A stretch of 64,000 nucleotides of DNA, taken from positions 1,044,658 through 1,108,657 of the forward strand of contig LODT01000035.1 of assembly GCA_001606155.1 (NCBI GenBank). The letters run 5' to 3'. Source of the stretch: Tieghemostelium lacteum (taxonomy: Eukaryota > Evosea > Eumycetozoa > Dictyosteliales > Raperosteliaceae). Every line of letters begins with the position of its first letter. The stretch's first letter is position 1. A program made the position numbers and the translations under genes. Under the pieces are notes generated by a model. That model did not search any database. It was not told the DNA's origin and saw nothing but the letters and a program-made list of their open reading frames with translations. Of the stretch, positions 1 to 64,000 are shown in pieces.

Positions 1-282
1 AAAAATAGACACAATGATATAGTTTTATTGGAGAGAAGTATTGCTGAACTACATCAATTATTTATGGACATGTCAGTATTGGTGGATGCCCAAGGAGAAA
101 TTTTAAATGTAATTGAAATTAATGTAGATAGTACAGTAGGATTAACTAAAGAAGGTGTTGACAATCTACAGATTGCCAATAAACATCATAGAAAAGGAAG
201 AAGGAAGATGTACATTTTATTAGTACTTGTAGTGATAGTATTATTAGCAGTTCTACTACCAACTCTTTTAACATTATTATAA
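1..282 (+). CDS. Syntaxin family t-SNARE, C-terminal part
   Basis: The frame is open from the window edge, so only the last 93 residues are present and the gene starts upstream. The visible part is a complete Q-SNARE helix followed by a short linker, a basic patch (HHRKGRRK) and one C-terminal membrane anchor of about 20 residues ending in LLTLL. The stretch RHNDIVLLERSIAELHQLF is typical of plasma-membrane/endosomal syntaxins (Qa), and the glutamine in VDAQGEIL sits where the ionic zero-layer glutamine is expected. By family it would act in membrane fusion as a target-membrane SNARE. The N-terminal Habc domain lies outside the window, so the exact syntaxin type cannot be decided. Confidence 0.9.
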   Translation, partial: KNRHNDIVLLERSIAELHQLFMDMSVLVDAQGEILNVIEINVDSTVGLTKEGVDNLQIANKHHRKGRRKMYILLVLVVIVLLAVLLPTLLTLL

Positions 283-506
283 TAAAATAGAAATAGATCT
301 ATTTATTTAAAATAGAATTGTATTCACACTCAAACCAACATAAACAATTATCTATTTTTATTATATTGTCTTAATACAAAAATAATGGATTATATATACA
401 ATACAAAGATTCAAAAAGAAATTTGAAATTTATTTTTATAGAAATATTTAACAAATAAATATATATATTTGATATAAATACTAAAAATATTATTGAATAT
501 TTTGGA

Positions 507-3377
507 TTAATAAGCATATAAAGGATTATTTTCAACATTTCTTCTTTCTCTGGCTCTTTGTTTTCTTCTTTTGTTGGCAATGTAACCCAAATATATGGCA
601 CCACCAATCAGGGTAAATGGTAAACCAATGGTACACATGGCAATGGCAGCAGCAACTTTTTTAACTTTTGAGCGTCTTCCACGGTATCTTCCAGCTGGTT
701 GTGTAACTGGTGCAACATATGGTTGATAATACTGTTTATCATAACAGTCAGGATAGGCTGGATCCATAAAGTGACCAGGTACATAGTCTGCCATACAGAG
801 AAAACAAAATTGATGTTGACAATGACCACAAGTAACATGGTTACAACCCTCGTATTTTTCTATGTGTACATTACATTTAGGACATGTTTTAACGAGATAC
901 TTATTCTCAGTTACCCATGCACTAAAACCAGTGATGGCAGTGGAAGCAGATTGTTTTTTTCTGTCTTGAAGGTCGTATGCTTCTTTTCCACATGCAACAC
1001 CAGGGTGATCTTCTTCACCACAGTTGAAACAAAAATCTATATTACATTTTGGACATGTCAGATGTGGATTCTCTTTGGAACCACCTCTGACAAAGGTATC
1101 ACAATCTGGAGTTGGACACCATTTAATTGGTTCTGCTCTCAGAGATGCAATCTCGGAGAACTTTCTATATTTGATATAAGTCTTATCATCGGTGAACAGA
1201 CGTATGTTGGTCTCGCCTATATCCTTTCGACACTGTGGATCTGGACACACAAGGTCCAGTACACGGGCCTCCACAATGTGGTTGGTTAGATACTGTTTTA
1301 TACAATCGATACAGTATTGATGTTCACAATCCAATTGGTAAACGTCATTGGATTGGTTGTACTCCATATAGCATATTTTACATTCGACAGCTTGTTCCAA
1401 TTCCACATTGATACGTTGTTTAAATTGTTTCTTTTTGATTTTAAATTCCATTTCAGTTTCGATTTGGTCTTCGTCAGTGGTATCGGATTCATCATGAACA
1501 CTGTATAATGATGATGATTCTGATTCTGATTCTCCACTACCACTTTCACTCTCACTTTCGTAGTTTCTTCTACTTGATCTACCATTACCTTTATGTTGTC
1601 TTTTCTTTGCAGCTACTACGATATCATTTAGAAGATCTGCACGTGATCTTACTGGTTCATCAAGAGAAAGTCTTCTCTGTCCAAATTTCCTGGAGTTTGG
1701 TACGGCACCATTTGAACTTCTCAATGGTGTATTCAATCTCTTTCTTCTTCTTTCTAAAGCTTGTTGTAAAGTTTCTCCAGCTGGTGTGGTAGATGTATTG
1801 TTTCTAGTTGTTGGCATTGATGTTGTTTGTTCCTCTAATTGTCTCAGTAGTTCATTCAAATCTACAGATATTCTTCTAGTGGTATTTGTGGTTGTAGTAG
1901 TTGTTGTTGTTGTAGTTGTTGTGGTTGTAGTATTTTTAGTTCTTGGTTTTTTACCTTTAAGTGACAGCTCTGATTCAGAATCTGATTTTTCACTTTCTTC
2001 CTCGGATTCCTCTTCTGACTCCTCTTCAGATTCTTCCTCTTCCTCTTCAGATTCTTCTTCTTCATCCTCACTTTCGGATGATTCGCTCTCAGTAGTTAAT
2101 GGGCCTGATATATTTAATTTAACAGGTCCATTACTAGTTGGCTGTGCATTTCGACTTGGTCTACTGAGACTGAATCTAGGTGGAACTGGTGCATTTGGCA
2201 TAGTGTAAGATCTATTTCTTCTCTGAATAACAATTTCATCGTCAGAAGACTCTTCAGAGACTACGACTGGTGCCTTCTTTGCTTTCTTTACAAATTTAAT
2301 TTTTAATTTTGGTGTACTAGTGTTGATTTCATCTTTCTTTTTAGATCTCAATTTGTTTTTGAGACTACTAAAAAATCTACTACCACTGGAATTTGAAATG
2401 ATTACATTGGGTTTAGTAGTTTGAAAGTAAACAGGTGGTGGTGTACCTATAACTGGGTTATAATGGTCGCTATCTGAGTCACTATCCAATGATGACATTT
2501 CAGAGGAACTTAATGAACGTCTATTAGTTCTGTTAATTGGTGGTACTGGTAACAGTGGTGGAGGTGTAACAGTTGTAGTTGTAGGTGTTGTTGTAGTTGT
2601 AGTTGTTGAAGTACTTCTATTCAATCCTCTTCTATTCATTCCAACAGGTACTGTTGATGTCCATCTACTAGGTGGAGGTGGTGGTTGTTCTACTTCCTCA
2701 ACTTCAAAATTCAATTGATCATTCTCTCCAAATACAATTTGAATAGTAACCAATACATCGTCAATTCTATCCAACAAACCCAACAAATGAGTCAACTTTG
2801 TCTCGTGTGATAAGTAATTTTGAACCAAAATTACAATTTTAGCTCTAGTCTTTTCCAAACTATTTTTATACACTAATAATCTATAAAAAACACAATTAGT
2901 ACATCAATTCCATAGATGGTATTGAATCCAGATATTTTAGTACGATTTTTTTGCAAATCGCCAATCAAAAATTTTTTTTTTACACCTCTTACAATATTGA
3001 GAGGTTTTAGGTTTTCTCTCTCTTTTTTGCTCATCTCAATGTTTTTTAAATTACTGTGTTGGGTGTAATTTTTTTTATCTAACAGTGTTGAATGATATTC
3101 TAAATGTAATATCTGCTTTACCTTTTAGTTTGAGTCTTTGATAATTTTTCTTTACAATTGATATCTGGAGTTGATGGTGTAAACATTAATTGAACTAGAT
3201 TTTCAATGTTACCTATATTCTTTTCAACAAACGGAGTAACTTTTGAGACTGTCAAGTCCTCAATTTGTTGATCATCCTATTTTATAAATTTGTACTATTA
3301 TTAGTACTCATACTACCAATTTGACCTAAAATATTTATATTTTACAAGTTCACACATACAATTTCCATGAGTGACAT
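507..3377 (-). CDS. RBR-type E3 ubiquitin ligase with C-terminal membrane segment
   Basis: Three exons by my reading: 3377-3360 (only six codons, MSLMEI), 3276-3122 and 2880-507, joined by a GTATGT..TAG intron and a second GTAAAG..TAG intron with matching phase; about 848 residues. The last 300 residues hold RING1 (ECKICYMEY..., about 555-605), IBR (about 625-690) and RING2 (CPKCNVHIEKYEGCNHVTC, about 720-755). The cysteine of GCNHVTC is the usual thioester cysteine of RBR ligases. A hydrophobic segment near 800-822 followed by KRRKQRARERR suggests a tail anchored in a membrane, as in RNF19-like ligases. The first 120 residues are predicted helical and I do not recognise them. The middle is low-complexity Ser/Glu, Thr and basic sequence. 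Function as an E3 is family knowledge; substrate unknown. Confidence 0.88.
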
Positions 3378-3990
3378 TGTGTTTTCTTTATATAATCTAT
3401 ATATATCTATATATGAATTTATAAAATAACAGCAAATCCCAAAAGTGTGAATTTACAACAAATATATATAATATATGGGGGTTGGTGATTTGCCTTTGTT
3501 ATATAAATAAACTAAAAGGTGAAAAAAAAAAAATAGAGAAAGTACAATAAATCAAACAGTGTGTTGATTTTTTTTGTGATAAAAAAACTTTTTGCAAATC
3601 ACTACACAAAGATAAATCAAATTTAAACATTGTAAAAATTCAATGAAAATGTTTTGGTGAATGAATAATCCAGAAATAAAATTTAAAGTATCATTTATGA
3701 TAAAAATAAATTTATTAAGAATATGAAAAATAACATTCAATGAAATTCAACAACATTACTATAAACTAAACCCTCAATATTTCACATTTCAAACCCTTAC
3801 CCCTTCAATTCCCTAAAAATTGAAAATCAATTAAATTTGATTACTCAATATATATAGTTAATTTATATGTTTATTTACATATAACTATACAAAAGAAAAG
3901 GTTTCGTAATCTCAGATAAATCACATAAATTCGTTTTACCGTATATAAATAGTTGTTATAATTTATTTTTATAAAAATATATAAACTAGT
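3378..3990. other. Spacer upstream of the RBR gene
   Basis: AT-rich spacer between the RBR ligase start and the end of the Dus1 gene, with poly-A runs, TATA-like stretches and a TATATAATATAT tract. It should contain the RBR promoter and the Dus1 3' end. I see no convincing coding or RNA gene; short open frames here look like chance. Confidence 0.5.
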
Positions 3991-5376
3991 TTAATTTTGC
4001 ATGGGCACAGGTTCACTAGCACCATCTTTAGTCAATATTACATATTCATTATTATTTTTATCGTTGTTTGTTTTTACTTTTTTCTTATCACTTTGATCTG
4101 TTTCATCTTCATTATTATTATCTCTTTTATTATTATTATTGGTATTATCAGTTGTAGTTGTTGTATTTTGATCTTTTTGTTCTTGCTCTTGCTTTGCTTT
4201 TAATTCTCTTTTTTCTTTATTTGATAAAACTTTAACTTGTGGAGCATTAGTTTTAATTCTGTGATCTAATTGCTCAACAATTTCTGATAACTCTGGGTAT
4301 GTTGCACACTGATGTAGTTGATCTCTAAGATCAGCTTGTAAGTCCAATTTTGATTTTAACATTTTGAAGAGATGTGAACGAGCAATACCCAATTGAGTAG
4401 GGTACTTGTGACAGAGTTCCAAGTAGTCTCTAGCAACTTGAATTGTGTCTACATTCAATCCAGAGAACATTGCAGGATTAGCTAGAATACCATCAGCAGA
4501 CATGACACCATCAGCACCAGTTTGATTAAGACAACGATCAATATCTTCATACTCTAAAACACTGCCATTTGCAATGACAGGAATAGTCAACTCCTTCTTG
4601 ATACGAGCAATAGCATCCCAATTTGCAACACCTGCAAACTGACCTTTCTGCTCTTTGGTACGACCGTGAACTGTCAATAACTGACATCCAGCATCTTGAA
4701 GATCTTTAGCTAACTTTATAGTGTCATCCAAATTTGGTAGTAATCTAATCTTACAAAATATAGGTACTTTGATATTCTGGTGCAATGCTCTGACAATAGG
4801 TAGAATAATATGAGGTTTATCTAATAGAAAACTACCATAGTTACCACGTCTGGCAATTTGTTGTGGACAACCAAGATTCAAATCAATGGCATCACAATCA
4901 TTCTCTACATATTTTGCAGCTTTTACAACCCATTCAGGTTCATTTCCACAAAATTGAACGACAAGTGGTCTGTCTTCAGGACATGTTGAGAAATTGTCCT
5001 TTCTATAGACTTTCTGTGTAGCAAAGTTTTTAGAATGCATCATTGGTGTATAAACCATATCACTACCATACTTTCTACATAACATTCTAAATGCCAAATA
5101 AGTGTGATCTACCATTGGTGCCACTATCTTTTTTGGTGATTTCAATATCTTTTCAAAAAATTGATATCCTGCTAGTTTGTTCATTATAATTGGGTTATTT
5201 ATTAATGTTAATTCTGGGTTGATACCTGTATGTTCAATTTCAGTTTCTTTAGTTTTAGTCTCTTCAATTGTTGTAGTTGTTGTAGAGGTAGTTGTAGTTA
5301 TAGAATCTGTAACTGTAGTTGTAGTAGTAATATTATCTTGAACTTCTACTTTCTCTGTACCTGTTTGCTCTGACAT
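3991..5376 (-). CDS. dus1: tRNA-dihydrouridine synthase, Dus1 type
   Basis: Single-exon gene, 461 residues, starting at an ATG. The Dus TIM-barrel runs from about residue 80 to 330: VAPMVDHT at the FMN-binding start, the block DLNLGCPQQIARRG containing the catalytic cysteine, the FCKIR strand, TVHGRTKEQKG and PVIANGSV phosphate-binding loop. The CPQQIARRG variant is characteristic of the Dus1 branch, which reduces uridine 16/17 in the tRNA D-loop using FMN and NADPH (family knowledge). Low-complexity flanks are added at both ends: a Thr-rich N-terminus and an Asn/Lys/Asp-rich C-terminus with basic clusters such as KKKVK that could serve as a nuclear signal. No intron needed. Confidence 0.95.
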   Translation of the reverse strand: MSEQTGTEKVEVQDNITTTTTVTDSITTTTSTTTTTIEETKTKETEIEHTGINPELTLINNPIIMNKLAGYQFFEKILKSPKKIVAPMVDHTYLAFRMLCRKYGSDMVYTPMMHSKNFATQKVYRKDNFSTCPEDRPLVVQFCGNEPEWVVKAAKYVENDCDAIDLNLGCPQQIARRGNYGSFLLDKPHIILPIVRALHQNIKVPIFCKIRLLPNLDDTIKLAKDLQDAGCQLLTVHGRTKEQKGQFAGVANWDAIARIKKELTIPVIANGSVLEYEDIDRCLNQTGADGVMSADGILANPAMFSGLNVDTIQVARDYLELCHKYPTQLGIARSHLFKMLKSKLDLQADLRDQLHQCATYPELSEIVEQLDHRIKTNAPQVKVLSNKEKRELKAKQEQEQKDQNTTTTTDNTNNNNKRDNNNEDETDQSDKKKVKTNNDKNNNEYVILTKDGASEPVPMQN

Positions 5377-5551
5377 TTTAATTTGTCGACTGAAACGAAC
5401 TATTTTTTTTTTTCGATTTTAGCCTTGGTCTTGTTTTAAATTAATTTCAGTTAAAAAAAATCGGTGGGGTAAAATTAAAAACAAGTTGAGAAATTTCATA
5501 AAATAATTTCAGATTTAATCAATAAGTTAAGATAGCCACTTTAGGATAAGG

Positions 5552-7093
5552 ATGTTTAAGTTACCTTTGATTATTATTCAGTACATTACCAATCTATTAG
5601 AGGATACAGATAAACTATTCTTTATATCAACATGTAAATCATTAAATGAGTTTAGTGACAAGATTTTTTATGAAAAATTTCCAATATCCTATCTATGTGA
5701 TAATCAAACCTTTGGATTGGATTCATTTTATAAAAAGAAGTTTAAACAGTTAAAGATCATAAATGAATCACAATATAAAACCTTTTTAAACTTTTCTAGA
5801 AAATTAGATTTAATAATTGATGAAATCTATGTTATATTCAGTTCACATTTAGATCTACAGTTTGGTATTATACTAGTACAACCATCGCTTATCTATTTCC
5901 CTCCAACTGTAACTAAATTGGTTTTGGGTTCTGACTATCAAACATATCAAAATGTAGTTACACCCTCAACTCTTTATAAAAATGTTCTACCAGAGAGTTT
6001 AACACATCTTGTTTTAGGTTACAATTTCAATTTTAAATTAAGACCGGGTTGTCTACCATCAAAGAATCTTGTAAAGCTATGGATATTATGACTTTTATTA
6101 CAAAGATTTCAATTGGAATGCTGTGATTCCAAGTCAAGTTGAAGAATTAGTATTTGGTAATTTTAAAACACCACTAAAACCAGGTAATATCAGTGACAGT
6201 GTTCATAGCCTAAACATGGGTTTATACTTTAATTATGAACTTTCAGCAGGTACTCTACCCAAAGGTCTAAAATCTCTCATGAAACTAGAGATGTAGATCT
6301 AATGCATAGAGTTCAAAGAAATACAACCATTAATGGTATTAATTCTAAACCAATTTCTGATCATCATTACTATCAACATGTATTCACTACACTAAGTACT
6401 CCTAAACCCACTAATAGCAACAATAACAACAATAATAGTACCACTACACACAACCAACCAAGATCATTAGTACAAAGACATAGAAATTTTGTTCAGGGTA
6501 GATATGGATTACCAACCGTTCAACATTATATAAATAGTGTAGAACAGTCAAATTAAAGTGTAAATATAAACAAAGAAACAGAACCAATTGGAAATGATCA
6601 AAAATCAATGGAGATTACAAATATGATACCAAAAGATGAATCAAAGGTGAGACATTTACAATTGAAATTGTTAACAGTAGTGATAACTCAATTATGGAGA
6701 TTGTACAGAGAAGTTTTATTGAAATACAGTCAATATTTTGGTTCATTATTTTCATCCAGCATGTTGGAATCAAAAAATCAAAAAGCAACCTTCAAATCGG
6801 ATGAAATCAATCCAGAGATTATGTCATTTATCATTGAATATCTACATGGAAATCAAGATTTAAAGTCATTGGCTCAAATGCCTGATTTAAAACTCTCAGA
6901 GCTTTTATCATTGGCAGATAGATTCTTGATTCCAATTTTAATTGACCCAATCATTAGAATCATGATCTCCAGAGTCAATGCTAATAATTTTGAATATTAC
7001 ATACAAATCTCAAATAAGTATCCAACATCTGCTGAATCTCTAGCTCTCTTTTGTTTTTGGTTCAAATCAACTGTTCCTTATTTAGATATCTAA
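5552..7093 (+). pseudogene. Decayed FNIP-repeat / BTB gene
   Basis: The region opens with an F-box-like start (MFKLPLIIIQYITNLLEDTD) and FNIP-type repeats (LPESLTHLVLGYNFNFKLRPGCLP). The frame breaks at a TGA near 6,090, yet the next frame continues at once with further FNIP units (VEELVFGNFKTPLKPG, GLYFNYELSAGTLP) to a TAG near 6,297. A third frame then carries an Asn/Thr linker, an in-frame TAA at 6,554, and a BTB/POZ-like segment (REVLLKYSQYFGSLF... LLSLADRFLIP) to 7,093, with probably another frame change near 6,690. No GT-AG intron in the right phase repairs these joins. It could be one decayed gene or two adjacent ones, or carry assembly indels. Dictyostelids hold large FNIP families in which dead copies are common (inference). 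Confidence 0.65.
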
Positions 7094-7281
7094 TTTTGGT
7101 TTTTTACATTGAATTGGTTTAAATTCAAAAGTACTTAAAATAAAAATTTTCCAATTGTAATTTATTTTTAGTCTTAGATTAGAACTTCCTTATGAGTCAC
7201 CAAATTTAGTTGTAACCCTGTTTTTTTTTTGAGTTTTATCAACAAACTAAAATTAAATTTAAATTTTGAATGTAAATTGAA

Positions 7282-9156
7282 ATGAATACAATTTATTTAA
7301 TTTTAATGGGTGTACTTTTATTTTTTTGTATAGTTGGTGATGCCAAGGTATATTCAGAAAATGAAACAGTACCTATAATGGTAAAGCAAGTTTCATCGCC
7401 AAAAGGTGCAATTCCTTATTCATACTATACCTTACCTGGTGTCTGTCTACCTGCTTTAATAGAAGATAACAATCGTTCACTTGGAAATGATATTCTAGGA
7501 AAACAATACCAAAACACATTGTTTCAGATAAACTATGGTGTGAATGTAGATTGTGCAACACTAAACATTCAGTACCCAAAAAACTGTCCAGATTCAAATT
7601 TTAGCAGTAATCAAGTATCAAAATTACGTACTCTCATTGATATGGGCTACCTTGTTACATTTATAGTTGATGATCATCCTATTAATAGATGGATTTCATA
7701 CAATACAAATGATGGTATACCATTTGGTGAGAAAACCTATGAGGGCTATGTACTCTATAATCATCTAAAATTCGACTTCTATACAAATAATGGCCAAATT
7801 TTTAAATCAACAGTCAATGGTGATTCTTACCAATATGAATTAAGTAGTGACCCTTACAAAAAATGCCCTAATATAAAGGGGTTCTCTCCAATAGTTCCAC
7901 CAGAAGGGGAACTTCCTCCCATTATATGGACATATTCAGTTTCATTTACAGAAACACAAAGTATGAATATACCAAATGAATCAGTATCTACCACTCCACA
8001 TAGAGTTCGTTGGTTTTCATTATTGAATTCATTTCTTATTAATATTTTCCTAGGTATTATAGTTTGGATGGCCTATGGTATATCTACTAATAAACCAAGC
8101 TTCCTAAAATATTATCAAGACAATGCCAATGCAAAGTTTGAAAATGGTTGGAGACTTATTCATGGCGATGTATTTAGACAACCTAGACACTCAATGATTC
8201 TCAGTTCTTTAGTTGGAATGGGTACACAATTTATTGTTGTATTGGTATTACTTTTTTTAAAATCAACTTTATTTGGATCACCAACTTTAGATGCCGATGG
8301 GTATTTAGTAACTAATCTTATTGTTCTATTTGCTTCCACTGGGTTGATATCAGGATTCATTTCAAATAAGGTTTATCAAATATTGACAACTACTCACTAT
8401 GAAGGAACTCTCTCAAAACCTAATCAACGTAGCCAATTCATATTATCGCTTATCAATTCGGTATTAATTCCATCCATTTTGTTTATTTTATACATGTTTG
8501 TAGATATAGCTCAACCCAACAATAGCTCAGCATCTACACGAATTACTATAAAAATTGAATTGATAGGTCTATGGATTGGGCTATTGATACCATTTTCAAC
8601 TCTTGGATCTTGGTTGGGTTATAAGAAACCTACACTTCTACCACCTGTGAGCACTAACCCTATACCCAGACAAATCCCAACACCAAATTTTTGGTACAAC
8701 AGATATCCCATTGCATTTGTTATTGTTGGTGGAGCAATACCATATGGAGCAATATTCATTGAAGCTTACTTTTTACTTTCGTCCATGTGGACTAGTACTA
8801 TAGTAATCCCCAACTACCCTTTTTATCTTTTATCAATGGCAATTACTATAATTTCATGTTCATTAATATCCACTAGTATTTCCTTTTTTGTCCTTTCTCA
8901 TGAAAATTATCAATGGCAATGGAAATCATTTTGGTCATCTGCAACTGCAGGTATCTTTCTATTTTGCTACTGTATATTTTTCCAAAACAAAGTCTCAATG
9001 ATTGGAGCAACATCATTATTTATCTATTTTAGTGTTTCTATAATGATGTGTTTATTAACTGCAATCTCATGTGGTTCTATTGGGTTACTATCAACTTATT
9101 TATTTATATATAACATATATAATCAAAAAACATTTACTGAACCTGATGAATCATAA
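7282..9156 (+). CDS. TM9 superfamily (nonaspanin / Phg1-like) membrane protein
   Basis: Intronless, 624 residues. A signal peptide (first 20 residues) is followed by a luminal domain to about residue 240 with the family features YYTLPGVC-like segment and ENGWRLIHGDVFRQPRH after the first membrane segment. Eight further hydrophobic segments fill residues 250-615. TM9 proteins act in the Golgi/endosomal system; in Dictyostelium Phg1 members affect adhesion, phagocytosis and membrane-protein sorting (family knowledge). The luminal half is divergent. The C-terminus is FIYNIYNQKTFTEPDES, so the KxD/E COPI-binding tail usual at the very end of TM9 proteins is replaced by an extension. It may therefore traffic differently (inference). 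Confidence 0.88.
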   Translation: MNTIYLILMGVLLFFCIVGDAKVYSENETVPIMVKQVSSPKGAIPYSYYTLPGVCLPALIEDNNRSLGNDILGKQYQNTLFQINYGVNVDCATLNIQYPKNCPDSNFSSNQVSKLRTLIDMGYLVTFIVDDHPINRWISYNTNDGIPFGEKTYEGYVLYNHLKFDFYTNNGQIFKSTVNGDSYQYELSSDPYKKCPNIKGFSPIVPPEGELPPIIWTYSVSFTETQSMNIPNESVSTTPHRVRWFSLLNSFLINIFLGIIVWMAYGISTNKPSFLKYYQDNANAKFENGWRLIHGDVFRQPRHSMILSSLVGMGTQFIVVLVLLFLKSTLFGSPTLDADGYLVTNLIVLFASTGLISGFISNKVYQILTTTHYEGTLSKPNQRSQFILSLINSVLIPSILFILYMFVDIAQPNNSSASTRITIKIELIGLWIGLLIPFSTLGSWLGYKKPTLLPPVSTNPIPRQIPTPNFWYNRYPIAFVIVGGAIPYGAIFIEAYFLLSSMWTSTIVIPNYPFYLLSMAITIISCSLISTSISFFVLSHENYQWQWKSFWSSATAGIFLFCYCIFFQNKVSMIGATSLFIYFSVSIMMCLLTAISCGSIGLLSTYLFIYNIYNQKTFTEPDES

Positions 9157-9261
9157 TTTGTATAATCAAAAACAATACCACCACATTATTTTTTTAATAA
9201 ATGAATTTACAGGTTTGAAATAAATATCTTTGGAGTTTTATAGTTTCACAAAATAACTATT

Positions 9262-9596
9262 TTAATGGCAACCACAATTGCAACATCCTCCTCCTAATAA
9301 ACCACCAACAACACCACCTACAACTGGTAAGACTACTCCACCTACTAAACCACCAACTAAACCGACAGTACCACCAACAATACCACCAATTAAGTTACCT
9401 CCACATGCACAAGCAACATTGTTATTTGATTGGTTTGATGAAATTGAAGATCCTGATGAAATTTTACCAGAACTTGAGATTGTAGGTTTAACATTACCCA
9501 TTGATGAAAGAGAACCTAATAGATTATATTATCTATTAATACCCATATTAAAATATTTAGAATTTTTTTATAATAATATTTACCTAAGATTGTCAT
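9262..9596 (-). CDS. HssA-like small glycine-rich protein
   Basis: Two exons by my reading: a 13-nt first exon 9596-9584 (ATG plus three codons and one base) and 9515-9262, with a 68-nt GTAAAT..TTAG intron. This gives the start MTILGSLSSMGNVK, which matches the conserved beginning of the dictyostelid HssA/2C/7E family; the ATG at 9,501 alone would lose it. The 88-residue protein has a Ser-rich first third, a Gly/Val/Leu-rich hydrophobic centre with GGIVGGTVGLVGGL-type repeats, and a Cys-rich end (GGGCCNCGCH). The family is expressed during multicellular development in D. discoideum and its molecular role is unknown (family knowledge). A TATA-like TATATAAATTA lies about 40 bp upstream of the start. 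Confidence 0.85.
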
Positions 9597-10311
9597 TTTA
9601 AGAATATAATAGTTATTTAATTAATAAATTTAATTTATATAAGAATGAATTAATTTACTAAAATTTCAATTTATTTATAGTTTTCAACTTTTTACTTTAA
9701 TTAGAGTGTTTCAAGAATTGAAGAGGTATACATCTAAAAATATTACTAGATATCAAATCAAATTCAAGTGTGTTTCTAAAATTTCCCAATCAATTTTCAT
9801 TTTCCGTTTTTATTAAAAACTGATAAATTTTTTTTAGAGTAATCACCCAATTGATACTTGTATTACAGTTTTTAAAGTAGAGTTGTACTACTATCATAAG
9901 TTTTATCACTTAGTCATTACTATAATTGGTTGTATGTAGCAATAACAATATTTGAACATAGTTTAAACCCCATTTCATAGAATTTTGTATACATATTACC
10001 AATTGTATAATTTGTGAATGTAATTTGAAAATTTTTAGTACAACTTTATCTAGATTAATGTATAAGGTAGATCTATATTCAAAAAGTTTAATGATATCAA
10101 TTTAGCAGATTTTAAGTTTTCATTGAGATATCTATCTTGTGAAAATCTAAATTTCTATTTTTAGAGGAAAAAATAGTTTATCATTTTGATAAATATAAAA
10201 TTCGCAGAAGTATTTTCACACATCTGACGTCACTTTGATGATAATTTCAACTTTAAGATGGTATTTAAATTGTTTGAGGGTATTGTGTGATTTATTGAGA
10301 AAATTGAGAAA
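9597..10311. other. Spacer before the damaged FNIP gene
   Basis: About 700 bp of AT-rich sequence with stops in all frames. The last 300 bp are somewhat less AT-rich and could be the eroded front of the FNIP gene that follows, but I cannot identify an F-box-like start. No RNA gene recognised. Confidence 0.4.
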
Positions 10312-11007
10312 TGGATACTATAATTTTATCAAGTATAGTTGTAGGTGGCATTCAATCAAGATATAATAATTGGGTCATTACCAGATTCTATCACTTCACT
10401 GTATTTTGGTAATTTAGATAAACCATTACTAGAGGGAATGTTACCAAAGTCATTGAAAACTCTACAAATTTACGGTACATTCGACTCTACACTGCATCCA
10501 GGATGTATACCTCCAAATGTTAAATCACTCTACCTTTCCCACACATTACCAATTGAAAAAGGTGTCTTACCTGATAGTATCCGAGATTTAACTTTTGGTT
10601 ATTCATTCAATGGTCCTGTGGAATACTATCCTTCTAATTTGGAAGTATTGTCATTTTATGGGTATAATCAACCTTTTCTACCAGGATCTCTCCCAAAATC
10701 ATTAAGAGTCTTACAACTTGGAACTTTGCATTTTGGACAATTGGCACCTAACAGTTTACCTGAAAATCTAGAGGTATTGATAGTGACATATAGTAAAGTT
10801 ATATTAGATTCCACTATCCTTCCTCCATCTTGTTGGAAACTTACAGTTACTGATTTTAGTCAATCTATAAAATGTGGTGATTTGTCAACACATATCAGAC
10901 ACCTGAATTTAGGTGTTGATGTACAATTTGAAAAAGACTCATTTAAAAATATGAATTTAGAAACATTGAAAATTGGTGATCGTTATTGTAAATTCAAAAG
11001 AGAATAA
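10312..11007 (+). pseudogene. FNIP-repeat protein, front end damaged
   Basis: From about 10,345 an uninterrupted frame of 220 residues carries FNIP-type repeats of about 22 residues (SLPDSITSLYFG, LPKSLKTLQIYG, LPDSIRDLTFGYSFNGPV and so on) and ends in a basic tail. The frame has no ATG: it opens after a TAG in the middle of a repeat. The expected preceding half-repeat (LSSIVVGG) lies in another frame that starts at an ATG at 10,312 and dies within about 30 codons. This looks like a gene truncated at its front with a frame shift, or an assembly indel. If the gene is alive, an unseen upstream exon would be needed. FNIP proteins are presumed protein-interaction scaffolds; function unknown. Confidence 0.6.
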
Positions 11008-11018
11008 ACCCGCTTTAT

Positions 11019-13214
11019 TCACTTAAAACAAATCTTTAAAATCTGTTGATTTTCAATATATTCTTTTAGATTTGGGGTAATTGAGCGAGTGAATTCTGTC
11101 TTTAGATGAGGGAATAGTTGTTTCTTTAGGAATGTTTTTGAAGTGGATTTGGTCACCAATTCAGAATTCACATTAAACTTCATGTCCATCTGATAAAAGT
11201 TAAGTAGACTGTTTTTGGTGCTTGTAGCTATATTCATATATTCATAGTTTTGTAGTATTGATATCCTTATACTCTGATAGAATATCTGATGTTGTTTTAT
11301 AGGATCATCTTTGTACATTTCTATTAGATATCTTATAATCTTAAAATCTTTGTAAAATTCACAATATTTTACCATGATACTCAGATGTTTCATTTTTAGA
11401 TGGTTATGTTGAAAAAGGTATAAAATCATTTTGAAATTTTTCAATTTCAATATGATCACTTGTGATATTTGTGATCTGAATCGATTGTGATATATCAGTT
11501 TTGGATTATCCCTGTGTTCATTGATTAACTTTAGGAGTTTAAAGTCACCTGACTTTACTGATCTTTCCAATAAAATGTTCTTTCTACTGGGCATTAGAAC
11601 ACTTGGTAGATGTGAGTGGGTGAGATAGTACTCTAATATATTACAATTTCCAAAGTATTTCGATTCATAGTAAGATACGTGACTAACCATATCTCCCTGA
11701 CCAACTTTAGCCAAAAAGAAAAAGGATTTAATGTGGAATAGTCCTGGTACATTGAATGTATATTTTAACAAATTACCCAACTCACTTAAGAATTGGAGCC
11801 TATCGTATTTGTATAAGTATTCTAGAATTTCTTCATTTCCAGAAACTAATAAAAGAGCCAATGCATTAAATTGCAGTTTAATACCTTTTTCAACTAGAAA
11901 TTTAACCATTTCAAATTGATTGCCTTTGATTGCATAGTATAGTGAATGGGCACCGAATTTAACTCTGGTTCTTGTGAATTCCCAAAGGTACCTCAGGATA
12001 GACATTTGACCCCCAAACATTGGTAACATAATATCCAAATCATTTAGAACTGTTGAAGTTTTTTGCATGACATGTTGGATGACATTTAGATTTGTGACAT
12101 TTATAAGACTTCTACAATTGGTGAGATACTCTAGTGGAGTAGCTTTTACACATTGTAGATCATTGGCAATATAGGGGTATAGAAAATATTCTAATTGTAG
12201 TTTCTTTTTTATACCTTTTTCCATAAAGAATAGGTAACTGGCTGAAGATGAGGTTTTGGTGAAACATGAGAATAGGTAGTTACTGTCCATCGATGGAAAG
12301 TTTTTATAGACATATTCAATAGGTTCTGATGTATTGCAACTTAGAATAGAGGATATAGAGTATATCGGTTGATAAGGGTACTGGAATAACTCATGGAACC
12401 TTTTTAGTAAATGAAAATGTTGGAGTGTGAACTTGGTTGTAATGTTAACTGGAAGTGGTTGAATATCAAATTCATGGAATTTATAACCACTGGGAATATA
12501 CTGTTTTTCCAATGCCATTTCAAATAACTCTACTCTACCACTGATAAGTAGATTCTGTAACAGTTTACCAGCTACTTGATATCTCAGTTTATCTTCATTA
12601 TAGATGCTGTCATATAAAAAATCCATGTTCTGTGAGGTATCAGAATGTGCTGAAAGTCCCAAAAAATCATAATGCATATGGAAATTTGAATGAATACAAG
12701 TGAGATTCTGGTATAGATACTCTATTGGGAAATTTGGGTCTAATGATTTTGCAATTTGAAATTCTGCGTGTTTTTCAAGGAGTTGAGAGTATTCAATTAC
12801 TACAAATTTAAGAATATCATGACATGGTGATTTGAATAGTAGAGTTGGATTTTGAAATAGATAGGTACTGAAATCCTGTTGATAAACTTTTAGAAAGAAT
12901 TTAAAGGTTTCTATATCTGTGCAGTTTAGGTAGATTGTTTCAATATCACTCTCAGTGATTTCTAAGATTTTTTCAATTTCATTGTAACCTCTTTCCAAGT
13001 GATACTTTAGCCTGTATCTAAAATCCACCGTTCTCTTTTGTCTTGTACCTTCTGGTAGTACCAATTGAACTGGTGGGAAAAAGTAACTAATAGGCAAATT
13101 AATGAACCTATATGACTTTATATCATTCTCTATGTAATATTGTCTGACATAATGTACTATTCTACCAAAAATATATTTATTCAAAAATACATTTTTAAAT
13201 AGTTCTTCCATCAT
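11019..13214 (-). CDS. Dictyostelid ankyrin-like family protein
   Basis: Intronless, 731 residues from the ATG at 13,214 (an upstream in-frame TTG is not a start). It opens with MMEELFKNVFLNKYIFGRIV, a start shared with another gene in this window at 47,942. The body consists of helical pairs resembling degenerate ankyrin units, for example HSLYYAIKGNQFEMVKFLVEKGIKLQF and EEILEYLYKYD. Such proteins form a large expanded family in social amoebae and are often labelled ankyrin-repeat or F-box-like proteins. I see no catalytic domain, signal peptide or membrane segment. Role unknown; possibly an adaptor (inference). Confidence 0.75.
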   Translation of the reverse strand: MMEELFKNVFLNKYIFGRIVHYVRQYYIENDIKSYRFINLPISYFFPPVQLVLPEGTRQKRTVDFRYRLKYHLERGYNEIEKILEITESDIETIYLNCTDIETFKFFLKVYQQDFSTYLFQNPTLLFKSPCHDILKFVVIEYSQLLEKHAEFQIAKSLDPNFPIEYLYQNLTCIHSNFHMHYDFLGLSAHSDTSQNMDFLYDSIYNEDKLRYQVAGKLLQNLLISGRVELFEMALEKQYIPSGYKFHEFDIQPLPVNITTKFTLQHFHLLKRFHELFQYPYQPIYSISSILSCNTSEPIEYVYKNFPSMDSNYLFSCFTKTSSSASYLFFMEKGIKKKLQLEYFLYPYIANDLQCVKATPLEYLTNCRSLINVTNLNVIQHVMQKTSTVLNDLDIMLPMFGGQMSILRYLWEFTRTRVKFGAHSLYYAIKGNQFEMVKFLVEKGIKLQFNALALLLVSGNEEILEYLYKYDRLQFLSELGNLLKYTFNVPGLFHIKSFFFLAKVGQGDMVSHVSYYESKYFGNCNILEYYLTHSHLPSVLMPSRKNILLERSVKSGDFKLLKLINEHRDNPKLIYHNRFRSQISQVIILKLKNFKMILYLFQHNHLKMKHLSIMVKYCEFYKDFKIIRYLIEMYKDDPIKQHQIFYQSIRISILQNYEYMNIATSTKNSLLNFYQMDMKFNVNSELVTKSTSKTFLKKQLFPHLKTEFTRSITPNLKEYIENQQILKICFK

Positions 13215-13311
13215 TTCTCCCAAGATACAATGTTTTTAAAAAGCCTTCAAGTTCAAAAAAAATTAAAAATATATTTTATAACCTAGTAGTATTTCTTTAT
13301 TCTACTCTTTT

Positions 13312-14256
13312 TTATCTTCTTGAAGTACTTGAGTATGAAGTTGAAGTTGATGAAATACCGCTAGGACGAGAAGAAGAATAAGAAGAGGATGTAGGTTGAG
13401 TATAATGAGGTGTTGGAGTGGGTACATAGGGTCTAGATTGGTAATAATGGTTATTGTAACCTGTATTTCTACCAAATAGATAACCTAATCCAGCACCTGA
13501 CCAAAACCCAGGTCTCCAACCTTGTTGTTGAGGTGGTGGAACACAGCCAGCTTGAGGATATTGTGGATATTGAGGGTAGAGATTAGGATATGCACCAGTT
13601 CCTGGACCAGCTCCATAATTGGGATCATAATTACCAGGTCCATAAGGTGGTTGTGGGGGGTATCCATTACCACCACTACCATATGGTTGTGCACCCTGAT
13701 AAGTACCAGCAGGAGATGGTCTAGTAAGTATATAAACAAAAAATAAAATAAACCCACACAACACAACCCACCCAAAAATCGAACCACTTTCATTATTTTG
13801 GTTTTGATAGAATGCTGATTTTTTAGAGGGGTTGGTATATTCTAATTCATAGGAGAGTCCACAACTACCAGCTAGAATATATGGGTCATCTGGATGATTG
13901 TAACCTTCACATGATACATCAAGTTTACCTAACTGTACTGTTGTATCTAAATTTGCTGTGCATTCCCATTGAACATCTACACCATCGAAACCTACATTCT
14001 TACATTGAACTACTTTAGGTTTCAATGAGTATTCAGATTGTGCTGAACCACCAGTACATTGTAATTGCAATACTGGTGATGATCTTCTGCCTGTTGTCAT
14101 TTTTCCTTCTTGTAATGTCAACACAGCCACATCCTTTAATAACACTGCATTAAATGCACTCTCCACCACTGTTGATAAATATAACGATACTATACAAATA
14201 ACTAAAAAACTAATATAAATTAAATTTCTATTTTTTAAACTTTCGATTAATAACAT
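13312..14256 (-). CDS. saraf: SARAF homologue (store-operated calcium entry regulator)
   Basis: Intronless, 314 residues. A signal peptide/anchor at about residues 12-33 precedes a luminal domain with the SARAF hallmarks: VLLKDVAVLTLQEGKMTTGRR, VVQCKNVGFDGVDVQWEC and SCEGYNHPDDPYILAGSCGL. One membrane segment lies at about 160-180, then a cytosolic Gly/Pro/Tyr-rich tail with many YPQYPQ and GPGNYDPNYGAG units and a Ser-rich end. In animals SARAF is an ER membrane protein that inactivates STIM-Orai calcium entry (family knowledge). Whether this amoeba has STIM/Orai cannot be told from the window, so the role here may be broader ER calcium control. Confidence 0.92.
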   Translation of the reverse strand: MLLIESLKNRNLIYISFLVICIVSLYLSTVVESAFNAVLLKDVAVLTLQEGKMTTGRRSSPVLQLQCTGGSAQSEYSLKPKVVQCKNVGFDGVDVQWECTANLDTTVQLGKLDVSCEGYNHPDDPYILAGSCGLSYELEYTNPSKKSAFYQNQNNESGSIFGWVVLCGFILFFVYILTRPSPAGTYQGAQPYGSGGNGYPPQPPYGPGNYDPNYGAGPGTGAYPNLYPQYPQYPQAGCVPPPQQQGWRPGFWSGAGLGYLFGRNTGYNNHYYQSRPYVPTPTPHYTQPTSSSYSSSRPSGISSTSTSYSSTSRR

Positions 14257-14537
14257 TATTTTTTTTTTTTTTTTTTTAATTAACTCCCAATGCTTGGTGA
14301 CTCATGAGCTGTTACATAATCTCAAGGTTTCAATTTTACTAGATAACTGTAATTCTTTGATGTCACCCACCAAAATCCCAAAGATTTTAAAAAAGCGGTG
14401 ATTCATTAAAACACTACCGATTTAAAAGTATTTAATTGAAGCATAATATCAAAATTGAGTGTAATGCTTCAATATTATACTTTAAAAAATCGAAAGTAGG
14501 CTTCACATGTAACCTAATTTCTAAATAAATACACTTT

Positions 14538-14920
14538 TTATTGAGACTGCTCGTTATTTACATTTGATGAATCAACTTCTTCAAGTTCATATAATTCATT
14601 TTCACTATCTTTAAATTCATCATCACTTTCGCTATTATTATCGTCATTATGTATCATTACTTGATGGCCACTATTTATTCTATTTTTAAACATTGCTAAT
14701 TCCAAAACATCCAAAGGTGTAAGTTATTTATAGTTCAAATTGAACAGAGGGCTATTTACCTACATAATAAATGTTTATTTATATGATCATTTTGTGATCT
14801 TTCCCAAACCTTTGGTTCTTCTTCAACAATTGGTTTTTCAGTTTCCTCTTCCTCTGATTGATCACTATAGTTATCGTCCTCTATTGAATCATTTTTTAAC
14901 TCTTTGTTGGAATCTGACAT
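14538..14920 (-). CDS. Small acidic hypothetical protein, two exons
   Basis: Proposed exons 14920-14764 and 14695-14538 joined by a 68-nt intron with donor GTAGGT and acceptor TTAG in matching phase, giving about 104 residues. Both halves are strongly acidic (DQSEEEETEK..., SESDDEFKDSENELYELEE), with a short more ordered middle (KVWERSQNDHINKHLL / SMFKNRINSGHQVM). I do not recognise the family; no signal or membrane segment. The intron is less AT-rich than its neighbours and the donor is non-typical, so the exact junction is the weak point. It is divergent in position from SARAF and close to the end of the RRM gene on the same strand. Confidence 0.55.
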
Positions 14921-14991
14921 TTTGGTGGAAATGAAAAAATCTAAAAAAAAAAAACTCAATTGATTTGGTAAGTTTAAATTAATTGAATGGT

Positions 14992-17238
14992 TTATTGGAT
15001 ATCTTGAAATTGAGAATTAGTAGAATTTTGATTCCACTGGCTATTGTTGTTAGCATTATATTGTACCTTAAGAGTCTGAGCCAATTGGTTGATATTCGCT
15101 AGAATATCTTGAGATGCACCGTCATTGATACTAAAATCTTGTCCAAAGTTTGGATCATAGGGCTTATTTGGAATGGCAACAGCGCCAGAACCTGGAATCA
15201 TATTATTCTTTAGAGTATTCATGTTATTATTATTCATCATATTCATATTCAAATTACTATTACTATTATTATTATTCATCATATTCATATTCATGTTATT
15301 ATTCATATTTTCAAATGAAAAATTAGAACCAACACTACCCCCACCACCCATAGGATTCATTGAATTCATATTCATAGTATTCATATTAAAGTTTGGAATA
15401 TTATTTTGTCCATTATAGATTGACTGATTAGAATCAAAATAGTCATTAGAGTTATTAGTCATTTGTTTGTTCATGTTCATATTCATGTTATATTGGCTGT
15501 TGCTGTTATTATTATTATTATCATCACGTCTACGATATTCATTAGTACGATCAGACTGATATACATTTCTTACAGGACCCGACTTATTTTGGTTAAAGTT
15601 ATTATTCTGGTTATTGTTAAATTTCTTTTTGTCATCAAAGTTTCTATTATTGTTATTGTTATTATTATAATTATTTTGGTTTCGGTTATTGTTATTACCC
15701 TTATTATACTTATTACCACCTTCAAAAGCATCAATAATAGCAGGAACCTCCTTTGGAGTATAATAACAAATATCAAGAGTCTGATCATTTAGTTTAGCAC
15801 CTTGTGCCTCTTTCAATGCCTTTTCACAAGCTCTTAGATCAAAAAATTCAACAATTTCAGTATCGCCTTTAAATTCAGTAACATCTTTAATATCTCCAAA
15901 TGTCAAAAAGTAATTTCTCAAATCACTGGTGGGTAGGTGGTTCTTAACATGTATAAATCCAACATTATCTTCAATTCCAGATTCTTCTTTTGGAATAGAG
16001 AAATGAATATCAATCTACAGTTACAATCCTATAGTATTAGTAACTTTCATTTTTTCTCATTGGGTATAAAATGTAATACTCACTGATCTGTTCTCAATAG
16101 TTGTACCTTGAATTTCTTTTTTAGCTTTTTGAGCAGATCTCAAATCAAACTAAATTTAAATTTACAAAAATTAGTATTATTAATAGTATTCATTCTAAAT
16201 TCAACTCAACTTACATAAGTAATAAAAGCAATACCTCTATTTTCTAACAGTGAAAATATTTTCTTTATCTCTCCGCATTTTGAGAATATTTTTTTAATTT
16301 CATCCTCTGTACAACTGTAGGCAATATTTCTCACAAATAGAGTTCTACCAATCTTTTCTCTTTCACTTACAACTTTACCTACATGAATGTTAATTTAAAA
16401 TGTTTTAGAATTATTACTCAAAAAAGTTATTAGTTTCTCTCTATTCTCTCTCTCTCGTTTAGTGCTCTCTCGATCCGTAACATCTCTTAAACTATTGTGA
16501 ACTCTCTATTTAAAATTGTTCTATAACACTCTCGCTCATAGTAAAAGGGGGTCTGTTTCTTTTTTTTTGGGTGGAGTAGAAGAAGTAGAAGAAGTGTAGA
16601 AGAAATCTAAGGTACTTACCATTGTTATCTTTAATTAGTATAGGTCCATCTATAGATGTACCTTTAGAAACTGTATTTTTCTTATTGAAATTTTGGTTAT
16701 TGTTCATGTTACCCATATTATTCATATTCATATTCATGTTCATGTTGCTATTCATATTGTTCATGGGATTCATCATCATATTCATGTTATTCATATTGTT
16801 ATTCATATTGTTCATTGGGTTCATGGGTCCCATTTGATTAGAGTATTGGTTATTGTTCATTGGCATCATTATACTGTTATTTGGGCTATTGTTACTACTA
16901 TAGCCTGGATTGTTCATTGAATTCATCATACCACCTCCATTACCACCACCGTATGGACCCTGGTTTTGGTTATACATCCCCATATTATTATTCATCTTAT
17001 TCATGTTCTGGTTCATGTTCATATTCATATTCATATTATTCATATTATTCATGTTATTCATACCTCCTCCTCCGTTTCCATAGTTATTATTCATGTAACC
17101 TCCTCCGCCTGATACTCCACCTCCCATCATATTATTCATACCCATATTATTCATTTTATTCATATTATTACCTCCCTGTTTATTATTCATATTACTATTG
17201 TTATTATTTATATTAATACTATTAAGATTACTGTTCAT
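14992..17238 (-). CDS. Tandem-RRM RNA-binding protein (Mei2-like type)
   Basis: Four exons by my reading: 17238-16620, 16378-16215, 16149-16084 and 16014-14992, all with GT-AG introns in matching phase. The N-terminal 206 residues are Asn/Met/Gly low complexity (MNNMNMN-type runs). RRM1 spans exons 2-3 (RNP2 RTLFVRNI, RNP1-like NRGIAFITYFDLRSA). RRM2 follows in exon 4 (GFIHVKNHL, then EIVEFFDLRACEKALKEAQG). The C-terminal third is again Asn/Met rich with an arginine-bearing YRRRDD stretch. The two adjacent RRMs with FDLR motifs resemble Mei2-like proteins, but no third C-terminal RRM is visible. Probably a cytoplasmic or nuclear RNA regulator with prion-like tails (inference). Confidence 0.85.
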
Positions 17239-17754
17239 ATAACTAATTACTGTTCAAAAAAAAAAATTAAAGAAGCCTCCAAAGACTAGCCAATTTTAAA
17301 TCAATTCTAGTAGATAAGAGATAAAACAGTCAGTTGACAGATAAAAAAAAATGAAAAAAAAAAAAAAAAAAAAAAAATTTTTCAAAATATTTTGGTCGAT
17401 TTAACCGACACCTCCAAATGGCTGATATATGATGTTCAAATCAATGTATATATGTATAACTTTTAAAATCTTTATTCAGATATTTGGATATTCATAGAAA
17501 ATGCAAAAATAAACTCAATGTTTAAACATAAAATTGAAATCTTCATATTCTAATAAAAAATTTTCTATGGGGTTGCCTCACCCAAAACCCAATTAATTCA
17601 AATAATTTCCATTCTGTATTTTATAAAAATTTTTTTTTTTTTTTAATAAATTAATTTAAAAAGGTAAAGTTAACTGAGACAACATATTTTTTTTAATTAT
17701 AAAATTGTATTTATTAATTAAGATAAATAAAAATTACAGTAATAGATATATAAG
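17239..17754. other. AT-rich intergenic region between divergent genes
   Basis: Serves as the shared upstream region of the RRM gene (minus strand) and the repeat-protein gene (plus strand). It contains a poly-A tract of more than 20 bases running into T's near 17,357-17,385 and a poly-T tract near 17,630. I see no gene. Confidence 0.5.
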
Positions 17755-18312
17755 ATGCGTAGAACATTAGCAGGTCCAGGTTCATCAACCAGTGAATATA
17801 AACCAAAATTAGATCCAGGTAAGACATTACCATCATCAACCACTGGTGACAGCTACCGTAAGACTGGTTCTGCTTCAGGCCCACAATCCTCAACTGCCAC
17901 CTACACACCAACTACTGATATTGGTAAACAAGCTCCATCAGGTATCACCAATGACAGTTATCGTCGTACTGGTAATGCATCAGGTCCACAATCTTCAACT
18001 GCCTCTTATACACCAACCACCGATATTGGTAAACAAGCTCCATCAGGATCCAACAATGACAGTTACCGTAAGACTGGTTCTGCTTCAGGCCCACAATCTT
18101 CAGTTTCAAGTTATACACCAACTACTGATATTGGTAAACAAGCTCCATCAGGATCCAACAATGACAGTTATCGTAAGACTGGTTCTGCATCTGGTCCACA
18201 ATCTTCAGTTTCAAGTTATACACCAACTTTAGACCCAGGTCTTTCAGTTCCAGTTTCTGGTGGTGGTGGTAACGATTACTTTTCCCACAACAATGATACT
18301 ACTCAACAATAA
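17755..18312 (+). CDS. 35-residue tandem-repeat protein
   Basis: Intronless, 185 residues. After a short start (MRRTLAGPGSS) the protein is built of 35-residue units of the form DSYRKTGSASGPQSS... YTPTTDIGKQAPSG. There are three full copies plus a degenerate partial copy on each side, and it closes with a Gly-rich stretch and DTTQQ. No signal peptide, membrane segment or cysteines. The composition (Ser, Thr, Gly, Pro, Gln) and spacing suggest an extended, disordered, possibly phosphorylated protein. I do not recognise the family and assign no function. The codons are relatively biased to CCA, GGT and CAA, as in well-expressed genes here. Confidence 0.8.
   Translation: MRRTLAGPGSSTSEYKPKLDPGKTLPSSTTGDSYRKTGSASGPQSSTATYTPTTDIGKQAPSGITNDSYRRTGNASGPQSSTASYTPTTDIGKQAPSGSNNDSYRKTGSASGPQSSVSSYTPTTDIGKQAPSGSNNDSYRKTGSASGPQSSVSSYTPTLDPGLSVPVSGGGGNDYFSHNNDTTQQ
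17848..18240 (+). repeat. 105-nt in-frame tandem repeat
   Basis: Units begin at the GAC codons at 17,848, 17,953, 18,058 and 18,163, exactly 105 nt apart. The second and third gaps preserve long identical blocks (for example the GATATTGGTAAACAAGCTCC segment in three copies), so the array expanded recently compared with normal coding divergence. The last unit is partial. Confidence 0.9.
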
Positions 18313-18660
18313 GAAATTAAGATATCTTTTGAAAAAAACTTTGTATTTTACAAAAATAACCCTCTTTTCCTAATTTGTTACAAGTAATCATTCTAAAAAA
18401 AAAAAAAAATAATTATAACTCTTTAAAAATAAAATGTATCAAAAATATAACTCAAAAATATAAATATATCTATTTTTTATTATATTAAAATCAAATATTA
18501 TAATAAAAAAACAGTTACACAAAACCCACAAATCACACAAATTACACTATTTATTTGATTGAGTGTGGGGGTTTTGTCACTGTCAATACTAAGAGTTCTA
18601 AAAATTTTTTTTTTAATTTTTTGTTAAAACAGTAGGGGATTTTATTTAGATAAGAATATC
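18313..18660. other. Spacer upstream of PAK kinase gene
   Basis: AT-rich with poly-A runs, a short CACAAAACCCACAAATCACAC stretch and a GTGTGGGG G-rich element near 18,563 that resembles dictyostelid G-box motifs. No coding frame supported. Confidence 0.4.
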
Positions 18661-20238
18661 ATGATATCTGTTGAAGATGTAAATATCAATCTTGGAAATT
18701 ACACAAGATACCATTGGTAAAAGTGTAAAGGAAGTCTATATAGGATGATGATTATTAATAATTTTATTGTATAAATATGATAGTTTACACCAGATCAGTG
18801 GAAGAAACCAGATAAGGAAGGAGAACTAAAGAAACAAGGACATGTTGTAAAGAATTGGAAAAAGAGAAAATTTGTCATTCAGAATGACATGTTGTTTTAT
18901 TTTAAAGAGAAAGAGGATAAACCTATCGGAGTTGTTCCTCTTAGAATGTCAAGAGTCTACGAAAACAAAACTATAGGTAAACAATATTGTTTTGAGTTGG
19001 TAGCACCAAAGATCAACAAGACCTTTTTTATTCAGTGTGCAACATCAGAGGAGATGGGATCATGGATTAGAGCCGTTGAGAAAGGCTCTGAATACAGTTG
19101 TGTCAGTTCACCATTCAATTTGAAACATGAAATTCATGTAGACTTTAATAGTGCAACTGGGTTCTCTGGATTGCCAAAAGAGTGGGAGATTATACTCAAG
19201 AGTTGCAATGTAACAAAACAAGAGGTTCTTGATAAGCCTAATGAATGGTTGAGTGTTTTGGAGTTCCAAGCTGGTAGAACTACAGTCGATGCCACTGCAG
19301 CAGCAGCAGCAGCAGCAGCACAGAATAAACCACAATCCCCACAGGCTTTACCAGATGAGACTAACATGACACTCTCAGAATTGGTCTCAAAAGAAGACCC
19401 CACAAAAATTTACAAAAACATGACAAAAATTGGTGAGGGTGCTGCTGGAGAGGTTTTTGTGGCAACATCGTCCAAGAACAACAAGAGAGTTGCAATCAAG
19501 AAGATTGAGATTAACAATGATAATGCCAAGTTACTGGTAACTGAAATTGCAATTATGAAGACCTCTCATCATGAGAATATTGTAAACTACATTGACTCTT
19601 ATATAGTCAATGATAGAGAACTCTGGGTTGCTATGGAGTTTATGGGTGGTGGATGTCTTACTGATATCCTAGAGGCATTTGAGACTGTGAAAATGTCAGA
19701 GGCTCAGATTGCCTATGTTGCTAGAGAAACTTTGAAAGCTCTACAATACATACACAGTCTACACAGAATACACAGAGACATTAAATCTGATAACATTCTT
19801 CTGGGATCAGAAGGTAGTGTCAAGATTGCTGATTTTGGTTATGCAGCTCAACTCACTCAAAAACAACAAAAAAGAAATACAGTCGTTGGTACTCCTTATT
19901 GGATGGCACCAGAGTTAATCAGAGGACAGGACTATGGTGTCAAGGTTGACATCTGGTCATTGGGTATCATGATGATGGAGATGGTTGAAGGTGAACCACC
20001 TTACATGGATTTCCCACCCCTTAGAGCACTGTTTTTAATTACCACCAAGGGTATCCCACCACTGAAAGAACAGTCCAAATGGAGTAAAGACTTTTTAGAT
20101 TTTTTTAACAAATGCTTAGATATCAATGTCCAAAATAGACCTGGTGCTATTGAGCTCTTAAAACACCCATTCATTGAAAAAGCCTGTGATGCATCTCAAT
20201 TTAAACCACTAATTCAACAAGCTAGAGAAACTGCTTAA
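18661..20238 (+). CDS. p21-activated kinase (STE20 family) with PH and CRIB domains
   Basis: Two exons by my reading: 18661-18678 (MISVED) and 18784-20238, with a 105-nt GTAAAT..TAG phase-0 intron; about 490 residues. A PH domain occupies about residues 10-105 (EGELKKQGHVVKNWKKRKF). The CRIB motif follows (ISSPxNxxHxxHVxF-type: VSSPFNLKHEIHVDFNSATG), then an Ala-rich linker from a CAG run. The kinase domain starts near residue 210: glycine loop GEGAAGEVF, VAIKK lysine, HRDIKSDNILL catalytic loop, DFG, and GTPYWMAPEL activation segment. PAKs are Rac/Cdc42 effectors controlling myosin and actin (family knowledge); PH-CRIB-kinase architecture occurs in several Dictyostelium PAKs. I do not assign a specific member. 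Confidence 0.93.
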
Positions 20239-20457
20239 ACTCACACCTCCCCCCAAATACCTTTTCTATAACCTATAATTTTATGTATTACCATCTATAA
20301 TTAATTATAACTTATATTAATTTTTTAAAAATAATATCTCAAAATAAATGTAAAATATTTTCAAGTATATCAAATCAGGACAGCCCTAGAAAAATCGATA
20401 AACATTTAATTTTTTTTTTTTTATATCACACACACGCACACTCATATAATCCCAATC

Positions 20458-21621
20458 ATGAAATACATTTATATAGTAGCATTGGTAGTAGTACTGTGTA
20501 TCAGTAGTACCAATGCAACCAATACTAGTAATTGTACCAATGTAAATGGTGATATGTTTTTCAATAAATGTATGATGAATGATGAATCAGTTCTACCATT
20601 GATGGCATCTTTTATTATGCAATTTGTAAACCCAAGAACAGTTGCCTATACAACTACTTCCATCATTGTTATACTTCCAGCAATGCTACTACTATCCAAC
20701 TCACCAGCCATCTACCCAACCATGAAAAATAAATATATGTCACTAAAATTAACTCTAGTTCATATGTTACATAGAGCATGTAAGTTTAGAAGATTTCAAA
20801 GAGAGAAAGGGAATGGATATTAACCAATTACATGATTAGCATACCCATTGGTATTAGGTGTAGGGTTATATGCAATATTCAGACAGAGAAGACCATGTTT
20901 TTGCAATGGCGCTCATATTGGATCTTATTATGGCATGCCAAGCGGTGATGCAATGGCAGGTGGTATTTTAGGTGCATTTCTAATTGATAAGGCACCATTC
21001 TACCCAGTTATCAGTAGAATTGCAGGTGTATTATTGATGGTTAGTGTGTGTTTTGAACGTACAATTTTAGGATTTCATTCAGTTGGTCAAGTAATTACAG
21101 GTACAACTATAGGGTTTATTTTACATTTCTACTCTACCAGAGTACCACAATGGGTACTGTTTATAGATATTGCATGTCAATGGATTCTAGGAGCAATAGC
21201 ATTACAATTAGACAAATCACTGGTCTACCAAAACAATGATCCAAATAATCTTTGGGTGTGGTTTGTGTGGGGTGTCAGTTTCCAGATTCTAGTTATTCTA
21301 TTGTTGATTAGAATCGGTAGATCTCCACTAGAAGGTTGGAGACTGTTGAAATCCAGTTATCACAATATTCACTCTCCATCCAATTTGAATATTCAAGCAG
21401 AGGCTGAAGATCATCTATTGGCATATGCCATCAAACCAAGTAGTGATCCTCATGAATCCGATGAGAGATTCCAAAGAAGAACTATTCAGGATGCCGATAT
21501 CCCTTGGACTTTTGTTTCATTTTTCATATTCTTTGTATTCAATTTTTTGTCATTTTGCATGCAAAATTGGAATTGGATGGTACATACTTCCTCATCTGCT
21601 CAACAATCAACTCACATGTAA
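20458..21621 (+). CDS. PAP2-superfamily membrane phosphatase-like protein
   Basis: Exons 20458-20779 and 20840-21621 joined by a 60-nt GTAAGT..TTAG intron; about 367 residues. It has a signal peptide (MKYIYIVALVVVLCISSTNA) and several membrane segments. Three PAP2 motifs can be aligned: RQRRPC (motif 1), MPSGDAMAGG (motif 2) and FERTILGFHSVGQ (motif 3). The motif 2 histidine of the usual PSGH is Asp here, motif 3 begins ER instead of SR, and its distal Asp is Gln. The motif 3 arginine and nucleophile histidine are kept. PAP2 enzymes dephosphorylate lipid phosphates or polyprenyl diphosphates (family knowledge). Activity and substrate here are uncertain. Confidence 0.8.
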
Positions 21622-21911
21622 AACCAAATCCTCCTCCTCATCGTTTTTCACTTTCCCTAAAAACAAAATAAAAAATATATATAATAATATAATATAATAA
21701 TACCAAAATTATCATAATTGATCGATTTTTAGTCTAGATTGAGATTTGCAAAAAATTTTTAAATATCTTCATATTATTATTTTTTTTTTACAAAATTTTC
21801 TATTATCTGAATAACATTTTTTAAATAATACTCTTTTCATACCACCAAAACCAGAGTTGATTATATTTTTTTTCATTATTACGAATATAACTCAACTTGA
21901 GAGTTTTAGAT

Positions 21912-24900
21912 ATGAATAACAGTTCATCATCATTATCTAATGTTGCCAATGGTGGATCTAGTACCTCATCAACAACAGGTGATACTATGAATAGATCAAA
22001 TAGTGTAGCATTTACAGGTGATCTCAGTCAACAGGCTATATCAACTACAGTTCAACGTGAGATATTCAAACAATTGGAACTTCTATTGTTAAAGAAGAAA
22101 GTTGGAAATGGAAAGATTACAATTAAACCAGGGTTACTAGTAACCATTCCACAGGTTGAGAAAGTCAGTTCACTTTCAAATTTCAATGTAAATCACAACA
22201 TTGAGAATATCTCAAATATATTAGTACATTTATCGAGAAGCTCACTTCATCAGGTTATTGAAAGTCTGATTAAAATGTCTGATGCTTATGTAGAGGAGCA
22301 TGAACAATTACAATCCAATAAAAATACTCGTGCTGAGTTACCATCATTCAAAGATGAAACTGTCGAGTCGGATTGTGAGAATTCACAATTGGCAAATTTA
22401 AGTAGTACTGCTTTGACACCTTTAATGTCACCTCAACAACAGCAACAACAACAACAACAACAAAGTGGAAACTCACTTCAATCACCAAATGTAACATCAC
22501 CTCAGTTGGTAAGCGATGGATCTACTTCTAGTTTAGTTAGTAGTCCTGTGATGTTATCGTCATTGCCACCATTGGTAAATACCTCATCTAGTTCTTTGAC
22601 ATTTAAACCAAGTAGTTTTAAACAAGTCAGTGAGGATACACCACTTTATCACTTGTTATCTACAATTTATTTGGTATTGTCAAGTCACCAAATTGATAAG
22701 AATTCAACTGTAGATGATAAGTCAACTCAATTAGCTACTCTACCACCAAAAGTAGTGACATTCCTCTTCTCACTGCTACAATATAATTATTCACCAGCAA
22801 TTAGATACAAGGCAGCATCGTGTCTACAGGTGATATCGTTGGTGTCTTTGGAGGCTATTGCTCAGATTTATGTAACAAAACTACAATCTGGAAAATCTGA
22901 TGACTTTTACAGAGAGTACTCAACCATTCAGAAATCTGCAAAGTATTTAGAATTTGGGTTCCAGAGAACATCACAGATTGAGGGTACTTCACAGTACTTT
23001 GCCAAGATTCTCATTGAGATGGAAAAAGTCTCCAGAGCTGTCTTTATACAGTCCATGTGTTATACGATCGTTAAAGCATTTCCAAAGATGTTTAATAGTA
23101 ATACTATACTATCTAATGTTCCAGAACACTTTTGGACTATTATTCAAAAGATGTATGATATAATCATGAAATGGACTAAAAAATCAAAATTAAAGTTTGT
23201 GTGTATAAAGGCACTGTTTTCAATGATTGGGTGCAACCAAGAGTTCTTTACAAGTAAGGGAACTGAACTCTTACAATTACTCTCTTCGACATTTAAAGAG
23301 ACTTCCAATAGACAGGTTAGAAAGGCATATTTGGAATGTTTAGTACAATACTTTAATACTATAAAGACACTGTATCAACAGGAGGCAAAGGCACCATTTT
23401 ATCAACAGCAGTTGGATACTATAATTCCAGTTATCCTTCCAAAGAAATCCACTCCATCTCCAGTTGAACAACCAATTATTTTAGAGATCCTTTTGGCAAT
23501 GGGTAGATTCAGTCTCAGTATTGTAGTTAATAAATATCTATTAGGTATACTTACTGTTGGAACTGGTGTTGCTAGTACATCTGGTTCAACATTGAATATA
23601 TCATCTGGAGGATCAAGTTCCAAATGGACTAATGATTTCACATTAGAGTCACGTGCTATAGTTTTCAAACTCATTTATAGAATGAACTTGGAGGCACCTG
23701 AAGCCATACGTTACTATGACAGAACATTATGGGCTGTTTTAGATGTCATGTTCTCAATCTATGAAGGTGAATCTACACCTATGAAACACTTATTACTATT
23801 GTTCCCCACATTATGTTCACATGAAAACCTAAAAGAGATTGCAGATAAGATTACAAAATGGACATGGCATCAGGAATTGGATATTGCTACCATGTCAACA
23901 TTGGGAATCACAAAGTATCTATCAAATCAACCTCACACAACATTCCCAGGAATTCTATTACAAATGTTGACTTTTATCACCAATTACATTGGTGAATTGG
24001 GTGGACTTTGTAAGGTCATTAAAAACATGTCAATGATAATGCAAGAGTTTATCAACCTCCATTACCATTCCAATAAGGAGAGATCCATGAGTGCTGCTCA
24101 GGGAATTGAACAAACAACTTGGAAGAATCTTCGTGACACTTGTGAAGGTATTTCTATATATCTCCTATCCTCTACCATGACCCCAATATGGTCAGAGGTA
24201 TATGCATTCATTCAACTGACAGGTCATGAAATATTCAGAGAAATTGATCAATCCCTAAATACACCATACCTTGCTGACTATTTACCATTTTCAGATAGTG
24301 ATCATTCACTACCACCTCAACAACAGACTGTTGCAACATTGGTACCATCACTGAACCCTGAGCTGTCTACTTTCCTGCAATTACATTCTACGGTATTTCC
24401 AAATGCCATCAGTTGGACTTGGGCTAGATTAAGAAAGAGATGGCATCCAAAAGTACAGGCAATAGGTTGGAAGAACAATCTATCATTCTTATTACTCTCT
24501 CTGAGACTTGATCAAGAACATCCAGAATTGACATCAGTTGAGGAACAGTTTTTAAATGAGATTCTTACTCAATACTTCCAGGAAACCGAAGGAAAAACCA
24601 ATGAGGAAATTGCTCAATTCATTTATGAAATCTCTATATTCTTACATCCATCATGTTACAATTGTATCTTTAAATTTATGGAAATGGAGCGTTCAAGAGA
24701 TCTAAAAAGAAAGAAAAAGGAGACATTCTATACTCAAGATCATGTCATTATCTATGCATCACAACTGATTGATCGTCTTTCCGTAAGTGACTATGATAAT
24801 ATTCCAGCTATTAGATCAGCACTTAGAGAAATGACCTATTTCTGGATAACCAATCCTCAAATATTCAAAGACCAGAGTCTAAATGGTAAAAATCACATTT

Positions 24901-27900
24901 CTAGAATTCTAAAGAATTTCCTTATCCTAGATAGTCAATCTACTGTACCAAAAGGCGAAATTTCACTAAACAAACCTTCCTATACCAAATTAATATTCCA
25001 ATGCTTACAATCGTATGTATAACTTCAAAATCACTTTCTAAGAAAATAATATTTAAAACTAACAATAATTATTTTATAGTCTATCTGAAATTGTTTTGTT
25101 GAGAGATGATGTTGTTGTAGAACTCGAAGTAAACACACAAAAATCAATTTTAACATTAATTCAAGAGGGTGATTTGACAGATTTTAAGAAGGATATTATA
25201 CCATGGTTGACTAAATGTTTTGGAATTGGTCCACATGTTTATCTGTTGATTAGTGAGAATCTAGCTATATTCTTGAGAAGATCACCAAAATACCTCAATG
25301 AGTATATTGAGAAATCATTTGATAATGAAAAGAATCCAATCGGATCATTGTTATTCCTTAGGGCTTTGGTAATCAATTTCTCTGTGGAATGGTATAGTAC
25401 ATGGTCACATAACTGTCCACCTGAACGTCTTACCCATCTAAGTTTATTCCACATGTCATCATACGATGAAGAAGCAAGATCACTTGCAATTCGAATGGCA
25501 AATGACTTACAAATGCGTGATTCTACAACTGATCAAGTTTCTCTATTGCAACCTCACTTTTATGTTTGTTCATCTAAACAGTTACCATTACATATTTATC
25601 TAAGATCAGCATTATTGTATAGTAACAGTATGTCTTCTAAATATCCATGGATTACACCAGGTCTAATTGATGAAGCAAATCAATTCTTCAAACATTTACC
25701 ATTTGTTCACAAGCAATCTATGTTGTCTCTTTTGGCTCCTTGGACTAGAAACTTCTCATGGGTTTTAAATGTCGGTGAGAGACTAACTGATAAGCATGTA
25801 GATACCATGTTAGAGTCACTGTTCTCTCTGACCACTCAAGCTAGATTATCTTCATTCTCAAATTTGACAGCTTTGGAAGTTCTTTGGGGTGAACTGATAA
25901 GTTCAGGTGACACTCAAGGAGGTGAAGCTATCACACTAATTGTATCAAAATTAGTTGATTTTCTACGTGACAAATTCAGTGTATTACAACCTCTGTCTGC
26001 TGAACAAGAAAAAGAACTAAACTATACAAATCAAGATGTTAAAGATACCTCTAGAATGATTATGAGTTTCATTTCACGTAGATCCAGTACCCATTGGGCC
26101 TATGTAGTTAATCACATGATTGAGTCACTGCGATATTATAAGATATTACCACCAGCACCTCTACAATATATTCAAGAATACATGGCTAATAATCAGCCAT
26201 TACCACCTCTTCCATCACAAACTGATGGCTCTGAAGAAAGTACTACAGTTGGTAAGGTTTCAAGCTCTATTTCTGGATCATCAACACCAGAATATAACCA
26301 AGTTAATGAAGAATCTATTTTATCATTCTTTGAAGATTTGTCATTTGAATTCAGATACCAGGATGTTGTTCAAGTCAGTAACCTTATTCCTATGCTGTTG
26401 TGTAATATTTTGTATGCCTATGGTCCACATACCAATGCTGTTAGTACACTTCGTCTAAATAGTAGTAAGAAGATTCTCAATAACATTTTACTGAGTTTAG
26501 TCATTCAACAATCTAATATCGATCAACAGACCAAAACCGATGCTAATAAGCTTATTGACAGTGCAGATTGGTCAAGATGGAAAGATAAACAGTTCCAGTC
26601 ATTTATTAAGGTTATTCAGACATCACTTGGTAACCAGACTCTAGATATATGGGAGACTTATTCACTACAATTTGCAGTTCAATGTAAAGATGTGTCCTTG
26701 TCTTTGATAGCTTTAACATGGTATAGTAATATCAGACAAATACTCAACTCTAAAAAAGAGGGAATGGAAGGTCTATTGGGACTTTCATGTGGTCTTTGGA
26801 AGTCAACTCTATGTGGTGAGCTTGATCGATCATTTAAATTCCTTCATGTCTTTATTGAGATCATCGAAGATCAACAACAGAATCACAAGACTACATTACT
26901 ATCCGAGACATCATATGCTATCATTATGAGAATGGGATCTATACTTTTACATACATCCTATTTACAACAGTTTAATGGTATTTTGATTCTATTGTACAAG
27001 AGTATTCAGTCATTGCAAGGTAACCCATTACAAGTTAAAATGATTGAAGAAATGACTGATATTCTCTCTGCTGGTATGACAAGTGAACATGTAGTAACCA
27101 GAGGTATTTCACATCCACAAACATCACTATTGTCTCTATGGTTTGCCAAGGAGGTTTCCAATTTCTGGGAGAAGAAAAAGAACTATCAATCCAGTTCCTT
27201 AACATCAAGTTTGATTCTAAATGCCAGTATGTTAGTCACTATGTTACCTGAGGAATCCTATACCAAAGAATTTATTGAATATCTATTTGAGGCACCTGTA
27301 AGTCAGCAATTATCTGCAATGTTACCTCTACTTTATGCAAGCTACCATTACAATGTAGCCAAAACACCTGGGTCTTCTCCACCACCTCCTCCTTCAGATT
27401 TAGCTAGAAATCTATGCCGTGAGATTTTCACTAGATTCCCAACTGTAAATACTCTAATTAGTGAACTTTTCAAATGTGTAACTGACATGATCAGATCATT
27501 AATTGATGTAGGTAAAGATGAAGCATGTTCCTTCCTATTGTGCTTTGTCAATGAAGTAATACTGGGTATTGGAAATAGTCAATTAAGTAATCATCCATCT
27601 GTTGAGAACATTTCATCAACAATACTCTTGGAATTTGTCTATTTGGTAATTGATCTCTGTCAATTATCAACCTCTAAAGCAACCAGAGAGGAATCACAAA
27701 AAACCATACCATTCATTCTAAACAATATCCCAACTGGATTAGCACTGGGATCATTTGATTTCATAAAGAGTTATAATAATAGTACTGGTATGGCAAATAC
27801 CAATACTAATCAAGTCTCAAAAATCAATTGTCTATTTGGTTTCCAAACCGATATGGATATTATTAACAATGCCTACATGTCATTATATCTCATTAACACT

Positions 27901-28305
27901 TATCTCTATGCACTACCATCTGATTCACCATTGAATCCACAAATGAAATCCATTTTAGATTTACAAGTTCGTGAAAAACTAAAAAGCTCTACTAAAGGTA
28001 CACAACTTGGCAGTATCAGTGCTTTGAATAGCTCTACAACCAATCAATTCACTTCCTTTGTATTTTCATTTAAAAAGAAAGCTGATATTCCAAAACCATC
28101 AGAGATTCTACATAGTTCTTATAATAATATTCAACCACCAATACCATCTCCACAACTCAAACAAAAACCAGCAATACCTACAACACCTCCTCCTGTACTC
28201 AAAGGATCAGGTGGTTCTATACCACCACCCAGTCTACCACCCAAAAGAACAAAACCAAAATCTGAAATTTTCTCAAACAATAATGATTTACCTCCACCAA
28301 ATTAG
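21912..28305 (+). CDS. fry: Furry / Tao3-like cell morphogenesis scaffold
   Basis: Two large exons, 21912-25012 and 25080-28305, with a 67-nt GTATGT..TAG intron; about 2,108 residues. The ATG at 21,912 is preferred over an upstream in-frame TTG. A Ser/Asn-rich start is followed by REIFKQLELLLLKKKVG and HLSRSSLHQVIESLIKMSDAYVEEHE, matching the start of the Furry/PAG1/MOR2 N-terminal HEAT-like domain. The rest is helical repeat throughout, interrupted by Gln and Ser runs near residues 180-240, and ends in a Pro-rich tail (PPPSLPPKRTKPK). Furry scaffolds NDR-family kinases and Mob proteins in polarised growth and morphogenesis (family knowledge). Confidence 0.88.
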
Positions 28306-28427
28306 TTAATTAATCCAACTATTGTATATCCTCTTAATACCATCTAATTTAAATAAAAATAAAATCACTCAACTAATTTATTTCAAAATTTAACGTGAAA
28401 ATCTATTTAAACTTTATTATTACATAT

Positions 28428-30467
28428 TTAACTATCAAAAACAGTTATACCAGGATATATTTGAGTAACTCTGTGTGAAGGTTTATGATTATCTCTAATG
28501 GATATTGAAATATTGGTTAAAGAGGCTGGATAGGATTTATAATGACTATTTAATGCACCAGTGGTTTGTTGTTTAAATAAATTATTTAACATGATTAGAT
28601 TAACTAAACTGACATTGAATGGGAGATAGGTGAATATTTCAGCTCCTATGTTATCAGGTATACCATTACATGATAAATCCAGTTGAGTAAGATATTGGTT
28701 TTTAACCATGAGGTATTTGAAAAGTCCTTGTGGAATATTTGATATATTATTATGTCGCATATTGAGTGATGTCAATGTACGATTTTTTTCAATTAGAGTA
28801 ACTAGTATTTGTTTACTGGATTTTGTCATTATATTATTGGCAAGATTTAATTTAGATAGAGTGGTATTGGTTTCGAGTAGTTGAGCAATGGTTGTACCTA
28901 TATGGTCACCAAGTGTATTGATACCCAAATTCAAATCTGTAATTGTAGGATTATTGAATACTGATTCAATTAATTGTTGGCAATATTCAGATTCAGAGAG
29001 TTTACAATCACTAAGATCTAATCTAGCCAGATTTTTACATCTTCCCACAAAACCATTTAAATGGTTAACCAAAACATTAGAACATGATAGATCTAGTACT
29101 CGTAGTGTATTAGATTCTTTTCCAAATATGAATTCACTATTCAACTGTAGGTTGTTACTACCCATATACACTTGCTCAATATTATTAACCTTTGGGAAAT
29201 AATATCCTATAATTTCTGAAAACATTGTTTTACTTGAGGTATTAGAGCAATTTAGTGATTTTATAGTTTGATTATATAACAGTGATGTAAATACATCAGA
29301 TAGTGATTCGTTAAATGGGTTACTATTGAAATCTAATCGAGTAATTGATTTGTTAGATTCAATTAGATTGCATAGTTTTCGAATAGTGCTATTATCATGA
29401 CTGTAATTCTCTGCCATTTTAAAATCCTTAAGTGTCCAATTTAATTCACCTTTGGAGATGGCTTCTATAATATCACCTAGTGATGACTCTAAATGATTCA
29501 GTGATATATCTAGACAAACTATCTTACTGTTTTCTATCAAGGTAGCAAATCTCTGACCACCTACTTCACTTATATTGTTACCAATGATATTTAGTGTGTG
29601 TAGGTTAGGATTAATCAAAACCCCATCCAAAAGTTGGAATAATTTTTCACCAAGTCTCATGTAGGGGATATTTAGAGTAACTAGATTTGACAACACCCCT
29701 GATTCAACCCATCTTTCAATCCAACCATTAGATTTCAGTACTAGATTCTGAGATTCTAAACCTCCGAGGAATTTGAATATTTCATCCACTGTTTCATTTA
29801 CTTTTACTTGAGAAATTGTGTATCCATCAACTACTTGATAGCCTGGTAATTGTGCTCTGGTATTCTCCAAATACTTTATTTTTAGAAAATCTACCTTAAT
29901 ATTAGCCTTCATCATATCTTGTAGATCTTCTATATTGTCTTTAAGGTCTTTTACAAACTGAATATTATTGAAATCAATACATAGCTGATTAATTGTAAAT
30001 GGCGTTGATCTTATACCTCTTGTTCTTAATCTTATAAATAGTTCTAATTGTTTCTTTGAATTTACATTAAAAATACCATAATCTAAATGTGGTATAATAT
30101 TATTTTCCCAATGTTTACAAACACGTGCCAATTTTAAAAGGTCTATAAAGTCCACCCATGACAATGATGATTTTGATTTTCTAATGTATACTAAATGATT
30201 GAGTATCTTTTTTACTATAAAGTTTTGGTTGATATTGAGTGTAGCTTCCAATTGTGGTTCTTTAGATATTAGATATTTAAAATTACTGAATAATCCAGCT
30301 GTTGGTGTTACTGTAACTGTTCCTGTTGCTTCTATTGTTGGATCAATTTCGTTTCTCTCTTTAAATGGGTAGGTGTAGGTACCAACAATATTAACTATTT
30401 GAGGAAAACAGTTAAAAAGAGGTGGTGTTGGTGGTGGCCCCCCAAAACAAAAGCTAAATAATCTCAT
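28428..30467 (-). CDS. Leucine-rich-repeat protein (ribonuclease-inhibitor type)
   Basis: Intronless, 679 residues from the ATG at 30,467; an upstream GTG frame extension looks like untranslated sequence. The N-terminus has a short hydrophobic/Pro-rich stretch, then an F-box-like helical region near 95-150 (ILNHLVYIR... LARVCKHWENNIIPHL). From about residue 260 on there are RI-type LRRs such as NLHTLNIIGNNISEVGG, TLRVLDLSCSNV, NLARLDLSDCKLSES and SLNMRHNNISNIPQG. The architecture suggests a ligand-binding adaptor. The family is expanded in dictyostelids; partner unknown. Confidence 0.8.
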   Translation of the reverse strand: MRLFSFCFGGPPPTPPLFNCFPQIVNIVGTYTYPFKERNEIDPTIEATGTVTVTPTAGLFSNFKYLISKEPQLEATLNINQNFIVKKILNHLVYIRKSKSSLSWVDFIDLLKLARVCKHWENNIIPHLDYGIFNVNSKKQLELFIRLRTRGIRSTPFTINQLCIDFNNIQFVKDLKDNIEDLQDMMKANIKVDFLKIKYLENTRAQLPGYQVVDGYTISQVKVNETVDEIFKFLGGLESQNLVLKSNGWIERWVESGVLSNLVTLNIPYMRLGEKLFQLLDGVLINPNLHTLNIIGNNISEVGGQRFATLIENSKIVCLDISLNHLESSLGDIIEAISKGELNWTLKDFKMAENYSHDNSTIRKLCNLIESNKSITRLDFNSNPFNESLSDVFTSLLYNQTIKSLNCSNTSSKTMFSEIIGYYFPKVNNIEQVYMGSNNLQLNSEFIFGKESNTLRVLDLSCSNVLVNHLNGFVGRCKNLARLDLSDCKLSESEYCQQLIESVFNNPTITDLNLGINTLGDHIGTTIAQLLETNTTLSKLNLANNIMTKSSKQILVTLIEKNRTLTSLNMRHNNISNIPQGLFKYLMVKNQYLTQLDLSCNGIPDNIGAEIFTYLPFNVSLVNLIMLNNLFKQQTTGALNSHYKSYPASLTNISISIRDNHKPSHRVTQIYPGITVFDS

Positions 30468-30730
30468 CAATAAATTTAAAAATACCCTATAATAATAATA
30501 CACTTTTCAATTGATTATGATTTAATCAAAAATAAATTAAATTTTTTTTTTTTTTTCGCAACCCTAGCTCGATCAATCTTAGGGTTTCGAAAATGCAACG
30601 TATATTCACAAAATAGTTTTTTTTAAATTTCATAGAAGATTAAAAATATAATTGTATTCAAAGTTTATAACTTTGATAAGTGAATATTTATATACATAAT
30701 GTTGGTTATATGCGGAGAATAAATATAGTC

Positions 30731-31166
30731 TCAAGAATTAGATTGTATAGAGGTATTAATCCTTTTAATTAACTCTTCAGATGTTATTGATTCATCATGA
30801 AGATCAATGTTAATAATTTTGTTTTTAGATTTTCCACCTTTATCAATAACTATATTCCTCTTTCTTAGTGATAATTCCTAAAGTACCAAATTAGAAAAGG
30901 TAATGTCAGATCAGATAGCTTAAAAATATGATGGCACTAGTACAATTATGTATTCATACATTGGATAAGAAATCTATTAACTCTTTATTAGCTTTACCAT
31001 CTACAGGTGCTTCTGAAATTTTGATTGACATTTCATTATTCTTATCATCAAATGACTCAATTGAGGATGTTTTAGAATTTGGGTGTATATTTACAGATAA
31101 CTTAAACATTTTATCAACAGAGCTAAATTGTAGAAATGTCGGTTTATTTGATAAATATCTGATCAT
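30731..31166 (-). CDS. YggU / DUF167 (UPF0235) family protein
   Basis: Two exons by my reading: 31166-30960 and 30877-30731, with an 82-nt GTATGA..TTTAG phase-0 intron; about 117 residues, which is the normal family size (human C15orf40). Family signatures in order: LSVNIHPNSKTSSI, then SEAPVDGKANKELIDFLS across the splice site, then LRKRNIVIDKGGKSKNKII. The joined sequence SN|ELSLRKRNIV fits the domain well, which supports the intron. The biochemical role of DUF167 proteins is not established. A short N-terminal extension precedes the domain and an internal ATG (MFKLSV) is an alternative start. Confidence 0.88.
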
Positions 31167-31260
31167 TTTGATTGTTAAAAATAAATGAGAAAAAATTTAA
31201 AAAAAAAGCAGTTTTTAAAGCTTGTATATTACATTCGCACTATACCACCAGTTAAAATAA

Positions 31261-33120
31261 ATGCTTGAAAAATTTATTTCATTTTTGAAGAATAAAGAAG
31301 AAATACAACCAGCTTATATACTACCAGCTTATATCCAACCTGAATTACCATGTTTTCCAAATGGTTGTATTTTTCCTCACCGAGTCATTAGGGATATACT
31401 CAATTGCCTAATTGACAAGGGAGAATATAGAGATGATCACGAATATCTATTTGGATGTATGAACACATTCTCATTAGTTTCAAAAGTGTGGAATGAACAT
31501 ATTATAGTTTCATTGAATTTACCACAAATTCTGATCAACAGTAACAAATTGTTTTATTATAGTACACTGTGGATAAAAAGAGGTATTAAATACAAATGTG
31601 CAGTATTTGATTTCAAGCATTGGAACTCAAGAATGGAAAATTTTACATCACACAATATTAAAATATCACCAAAGATTTTAGAATATCACGAAAAGAATCC
31701 ACAAAAGAATGTGTTGGCTGTGATGTTGCTTGCTCCTACATTCCATATTGACTACATGGACCAAAAAAAGAACCAAACTTTACTAGAGTTTCCTAAATTT
31801 CACGCTAAAGTAAATGTTGCCTATTTGGATTTAGTTAGAAACTTCACATATATCAAGTCATTGAAATTGGATAACTCACTAATACCTCCAGAATATAATA
31901 TCGAACAAATAGTAACATGTTTGTTGGATCTTAATCAATTGGAAGAATTTGATGCTAGGAATATAAAAAAACCATTCCAAGATCAAAGCGAATGTAGTCA
32001 CCTTACTTTGATTGATAATCTCATTAATAGACATATTACGTTAAAGACTCTGATAGTTATGGTAAATAATGTAAAGATTGACTTTATTCTGGATATTGAG
32101 AAAAAGATATTCGATTCCCTAATAGGAAGTAAGAAATTGACTAAATTCGTTTCCAATTTGATTTATACTGCTTCTGGTCTAAATAGACTTTTGAATCAAA
32201 ACCAAACTCTAACCTATCTCGATCTTTTTGATGGCTTTGTGATAGAAGATACTTCAGACCAAATTCAATTTGTTGCCAGCTCACGATTAGACTATTTCTC
32301 AATTTCCGTTCCAAACCACACACAGATATGGGAATCTGAAAACTATGATTTGAGATATCTAGATATTTTAGTGGACCCTGGAAATGATATGACTCACTTC
32401 CTATTTAAATTCTATAATTTGGTAGAATTGGAAATTGATACCTATTTTGACAGTGAAGTTGTAAAGAACTATGTTATTCCATTCTTGAAACTAAAAACTA
32501 ATTCATTTAGATTCCTAAAATTAATTAGACCATCTAATGTTCTTAAAGTTACTATACCTTACAAAGATCTTACTCAAGCTATAATTGAGCATCCAACTAT
32601 TGAAGGAATCCATATGCATTGCTATTCACTACCAGAGGCCAATCTAGTTCAACTACTCCAATCTCGTCACCCTACATTAGAAACAATAGAAATCACTAGA
32701 AATTTAAATTATTTCACTCCAAATACCATTAAAAGGGCTCTAAAGAACAATCAAACTATTAAGAGTCTGAATCTATCATACTCTCTATCAATTACAGGTT
32801 TATTTGATTTAGTATTGACTATACTAGAAGCCAATGTAGTAGAAAATCTTCAATTTGTTGATATGAATAAGATGAATACACCAAGTGATGATACCTCCCT
32901 CAGAAATGCCATCCACGATAATTATTCATTAAAATCATTCCACATTCCAAGATTTACCTTTAAAAAACCTGTAAAGGATATAATTAAAGAGAAAAATATT
33001 CATTCTCAATATTCATCAAATCACAGTTATACAGTCAACCAAAGATCATATGAAAAGAGTATTGAAAGAATTCATCAAATATTTATGCACAGAGATGAAA
33101 TAAATTCACCTTCAATTTAA
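31261..33120 (+). CDS. F-box-like / LRR dictyostelid protein
   Basis: Intronless, 619 residues. The first 100 residues carry an F-box-like helical segment (PHRVIRDILNCLIDKGEY... TFSLVSKVWNEHII). The remainder shows irregular leucine-rich units (YIKSLKLDNSLIPPEYN, HPTLETIEITRNLNYF, NQTIKSLNLSYSLSITG). It resembles the gene at 28,428 in plan but is not a recent copy of it. Probably an adaptor of an SCF-type ligase or another interaction protein (inference). No signal peptide or membrane segment. Confidence 0.7.
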   Translation: MLEKFISFLKNKEEIQPAYILPAYIQPELPCFPNGCIFPHRVIRDILNCLIDKGEYRDDHEYLFGCMNTFSLVSKVWNEHIIVSLNLPQILINSNKLFYYSTLWIKRGIKYKCAVFDFKHWNSRMENFTSHNIKISPKILEYHEKNPQKNVLAVMLLAPTFHIDYMDQKKNQTLLEFPKFHAKVNVAYLDLVRNFTYIKSLKLDNSLIPPEYNIEQIVTCLLDLNQLEEFDARNIKKPFQDQSECSHLTLIDNLINRHITLKTLIVMVNNVKIDFILDIEKKIFDSLIGSKKLTKFVSNLIYTASGLNRLLNQNQTLTYLDLFDGFVIEDTSDQIQFVASSRLDYFSISVPNHTQIWESENYDLRYLDILVDPGNDMTHFLFKFYNLVELEIDTYFDSEVVKNYVIPFLKLKTNSFRFLKLIRPSNVLKVTIPYKDLTQAIIEHPTIEGIHMHCYSLPEANLVQLLQSRHPTLETIEITRNLNYFTPNTIKRALKNNQTIKSLNLSYSLSITGLFDLVLTILEANVVENLQFVDMNKMNTPSDDTSLRNAIHDNYSLKSFHIPRFTFKKPVKDIIKEKNIHSQYSSNHSYTVNQRSYEKSIERIHQIFMHRDEINSPSI

Positions 33121-33293
33121 GTCTTTTTAAATGTAATAAAAAATTTTTTAAATGTAAAAAAAAACTTCAAAAATTATAATTTTGATTTTATATTGTGTAC
33201 ATTGGATTCAAATGAAATGGAAAAAGCATTTATTATTTGAAATTATTTCGATTGGAGAGTTGTATTGTAAAAAAAAAATTAGGGATTATTGAT

Positions 33294-34283
33294 TTACTCT
33301 TGGTAGAAGTTCAATTTGTCGTTACCGCTGATAATGTAACCGAAATTGAAGGTGGCACCTGGAGCAATGCTTGGGTTCCAAGCTAAAGCCCATTGGTCAT
33401 CAACAGAGGTTCTTGAGAGACCCCAGATGGATTGTGGAGCTACACCAGATGGTAAGGAGAGGAAGTTAGGGAAGGTAACAGTGGTAGTACCAATGTTAGT
33501 GATGACACCACTCCATTGAGAGTATTGGGTGTTACCACCATCGATCCAAGATGAAGTACGGGTTTGGTTGACAGAGAGGGTTTGGGTCTTGTTGACATTG
33601 ACACAGTTACATTTTGGAGCAATGTAGAAGATGTTAGTTGGTCTGTCACAATAGGTACCGAACCAGGCATCAGATTCTTGTTGTAAGACACCACCAATAA
33701 CTCTGATTTTGTTAATTTTGACAGTTTCATAGGTATCAAAGAGAGCAGTGGATTCGAATGGAATGTTAGACATACAGATCTTGCAGACGAGATCGTGGTT
33801 GTAGGTACCCCAGACAACAGTTCTAAAGTGAGACCACATGATGGCACCAGCACACATGGCACATGGTTCACCAGTAGTGTAGAGATCGTAACCATCATAG
33901 GCAGCTAAACCATATAAGTTGGTACAGTTGGTAATGGCCATAATTTCACCGTGAGAAATTAAATTTGGTTTACCCAAATCATTGAAACCAATACACATGA
34001 GGGTACCATTGGAGTGATAGATGGAGGAGACGAATTTTCTGTTTTTGCTACGGGCAATGTCCAAGATGTATCTCATACGTTCTTCATGGACGGCTAATTC
34101 AGCAGCTGGGATATCATTTGGAGTCAAAGCAGTGCTTCTTGATCCTGGAGCTGGGAAAGTGGAGTGATGTTGAGCAGTACATTTAGTGCCAAAAGCAGTG
34201 TTAACTGGGTCATAATCGGAATCGCATGCAAAGACTGCACCGAGAACGAATAAAATTACAAAAATTGAAGTGAATTTATTCAT
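33294..34283 (-). CDS. Secreted zinc-dependent deaminase fused to CBM49
   Basis: Intronless, 329 residues. A clear signal peptide (MNKFTSIFVILFVLGAVFA) is followed by a CMP/dCMP-guanine deaminase fold at about 60-215. Its zinc-binding and catalytic residues are HGE (in SHGEIMAI) and PCAMC (in GEPCAMCAGAIMWS), as in cytidine, guanine and tRNA-adenosine deaminases. Residues 230-329 match carbohydrate-binding module 49: a WIDGGNTQYSQWSGVITN core and the hallmark FNFGYI near the end. CBM49 binds crystalline cellulose in dictyostelid extracellular proteins (family knowledge). The gene is GC-richer and more codon-biased than its neighbours, which suggests high expression. Predicted product: an exported deaminase tethered to the cellulose matrix; substrate unknown. 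Confidence 0.88.
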   Translation of the reverse strand: MNKFTSIFVILFVLGAVFACDSDYDPVNTAFGTKCTAQHHSTFPAPGSRSTALTPNDIPAAELAVHEERMRYILDIARSKNRKFVSSIYHSNGTLMCIGFNDLGKPNLISHGEIMAITNCTNLYGLAAYDGYDLYTTGEPCAMCAGAIMWSHFRTVVWGTYNHDLVCKICMSNIPFESTALFDTYETVKINKIRVIGGVLQQESDAWFGTYCDRPTNIFYIAPKCNCVNVNKTQTLSVNQTRTSSWIDGGNTQYSQWSGVITNIGTTTVTFPNFLSLPSGVAPQSIWGLSRTSVDDQWALAWNPSIAPGATFNFGYIISGNDKLNFYQE

Positions 34284-34339
34284 TGTTGTTGTTGTTGATT
34301 TTTTTTGTTGATCTTCTGTTTTAAAATCTGAGAGGATAA

Positions 34340-34400
34340 AATAATTTTAAATGCAAAGTGGGGGAAGTTTGATAAATCGGGGTAATTTATAAAAAACTAG
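34340..34400 (-). promoter_or_regulatory. Likely promoter of the deaminase-CBM49 gene
   Basis: Upstream of the start there is a CCCCCAC/GTGGGGG element (about 34,359-34,366), a CCCCG element (34,378-34,382) and a TATAAATTA box (34,386-34,394). G-rich boxes of this type bind GBF in D. discoideum late-development promoters (family knowledge). The 5' leader close to the ATG is CAACAACAACAA-like. Use in this gene is inference. Confidence 0.35.
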
Positions 34401-35593
34401 TAATATTGAATAATAATTGGTGATACAGATATATTAAAAAGTAATGTTACAATATGTCTTGTATTATTGAGTAATAATGATTGATGAATAATAAAATAAA
34501 AAAAATTGATCCGTTTAAATACTTTATTTTTTCCTAACAGTAAAATTCTTTTATTTTAAATTTTTTAGAAAGAGTGTTAGGTGTGACAATATGCGAATTA
34601 GGGGGATTAGATACTATTCAGTGTAGAATCAATCACAAAAAATAGTATTTTTTCACTGAAATTGTTTATCAACCTATCATATATTTTTTTTTTTGTTTTT
34701 TTAGATATTTTCGACCCATATAACGCATTAATGGGCAAAGTCATGGAAAAAAAACAATATGCACCTATCTTTAGATATTTAGTTTTTGAGGAGCCACAAT
34801 ACAAATCTACAAATTCTGGTGCAACTCGAAATATTTTAAGAATTTAAATTTTTATATCATTGTCATATAAAATCTATCATTTTCATGTTGGGGGTTATGA
34901 CATTTTCATACCCCATGTCTCTCGTTCTGTAGGGTGATAAATGATTTACTGGTATCTTTATAAATCTTTAAATTCCCACCTTTTGGTTTTTTCAATTTCA
35001 CATAATCTCGAGAGCACCCAAAATACCTCATCAGATTCTCTTGAATCCATCAATTAATTTCATTCTCTCCCATTTTTTTTAACCTCTCTCAACAGTGAAT
35101 AAAACAGCATTGAAAATCAGAAGTTAATGTACACAAAAAACCTTTTAACTATTTATCAGGTATCAATCAATCAATTTATCACCGATCGACCAAACCAATC
35201 TAAAAATAATATTAAATAGATTGGCATTTTAAAATTTAATAAAATTCAACTAAATTCCAATACAAATTGAACAGTTATTCAAACAAATTAAATTCTTTAA
35301 AAATGATATATTTAGATTATGAAAAGACAACAGTTTTGACAAATTAAATTTCTTTTTTTTGACTTGTTGGTGACATTTGCAAATATTCAATCGAAAAATC
35401 TAATCTCAATAGCGTGAAGTCATATATTATAAAATTTAGTAATTAAAAAGAAAACTCTGTGTACATCTTAAAACATTCTTTAGAGATTCCTAATATTCTA
35501 TTGAGAGGTGACAAATGATACATTTTTCTTGTATATTTGAGTTTTTTTATTTATAATATATACGTGTATATAATATAAAGGAAGAGGGGAGGT
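34401..35593. other. Long spacer with one exon-like block
   Basis: About 1.2 kb, mostly AT-rich with stops in all frames. The 34,705-34,847 block looks like a coding exon (separate entry). From 34,860 to 35,593 I see pyrimidine-rich stretches (TCTCTCCC, CCTCTCTC), TATA-like motifs and poly-T, but no gene or RNA that I recognise. Confidence 0.4.
34705..34847 (+). CDS. Possible terminal exon of a small unidentified gene
   Basis: A poly-T tract ending in TTTTTTAG is followed by an open frame, DIFDPYNALMGKVMEKKQY... ending RNILRI and a TAA. Base composition rises to coding-like levels exactly after the AG. A short upstream piece at about 34,571-34,583 (AAAGAGTGTTAG before a GTGTGA) could join in phase, but no convincing first exon with an ATG is visible. 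It may be a gene remnant or the end of a small multi-exon gene. The protein is not recognised. Confidence 0.25.
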
Positions 35594-36398
35594 TTAATGA
35601 TCATGTGGTGGTTTAATACCATTTTGAAGATAATATGATTCTCTGATGACTGCTGTGATTTGTCCAAGATTCTTTTGAGATCCTGCAACTTTTGAAAGGA
35701 ATTTCAAGTATGATGGACGAATTGTTTTTGGTTCCCATACAAAGGCATAAAACATAATAGTTGTACATAAACAAAAGAGGAGAGTATCACCATGTTTGTA
35801 TGATTTGACATAACCTCTCTTGTGAGCTGCATTGAATATTGATTCTAAAGCTCTTGCAAATAAATATAATGCCATTTCAGTGCTCTTTGAGAACATCATG
35901 GCTGATCCTGAAAAGAATCCTGCAATCATTGAATTGAGTCCATCATCTTTTCCTCTTAGATTTCTTAATAAACAATTAAGCATTCTGTATCCTCCTGTAT
36001 AACATCCTAAAAACAATCCAAATCCAATAATATCCTTGTGTAGAATTGACTGATTAATCAATTTTCTTGGTCTATTTTTAGATTTCATTTATATTAGTAT
36101 TTGAACTTGCTATAAAACTTCATATTTAATGCTTTAAATCATCTATACTCTACTGTTTATATAGTTTTCTCATAAATATACCAGATAGTAATGCAATGGA
36201 TGCACGTAAACCATAACCTATACCAAAGTTTCGCAGCATAATTTTGAGGGCTGATAGAAAACAGTTACCTCTGTGCTTACAAATTTTATTTGGGTTTATA
36301 TAAGTTGGAGTGAGTTCAGTTACTTCCATTGGTTTGCCATTATCATTGGATTCAATTTTAATTTCATGTTGTAATACCTCGCTATTATTATCACCCAT
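35594..36398 (-). CDS. TMEM135 / PMP52-type membrane protein
   Basis: Two exons by my reading: 36398-36154 and 36071-35594, with an 82-nt intron (donor GTAGAG, acceptor AAATAG) giving ...KLYKQPRKLIN; about 240 residues. The TMEM135 signature is clear: CKHRGNCFLSALKIMLRNFGIG, then FGLFLGCYTGGYRMLNCLLR, DDGLNSMIAGFFSGSAMMF, and WEPKTIRPSYLKFLSKVAG. It corresponds to one half of the longer animal protein. TMEM135 family members are peroxisomal/mitochondrial membrane proteins linked to organelle dynamics and lipid metabolism (family knowledge). The donor site is atypical, so the splice junction could shift by a few codons. Confidence 0.85.
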
Positions 36399-36642
36399 GT
36401 CCACAAAAAACAATTATAAAAATAAAAAAAAAAAATAAATAAAAAAATAGTAAATTTGTATTATATTTAATATTCCTAATATCTTTAAATGGTTAAGAAT
36501 TAGTTATTTATTACTATTACAAGCAAGAGATAAAATATTAATTAAAAATTCAAATTTTTAAAAATTTTTTTTTATTTTAGATCTTTCCACTTCAGTTTTT
36601 GTCCATAACGGTTAAATTCGTAAATGAATATATAGATGACGA

Positions 36643-39600
36643 ATGGAAGGAAATCAAATTGTCATTTTAGATTCAAATTCTAATGCAAAATATGAAGAAT
36701 ATAAAGTTCATTTTAGAGTATGTTATTGGATATTTTCTAAGCTTCGTCTTTTTAACCTAATAACCTTACATTGAATCTTTATACAGAATTATGCAAATAC
36801 TGAACACATATTTATATTGAATCAAACATTTAGACAATCAAAAGTAACATGTGATACAGATTTATTTATAAATGCACTTGATTTTTATACTGGATCAGGT
36901 CAACAATGGACTAAAAAGACAATACAAGGCGTATTTGATAATATTTACTTGAGTTTAGTAGAGGATCCTATAGTTTTCATTGGTATGTTTATAGTAAATT
37001 AAAAGTTTATCAATACAGAATCTAATCATATTAAATTCTACAGAGACATTTAATCGGTGGCTTAATGGGAACAATGAAACTGTTAAATATCTACTAGTTA
37101 AATCAATTTTGAAATCCAAGGATAGACAGAGCATATTTATTAAATCACAAACTCAATTCTACAAAGATATTCTGTGCAGCACATCAATCAATTCAAAATT
37201 ATATATATGTAAATACCTATACTATAACTCTAATTCACAATTCCATTTGGATTGTTATCAATTTTTATCTATATTACAATCAGTAAGTTAACTTATCTAG
37301 ATTTATAACTAGTCACTAGGAGGTGTTTAACTAATGCTTGTTATACATTTATAGTTACCGATAAGCCAACATTTGAATCTAAAGAGGATTAAATACTATT
37401 TTCTCTTGATTGAGCTATTGTGTATACAGTGGGAATATAAAATACAAGATATCCAGAATATAAAAGAGTTCCTTGAGATTTTATTGAATATATTGGGGAA
37501 TCTAAATTTGAAATCATTACAACGTTTTATATATGATAGAACAACAAACAGTATACCCACTTCATCTAAAATCCCCACTCTCATCAAAGGATCTATAAAA
37601 ACTATTGTAAAGACTATAGTTGGTATAACATCTTCAATTTATGATCAATCAGCTATTGAACCTCACATCAAAAAGTATCAGATATTGGTACCCTTTATAA
37701 CCACCATTGTAAAGAGTCAGAAAATATTTGATACATTTCAGAATAGGTGTGCATCTATTGAGGAGGAGGCATACAGTCTATTTACAGAGTATATGGCAGA
37801 TCCAGAGTGCTATATAGATGCACTTCACATTCTGTCTAGTCTTCCAAAGGATATGGTCGAAGGGAAGTTTAGTGTCATTTATATGCAACTCAAAAGGGTA
37901 TTTAAACACATTGAAGACAATCTTCATCTTATACGCCTAATGCAAACTCTAAATGAGTTTATAGAGAGTTATATAGTGGAGTTTGTCAGAATTGGAAACG
38001 AAGAATTTACCTCATTTTATAAGAAACTATTCACCCGAGTGAAATTCACAAAGAAACTTTTCAACAACCTCAGTACCAATCATGAAATGTATAACAAGTT
38101 CTTGGGTAGTTGTTTTACATTCACTTACTTGAGTCTGTATCTGAAGAAGGAGTTAAATAATTACTATCTATTGGATGTGTTTTTACGTAGCTGTTGTGAC
38201 CTCTTTACAGACAACAGGTGTTTTGTTGCAGCTAGTGAGGTTATCACTAATGAACCGGGTAATTTGAATAGCATCTATCTACTGCAATCCACATATGTCA
38301 GTATAACACGTGACCAAAACAAAAACTATGATTTGAAAATGCAAATTTTTAAATCGGTAGTCTCAAAAATTGTAGTTCATGGACTGAGGACTTCCACCTT
38401 ATTTTATCCAATAGATGAACTCATTATATTTTTGATGGAACATCATAAGGTACATAGTAGGTTACCGGCAATGGCTATAGCTATACTGAATAGTTGCTTG
38501 ACTATGGATTATAATAATATAGAACTTATAAAATTATTTGCATGCGATTCGGAGATACACCAAACTACAATTTCTGCAACGTCTACTACCTTCCGAGAGG
38601 CTATTGATCTCTATACGCAACCTTCAGTAACCATTGGTAAAGGTGCTTTAAAACTGGAGCCTAAATACAATAGATTTTCAAATGTCTTTAAGTTATTCAG
38701 TGCTTTGTATTTCTTTAGAGACATGCACTCACACGTTATTCCAGTACTACGACACACATTCTATTCCCTTGTCTATCTATGCCCAAAATCCAAATTCACA
38801 AAACTCAACTCAAAATATAAAACATTGACATCTTATATCCATGGGGTTGTGACATCACATCTCTTCTCACCTTTAGGAATTCTAGAGACCTCACTCAACC
38901 AAAAAACACTATTTCAAAATCTTCCTCCATCCCAAATACTCTTTTTAATTGAATTCATTAGAGAGATTATTATCAATCCCAGTAGTTCATCTAAAACAAC
39001 TACACCAACAACTACACCAACACTTGCACCAACAAATGGAACTACCACAGCTTCAACACCAACATTAGCAACAACCAACAATCTATCAGATCCTTTAAAT
39101 GTGTATCTCCAGAGAAAGGACAGTGAAAATTTAAATATATTTTATCAATGGATTCTATCAAAAGTAGTACCAAATTCCAAAACAATGAAACAGGAGTTTA
39201 TACAGTTTCTACTCTTTAAATCTACTCCTGATACATTTAAAAGTTTTATAAACTTTAGTGGTTTACAAGTTGAGGATTTTGAAATTCTCATTAATAACTA
39301 TCAACAAATACTGGTTGATAATCAAGATTTCATTGAGTGTCTAAAATTAAAACCATCCAAGTTCAAAACTACATTGGCGCAATCACTAAGACAGTCACAA
39401 TCATTGACCTTTTTGGAACTGTTAAATATCAATGAAACTAGTACTACCAATGATAGTGTACAACCATCACCACCACCCTCTGTCCATTCAATGCAAATAG
39501 ATATTGATATTTTTGATATACCTGAAGAATTAACACCAATGTCTACATCACCCATCCCCAATAATCATAAATCTGATAACACAACTACAACAACTACAAA

Positions 39601-40792
39601 TAATAGTAATAATGAAGATGTAATGGAATATAGATTATATGAAAAGGATAATGTAATGTCAATGATTCTTCAGAAACTCTATGAAGATGAATATGTACCC
39701 ATTTTGTGGTTGGTTAAAACATTACCATTGGTTAGCTGGAGGATATTTAAATTATGTGTATCTGTAATATCAATTCAGAGTAGATCAATTAATTTATACG
39801 CAAGCTTGAATCTGTCTAGTAAATATTCACTGATACAATCTACATTAAAGAATATAAGTTATCAAGATTTGGTTTACTTTCAAGGACAAGACAGGTACCT
39901 AGTACTACAGCAATTACATGGTTTACACATTAAGGAACAACATTTTATGAAAAAGATTAATGAACCATTAAAGCAACTAAAGTACCTGAGTGTTCATGCC
40001 ACTGAATGTCCAGCTATTGATCTACCCTATGTTGCACAATTACTAAAACATACTGGTGGATTAATTGAGTTTCGTATACATTTGACTTCAATATCCAAGG
40101 AATTCTTGGTAACGTTATTGCATGTAAACAAAAAACTTCAGTCTATAACTTTGGTATTCGATGACGAAGTGGTTTCAATAACACCTTTTGTTACTATAGA
40201 GATGATTGTCAATACACTTTCACAAGAGGCACCAACAGTGCAACTGAATCTGGAGGGTACCATTGAAGCATGTAATGATGGGAGCTTGTATAAGTTACCT
40301 CAATCACAACTTGCTATTGTAACCTATCTTACCAATATGACTAAATTAACAGTTGATCACTCTAATTGGGCATACAATTACTTTGATTATTTTCTCAGAC
40401 TAAACACTATACAGTTTGGAACTGGTAAATTTAAACTTGTACTATCAAGTGATTTCAAACAGCTGTGGAACCATTTCATTTCAAGAACAAACATTTCATT
40501 GAAAAAGATTGTATTTTATCATCTAAAAGTTCACAAGATCAACAAGTACCTAGAAACAATTGCAAAAAACCAAACTGTTGAAAACATTACCATTTATCTA
40601 AAGTACTCCCCAACAGCTCAATCCATTGAAACACTATTTAAAATCATTGAAGAGAACAAATCCATACACACTCTTCATCTATTGACCAAATCTTTTGTAC
40701 TAAAAGGTAACACTCAAACTCAATCATTTAAAACCATATTATCCAATCCATTATATGGTGAATATATTTATTACCGAAAGCTCAATAATTAA
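36643..40792 (+). CDS. Large unidentified helical protein with LRR-like C-terminus
   Basis: Four exons by my reading: 36643-36717, 36787-36982, 37044-37282 and 37355-40792. All introns are GT-AG (GTATGT, GTATGT, GTAAGT donors) with matching phase; about 1,315 residues. The first 900 residues are mostly helical without a family I know. A Thr/Pro/Ala-rich stretch (TTPTTTPTLAPTNGTTT) sits near 540-570, and an acidic/Asn-rich linker near 720-770. From about 870 on, leucine-rich-like units appear (LKQLKYLSVHATECPAIDLP, NKKLQSITLVFDDEVV, NKSIHTLHLLTKS). No signal peptide or membrane segment. It starts divergently from the TMEM135 gene across about 245 bp. Confidence 0.75.
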
Positions 40793-40870
40793 AGACAAAA
40801 CTTAATAAAACACTTTCAACAAACCAAAATTATAAACAAAATGAATTGGAATTATTTTAATTATTTTAAA

Positions 40871-43102
40871 CTAACCTAGAGATAATTGTCTCTTTACTAA
40901 TTGATAATAAATTCCTTTTTCTTTCATAAGTTGTTGATGATTACCATATTCCACTACACGACCTTTGGATAGTACTGCTATGGAATCTGCATTTTGTACT
41001 GTAGACAAACGATGTGCAATGATTATAGTAGTTCTTCCTTTCATTAAATTGTATAATGCCTCTTGTACCATTTGTTCATTCTCTGAATCTAGAGCACTGG
41101 TTGCTTCATCCAAAATGATAATACGTGGATTCTTTAGAATAGCTCTGGCAATGGCAATTCTTTGTTTTTGACCACCTGATAGAGAACAACCTCTCTCACC
41201 AACCACTGTATCATACCCATTTGGAAATGCTTCAATAAATTGATGTGCATTTGCCAATTTGGTAGCTTCGATGATTTGTTCCATTGTGGCATCAGGTGCA
41301 CCATACTTGAGATTCTCTAATATTGAACAACTGAAAAGTGTTGGTTCTTGACTTACAATACCAATTTGAGATCTCAACCATTTTGGATCAATCTCACGAA
41401 TTGGAATACCATCAATTAGGATATTACCTTTAGTTACATCATAGAACCGTTCTAGGAGGGATACAACTGTACTCTTTCCACCTCCAGATGCACCTGCTAA
41501 CGCCACTATCTGACCGGCATTCAAATGGAGACTGAAATCTTTCAAAACTGTTGACTGCGATCTAGTTGGATAGTAGAATTCAACTTTATCAAATTTGATC
41601 TCACCTCTGAGATTTGGTAGAATCTTTCCATTTTTATTGGAGATTCTTGGTTGTCTGTTGATAAGTTCAGTTATTCTACTCATTCCACCTAGAGCATGCA
41701 TTACCTGAGTGAATAGAATGGACAGTTGAGAGAATGATGATTGCATATTCATAGTGTGAATGATAAAACTTGTTAATTCACCACCTGTAATTTCACCACG
41801 ACTCACTAGTAAACCTCCATACCAATAGACTAATAAACTCACAGAATTCAATGCCATTGTGGTAATACCTTGGAATAGCCCAATTTGAATACCAGATTCC
41901 GTTGACAACTTTTCAGATTCCTTATTCTTTTCATTGAATTTCTCAGTCTCGAGACTTTGATTGGAAAATGCAACTACAGTTCGAATATTGGATATGGCTT
42001 CATTTGCAACTGCTGTGGATTTTGCTTGTGCTCTTTGTGATCTTACAGATAGACTTTTTAGCCATTTTGCATATACACTACCTACTGTTACCATGCCAGG
42101 AAGAATAACTAGCATTCCTAAACTGAGTTTAGGTGATATCAAAATCAGTGAAAATACACCTCCTATTATTTGTCCAAGACTCTTTACACCTAGTGACACG
42201 GAGTGTTTAAGTGCAGATCTAACTAACTGAACATCAGATGACAATCTATTAATCAAATCACCAGTTGAATTCTGATCAAAAAATGCAACTTCTTGTTCGA
42301 GTATAGATTTAAATAGTAAACCTCTGAGATTTGATGAATAACGCTCACATGCGACACTGATCAATGTTGAGTAGATAAAATTCAAAGACGCCTGTGCAAA
42401 CAGTATTAATACGGCATGAATGGCAGGTTCTCTAAGTGAAGCACCACTCTTTGTATTATCAATCAATTTTCCAAAAACTTTTGGAATTTGTAAACCAACC
42501 CATGATGAGATGAATGCTGTTACAATACCAAATATAAAATACCAAATATCATTTCCAATAGTGTCAATGAATAACTTTAAATTTGAAATCTTCATCTCCT
42601 CTTCATTAAGGTCACCGTTTTCCTCTTCAAATGGTATAATTATCTCTAGAGGTTCATCATTGTTTTTATATCTATCATCACAATGAATAACTCCAAATTT
42701 CATATCACTGTATATCTTTATAATCATCAGTGATGATATAGTTATTATAAATACATTATCTTTAATTTCATAATCATATTCATATGATTTACTACCATTG
42801 CTATTTTGTTTACTATTTCTTTCATAGTGATTATTGTTACTATGGTTACTTTTGTTGTTGGTAGTTTTAAGTATACTATTATTTATCAAATGTTTATAAT
42901 TTAAGATATTATTACTATAGTTATATTTGAATATATCATTTCTTTTATTTAGTGGTACATCTTGAAATGGGTTAGATATAGAATTGGTGATGCAAAATGA
43001 CCTATTACTACTATTACTAATAGTATTGGTAAGCCTGTACCTTGAATATGATAAATATGTTGTAGATTTATTTATAGATCTTTTTAACACATTTAAAATC
43101 AT
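40871..43102 (-). CDS. ABC half-transporter, mitochondrial ABCB8-like
   Basis: Intronless, 743 residues. The first 70 residues are rich in Ser, Asn, Arg and Lys with few acids (MILNVLKRSINKSTTYLSYSR), which fits a mitochondrial presequence. A type IV ABC membrane domain covers about 180-470, including RSALKHSVSLGVKSLGQIIGG and ETEKFNEKNKESE segments very like ABCB8. The nucleotide-binding domain has Walker A GASGGGKST, Q-loop SQEPTLF, signature LSGGQKQRIAIARA, Walker B RIIILDEATSALD and the switch histidine in IIAHRLST. It should homodimerise in the inner mitochondrial membrane (family knowledge). Substrate cannot be inferred. Confidence 0.93.
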   Translation of the reverse strand: MILNVLKRSINKSTTYLSYSRYRLTNTISNSSNRSFCITNSISNPFQDVPLNKRNDIFKYNYSNNILNYKHLINNSILKTTNNKSNHSNNNHYERNSKQNSNGSKSYEYDYEIKDNVFIITISSLMIIKIYSDMKFGVIHCDDRYKNNDEPLEIIIPFEEENGDLNEEEMKISNLKLFIDTIGNDIWYFIFGIVTAFISSWVGLQIPKVFGKLIDNTKSGASLREPAIHAVLILFAQASLNFIYSTLISVACERYSSNLRGLLFKSILEQEVAFFDQNSTGDLINRLSSDVQLVRSALKHSVSLGVKSLGQIIGGVFSLILISPKLSLGMLVILPGMVTVGSVYAKWLKSLSVRSQRAQAKSTAVANEAISNIRTVVAFSNQSLETEKFNEKNKESEKLSTESGIQIGLFQGITTMALNSVSLLVYWYGGLLVSRGEITGGELTSFIIHTMNMQSSFSQLSILFTQVMHALGGMSRITELINRQPRISNKNGKILPNLRGEIKFDKVEFYYPTRSQSTVLKDFSLHLNAGQIVALAGASGGGKSTVVSLLERFYDVTKGNILIDGIPIREIDPKWLRSQIGIVSQEPTLFSCSILENLKYGAPDATMEQIIEATKLANAHQFIEAFPNGYDTVVGERGCSLSGGQKQRIAIARAILKNPRIIILDEATSALDSENEQMVQEALYNLMKGRTTIIIAHRLSTVQNADSIAVLSKGRVVEYGNHQQLMKEKGIYYQLVKRQLSLG

Positions 43103-43375
43103 GATCTACAGAGATTTGTTTTTTGATGGATCAAAAAACCCTCTTTGTAAAAATAAAACTTAAAAAACAAATAAAGATTATTTTCAGGTATTTAAATGTA
43201 GAATATGCATCATAAGGAGATTTTCAATTTTTTGTAAATGAGACAAAATTACCTTCACCTCCCCAATCACAAGAATGAGAATATTTTTCATTACCACACA
43301 AACCCACTTTTATCTGTCCAAAATGTTTTTTAAATATAATTATTTATTTTTCAATCATTTGTTTAATCATCAACA

Positions 43376-43911
43376 ATGTCTACATTTGAAAAAGAATTAA
43401 ATAATCACGTATCCAATTTTCTAAAATTATATGATGCAAATGGAGACGGAAAAGTTACTTTTGAAGAAGTAGAATCATCACTCAAGAAACAAGGCTCCAA
43501 AAACCCAACAAGAGTAGCAAAATCAATTTTTAAATTGATTGACAAAGATGGAAGTAATGAAATTGATGTAAATGAAATTAAAAAAGTATGTATAGCTCTT
43601 TGATTTTTTTTTGAAAATATACTAACAATTTAATTGGTACACAGCATGTCATGAAATTAAATCAAGAAAAACTTGAAGCAGACATTAAAGCTGATTTAGA
43701 AGATTTCTTAAAGATGTATGATTCTGATGGTGATAAAGAAGTTACCTTTGATGAAGCCTATCAAGTTTATGAAAATTGTGGTATCAAAAATCCAGACCGT
43801 GAAACTATGGCCTTGTTTTCTATTTTTGATAAGGATAAGAGTTCCACCATTTCTATTGATGAAATTAAAAAGATTCTTATTAGTAAGAAATTTTTAGGTC
43901 CACAAATCTAG
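43376..43911 (+). CDS. Four-EF-hand calcium-binding protein
   Basis: Exons 43376-43585 and 43645-43911 joined by a 59-nt GTATGT..CAG phase-0 intron; 158 residues. EF loops: DANGDGKVTFEE, DKDGSNEIDVNE, DSDGDKEVTFDE and DKDKSSTISIDE. All keep the Asp at position 1 and the Glu at position 12, so four sites should bind calcium. Size and arrangement match the dictyostelid CBP (calcium-binding protein) family, several of which are developmentally regulated in D. discoideum (family knowledge). No myristoylation motif or signal peptide. Confidence 0.93.
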
Positions 43912-43991
43912 AGTGATACACCTTTGTTGGGGATGATCCCTACTTTCATGAAATATTAAATAAAATAACCATTGCTTAAAAAGAAAAAAGG

Positions 43992-44222
43992 TTATTCTTT
44001 TTTTTTTATAGTTTCAAATATGCCCTTTATTAGTGTTGGTTGAATACAGAGGTCGAGTGGATAGGTGCACAATACTGCTATACCTCCTGCACTGCTACCT
44101 GCTATAAAATTATTTAATAGTGTGTTGTTATTGATTATATTCTTTTTAATGTTTCGTATGAAAGAAACTGTACTGCTGCATATGGAAATATTCTTGTAAT
44201 CATGTACCAAAACCGGTGGCAC
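43992..44222 (-). pseudogene. Relic of a mitochondrial carrier (SLC25) gene
   Basis: A 76-codon open stretch has no ATG and contains one recognisable carrier block, NNFIAGSSAGGIAVLCTYPLDL, the start of a mitochondrial-carrier repeat with its PxD motif. Just after it the sequence is collapsed (IQPTLIKGIFETIKKKE, then stop), so the conserved basic residue of PxDxx[K/R] and the rest of that repeat are missing. Upstream sequence on this strand has stops and forms the promoter of the next gene. The AVLCTYPLD form is closest to the coenzyme-A-type carriers (SLC25A16/A42). Read as a dead fragment of a duplicated gene. Confidence 0.7.
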
Positions 44223-44349
44223 ACAATGAATATCAGTTTAAAATTTGTGAAATTTCTTGTAAACTGTCAAACCTCAAATCAAAAAATTTTTTTAATTTAT
44301 ATTACATTTAGACTTTAGCTTAAGATAACAAATAAAAAGAAGATAAAGA

Positions 44350-45336
44350 ATGCCATTATTTGAAACCATTGAAATTAATAAAGATAAAGTAGCACAACTC
44401 GCAAAAGAAAATTGGGGAATTGAATTAGGAGATGTTATCAAGGCCAGTCAAAATCACACATTTCTCGCCAAAAAAGGTGAGCAAAAGTTCATTTTAAGAG
44501 TTACTCCTGATCCCAAAGGAATTAGAGAGAAATGTACTGAGTTGGAAATGTCATTACTGGAGTATCTCTATGAAAATAAATTACCAGTGTCACCACCAGT
44601 TAGATCCATACTCAATAACAGTCCAATGCTTGTTGTTAAAGATGATAACAATCCTTTGATTATGTGTCTATTTCATTTTGCAACTGGTGAACCTGTAGTT
44701 TACACTGAATGGAAATGGTTAGAAACCAAAGAAATTGTAGTTGGTCTTGGCCAATGGTATGCCAAACTTCATCAACTCATAAGAAAATTTCAAGTTGAAT
44801 TTCCAGAGATATGTAAGAGTGCTAGAATGTGGGATACTCTACATGACAGTATTCTAAAAGGTGTGGAAATAGATCCACTCGATCAAGCAGTAGTTACAGA
44901 TCCCAATCAATTCATGATCATTCATGGTGATGTCAATCCTAGTAATTACTTTTGGGATAGTAGTTTAAAGATGCCATCCATGTTTGATTGGGACCAGTTA
45001 CAAAGGGCTTGGTATCTTTATGATTTGTCGTCTTGTATATGGGGTGTTGTAACTCTAAAGAAAGCAGGATCACCTATTGACAGATCGCCAGTGCCCCAAG
45101 CTGACCCAGACCTATATACCAATTGGTTACTGGAAGGTTATGAATCTATTCCAGGTATTGAAAAGGTAGACAGAGCAGCTCTCGAGAGAATGGTTCTCAT
45201 CAGAAGACAACTCTATTTGAGATTTTGTAAGAAGGCATTGGATGAATTACCATCTGATCACCCAATGGCTGATTTCTGTAGATTTATGACTAATTTCTTT
45301 GAGAATGAAGATAAAGAAAATCAAAAATCCAAATAA
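44350..45336 (+). CDS. APH-fold (aminoglycoside phosphotransferase / choline-kinase-like) kinase
   Basis: Intronless, 328 residues. The kinase-like fold is marked by HTFLAKKGEQKFILRV (nucleotide-binding lysine), the Brenner motif IHGDVNPSNYFWD (catalytic Asp and metal-binding Asn) and FDWDQ (DFG-equivalent). The closest general pattern is the phosphotransferase enzyme family that includes aminoglycoside phosphotransferases, homoserine kinase II and fructosamine kinases. It may have come from bacteria at some time, as homologues of this kind are common there (inference). The physiological substrate is not visible from sequence. Confidence 0.85.
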   Translation: MPLFETIEINKDKVAQLAKENWGIELGDVIKASQNHTFLAKKGEQKFILRVTPDPKGIREKCTELEMSLLEYLYENKLPVSPPVRSILNNSPMLVVKDDNNPLIMCLFHFATGEPVVYTEWKWLETKEIVVGLGQWYAKLHQLIRKFQVEFPEICKSARMWDTLHDSILKGVEIDPLDQAVVTDPNQFMIIHGDVNPSNYFWDSSLKMPSMFDWDQLQRAWYLYDLSSCIWGVVTLKKAGSPIDRSPVPQADPDLYTNWLLEGYESIPGIEKVDRAALERMVLIRRQLYLRFCKKALDELPSDHPMADFCRFMTNFFENEDKENQKSK

Positions 45337-45603
45337 GAGTTTATATTATACTATAGGATCCTCAAAATCATGTCTCATTTTCATAAAAAATTCATATGAA
45401 ATACAGTATATAAGGAGAAATTTCAATAAAGATGAAAATCCCACAGTAATGAGTTTGCAGAAAAAATCAAGAAAGTGGTCATTCAATGAATCATGATTTT
45501 TTAAAATTGTAAAAAAGAACTTTTTTTTATTTTAATTTTTGTAAATTTATAAATAGCAAATTAATATAACATAATATAATATAATTCATAAAACTAAACT
45601 AAA

Positions 45604-47800
45604 ATGTATAAAGCTTCCCACTATGGTTTCTATGAGGATGATGATGAAGAAGAGATGGAGATTGGTATGTAATAGATGATCACAATCAGTAAACTAAAGA
45701 AAGTAAATATTAATTTATAATGCTTCTTTATCAATAGATATGGTAAATAATTATCAAGTTGATAATATGAATAATGTTAATCAACAGACTCCATATGCTC
45801 CACCACCATTACAACCACAACAACAGAATCCATTTATTCAACAACAACAACAACAGCAACAACAAAAACCAGGATTTTTCTCTGGTCTTTTTGGTGGTAA
45901 ATCAGTACCACCTCCACCACCTCAACAACAATATCAACCATATCAACAACCACAACAACCATATCAACCACTTAAACCAACTGTAGTTAGTAAAACTAGA
46001 GTTAAGAAGGCCAATACAAATGTGTTGGTTACAGATTTGGGTTCAATTGCAAAGGAATCTACCATTGCTACTGGTGATCCAATATTTTGTAAACATTGTC
46101 AATCAGCATTCTCTAATATCAACCAATTTGAAGATATTAAATTAAAAGATGGACAGACTCAAAAGAATATTCCAACTGCAGGTGGTCTTCAAGGTAACAT
46201 TTGGAAATGTGAATTTTGTCTCACCGAAAATGAAGTATTTTTGGTTCCACAAGAGATTCCATCATCCAATATTGTAGATTATATTTTAGAACAAGCTCCA
46301 ATGGGTCAGACAACAAATAACAATAACAATGACACCAAAACTGTTGAAAAGTCTAAAGATGAGAGTATGGTATTGTTTTGTATTGATACCTCTGGTTCCA
46401 TGGAATGTACACATCAAGTACCACCAGGTTTCAAAAAACCATCTAAACAGATGAAACCAAATCAATTTGATCACTATCAACAACCAAATGTCTTTGGAGG
46501 ATACCATCAGTTACCTAAACCACAAAGTGTCAGTAACTATATTACTCGTTTGGAGTGTGTTCAAATTGGTATTCAATCACAATTAGACGACATGGAGACC
46601 AACCACCCCAACAGAAAAGTTGGTGTTGTATCATTTAGTGAAGATGTTACTGTTCAAGGACAAGGTGATAGAGAGAACACTAAAATCACTGGTGCTGACT
46701 TGAACAGCATAGCTGCCCTTTTAGAAAAGGGTACTGGATATGAAATTGACCAACCTATTGTAAAGACAAAAACATCCATTATGGAGAAAGTATATGCCAT
46801 GTCTGGTTCTGGTAGTACTGCATTGGGACCTGCTATAACAACTTGTATTGCTATAGCTTCCAAACAACCAGGTTCAAAGATTGTATTGTGTACTGATGGT
46901 GCTGCTAATAAGGGTTTGGGTAACTTGGATGACAAGAATGCAGAGGATTTCTACAATCAAATGGGTACTATTGCAGCAAAGAATGGTACTGCAATTTCAG
47001 TATTGACAATCAAAGGTACTGATTGTCGTATTGAGTACCTTGGTAAACTTGCTGAAGCCACTGGTGGTGAGGTCAATATTGTTGATCCTTTGAAATTAGA
47101 TTCTGATTTCAAAGAAGTTTTAGCATTACCAGTTGTAGCCACTAATGTTACCATTAAGTTGGTATTACATCAAGGCCTCTATGTCAGTGACAATGGTCAG
47201 ATTTCCAATAGTTCAAAGATTGAAAAAAGCATTGGTTCATGTCATGCTGAAACTAGTTACAGTTTTGAATATGGTATCAAGAAGGGTAACAAATTGGATA
47301 AAGAATTAAAGAGTCTTCCATTCCAATTACAGATTTATTACACAACCCTCACTGGACAGAAATGTGTTCGTATCATTACCAACACTCAAGAGATTACAAC
47401 CAACAGAGATGAAGCTGAAGACAGTGCTGATTTGGAAGTTCTCGGTCAAAATCTAGTTCAAGCATCCAGTAACATTGCTGCCACTGGTGACTATGTCCAA
47501 TCCAGAGCTAAGACTGTCCAAAATGCCAATATTCTAGAGAAGATTGCATACAAGAAAGCTCAAAAACCAACACCTGTCAACATGCAACCACAACAACAGC
47601 AACAAATTGACTCAGCTAAAGTTTGGCTTTCTCAAGCTCAAAAATTAGAAAATACCCTTACCACTGAATTACAAAAAGAGCACAGTAAAGGTCAAACCAA
47701 TAACAGCTTTAAAAATAGAAAATCTGATCGTTCAGATGAAACTAGTAATGTACTTTATAACTTTAAGAGTATGAATTCTTCAAAAGCTAAAAAGTTCTAA
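45604..47800 (+). CDS. vWA-domain protein with Sec23/Sec24-like zinc finger
   Basis: Exons 45604-45664 and 45738-47800 with a 73-nt GTATGT..TAG intron; about 707 residues. The acidic start (GFYEDDDEEEMEI) is followed by Gln/Pro-rich low complexity to about residue 100. A zinc-ribbon follows (CKHC...CEFC, about 120-170). A von Willebrand A domain starts with a complete MIDAS (FCIDTSGSM), then SGSGSTALGPA and LCTDGAANKG. The order zinc finger then vWA resembles the Sec23/Sec24 core, and the following beta-rich and helical parts fit the same plan. This family is separate from true COPII subunits, so coat function is not implied. Function unknown. Confidence 0.82.
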
Positions 47801-47941
47801 AACAATAAACCCACTTTTAAATATCTCTTTTGTAAATTAGTTTAAATAATATCTATTTGAATAACTCAACTTTTATAAAGCATTTTTCATAATTTTGGAA
47901 TGGTAAAAAGAGTTCTTTTTTAATTTTTAAATTGATTGAGC

Positions 47942-49708
47942 ATGATGGACAATCAAGACATTTCAGTAGTTGAAGAATTATACTTTAAAGTTTTTAGAAA
48001 TAAGTATTTATGGAGAGTTATTTATGGATACATAAAGAGATTAAATTCAATATCTTATACCTATGAAGAATTACCAGTTGATTATATGGTGAAATATGGT
48101 AGATTTGATTTGATCCAAGAAAGATGGTTGAGGAATTGGGTCACTTTGGATTTTGACTATCAAAATCTACAATCATTTCTATGCAAAAATAGTGATTTTG
48201 AATTATTCTTAATGGTCAATGAAAGATACAATGGCTTCATTTTGGAATCACTACCAACATATGGAAATCAAATGTTAAATGTATTAAAAGATTATAGATA
48301 TAAACAATATATCACTATAACTCATTCATTGGAGAGTATTGAACTTATTTGGTCATGGAAACAATTGAAATTTATTGAGAGTGAACACACAATACCAAAC
48401 CAATGTTATATGGATATGTTCGATAATCTATGCACTAAAGTTCATGAAGTGTGTCAGTCTGATGAAAGAGAGTTTATAGCATTTTTTAAGAAGATAGTAA
48501 CAGAGGTGACAAAAAGGATACCAAATATAACTTATCAATTTCAAGTAAAAATTGTAAATTTTATAGTCAGATATGGAAATTTGAAGGATCTTCAAGAGAT
48601 TGTAGGTCGTCAACCTGATATTAAAATATTCCAATCTATAAAGATTAGAGAAACTATGAAAGAAAATCAATTGGAGATTATGAAGTGGATATGTCAATTG
48701 ATTAAGGTTCCAAAGAATAATGCTTTTGATATTTGGTTTAGTGATTTGGTGAGCTATCCTAATGAAGAGGCTCTACTGTTTTATGCTAAGTTTTTTTATG
48801 ATGGTAATATAGCTTTAATACCTAAAATTTCGAAATTAGATCAACCACTGTCCAAGCAAATGGTGGAGTTTATAGCGAGTATTGATAGGAAACAGTGCCC
48901 TATGTTGTCAATTAAATCTGTTCTAGTATCTGGAGTTACTTTGGAGACTATCAAGATATTAGGTGACAGAGACCAACTGTATCTACATGAAAGTCATGAC
49001 TTGGTATACTGCTGCGATAGAAATATTTTGACATATCTGTTGTCTAAAGGCTTCAAATACACTCAATCTAAATTAACTATGACAAAACTCGAACAGGGCA
49101 TTCCATTCTTTCAAGGTGATGTAGAGATGTTAAAATTAATGCACTTTTTTGAATGTAGTTTTGGACTTTATTCATTAATGGTTTCACTAAGGAATGGGTA
49201 TCTACAAGCTTCTAAATATATCCTACCAGGCATCTGTACCCATTTCTATATAAAAGAGCTTGTAGATGCCGCACTGTTAAGTGACAGTTTTGAAACTCAT
49301 AAATTTATAATGGAAGCTCATAAAGATGGTGTGGATATTGGAATAAGTTGTTTAGTTCAACTGGTTACCAAAGGTAGATTCCAAACTATTGAGTACCTAC
49401 TCTCCAAGGACTTTGTAGGTTTTAATAAGCAATTTACTATAGACCAAACAGTTTTAGTATCACTACCAAAACTAAAAAAATTAGTTGACTTAATGCATAA
49501 ATTTGGTAATCCTACAATGTCTACATTCTACAATTCAGTTAGATATACTGGAGATGTCTCATTAGTTGCACTTTTGTACAATATGGAATTACCAGTACCC
49601 AGTGACCAAATCACTGATAAGTTAATCTATTTTGATTTCATATCAGTTCTTTTCGCCAAGATTGTTTCTAAACGTGTAAAAGATGAGATATTCAGTGCAC
49701 TAGTCTGA
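47942..49708 (+). CDS. Dictyostelid ankyrin-like family protein
   Basis: Intronless, 588 residues from the ATG at 47,942. It begins VEELYFKVFRNKYLWRVIYGYIKRL, the same type of start as the gene at 11,019-13,214, followed by ankyrin-like helical pairs (HDLVYCCDRNILTYLLSKGFKY, GRFQTIEYLLSKDFVGF). It stops at a TGA at 49,706. The same frame then stays open for 96 more codons (separate entry). No catalytic motifs. Confidence 0.75.
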   Translation: MMDNQDISVVEELYFKVFRNKYLWRVIYGYIKRLNSISYTYEELPVDYMVKYGRFDLIQERWLRNWVTLDFDYQNLQSFLCKNSDFELFLMVNERYNGFILESLPTYGNQMLNVLKDYRYKQYITITHSLESIELIWSWKQLKFIESEHTIPNQCYMDMFDNLCTKVHEVCQSDEREFIAFFKKIVTEVTKRIPNITYQFQVKIVNFIVRYGNLKDLQEIVGRQPDIKIFQSIKIRETMKENQLEIMKWICQLIKVPKNNAFDIWFSDLVSYPNEEALLFYAKFFYDGNIALIPKISKLDQPLSKQMVEFIASIDRKQCPMLSIKSVLVSGVTLETIKILGDRDQLYLHESHDLVYCCDRNILTYLLSKGFKYTQSKLTMTKLEQGIPFFQGDVEMLKLMHFFECSFGLYSLMVSLRNGYLQASKYILPGICTHFYIKELVDAALLSDSFETHKFIMEAHKDGVDIGISCLVQLVTKGRFQTIEYLLSKDFVGFNKQFTIDQTVLVSLPKLKKLVDLMHKFGNPTMSTFYNSVRYTGDVSLVALLYNMELPVPSDQITDKLIYFDFISVLFAKIVSKRVKDEIFSALV

Positions 49709-49999
49709 AAAGAACTTCAATCTAAAGACCGATCAATGCCCTGTATTTCTATATTTCAAAAAATGGATTACAATTGTGATTTTGAAAATATTCCATTAAA
49801 TATCAAAAGCTCTATGGGATCTATAGATATTATCAGACAAGTTAATAAGAAAATTATGAGTTGTCAACCAAACATTCAAGCATATCTATTCAAACAAAAT
49901 TTTTATTTAGTTATGCCAAATACCAAAATCCAAACTGATTCATTAAGTTTTAAAAATGTACCAAAAATTGATAAAACTCATATTTTAAATCGTAAATAG
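49709..49999 (+). other. In-frame open tail after the stop of the ankyrin-like gene
   Basis: Directly after the TGA at 49,706-49,708 the same reading frame continues without a stop to 49,999 (starting KELQSKDRSMPCISIF and ending HILNRK). Composition remains coding-like. It could be the former C-terminus of the upstream gene cut off by a stop, a stop-readthrough extension, or a separate 87-residue gene starting at 49,736. I do not recognise the sequence. Confidence 0.35.
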
Positions 50000-50168
50000 T
50001 ATACTTTAGTAATAAAATGAATATTTCATTAACATTCTTTGTAATTTACCAAATTGGAAGTTGAAGACACAACAAAAAAAAACCGAAACTAATTGTTCAT
50101 ACAAAAATTTTTACTTATTTTTTTTTTTTTTTTTTTTTGTTAAATTCTTTTATTTGAGAAGATAGATA

Positions 50169-51935
50169 ATGTCATTTTCATTAGAATTACCATCAGTTAA
50201 GTCAAATCAAGATGGTTGGGGTCCTATAGGTAAATTAGAGAAATTTAATGATATCCCCTATGCACCATTTTCAAAAGGTGACAAAATTGGAAAATGTTCA
50301 GATTGGAATTCAAGTGCTAGAAGTTATGGTAATGATCTAATATTAAACAGATGGATATATTTAATGATACACCCTTTATAGATTTATAAAGGATGATATG
50401 AATATTCAGAAATTATTACAGAGGATTTTAGTTATATTAATTTTTAAAAAACTTTACAATATTATTGTAATATATTTATATATTTAGCTACTAAAAATTA
50501 TGGTGCCAATGCATTTAATCCATTTACATTTAAATTAGAAGAAGGAGAGGATAACTTCCAAATGGTTGATTATGTTAGATTCTCTGCTAAGATTAAGAAT
50601 AAGAATAGAAATTATCAAAGACAATATTTCCAACAAAACAAAAGAAATTATTCAAATCAACAAGGAGGACAAGGACAAGGAAGTGGTAGAGGTGGAAGAG
50701 GTGGAAGAGGTGGACAAAGAGGTTACAATGCAGGATATAGAAATTGGAATGACAGAAGACAACGTAATAGAGAATCATCCATTGAAGTGGATTCCAATTG
50801 GGAACTCAAAGGGGAATTCGATTTGGGTACATTTAAACAAATTCAAGTTGATGATCTTCCAGATCAAGAGACTATTGGTACCTTTGGTCAAGTTAGATAC
50901 TATAACAGACAATACGACAAGATCATTTCCAAAGACGAAAAGAAACTTGTCAAATCAGATAAAATCTTCCCATCCATTCCAACAACTGACGATAAAGTCA
51001 TTCGTAAAGAGTATACACACGGTAATGTCTATGCTACCGACAACATTTTAGCTACTTTAATGACTGCACACCGTTCCATCTACTCGTGGGATATCGTCGT
51101 TCAAAAAGTTGGTGGAAAACTATTTTTTGAATTGAGACCAGGTGTCACTGAATATCTGACTGTAAATGAACATTTAAATGTCCACCAAGATGACAAAGAC
51201 CCAATTAACTCTATTCCAGCCTTGTCACTTGAGGCTACAACCATTAACCAAAACTACTGGCAACAAGTAGTTCAAAGTGATCAGGAAGCATACCAACTAG
51301 AGAACCCAATGCCCGAGTACGAAGACTATGACAACACTGTAACCATGGGTTACAAATACAAGAAATGGGATCTTGGTGATGATATTGTCGTCCTTTCTCG
51401 TTCTGAATTGGACGCTGTTGTAGAAGACAAAAACAAAGAAATCAAATTTGTCTCTGTCAAGGCTGTAAATGAACATGAATCCTACAGATACGGTATCGAT
51501 TTCAGAAAGAAGATTGATTCTCAACGTGCTGCCATCTTGGCAACTGAAATGAAAAACAATAGCACCAAATTCGCAAAATGGGGTATTCAAGCAACTTTGG
51601 CTGGTTGTGATCTCATTAATTTGGGTTTTGTCTGCAGAGATTCTATTCGTGACAATGTAAATCACATTGTTTTGGCAACTGAGTTCTATCCAGTATCTGA
51701 TATCATGAAACAGAATGCCATAGATATGAGAAATGCTTGGGGTGTCTTAAAGACTATCATTCAACACTGTATGAAACTCAGCAATGGAAAATACCTGTTG
51801 CATAGAGATCCAAATAGAAATGTTGTTAATTTATATTCTGTACCTGAAAATGCTTTTGATCAAGAAGACGAAGAAATTCAAGAAGAAGAAGATGATAATC
51901 AAGATAAAGGTTGGGTTGATGAATCAAGAGAATAA
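50169..51935 (+). CDS. eif3d: Translation initiation factor eIF3 subunit D
   Basis: Exons 50169-50328 and 50488-51935, with a 159-nt GTAATG..TTTAG intron in matching phase; about 535 residues. The N-terminal eIF3d signature is split by the intron (NQDGWGPIGKLEKFNDIPYAPFSKGDKIGKCSDWNS in pieces), followed by an Arg/Gly/Gln-rich stretch (GRGGRGGRGGQRG) near 110-125 usual for the family. The cap-binding core includes NWELKGEFDLGTFKQ, YDKIISKDEKKL, ATDNILATLMTAHRSIYSWDIV and HCMKLSNGKYLLHRDPNR. The tail is acidic. eIF3d is part of the 43S preinitiation complex and can bind the mRNA cap (family knowledge). Strong codon bias suggests high expression. Confidence 0.95.
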
Positions 51936-52093
51936 AAAAAAAAATCATCCAACTTTTCTCATTACTTCAAACTCAACACCACCAATTTAAAATAAAATAA
52001 AACTAAAAGTTCATTGAACCCTATGAATGCTCATATAAAATATCTTTGATTGTTGAATTTTTCATTTTTTGCGTCATTTTACCACAAAACCCA

Positions 52094-53989
52094 ATGACAG
52101 ATTCAGAAGACTCGGGAATTTATTATGATTTTTCATGTGGAATTTCATTTCAATCTTCATGTTTTAATGATAGTAAAATTATTAATATCATTGAAAGTGT
52201 TGAAGATAATCAATTTGAATTCCTAGTTGTACCATTATCAAGAGATAAAGTAGAAAATGATAAGAAGAAGAATAATCAATTTAGACCTATATTAGTAGAT
52301 ACAGAATTGAGTTCAAGTTATTTGAAATCTGTTATTGTTGGTAAAGTTTCAAAGAGTATTGCACAAGGTTTAGATTCAGTAGATGTAGATCTTAGAAAAT
52401 CACTAGAGAAACTGTATCATCAAGAGATTAACTATACATCACATTTATCATTATCAGCTGTAATTCTACCAACACCTATATCTACAGTAGGATCAGTAAA
52501 CTACTCTAGAAAAGTTTATCAAAGTTTGACATCGAATAATTTTCTAAAATTGTGGTTAAAATTTAAAATTGATTCAGAGAATATAGCTGAACAATGGTCA
52601 CTGTGGAATAACTTTAGAACAAGGGTAAACCAACACCAAAGACTATTTCCAGTTGTACAATTGGAAAAGTGGACTAAACCCATAGCGGAAGAATGCCTGC
52701 TACAATGGTTTGGTGAACCTTTAAAAGCAGTATTATTACCTAAAAGTATATTCCTAATGAACCAACAAGGTTTCCCAGCACTCAGTAAAGCTCATCAAAA
52801 ATTCCTAAAACAGAGTTTCCACTATAATTTACAATATATAATCACTGGATGTCAGAGTAATAATGCAAAAGAATTGAAACCTTATTATGACTACCTGAGA
52901 TTTCTTCATCAGAATCAAGATCCAATCACAGAATCTGATAGATTTGAACAATCATATCTCGATTATCTTCAGTCTCCTTTACAACCACTTCAAGATAACC
53001 TACAATCTCAGACCTATGAGGTATTTGAATTGGATCCTGTAAAATATACTAATTATCAAAAAGCAACTTATCTAGCTATTCTAGATCTAATTAATGAACG
53101 TAGACTTAAAGATTCCCTAGTGATTATGGTAGTTGGTGCTGGTAGAGGTCCTTTAATTCAATGTACAATCAATGCCATAAATCGTGTGGATTCTAAACTT
53201 TTGGAAGGTTTAAAAGTTAAAATATACGGTGTGGAAAAGAATCCAAATGCCATACATACTCTAATGTCTAAAAAAGAGACTTTAGAGGACTGGAAACTAT
53301 TGGATATTGATATTGTCGATAGTGATATGAGAGACTTTAACCCAGACCATACCGCTGATATTTTAGTCTCCGAATTACTAGGTTCATTTGGTGACAATGA
53401 ACTTAGTCCAGAGTGTTTAGATGGTGCTCAAAAGTACCTAAACTCACAACATGGTATCAGTATACCTACATGGTACACTAGCTATCTCTCACCCGTTCAG
53501 TCCCAGACATTGTATCAAAATGTCAGTAACTATGTTGAATCTCAATCTCGACTTGATAAAGCTTATGAAACAGGTTATGTTGTAAAACCACATCTCTATC
53601 ATGTATTGTCACCTAGTCAGGCACTATTTACATTCCATCACCCAAATAGAGAAACCCCAATTGACAATAGCAGATTTGGTACATTGAATTTCCCAATCAG
53701 CCAGAATTCACTATTACACGGATTTTTAGGGTACTTTGATTGTTGTCTATATAAAGATGTACATATATCCACGAATCCAAAGAACTTCAGTACTGGTATG
53801 TTTAGTTGGTTCCCTATATTTTTCCCAATTAAGCAAAGTGTTCAATTGAATTCCAACTCTTCTGTAACTTGTCATTTCTGGAGATGTGTTTCCAAGAGTA
53901 AAGTTTGGTACGAATGGACAATTTCATCTCCAATATCTATAGAAATTCATAATATTCAAGGTGAAAAATCATCAATAGGTCTAATTTAA
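52094..53989 (+). CDS. prmt5: Protein arginine methyltransferase 5 (type II)
   Basis: Intronless, 631 residues from the ATG at 52,094 (an upstream in-frame TTG is ignored). The N-terminal TIM-barrel region is divergent. The methyltransferase core begins with QSQTYEVFELDPVKYTNYQ, which contains the Phe that favours symmetric dimethylation, then the SAM-binding loop VVGAGRGPLI. The double-E loop is SELLGSFGDNELSPE with both glutamates kept. The beta-barrel and dimerisation region follow (FPIFFPIKQSVQL). The enzyme makes symmetric dimethylarginine on Sm proteins, histones and others (family knowledge). Confidence 0.96.
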   Translation: MTDSEDSGIYYDFSCGISFQSSCFNDSKIINIIESVEDNQFEFLVVPLSRDKVENDKKKNNQFRPILVDTELSSSYLKSVIVGKVSKSIAQGLDSVDVDLRKSLEKLYHQEINYTSHLSLSAVILPTPISTVGSVNYSRKVYQSLTSNNFLKLWLKFKIDSENIAEQWSLWNNFRTRVNQHQRLFPVVQLEKWTKPIAEECLLQWFGEPLKAVLLPKSIFLMNQQGFPALSKAHQKFLKQSFHYNLQYIITGCQSNNAKELKPYYDYLRFLHQNQDPITESDRFEQSYLDYLQSPLQPLQDNLQSQTYEVFELDPVKYTNYQKATYLAILDLINERRLKDSLVIMVVGAGRGPLIQCTINAINRVDSKLLEGLKVKIYGVEKNPNAIHTLMSKKETLEDWKLLDIDIVDSDMRDFNPDHTADILVSELLGSFGDNELSPECLDGAQKYLNSQHGISIPTWYTSYLSPVQSQTLYQNVSNYVESQSRLDKAYETGYVVKPHLYHVLSPSQALFTFHHPNRETPIDNSRFGTLNFPISQNSLLHGFLGYFDCCLYKDVHISTNPKNFSTGMFSWFPIFFPIKQSVQLNSNSSVTCHFWRCVSKSKVWYEWTISSPISIEIHNIQGEKSSIGLI

Positions 53990-54165
53990 TTTGGAAATAA
54001 ATAATTTATTTCTACAATAATTATTACCAAAAATGGTATAATATATTTTTGAATTTTTAAAATCTATTTACAAGTTGTATTTGCCAAAACCTAATGTAAC
54101 TTTCTATAAAATAACACTGGAATCTATATATCGGTTGAAGATGACAAAGGCTTCAGGTCTTCTAG

Positions 54166-55142
54166 TCATATGGAATTACTGTTATCACCATCAATATCAC
54201 TGTGATTTATTGGTTGTTTCTCACTTGATATGCTATTGTTGTCTTCAAGGTGTGGGTGAGTACTGGACTCTGTAAGATTTTGATAATTGTTACGTTCTCT
54301 ATATAGAATGTAATGTTGAATCATAAATAAAATATCAAATGCTATACTAAATAGTGATAATCCAAATTTAACTGGATCACCTATAAAAACTTTATAATTA
54401 TCTATATATATTAATGGATTGGAGTATTAGTAGGTGAATGGTACTTTAATTCAATTTCTACTATACCTACGAGACTCAACGGCGTCCAATAGTAATTGTA
54501 ATAGTGATAAAATACCACCAGAGAAATCTAATAAAACATTACCAATGGACCAACCTACAGTTGATTTTCTTTTGAAATTAATATACGCCTGCGGAACATA
54601 TTTTATAAAGGTTATAAATAATTTGACATAACTCAGCCAGTAGATAACAAATAACCATGTAATTGTACCTCCTGCTCCTAAACCAACTATAATAAACAAT
54701 GATGCCCATATACCAATTCCAATAATTATACCCACCATGGAGTTCTTTTGATCTCCTCTCTCGTATATAAAACATTGTGCAATCGTTACAACTGTTATTA
54801 TAAATCCATGAATTGCAAATGCTCTGAATTTTGGTATTAGATTAGTTGTTTTAATATGATAATTATCTTTTAATATGATATTTACATGTCATTTGGTTGA
54901 ACTGGTATTGGTGGACCATATTTGATTAAATATTGTTGTTTTACTATTGGGTCCCAAAATAAAACAGAATTGAATATTGAGTAACATATATATCCAGTTA
55001 CATTAAAATATAGAAAGTCAAATGATAAACCAACAACACTCTTTCTTTGGTAATTTAATATAACTTGAGGATAGAATGAAAGTGACCAACATGCAAAATA
55101 TAACCAACCAATAATACTAGAGGTAATAGCTATTGCTGTCAT
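54166..55142 (-). CDS. ctns: Cystinosin, lysosomal cystine/proton transporter
   Basis: Three exons by my reading: 55142-54886, 54823-54471 and 54401-54166, with introns GTAAAT..TCAG (62 nt) and GTAGGT..ATAG (69 nt). The joins PND|IAFAIHGF and [15 protein letters not shown] align with animal cystinosins, which supports them; 281 residues. It has two PQ-loops: [22 protein letters not shown] and [30 protein letters not shown] (written in part). There are seven membrane segments. The N-terminal glycosylated luminal domain of mammalian cystinosin is absent, as is usual in amoebae. The tail after YRER is acidic and hydrophilic. Exports cystine from lysosomes with protons (family knowledge). Confidence 0.93.
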
Positions 55143-55508
55143 TACTTCTTTTTAGATTTTATTGGTTAGCTAAATATTCTTTTTAAGAAGTCAATTGATC
55201 TTTCTTGATATTAATTGTGCTTTTAGTGTAAAAAAAATCATAAAATTCTCTTTTTGTCAAATCCTGGGTAAATTACATTTAGAAAAAAAAAATTAAAATT
55301 TAATTTGTATCTAGCACATATACAAATTCTAATATATTAATTATATAAATAGTTGTGAACATAGGGTTTCATTTAAGATGAGTTCTATAAATATCTTAAA
55401 AATTTCTATAAAAATATTCATAGAAATTAAATGATTTTTTTTTTTTAATTAATTTTCATTTCACAAGATTTTGTTTTTATCCAAAAACACCAATTAATAT
55501 TATAGATC
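55143..55508. other. Divergent promoter region between ctns and E1 genes
   Basis: AT-rich 366-bp region with poly-A (about 55,279-55,289) and poly-T tracts (about 55,435-55,445) and TATA-like TATATAAATAG near 55,341. It should drive both flanking genes. No coding frame supported. Confidence 0.5.
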
Positions 55509-58500
55509 ATGGATGTGGATGTTAAGGATATAAGTTCATTTAGAGATTATACATTAGATGACTCACTATATAGCAGACAGAGATATGTTTTGGGAGATTT
55601 TGCAATGTCTAAACTCTCCAAATCCGATATTTTCTTGTCGGGGTTAGGTGGTATAGGTGTAGAGATATCAAAGAACCTAATTTTAGCTGGTATTAAATCT
55701 ATTACATTACACGATGATCAAGTAACCTCTGTTTTAGATCTTTCAACACAATTCTATTTACAAGAATCAGATATTGGTCAAAATAGAGCCACTGTTTCAT
55801 ACCCAAAACTCTCTGAACTAAACCCATATGTAAAAGTTAATCATTCTACTACACCTATATCCGATTTAATGTCAAATCTATCCTATTTATTACAATTTAA
55901 GGTAATTTTATTTGAAATTTATTAATTTCTTAATAATTATATTAATTTATATGAAATTGTAGTGTGTTATTATAACCGATGGTTTTAAAGGTAGAAAGAA
56001 CCAATTGGAATTAAATGAATTTTGTAGAGCTAATGGAATATATTTCCTTATGACTGATACAACAGGTTTGTTTGGTTGGGTATTTAATGATTTTGGTGAT
56101 AGTTTCAAAGTATTTGATAAGAATGGTGAAGATTGTAAAGAGGTATTTGTTAGTAATATTAGTCAATCTGTGGATACACCTATTGTAACTTGTATGGAGA
56201 GTAATATGCATGGATTGGAAGATGGTGATTATGTTCAATTTAAAGAGATTTTAGGAATGACTCAACTGAATAATACATCAAATCCAATTAAAGTTAAAGT
56301 TATCAACCCATATAGCTTCTCATTAGCCGATATTGATAGTAGTGTAATGGGAGCCTATCAAAGTGGCGGGATAGTTCAACAGATTAAAACACCAGTTGAA
56401 ATTAAGTTTAAGTCATTACAAGATTCCAATGGGAATCCTGAGTTTTTAGATTTTGATTTGACTAAAAACCCATCTTTGTTGCATCTGTTGAGATTGGCTA
56501 CAGAGGCTTTCAAGTCTCAACATGGTGGAGAACTACCTAAACCATTTAACCAAGCTGAAGGTGAAGAGCTACTAGAACTTGTAAAATCAATAAACAAAGC
56601 AAATACTAAAAACCAACTACCAGAGGACCAGTTGGATGAGAAATTGATTAGACACTGTGCATTTATAGCTAGAGGTAAGATATGTCCTCTTACTAGTGTT
56701 ATAGGTGGTTTTGCAGCTCAGGAAGTGTTGAAATCTATTACTGGTAAATTTACACCACTAAAACAGTGGCTATATATTGATGCCTTTGAATTGGTACCTT
56801 CTGGAGAATGCAATTCTCTAGACTACATTCCAAACCCCAATGGTGAGCTGCAATCCAAAAGATCATTTGCACAGGTTATGTGTGTGGGAAATGAAATTTG
56901 TAAGAAAATGGAAGATTCAAAAATATTTATGATAGGCTCTGGCGCTATTGGGTGTGAGATGTTAAAGAACTATGCATTGCTTGGTGTTGGGTCTGGTCAA
57001 CAGGGTATGGTTACCATTACTGATAATGATCTTATTGAAAAGTCAAATCTCAACAGACAATTCCTCTTTAGAAACTCTGATATAAATAGTGCAAAATCTC
57101 AAAGTGCTGCCAAAGCAGTTAGAGTAATGAACTCAAGTATCCATATCGATCCTAAGGAAATCAAAGTTGATCAACATTCAGAGACTACATTCAATAGTAA
57201 CTTTTACAATGCACAAGATGTCATTGTATCTGCACTTGATAATGTAGAAGCTAGGTTATATGTAGATAGTAAATGTGTACAGAATGCCAAACCTCTTCTA
57301 GAGTCTGGTACATTAGGTACTAAAGGTCATGTACAGGTTATTCTTCCACATCTCACTGAATCCTATTCCAGTCAAAAAGATCCAGATGAGAAACAAACTC
57401 CATTTTGTACATTGAAATCGTTCCCTACTAACATTGACCACTGTATCCAATGGTCTAGAGACAAGTTTGAAAAACTCTTTTCCATCAATCCTTTGGAATT
57501 GAATAAGTTCCTTGAGGATCAAGAGTACCTAAAGAAACTTGAAACCTCAGATAACTCAAACAAAATCTCAATCAGTAAAAGTATTTCAAAAATGATGGAC
57601 TCTTATCCAAAGTCTTTCAAAGACTGTGTAACTATTGCCAGAGTTAAATTTGAAAAACTCTTTAATTTTGCAATTAAGGAACTCTTAAAGGCTTACCCAC
57701 TGGATTTGAAGACTAAGGAAGGTACCCTCTTCTGGTCCTCCCCTAAAAGACCTCCAACAGCTCTAGTCTATGACAGCACTGATGCCAGTCACTTAGACTT
57801 TATTCAAGAGTACTCTAAACTCCTAGCAATCATATTCAACATCTCCGAAATCTCCACCATAACTCGTGACCAAATCAGAGAGTATTCTCAATCTGTTAAA
57901 GTTCCTGAATTCAAATCCAAAAACAAAACTATCATCTCTGATGAAAAAGCACAGAAACCCGTAGAAACATTCTCAATGGAACAATTTAAAGAGCTCCTAG
58001 ATAAACTCTCTAAACAGGTCACTCAATTCCACCTTGAAAATGTAAAAACACAACCCCTTCAAATTCAACAATTTGAAAAGGATGATGACAGCAACCATCA
58101 TATTGATTTCATTGCTTCTATTGCTAATCTTCGTGCTAAAATCTACTCCATTCAACAAGTTGACAGATTTAAGGTAAAATTGGTAGCAGGTAAAATCATT
58201 CCAGCAATCGCCACCACAACTAGTGTTGTATCAGGTCTTGTTGCTTTGGAACTCGTTAAGATTCTTTCAGGTAGATTCCAAAAGACTCTGACACCTTATA
58301 AAAACGCTTATTTGAATCTTGCAATTCCATACTTTGGATGCTCTGAACCTGGTGAGGCTCCTAAACATAAAGTTACAACTACCTTTTCTTACACACTTTG
58401 GGATAAATGGGAGATTACTGATCAACCTCAAATCACCATTGAACAATTTTGTCAATATTTTATGGATAAATATCAACTAAAGGTCTCTGGTATCTACCAA

Positions 58501-58677
58501 GATGTCTCTATGGTTTATCTAGCTGCATTACCATTCCACAAAAAGAGATTACAAAATACATTAAGAGAGTATCTGGATAATGTAACTCCAGATCTTAAAT
58601 ATATAGATTTATATGTACAGTTTCTAGAGGAAAATGGTGATGATGCTAAATCCCCTCCCATTCGTTATTATTTATAA
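55509..58677 (+). CDS. Ubiquitin-activating enzyme E1, UBA6-like
   Basis: Exons 55509-55901 and 55963-58677 joined by a 61-nt GTAATT..TAG phase-0 intron; about 1,035 residues, the usual E1 size. Inactive adenylation half: SRQRYVLGDFAMSKLSKSDIF and LSGLGGIGVEISKNLILAG. Active half: FMIGSGAIGCEMLKNYALLG (nucleotide loop) and NLNRQFLFR. The catalytic cysteine lies in PFCTLKSFP at about residue 607. A C-terminal ubiquitin-fold domain recruits the E2. The FCTLKSFP form is closer to UBA6 than to UBA1, so this may be a second E1 with a restricted E2 set (inference from one motif and the start region). Confidence 0.92.
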
Positions 58678-59056
58678 ATAAATAAATATAAAATTGTCAG
58701 ATTAGAAATCAGTAAATTTACAGGTATAAGATAAAAATAAAATCTACCCCTATGCACACAAGAATAACAATAAATACAAAAATTAACAAGAGTAGTGATA
58801 CAACCTCCATTTAAATTTACAGAATAATATAGTGTGAGTGTCTCTATTGATTATTATCAATACTAAACATTTAAATTAATTTTCCTATTTAAAAAAATGT
58901 TGAAATTTACACAAAGGAAAACATATCGACAAAGGATGGGGTTATATATACCATAATTTATAAATTTTTAAATAACAAAAATCTGTTGTATCTTTAAAAC
59001 TAATACTACCTTTATTATATTAATAATATTAATAATATAATAATAAATTGAGGAGT
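58678..59056. other. Spacer between convergent genes
   Basis: Contains the 3' ends of the E1 gene and the Crinkler-like gene, with AT-rich sequence including a TATTAATAATATTAATAATA tract near 59,018. Nothing else seen. Confidence 0.5.
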
Positions 59057-60620
59057 TTAAATATACATTTGATCGGGTGGTCTTGTTTGTCCCTCTAACA
59101 AGCTGAGATGGTGAAGAAAATGGTGAGTTAACATATCCTTAGCTTCATCTTCATCTAAAATATCTAATAGATCTTCAATATTACCAACATCATTTGCTTT
59201 TGATTTGAGGCGAAATTTAATGGGATTAATAAAATTTAGGTCAGCTTTGGATTTAAGTATTTTGGTTAAACTAAAATGGGGGGTTAGATTTCTCATTCGC
59301 ATTTTCATGAGCTCATACGCTTTTGATGGTGAATCTATTGCACATGTAACTATTAATTTCGGATTCTCATTCTTAGTTTCAGGATCTGTATTTTCCTGAA
59401 ACCATTTAAATCTCCAAGTGCTTCCTAAATCTGTAATGATATTTATAACTGGATAGGAGGACTTTATATTGGAACACAAGAGCTGAGAATTAGCTTGGAG
59501 TCGACTAGATTCAACTCTATCACTTGAGGTCTTGAAATCAATCGTAAAAAGAATGTTATGAAAGATTTCTTCATTTGGGGTATTGGCTGGAACCAGAACA
59601 ACATTAGCGTTTCCTTTGAATATAATTGGAATAGATGGATGATTAAGGTAAAGCAGGTCTTTCTTTCCCGATGTATTAATATATTTATGATCAGGGAAAC
59701 TAAAATATTTAGTTAGATGTTGTACTGCTGGAGTTGTCATGGTTTGTTCAGACTTTCCTTCCCAATCAAAATTAGGAATATGGATGAGATCTTTTGGAAA
59801 AGAAATTTCTTTACTAGTTATGAAATCAATTCCTAAACTATTCTGGACAGTATCCCATTGGGCGGTTTTTATTTTGGATATTGAGACTTGATCTCTCTGG
59901 GGAGAAAGAGATTTTTGGATATCTTTCAAAAGGTCTTCTTGTCTACGAGAGCTTTCTTTCAAAAGTTCTTCTTGTCTACGAGAGCTTTCTTTCAAAAGTT
60001 CTTCTTGTCTACGAGAGCTTTCTGCGCTTTGAACTAAAAAATCTTTGAATAAGGATACAAGATCAGTGTCTGTACGAAGACAATTAGTATAGCTAGGTAA
60101 AACTTTAAACATGTTTAAAATAATACATTAATAAAATTCACACAAAACAATCTACATACCTTGCTCTATTTGATGTCCTTGTCTACCTATTGTTGAACAC
60201 GTGTTAAAATTTTATCATGTTTATGTAAAAAATATATTAGTATAAATGAACAAAAGGTCTTTAAATTAGTGATAGGTGTTTAATTTACATACCTGAAGGG
60301 GTTATGGCTGAAGGGGTTGTGGCTGAAGGGGTTGTGGTTCTAAGTGCAAGTAATGATAAAGCTGTTGGTAGAGAAATTCCGAGGGTACGAATAAGAATAT
60401 CTAATGTTACTTCGGGATTCAATAGTGAACTACCATTAATGTTAAATTTACTAATATTTGATTTATCCACCCCATCAGGAATTTTGAGGTGATCTATGAT
60501 TTGTTGAGTCGTTGTACCTTCAGTAAGTGTAAAAGCATTGGGTATTTGCTGTGTTCTAATATTAGTTGAGCTAGTCGTTGTTGTAGTTGTTGTTTGTTGA
60601 TTATTGTTGTTTGTATTCAT
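59057..60620 (-). CDS. Crinkler-like protein with PD-(D/E)XK nuclease-type domain
   Basis: Three exons by my reading: 60620-60293, a 27-nt exon 60186-60160, and 60102-59057, with two introns of 106 and 57 nt in matching phase; about 466 residues. Exon 1 is an Asn/Thr-rich start then a compact domain (NAFTLTEGTTTQQIIDHLKIP... LDILIRTLGISLPTALSLL), ending in TPSA repeats. Exon 3 starts with three 11-residue coiled-coil repeats (ESSRRQEELLK). A domain follows with GNANVVLVP, FTIDFKT and INIITDLGSTWRFKWFQ. That order fits the restriction-endonuclease-like domain found in CRN-type proteins, where D...(E/D)xK is the active site; the first acidic residue appears as Asn here. Function unknown. Confidence 0.65.
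59935..60023 (-). repeat. 33-nt in-frame tandem repeat
   Basis: Three almost identical 33-nt units beginning at 59,935, 59,968 and 60,001 encode ESSRRQEELLK heptad-like coiled coil. Near-identity shows a recent expansion. The phase keeps the frame of the nuclease-like gene open. Confidence 0.92.
60293..60337 (-). repeat. 15-nt tandem repeat at an exon end
   Basis: Three 15-nt units (CTGAAGGGGTTxTGG on the plus strand) start at 60,293, 60,308 and 60,323 and encode TTPSA/ITPSG. The exon 1 donor site lies exactly at the edge of the last unit. Confidence 0.9.
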
Positions 60621-61189
60621 TGTAGAATGAAAAATTAAATTATTGATGTTAGTAGGATTTGCTTGAAAACATCAATAAACAATAAAACTTTTTTCAATGA
60701 AAGTTGTATTATTGTTAGGAATAATAGATAGTTATTTTTCACATATTTCTCACACCTTTTTCCTTTGGTTCATCTTTTCAAATTGTATGAGTTAAATAAA
60801 GATATACATCTATTGTATTGTAAAGAGAGAATTAAATGCAATTGCGGAAGATTAATTAGCAGAAATAAACTTTATTAACATAGGATAAAGATAACTATTT
60901 CGAAATAATTATTGTTTTCTTTTATTTATGATGTTTGAAAATTAAATGTCATCACTTGAAGTGGTGATATTGTATACCATTAAAAATGACGAATATACCA
61001 GGTTAAATAGGAACCTACTCTAGAAGAATCATTGTCATTGATCCAGTGGTTGCAGTTCCAAACCTGAAAGCAGAAAACTGTCTAACACAACAACTATGTA
61101 ATATACTGATCTACCTAGATATTTATATTTAAAAATATTTGATCATTTGTATAATTGGAAGTCTACAACAGCTAAAATGTGTAAATAAA
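60621..61189. other. Spacer with an isolated exon-like block
   Basis: Mostly AT-rich. On the minus strand, 61,063-60,980 is an 84-nt block preceded by TTTCAG, open from the acceptor to a TAA, reading VWNCNHWINDNDSSRVGSY and then LTWYIRHF. Its composition is coding-like and it may be the last exon of the decayed coiled-coil gene just upstream on the same strand. An imperfect hairpin (ATCACTTGAAGTGGTGAT) lies near 60,953. No RNA gene recognised. Confidence 0.35.
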
Positions 61190-61460
61190 GAGTTATATGA
61201 AAGATATCTGATATGAATATCTTACTCAGTAAACATTTAGAGAATTCTTCTAAGATTTTTTTGGATATTGATTGATCTACTTGTTTTTATAACTCTTCTA
61301 GTGTTTCATTATGTTGAATAATGATAACTTTTAATTCTATAACCTCTTCAATTGTTGTTTGGTATTCTTGTTGTGTTTATTTAATCTTTAGTTGCAGCTG
61401 GTGAGTCTCTTGTTGTTGTTGATTCTTTAGTTGCAGCTGGTGAATATCTTGTTGGTCCCG
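61190..61460 (-). pseudogene. Remnant of a Gln-rich coiled-coil gene
   Basis: On the minus strand a frame reads QQDIHQLQLKNQQQQETH, a second HQLQLK copy, a TAA, then TQQEYQTTIEEVIELK and HNETLEEL, another TAA, then KQVDQSISKKILEEFSKC. Only two stops interrupt about 85 otherwise coiled-coil-like codons, and a 39-nt duplication is included. No ATG-led open gene spans it and no GT-AG intron removes the stops. Best read as a dead gene or a dead exon of one; family unknown. Confidence 0.5.
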
Positions 61461-61678
61461 TACTTTTCAGTAGAATATCAATTAAGAATATAAAAATTCC
61501 AATGTCTTAACACAACCCACTTCAAAAAAATAAAATCTAAATGGGGTTATCTATTATCATATAAAAACATGAAAATATATTCCCACTCTAAGTATTTTAC
61601 AATAAAATGAAATAAATAATTTTTTTATTATTATTATTATATTTTATTTATAATAAATAATAGAGGAGATTCAAAAGA

Positions 61679-62017
61679 ATGGGAGAAGAAGTTATCAGTA
61701 ATAATATCAATGAAAATTGTGTTTATGTACCACCAGTAGTAGAATTAGACAATAGAAATGCAATTCAATTATCAGTTGCTGAACAAATGGCACATTATGA
61801 TCAAGTTAGTGTTGAGAGAATTCATACAATAGTCTGTTTTATTATTGGTATATTTTTCCCATTTGCATGGTTACGTGGATTTAAACATTTCAAAAGTAAT
61901 GATTCAGTACTAAAAACCTATTCTGTCTTATCCCTTGTTTTCTTTTTTATTGAAGTTGGAGTTTTTGTAGTCTTATCTCTAATGGCTCTTGTAGTAGGTT
62001 GTCTATATGGTTATTAA
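61679..62017 (+). CDS. Small two-span membrane protein, unidentified
   Basis: Intronless, 112 residues. A soluble start of about 50 residues (VYVPPVVELDNRNAIQLSVAEQMAHYD) is followed by two hydrophobic segments (IHTIVCFIIGIFFPFAWL and TYSVLSLVFFFIEVGVFVVL) separated by a short basic loop (RGFKHFKSND). No signal peptide. I do not recognise the family. It has its own TATA-like AT-rich leader and is followed by poly-A-rich 3' sequence. Confidence 0.7.
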   Translation: MGEEVISNNINENCVYVPPVVELDNRNAIQLSVAEQMAHYDQVSVERIHTIVCFIIGIFFPFAWLRGFKHFKSNDSVLKTYSVLSLVFFFIEVGVFVVLSLMALVVGCLYGY

Positions 62018-62239
62018 AACCAAAGAATAAAATCAAAAAAGTCACTCATCAATATCTCAATATCATTAGTTTGTTATCTTAAAAATGATTATTATATATA
62101 TATCCTTTTTATTTTTGTTGTCCTTTCTTTTCTTTGAATTCAAAACAATTACAATATTTGTTATTTCACAAACATTGAAATTATTTTTTTCCAAATAGGA
62201 TTGTAAATAGAAATATTGGTTTACTTTTGAGAGTACTTT

Positions 62240-62392
62240 CTAAATGTTGTTGGTATTATTGTTATTTTTATTGTTATTGTTAGCAGTGGTATTTGAAGTT
62301 GGGGCTTTTGAAACATCAGGTTTCATTGCTGGGAATAAAATAATTTCTTTAATATTATAAGTGTCAGTCACCCACTCAATCTTTTTTGACAC
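62240..62392 (-). pseudogene. 3' end relic of lysyl-tRNA synthetase
   Basis: On the minus strand a short frame reads KKIEWVTDTYNIKEIILFPA and then MKPDVSKAP, followed by an Asn/Thr tail and TAG. The block TDxxNIKEVLLFPAMKP is the extreme C-terminal signature of class II lysyl-tRNA synthetases, including the motif 3-proximal end. The rest of the enzyme (about 500 residues) is absent: immediately upstream on this strand lie poly-A and then the start of the XRN1-type gene in the other direction. So this is a fragment of a duplicated or truncated gene, not a working synthetase. Confidence 0.7.
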
Positions 62393-62508
62393 AAAAAATT
62401 TTTTTTTCATTTTTTGATAAACAACTAGACAACACAGTTAGATAATTAAAATATTATTTGATTACTTTTTTTTATTATTGAAAAGAAAAGTTGTAATAAT
62501 AGAACCAA

Positions 62509-64000
62509 ATGGGTGTACCAAGATTCTTTAGATGGATATCGGAAAGATATCCACAGATTTTACAAAAAGTATTAGAATCCAATCCACCTGAATATGGTAT
62601 GTCAATATAAATGAGAGAAATCAGTAACAATACTTTTATATAGATCTCCCTGAGAGTTTTTATATAGTAGTATATAGATTATACAATGAATATTTACCAA
62701 ATGGTAATCATGATGATGATTGTGATATACAGATAACTTATATTTAGATATGAATGGTATTATACATGCATGTTCGCAAGAGACTAGTAAATTACTATCC
62801 TTTTCAGAGGATGAGTTAATTAGACAGGTTTGTAATTATGTCGATCTGCTATTTCATACCATCAGACCAAAGAAATTATTTTATATGGCAATTGATGGTG
62901 TTGCACCAAGATCAAAAATGAACCAACAGAGACAAAGAAGATATTTGGCAGCATTCAATGAAGAGAAAACAAAAAGAGAATTACTAAACGCAGGTAAACC
63001 TATACCAGAAGTGGAATTCAAGAGAAATTGTATTACACCAGGTACACCATTTATGCATAATCTCTCTGAGGCCTTACAATTTTATATTCAAAAGAAGATC
63101 TCTGAGGATTTATCATGGAGAGAGGTTCAAATCATTTTTTCTGGACCTGAAGTATGTGTTCACTTTAAAACCCTAACCCTACCACTTCTTCCCTTTTTAA
63201 AATTTATATTCATATGTATATTCTTCTTTCTATCTCTCTATCTATCTATCACTTTTTAGAATCCAGGTGAAGGTGAACACAAGATTATTGATTATATTAG
63301 AAAGAATAAAGCATCCCCAGATTGGGACTCAAATCAAGTAAATATTTATAGTAATGAGTGTAGGAGGGAAATATACTAACACAAGGATATCTTTACCAAA
63401 GACTCATTGTATATATGGATTAGATGCAGATTTAATTTTATTATCATTGGTTACACATGAACCAAACTTTTCAATATTACGTGAAGAGATCTCATTTAAA
63501 AAAGAGAGCAGTAAAAAACCAAAGAAAGAGAAACCAGTAGATTTCCAGTTATTACATATTCCAATTTTAAGAGAATATCTAGATTTGGAGTTGAGAACTG
63601 ATAATTTATCATTTGGGTATGTAAATTTACTATAGAGAGATATGGTGATTTCAACAGAAAATAACTTTATTAATATTGAAATGAATACAGATATGACTTA
63701 GAAAGAATTATTGATGATTTTACTTTGATTATGATATTTTTTGGTAACGATTTTCTACCACATATACCAATGTTGGAGATTAGTCAAGGTGGTTTGAATA
63801 GTGTTTTGGAATTGTATAGAAATTCATTGGAAGATTTAGGAGGTTATCTGACAAATGGCGCAGAGATTGATCTTGATAGATTACAAGGTTTTATGGTGAA
63901 ATTAAAGAATTTTGAACAATCACAAAAAGTACTACCTGATTCTAAAGAACAGGAAGAGAATGAAGAGATGATAGAAGACATGTTACTGGAACATGATAGT
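62509..64000 (+). CDS. xrn1: 5'-3' exoribonuclease, XRN1 type, N-terminal part
   Basis: Five exons by my reading: 62509-62596, 62733-63151, 63260-63337, 63402-63616 and 63691 to beyond the window. Joins are supported by family sequence: PEY|DNLYLDMNG, FSGPE|NPGEGEH, SNQ|THCIYGLD and SFG|YDLERIIDD. Catalytic-domain signatures: MGVPRFFRWISERYP start, LDMNGIIH, MAIDGVAPRSKMNQQR, NCITPGTPFM, NPGEGEHKI, YGLDADLI and FFGNDFLPH, which hold the metal-binding acidic residues. The FKKESSKK insertion and lack of a zinc-knuckle CxxC point to XRN1 rather than XRN2/Rat1. It would degrade decapped mRNA in the cytoplasm (family knowledge). Confidence 0.93.

What the first reader, a model, noticed from the sequence alone, without database searches (positions are those of the whole stretch)
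33294..34283. Exported deaminase tethered to a cellulose-binding CBM49 module
One intronless gene joins a signal peptide, a zinc-dependent deaminase domain with intact HGE and PCAMC motifs, and a C-terminal CBM49 with its FGYI hallmark. Such deaminases normally work inside cells on nucleobases, nucleosides or tRNA. An exported form fixed to cellulose would act in the slug/stalk/spore matrix, for instance clearing nucleobases or nucleosides there, or acting on food bacteria. Codon bias and G-rich promoter boxes suggest strong, possibly developmental, expression. The architecture is seen directly; the role is inference.
Basis: partly seen in the sequence, partly recalled or inferred. Interest (0 to 1): 0.72.

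Follow-up and report, generated by a model that had tools for sequence, protein, structure and literature searches.

The report
Exported amoeba deaminase with cellulose-binding tail
A social amoeba gene makes an exported base-removing enzyme with a cellulose-binding tail; it is one of ten such exported enzymes in the genome and a good candidate for the enzyme, known for decades but reported as never cloned, that destroys the folate and pterin signals these amoebae follow.

Summary
Window 33294-34283 (-) is one open 329-aa frame with a hydrophobic export-type N-terminus, a zinc deaminase domain with intact HGE and PCAMC, and a C-terminal CBM49 (Pfam E 4.9e-16). It is neither alone nor new as an architecture: the same genome (very probably Tieghemostelium lacteum) holds ten intact exported-type deaminase genes. 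Two end in CBM49, one in a GPI-like tail, and seven in short, serine-rich or basic tails. A 2016 proteomics paper reports the same architecture in D. discoideum (DDB_G0292096), a major protein of multilamellar bodies made by bacteria-fed cells, function unknown. That weakens the slug/stalk/spore-matrix role. The ten form one clade, next to bacterial deaminases with Tat-like export signals and apart from a B. subtilis guanine deaminase clade. The other three PF00383 genes are housekeeping (ADAT2, ADAT3, cytidine deaminase); the only other exported deaminase found is ADGF. My leading reading is that this family supplies the secreted and cell-surface folate/pterin deaminase, described in 2021 as identified biochemically but yet to be cloned. 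Substrate is inferred, not shown. Digestive nucleobase deamination is the main rival.

The parts
33294..34283 (-). whole gene, one exon, 329 aa, exported-type deaminase + CBM49
34224..34283 (-). predicted signal peptide (residues 1-20; cleavage near 19/20 inferred)
   Evidence: hydrophobic core; inference, no SignalP
33648..34106 (-). CDA-fold deaminase domain (residues 60-212)
   Evidence: PF00383; model confidence 81-98 per ten-residue block over residues 51-210; fold matches
33945..33953 (-). HGE: zinc ligand His111 and catalytic Glu113 (roles from knowledge of the family)
   Evidence: invariant in 10 of 10 paralogs
33852..33866 (-). PCAMC: zinc ligands Cys141 and Cys144
   Evidence: both Cys invariant in 10 of 10 paralogs (PCAMC in 2, SCPMC in 8)
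33834..33836 (-). Trp150, also present in the guanine and cytosine deaminase rows printed, Leu or His in the four TadA rows printed
33330..33575 (-). CBM49 (residues 237-318)
   Evidence: PF09478; aligned with CBM49 of 10 other places of the genome (11 rows, two of them the same place)

Best explanation
The gene encodes an extracellular free-base deaminase of the guanine-deaminase/TadA branch of the cytidine-deaminase fold. It enters the secretory pathway, uses a His/Cys/Cys-bound zinc and a catalytic Glu to swap an exocyclic amino group for a carbonyl, releasing ammonia, and its CBM49 holds one isoform on cellulose-like or glycan-rich material. With its nine paralogs (soluble, GPI-like and CBM49 forms) it most likely makes up the long-known but reportedly uncloned secreted and cell-surface folate/pterin deaminase of dictyostelids, which turns the 2-amino-4-oxo-pyrimidine ring of folate and pterins into an inactive product and so shapes or erases gradients of food and aggregation attractants. 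Shown: export-type N-termini, intact active site, family, tails, phylogeny. Inferred: activity, substrate, surface anchoring, biological role.
For: Domains and active site intact. Ten exported-type paralogs with different tails: C13 has a TP-rich linker and a hydrophobic GPI-like C-terminus, two have CBM49, seven have neither; this fits an activity described as both secreted and cell-surface (PMC4794234). Model of the deaminase domain: best Foldseek hit is the guanine deaminase NE0047 bound to 8-azaguanine (E 2.0e-9). Trp150 is shared with the guanine and cytosine deaminase rows, not with the four TadA rows printed. Elimination in the genome: the other three PF00383 genes are ADAT2, ADAT3 and cytidine deaminase; of 6 amidohydrolase hits none showed a clear signal peptide where its N-terminus could be read (4 of 6: L032, L033, L034, L036); the only other exported deaminase found is an ADGF-like gene. 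The D. discoideum protein of the same architecture is 35 kDa by sequence and was found in a 46-kDa band, from bacteria-fed cells, function unknown; folate deaminase is quoted at about 40,000.
Against: No tool here tests substrate. By sequence the best PDB matches are tRNA adenosine deaminases (7cph), and the top rows of the structural re-ranking are TadA, with NE0047 and guanosine deaminase within about 1 Z unit; guanosine deaminase stands lower in Foldseek (E 1.5e-7). Elimination covers only three Pfam families, counts are lower bounds, and the N-termini of L035, L037 and L041 were not seen, their cytosolic nature being assumed from family. The D. discoideum protein sits on bodies of lysosomal origin, which suits digestion as well. 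Copy number in other dictyostelids is unknown, so the tie to a pterin acrasin is suggestive only. CBM49 on an attractant-degrading enzyme has no obvious purpose. A hydrophobic N-terminus alone is not proof of export: one cytosolic control (2.39) also scored high. That 8-azaguanine inhibits Dictyostelium folate deaminase is recalled, and a search for it found nothing.
Confidence: 0.42

Rival explanations
1. Digestive enzyme: a lysosomal and excreted deaminase of nucleobases or nucleosides released from eaten bacteria, with CBM49 or glycans keeping it with undigested residue (multilamellar bodies).
For: The D. discoideum protein of this architecture is a major protein of multilamellar bodies, of lysosomal origin, from bacteria-fed cells, and was pulled down by an antibody to a GlcNAc-1-P-type modification (PMC4920372, passages). 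The fold fits guanine/guanosine/cytosine deaminases.
Against: A GPI-like form and Tat-like export signals in bacterial relatives point to work outside cells. The genome also holds an amidohydrolase that looks like an intracellular guanine deaminase.
Confidence: 0.3
2. Matrix-bound enzyme of slug, stalk or spore coat that clears nucleobases or nucleosides or releases ammonia as a developmental signal.
For: CBM49 is confirmed, and CBM49 proteins are numerous among exported proteins of two clusters of the D. discoideum life-cycle proteome, some of them known matrix proteins (PMC12821622, passages). Extracellular ADGF is a precedent for ammonia from extracellular deamination in D. discoideum (PMC12711200, start of abstract and passages).
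Against: The D. discoideum counterpart was found in feeding cells; 8 of 10 paralogs lack a CBM49 match. No expression data here.
Confidence: 0.15
3. Secreted effector that deaminates nucleic acid of food bacteria or microbes, comparable to bacterial toxin deaminases or animal secreted AID/APOBEC-like enzymes.
For: Above-cut-off match to PF14437 MafB19-like deaminase; the fold and sequence also match TadA.
Against: PF14437 also rings in 12 of 14 ordinary control genomes, so the match says little. Trp150 is of the free-base type. No AID/APOBEC or SNAD model is among the window protein's matches at E <= 1.
Confidence: 0.07

Closest known systems
D. discoideum CDD protein DDB_G0292096 (Q54DP5)
   Same: As described in PMC4920372 (passages): predicted signal peptide, cytidine/deoxycytidylate deaminase zinc-binding region, carbohydrate-binding domain, 35 kDa by sequence (window protein 36.4 kDa). 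Likely ortholog.
Folate deaminase of D. discoideum (Bernstein et al. 1981; seen only as cited in PMC8616412 and PMC4794234)
   Same: Secreted and cell-surface deaminase, about 40,000 Da, used by growing cells on folate.
   Different: No sequence is known to me or found in the searches, so identity is a hypothesis.
Guanine deaminase NE0047 of Nitrosomonas europaea (PDB 2g84, 7c3s)
   Same: Best Foldseek match; shared EPC.MC.GA..WS stretch.
   Different: 22-27% identity in the fold alignments; a single-domain chain of up to 197 residues without CBM49; whether it is exported was not checked.
Bacterial deaminases with Tat-like signals (Labrenzia/Roseibium L043, L047, L051; Roseovarius L053; L068)
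   Same: Sister clade of the amoeba family (support 100/95); share HGE, NC[TSG], TTGEPCPMC and the C-terminal segment.
   Different: Tat-type signal; L043, the one of the five scanned, has no CBM49 match and no NCBIfam model over its cut-off.
ADGF (extracellular adenosine deaminase) of Dictyostelium
   Same: Extracellular deaminase acting in development.
   Different: A different Pfam family (PF00962); separate gene in this genome.

Membership tests
Cytidine/deoxycytidylate deaminase superfamily (PF00383) | Profile match above curated cut-off | tested here: met
   49.0 bits, cut-off 25; match at E <= 0.001 in 10 of 10 paralogs, three of them as spliced models
Cytidine/deoxycytidylate deaminase superfamily (PF00383) | H[AG]E and PCxxC zinc/catalytic residues | tested here: met
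   H111, E113, C141, C144 invariant in 10 of 10
CBM49 (PF09478) | Profile match above curated cut-off | tested here: met
   59.3 bits, cut-off 23.4; 25 CBM49 matches in the genome
CBM49 (PF09478) | Binding to crystalline cellulose | not testable with these tools
   Stated for the domain in PMC12821622 (passages); needs a binding assay
TadA tRNA adenosine(34) deaminase (NF008113) | Curated equivalog cut-off (150 bits) | tested here: not met
   35.3 bits
Guanine deaminase, CDA-fold (GuaD/NE0047) | Fold match to solved guanine deaminases | tested here: met
Guanine deaminase, CDA-fold (GuaD/NE0047) | Groups with B. subtilis GuaD in the tree | tested here: not met
   AU test rejects amoeba family + GuaD clade, p 0.0035; the group was named after a first tree, and GuaD is an 81-residue stretch. 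NE0047 itself was not in the tree
Dictyostelid folate/pterin deaminase | Deaminates folate/pterin at the 2-amino group | not testable with these tools
   Enzyme assay needed
Dictyostelid folate/pterin deaminase | Secreted and cell-surface forms | tested here: inconclusive
   Export-type N-termini in 10 of 10, one GPI-like tail, by hydropathy and eye only
Dictyostelid folate/pterin deaminase | About 40 kDa, made by growing cells | tested here: inconclusive
   Paralogs 24.7-41.7 kDa calculated, window protein 36.4; D. discoideum counterpart in a 46-kDa band from bacteria-fed cells

The most novel reading that the evidence does not exclude
This exported deaminase family is the molecular identity of the dictyostelid folate/pterin deaminase. 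It is most closely related, among the bacterial sequences compared, to deaminases with Tat-like export signals, and in T. lacteum it provides soluble, surface and cellulose-bound forms that break down the pterin acrasin as well as food-derived folate.
Probability: 0.35. Interest if true: 0.82.

Novelty: new member of a known kind. Interest (0 to 1): 0.6.

Why it matters
Self-generated folate gradients in Dictyostelium are a leading model of chemotaxis, yet the enzyme that makes them was described in 2021 as identified biochemically but yet to be cloned (PMC8616412). A small set of genes, shared in architecture with a D. discoideum locus that can be knocked out, makes that question directly testable. 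If the substrate is something else, the family still shows that exported base deaminases form a group spanning bacteria and social amoebae.

Tried and rejected
TadA membership: below its curated cut-off, although TadA entries are the best PDB matches by sequence. Grouping with B. subtilis-type guanine deaminase or with the cyanobacterial non-exported clade: rejected by AU tests, p 0.0035 and 0.020, with groups named after a first tree. A viral source: 51 pattern matches in viral contigs, none a relative by tblastn. Plasmids: 7 of 72,556 records matched, none covering 80% of the query. Neighbourhood of bacterial relatives: 10 of 80 loci looked at by eye (first 110 residues of each ORF), no shared neighbour and no pterin or folate gene recognised. 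Pseudogene reading of the C13 copy (split match with one stop): rejected, a GT-AG intron of 82 bases restores one frame. Literature: 10 of 10 searches used. 'folate deaminase' + Dictyostelium gave 5 papers, 'pterin deaminase' + Dictyostelium 0, 'folic acid deaminase' 2, azaguanine + folate + Dictyostelium 0, DDB_G0292096/Q54DP5 1. That no paper clones the enzyme rests on these searches of an open-access subset and on the 2021 review. All papers were seen as listings, starts of abstracts or passages, none whole; PMC9117722 and PMC2786962 were looked into and gave nothing on this family. The CBM49 part of the model has low confidence and was not used.

Full report
What is there. The window is C30:1044658-1108657 of a 23,333,832-base genome in 43 contigs. 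The gene at 33294-34283 (-) is a single open frame of 329 residues. Pfam places a cytidine/deoxycytidylate deaminase domain at 67-159 (E 6e-13) and CBM49 at 237-318 (E 4.9e-16), both above their curated cut-offs. HGE, PCAMC and FGYI are present and intact. The N-terminus has a strong hydrophobic core; export is inferred from this, without a dedicated predictor.

Species. Size fits the published D. (Tieghemostelium) lacteum assembly, 23.4 Mb in 54 contigs and about 30% smaller than the four other dictyostelid genomes named there (PMC4931340, passages). This is a strong inference, not a proof. D. lacteum is reported to aggregate to a pterin, given as neopterin in one of the two papers (PMC3341216 and PMC3712420, passages).

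A family of ten. A protein search of the genome and gene models give ten intact genes with export-type N-termini: the window gene; C13; C42; C4:753k; four in tandem on C31; C35; C4:641k. Three of them (C13, C42, C4:753k) have one predicted intron each. Forty-five residues, including H111, E113, C141, C144, W150 and six further cysteines (C97, C120, C167, C170, C212, C225), are invariant in all ten. The tails differ: CBM49 in two, a TP-rich linker with a hydrophobic GPI-like end in C13, a serine-rich tail in C31a, a basic tail in C42 and short acidic tails in five. Six intronless copies are 74-93% identical in DNA. The window gene and five of the six intronless paralogs have a C-ending codon share of 0.49-0.56, against 0.19-0.38 for the 16 other window ORFs measured; C31a has 0.25, and the three intron-bearing genes were not measured.

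Other deaminases of the genome. PF00383 gives 13 matches: these ten genes plus three that by sequence are ADAT2, ADAT3 and cytidine deaminase. Six amidohydrolase hits look, by my reading of their sequences, like guanine deaminase, a cog0402 enzyme, dihydropyrimidinase, allantoinase, imidazolonepropionase and CAD. N-termini could be read for four and show no clear signal peptide; the cog0402 one is hydrophobic (2.39) but runs straight into its domain. For allantoinase and CAD the N-terminus was not seen. Among four PF00962 matches (three genes by my count) one has a signal-like N-terminus and reads as an ADGF. So within the three families searched, the ten-gene family and ADGF are the only exported deaminases found; search counts are lower bounds.

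Already known. PMC4920372 (passages) reports DDB_G0292096 of D. discoideum: signal peptide, deaminase region, carbohydrate-binding domain, 35 kDa by sequence, found in a 46-kDa band, one of four major proteins of multilamellar bodies made by bacteria-fed cells, function unknown. The architecture is therefore already reported, and it belongs at least partly to feeding cells. My search for its identifiers found only that paper.

Most likely function. A 2021 review says D. discoideum folate deaminase is identified biochemically but yet to be cloned (PMC8616412, passages). It is secreted and at the cell surface, about 40,000 Da (PMC4794234, passages), and at high cell density removes more than 20 nM folate per second, given there as data in preparation (PMC5476428, passages). 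The family here matches in location, size range, chemistry of fold (guanine carries the same 2-amino-4-oxo-pyrimidine ring as pterins; established chemistry), mixed anchoring and elimination. I give this 0.42. It remains inference: no substrate is shown, lysosomal digestion (0.30) explains the multilamellar-body finding at least as well, and the matrix role (0.15) is not excluded. CBM49 may retain one isoform on the sheath or on excreted bodies; this is a guess.

Verdict. What this work adds is the ten-gene exported-type family, its varied anchoring, its link to bacterial deaminases with Tat-like signals, and a testable proposal for an enzyme reported as uncloned.

Noticed in passing
L043, L047, L051, L053, L066, L089, L095, L062, L088, L096, L057, L098, L103: Bacterial deaminases with twin-arginine-like signal peptides in Pseudomonadota, Actinomycetota and Obscuribacterales; for the three of these scanned (L043, L066, L098) no NCBIfam model reached its cut-off.
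   Followed up: partly
L026 (G000:C31:312-318k), L015, L028: Four exported-type deaminase genes in tandem plus two dispersed copies, five of the six 84-93% identical in DNA: recent amplification or gene conversion.
   Followed up: partly
L027 (G000:C13:21.9-22.8k, -): Closest paralog (61% identity in the domain) with TP-rich linker and GPI-like C-terminus; its intron interrupts the Ala codon of PCAMC.
   Followed up: yes
L038/L040 (G000:C29:42231-44354, -): One 737-aa frame holds two adenosine-deaminase domains, the second with an altered first metal motif by eye.
   Followed up: no
window 31261-33120 and flanks of L028, L018, L019: Long leucine-rich, FNIP/F-box-like ORFs (named by eye) lie beside several of these deaminase genes; the window holds others too, so probably chance.
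   Followed up: no
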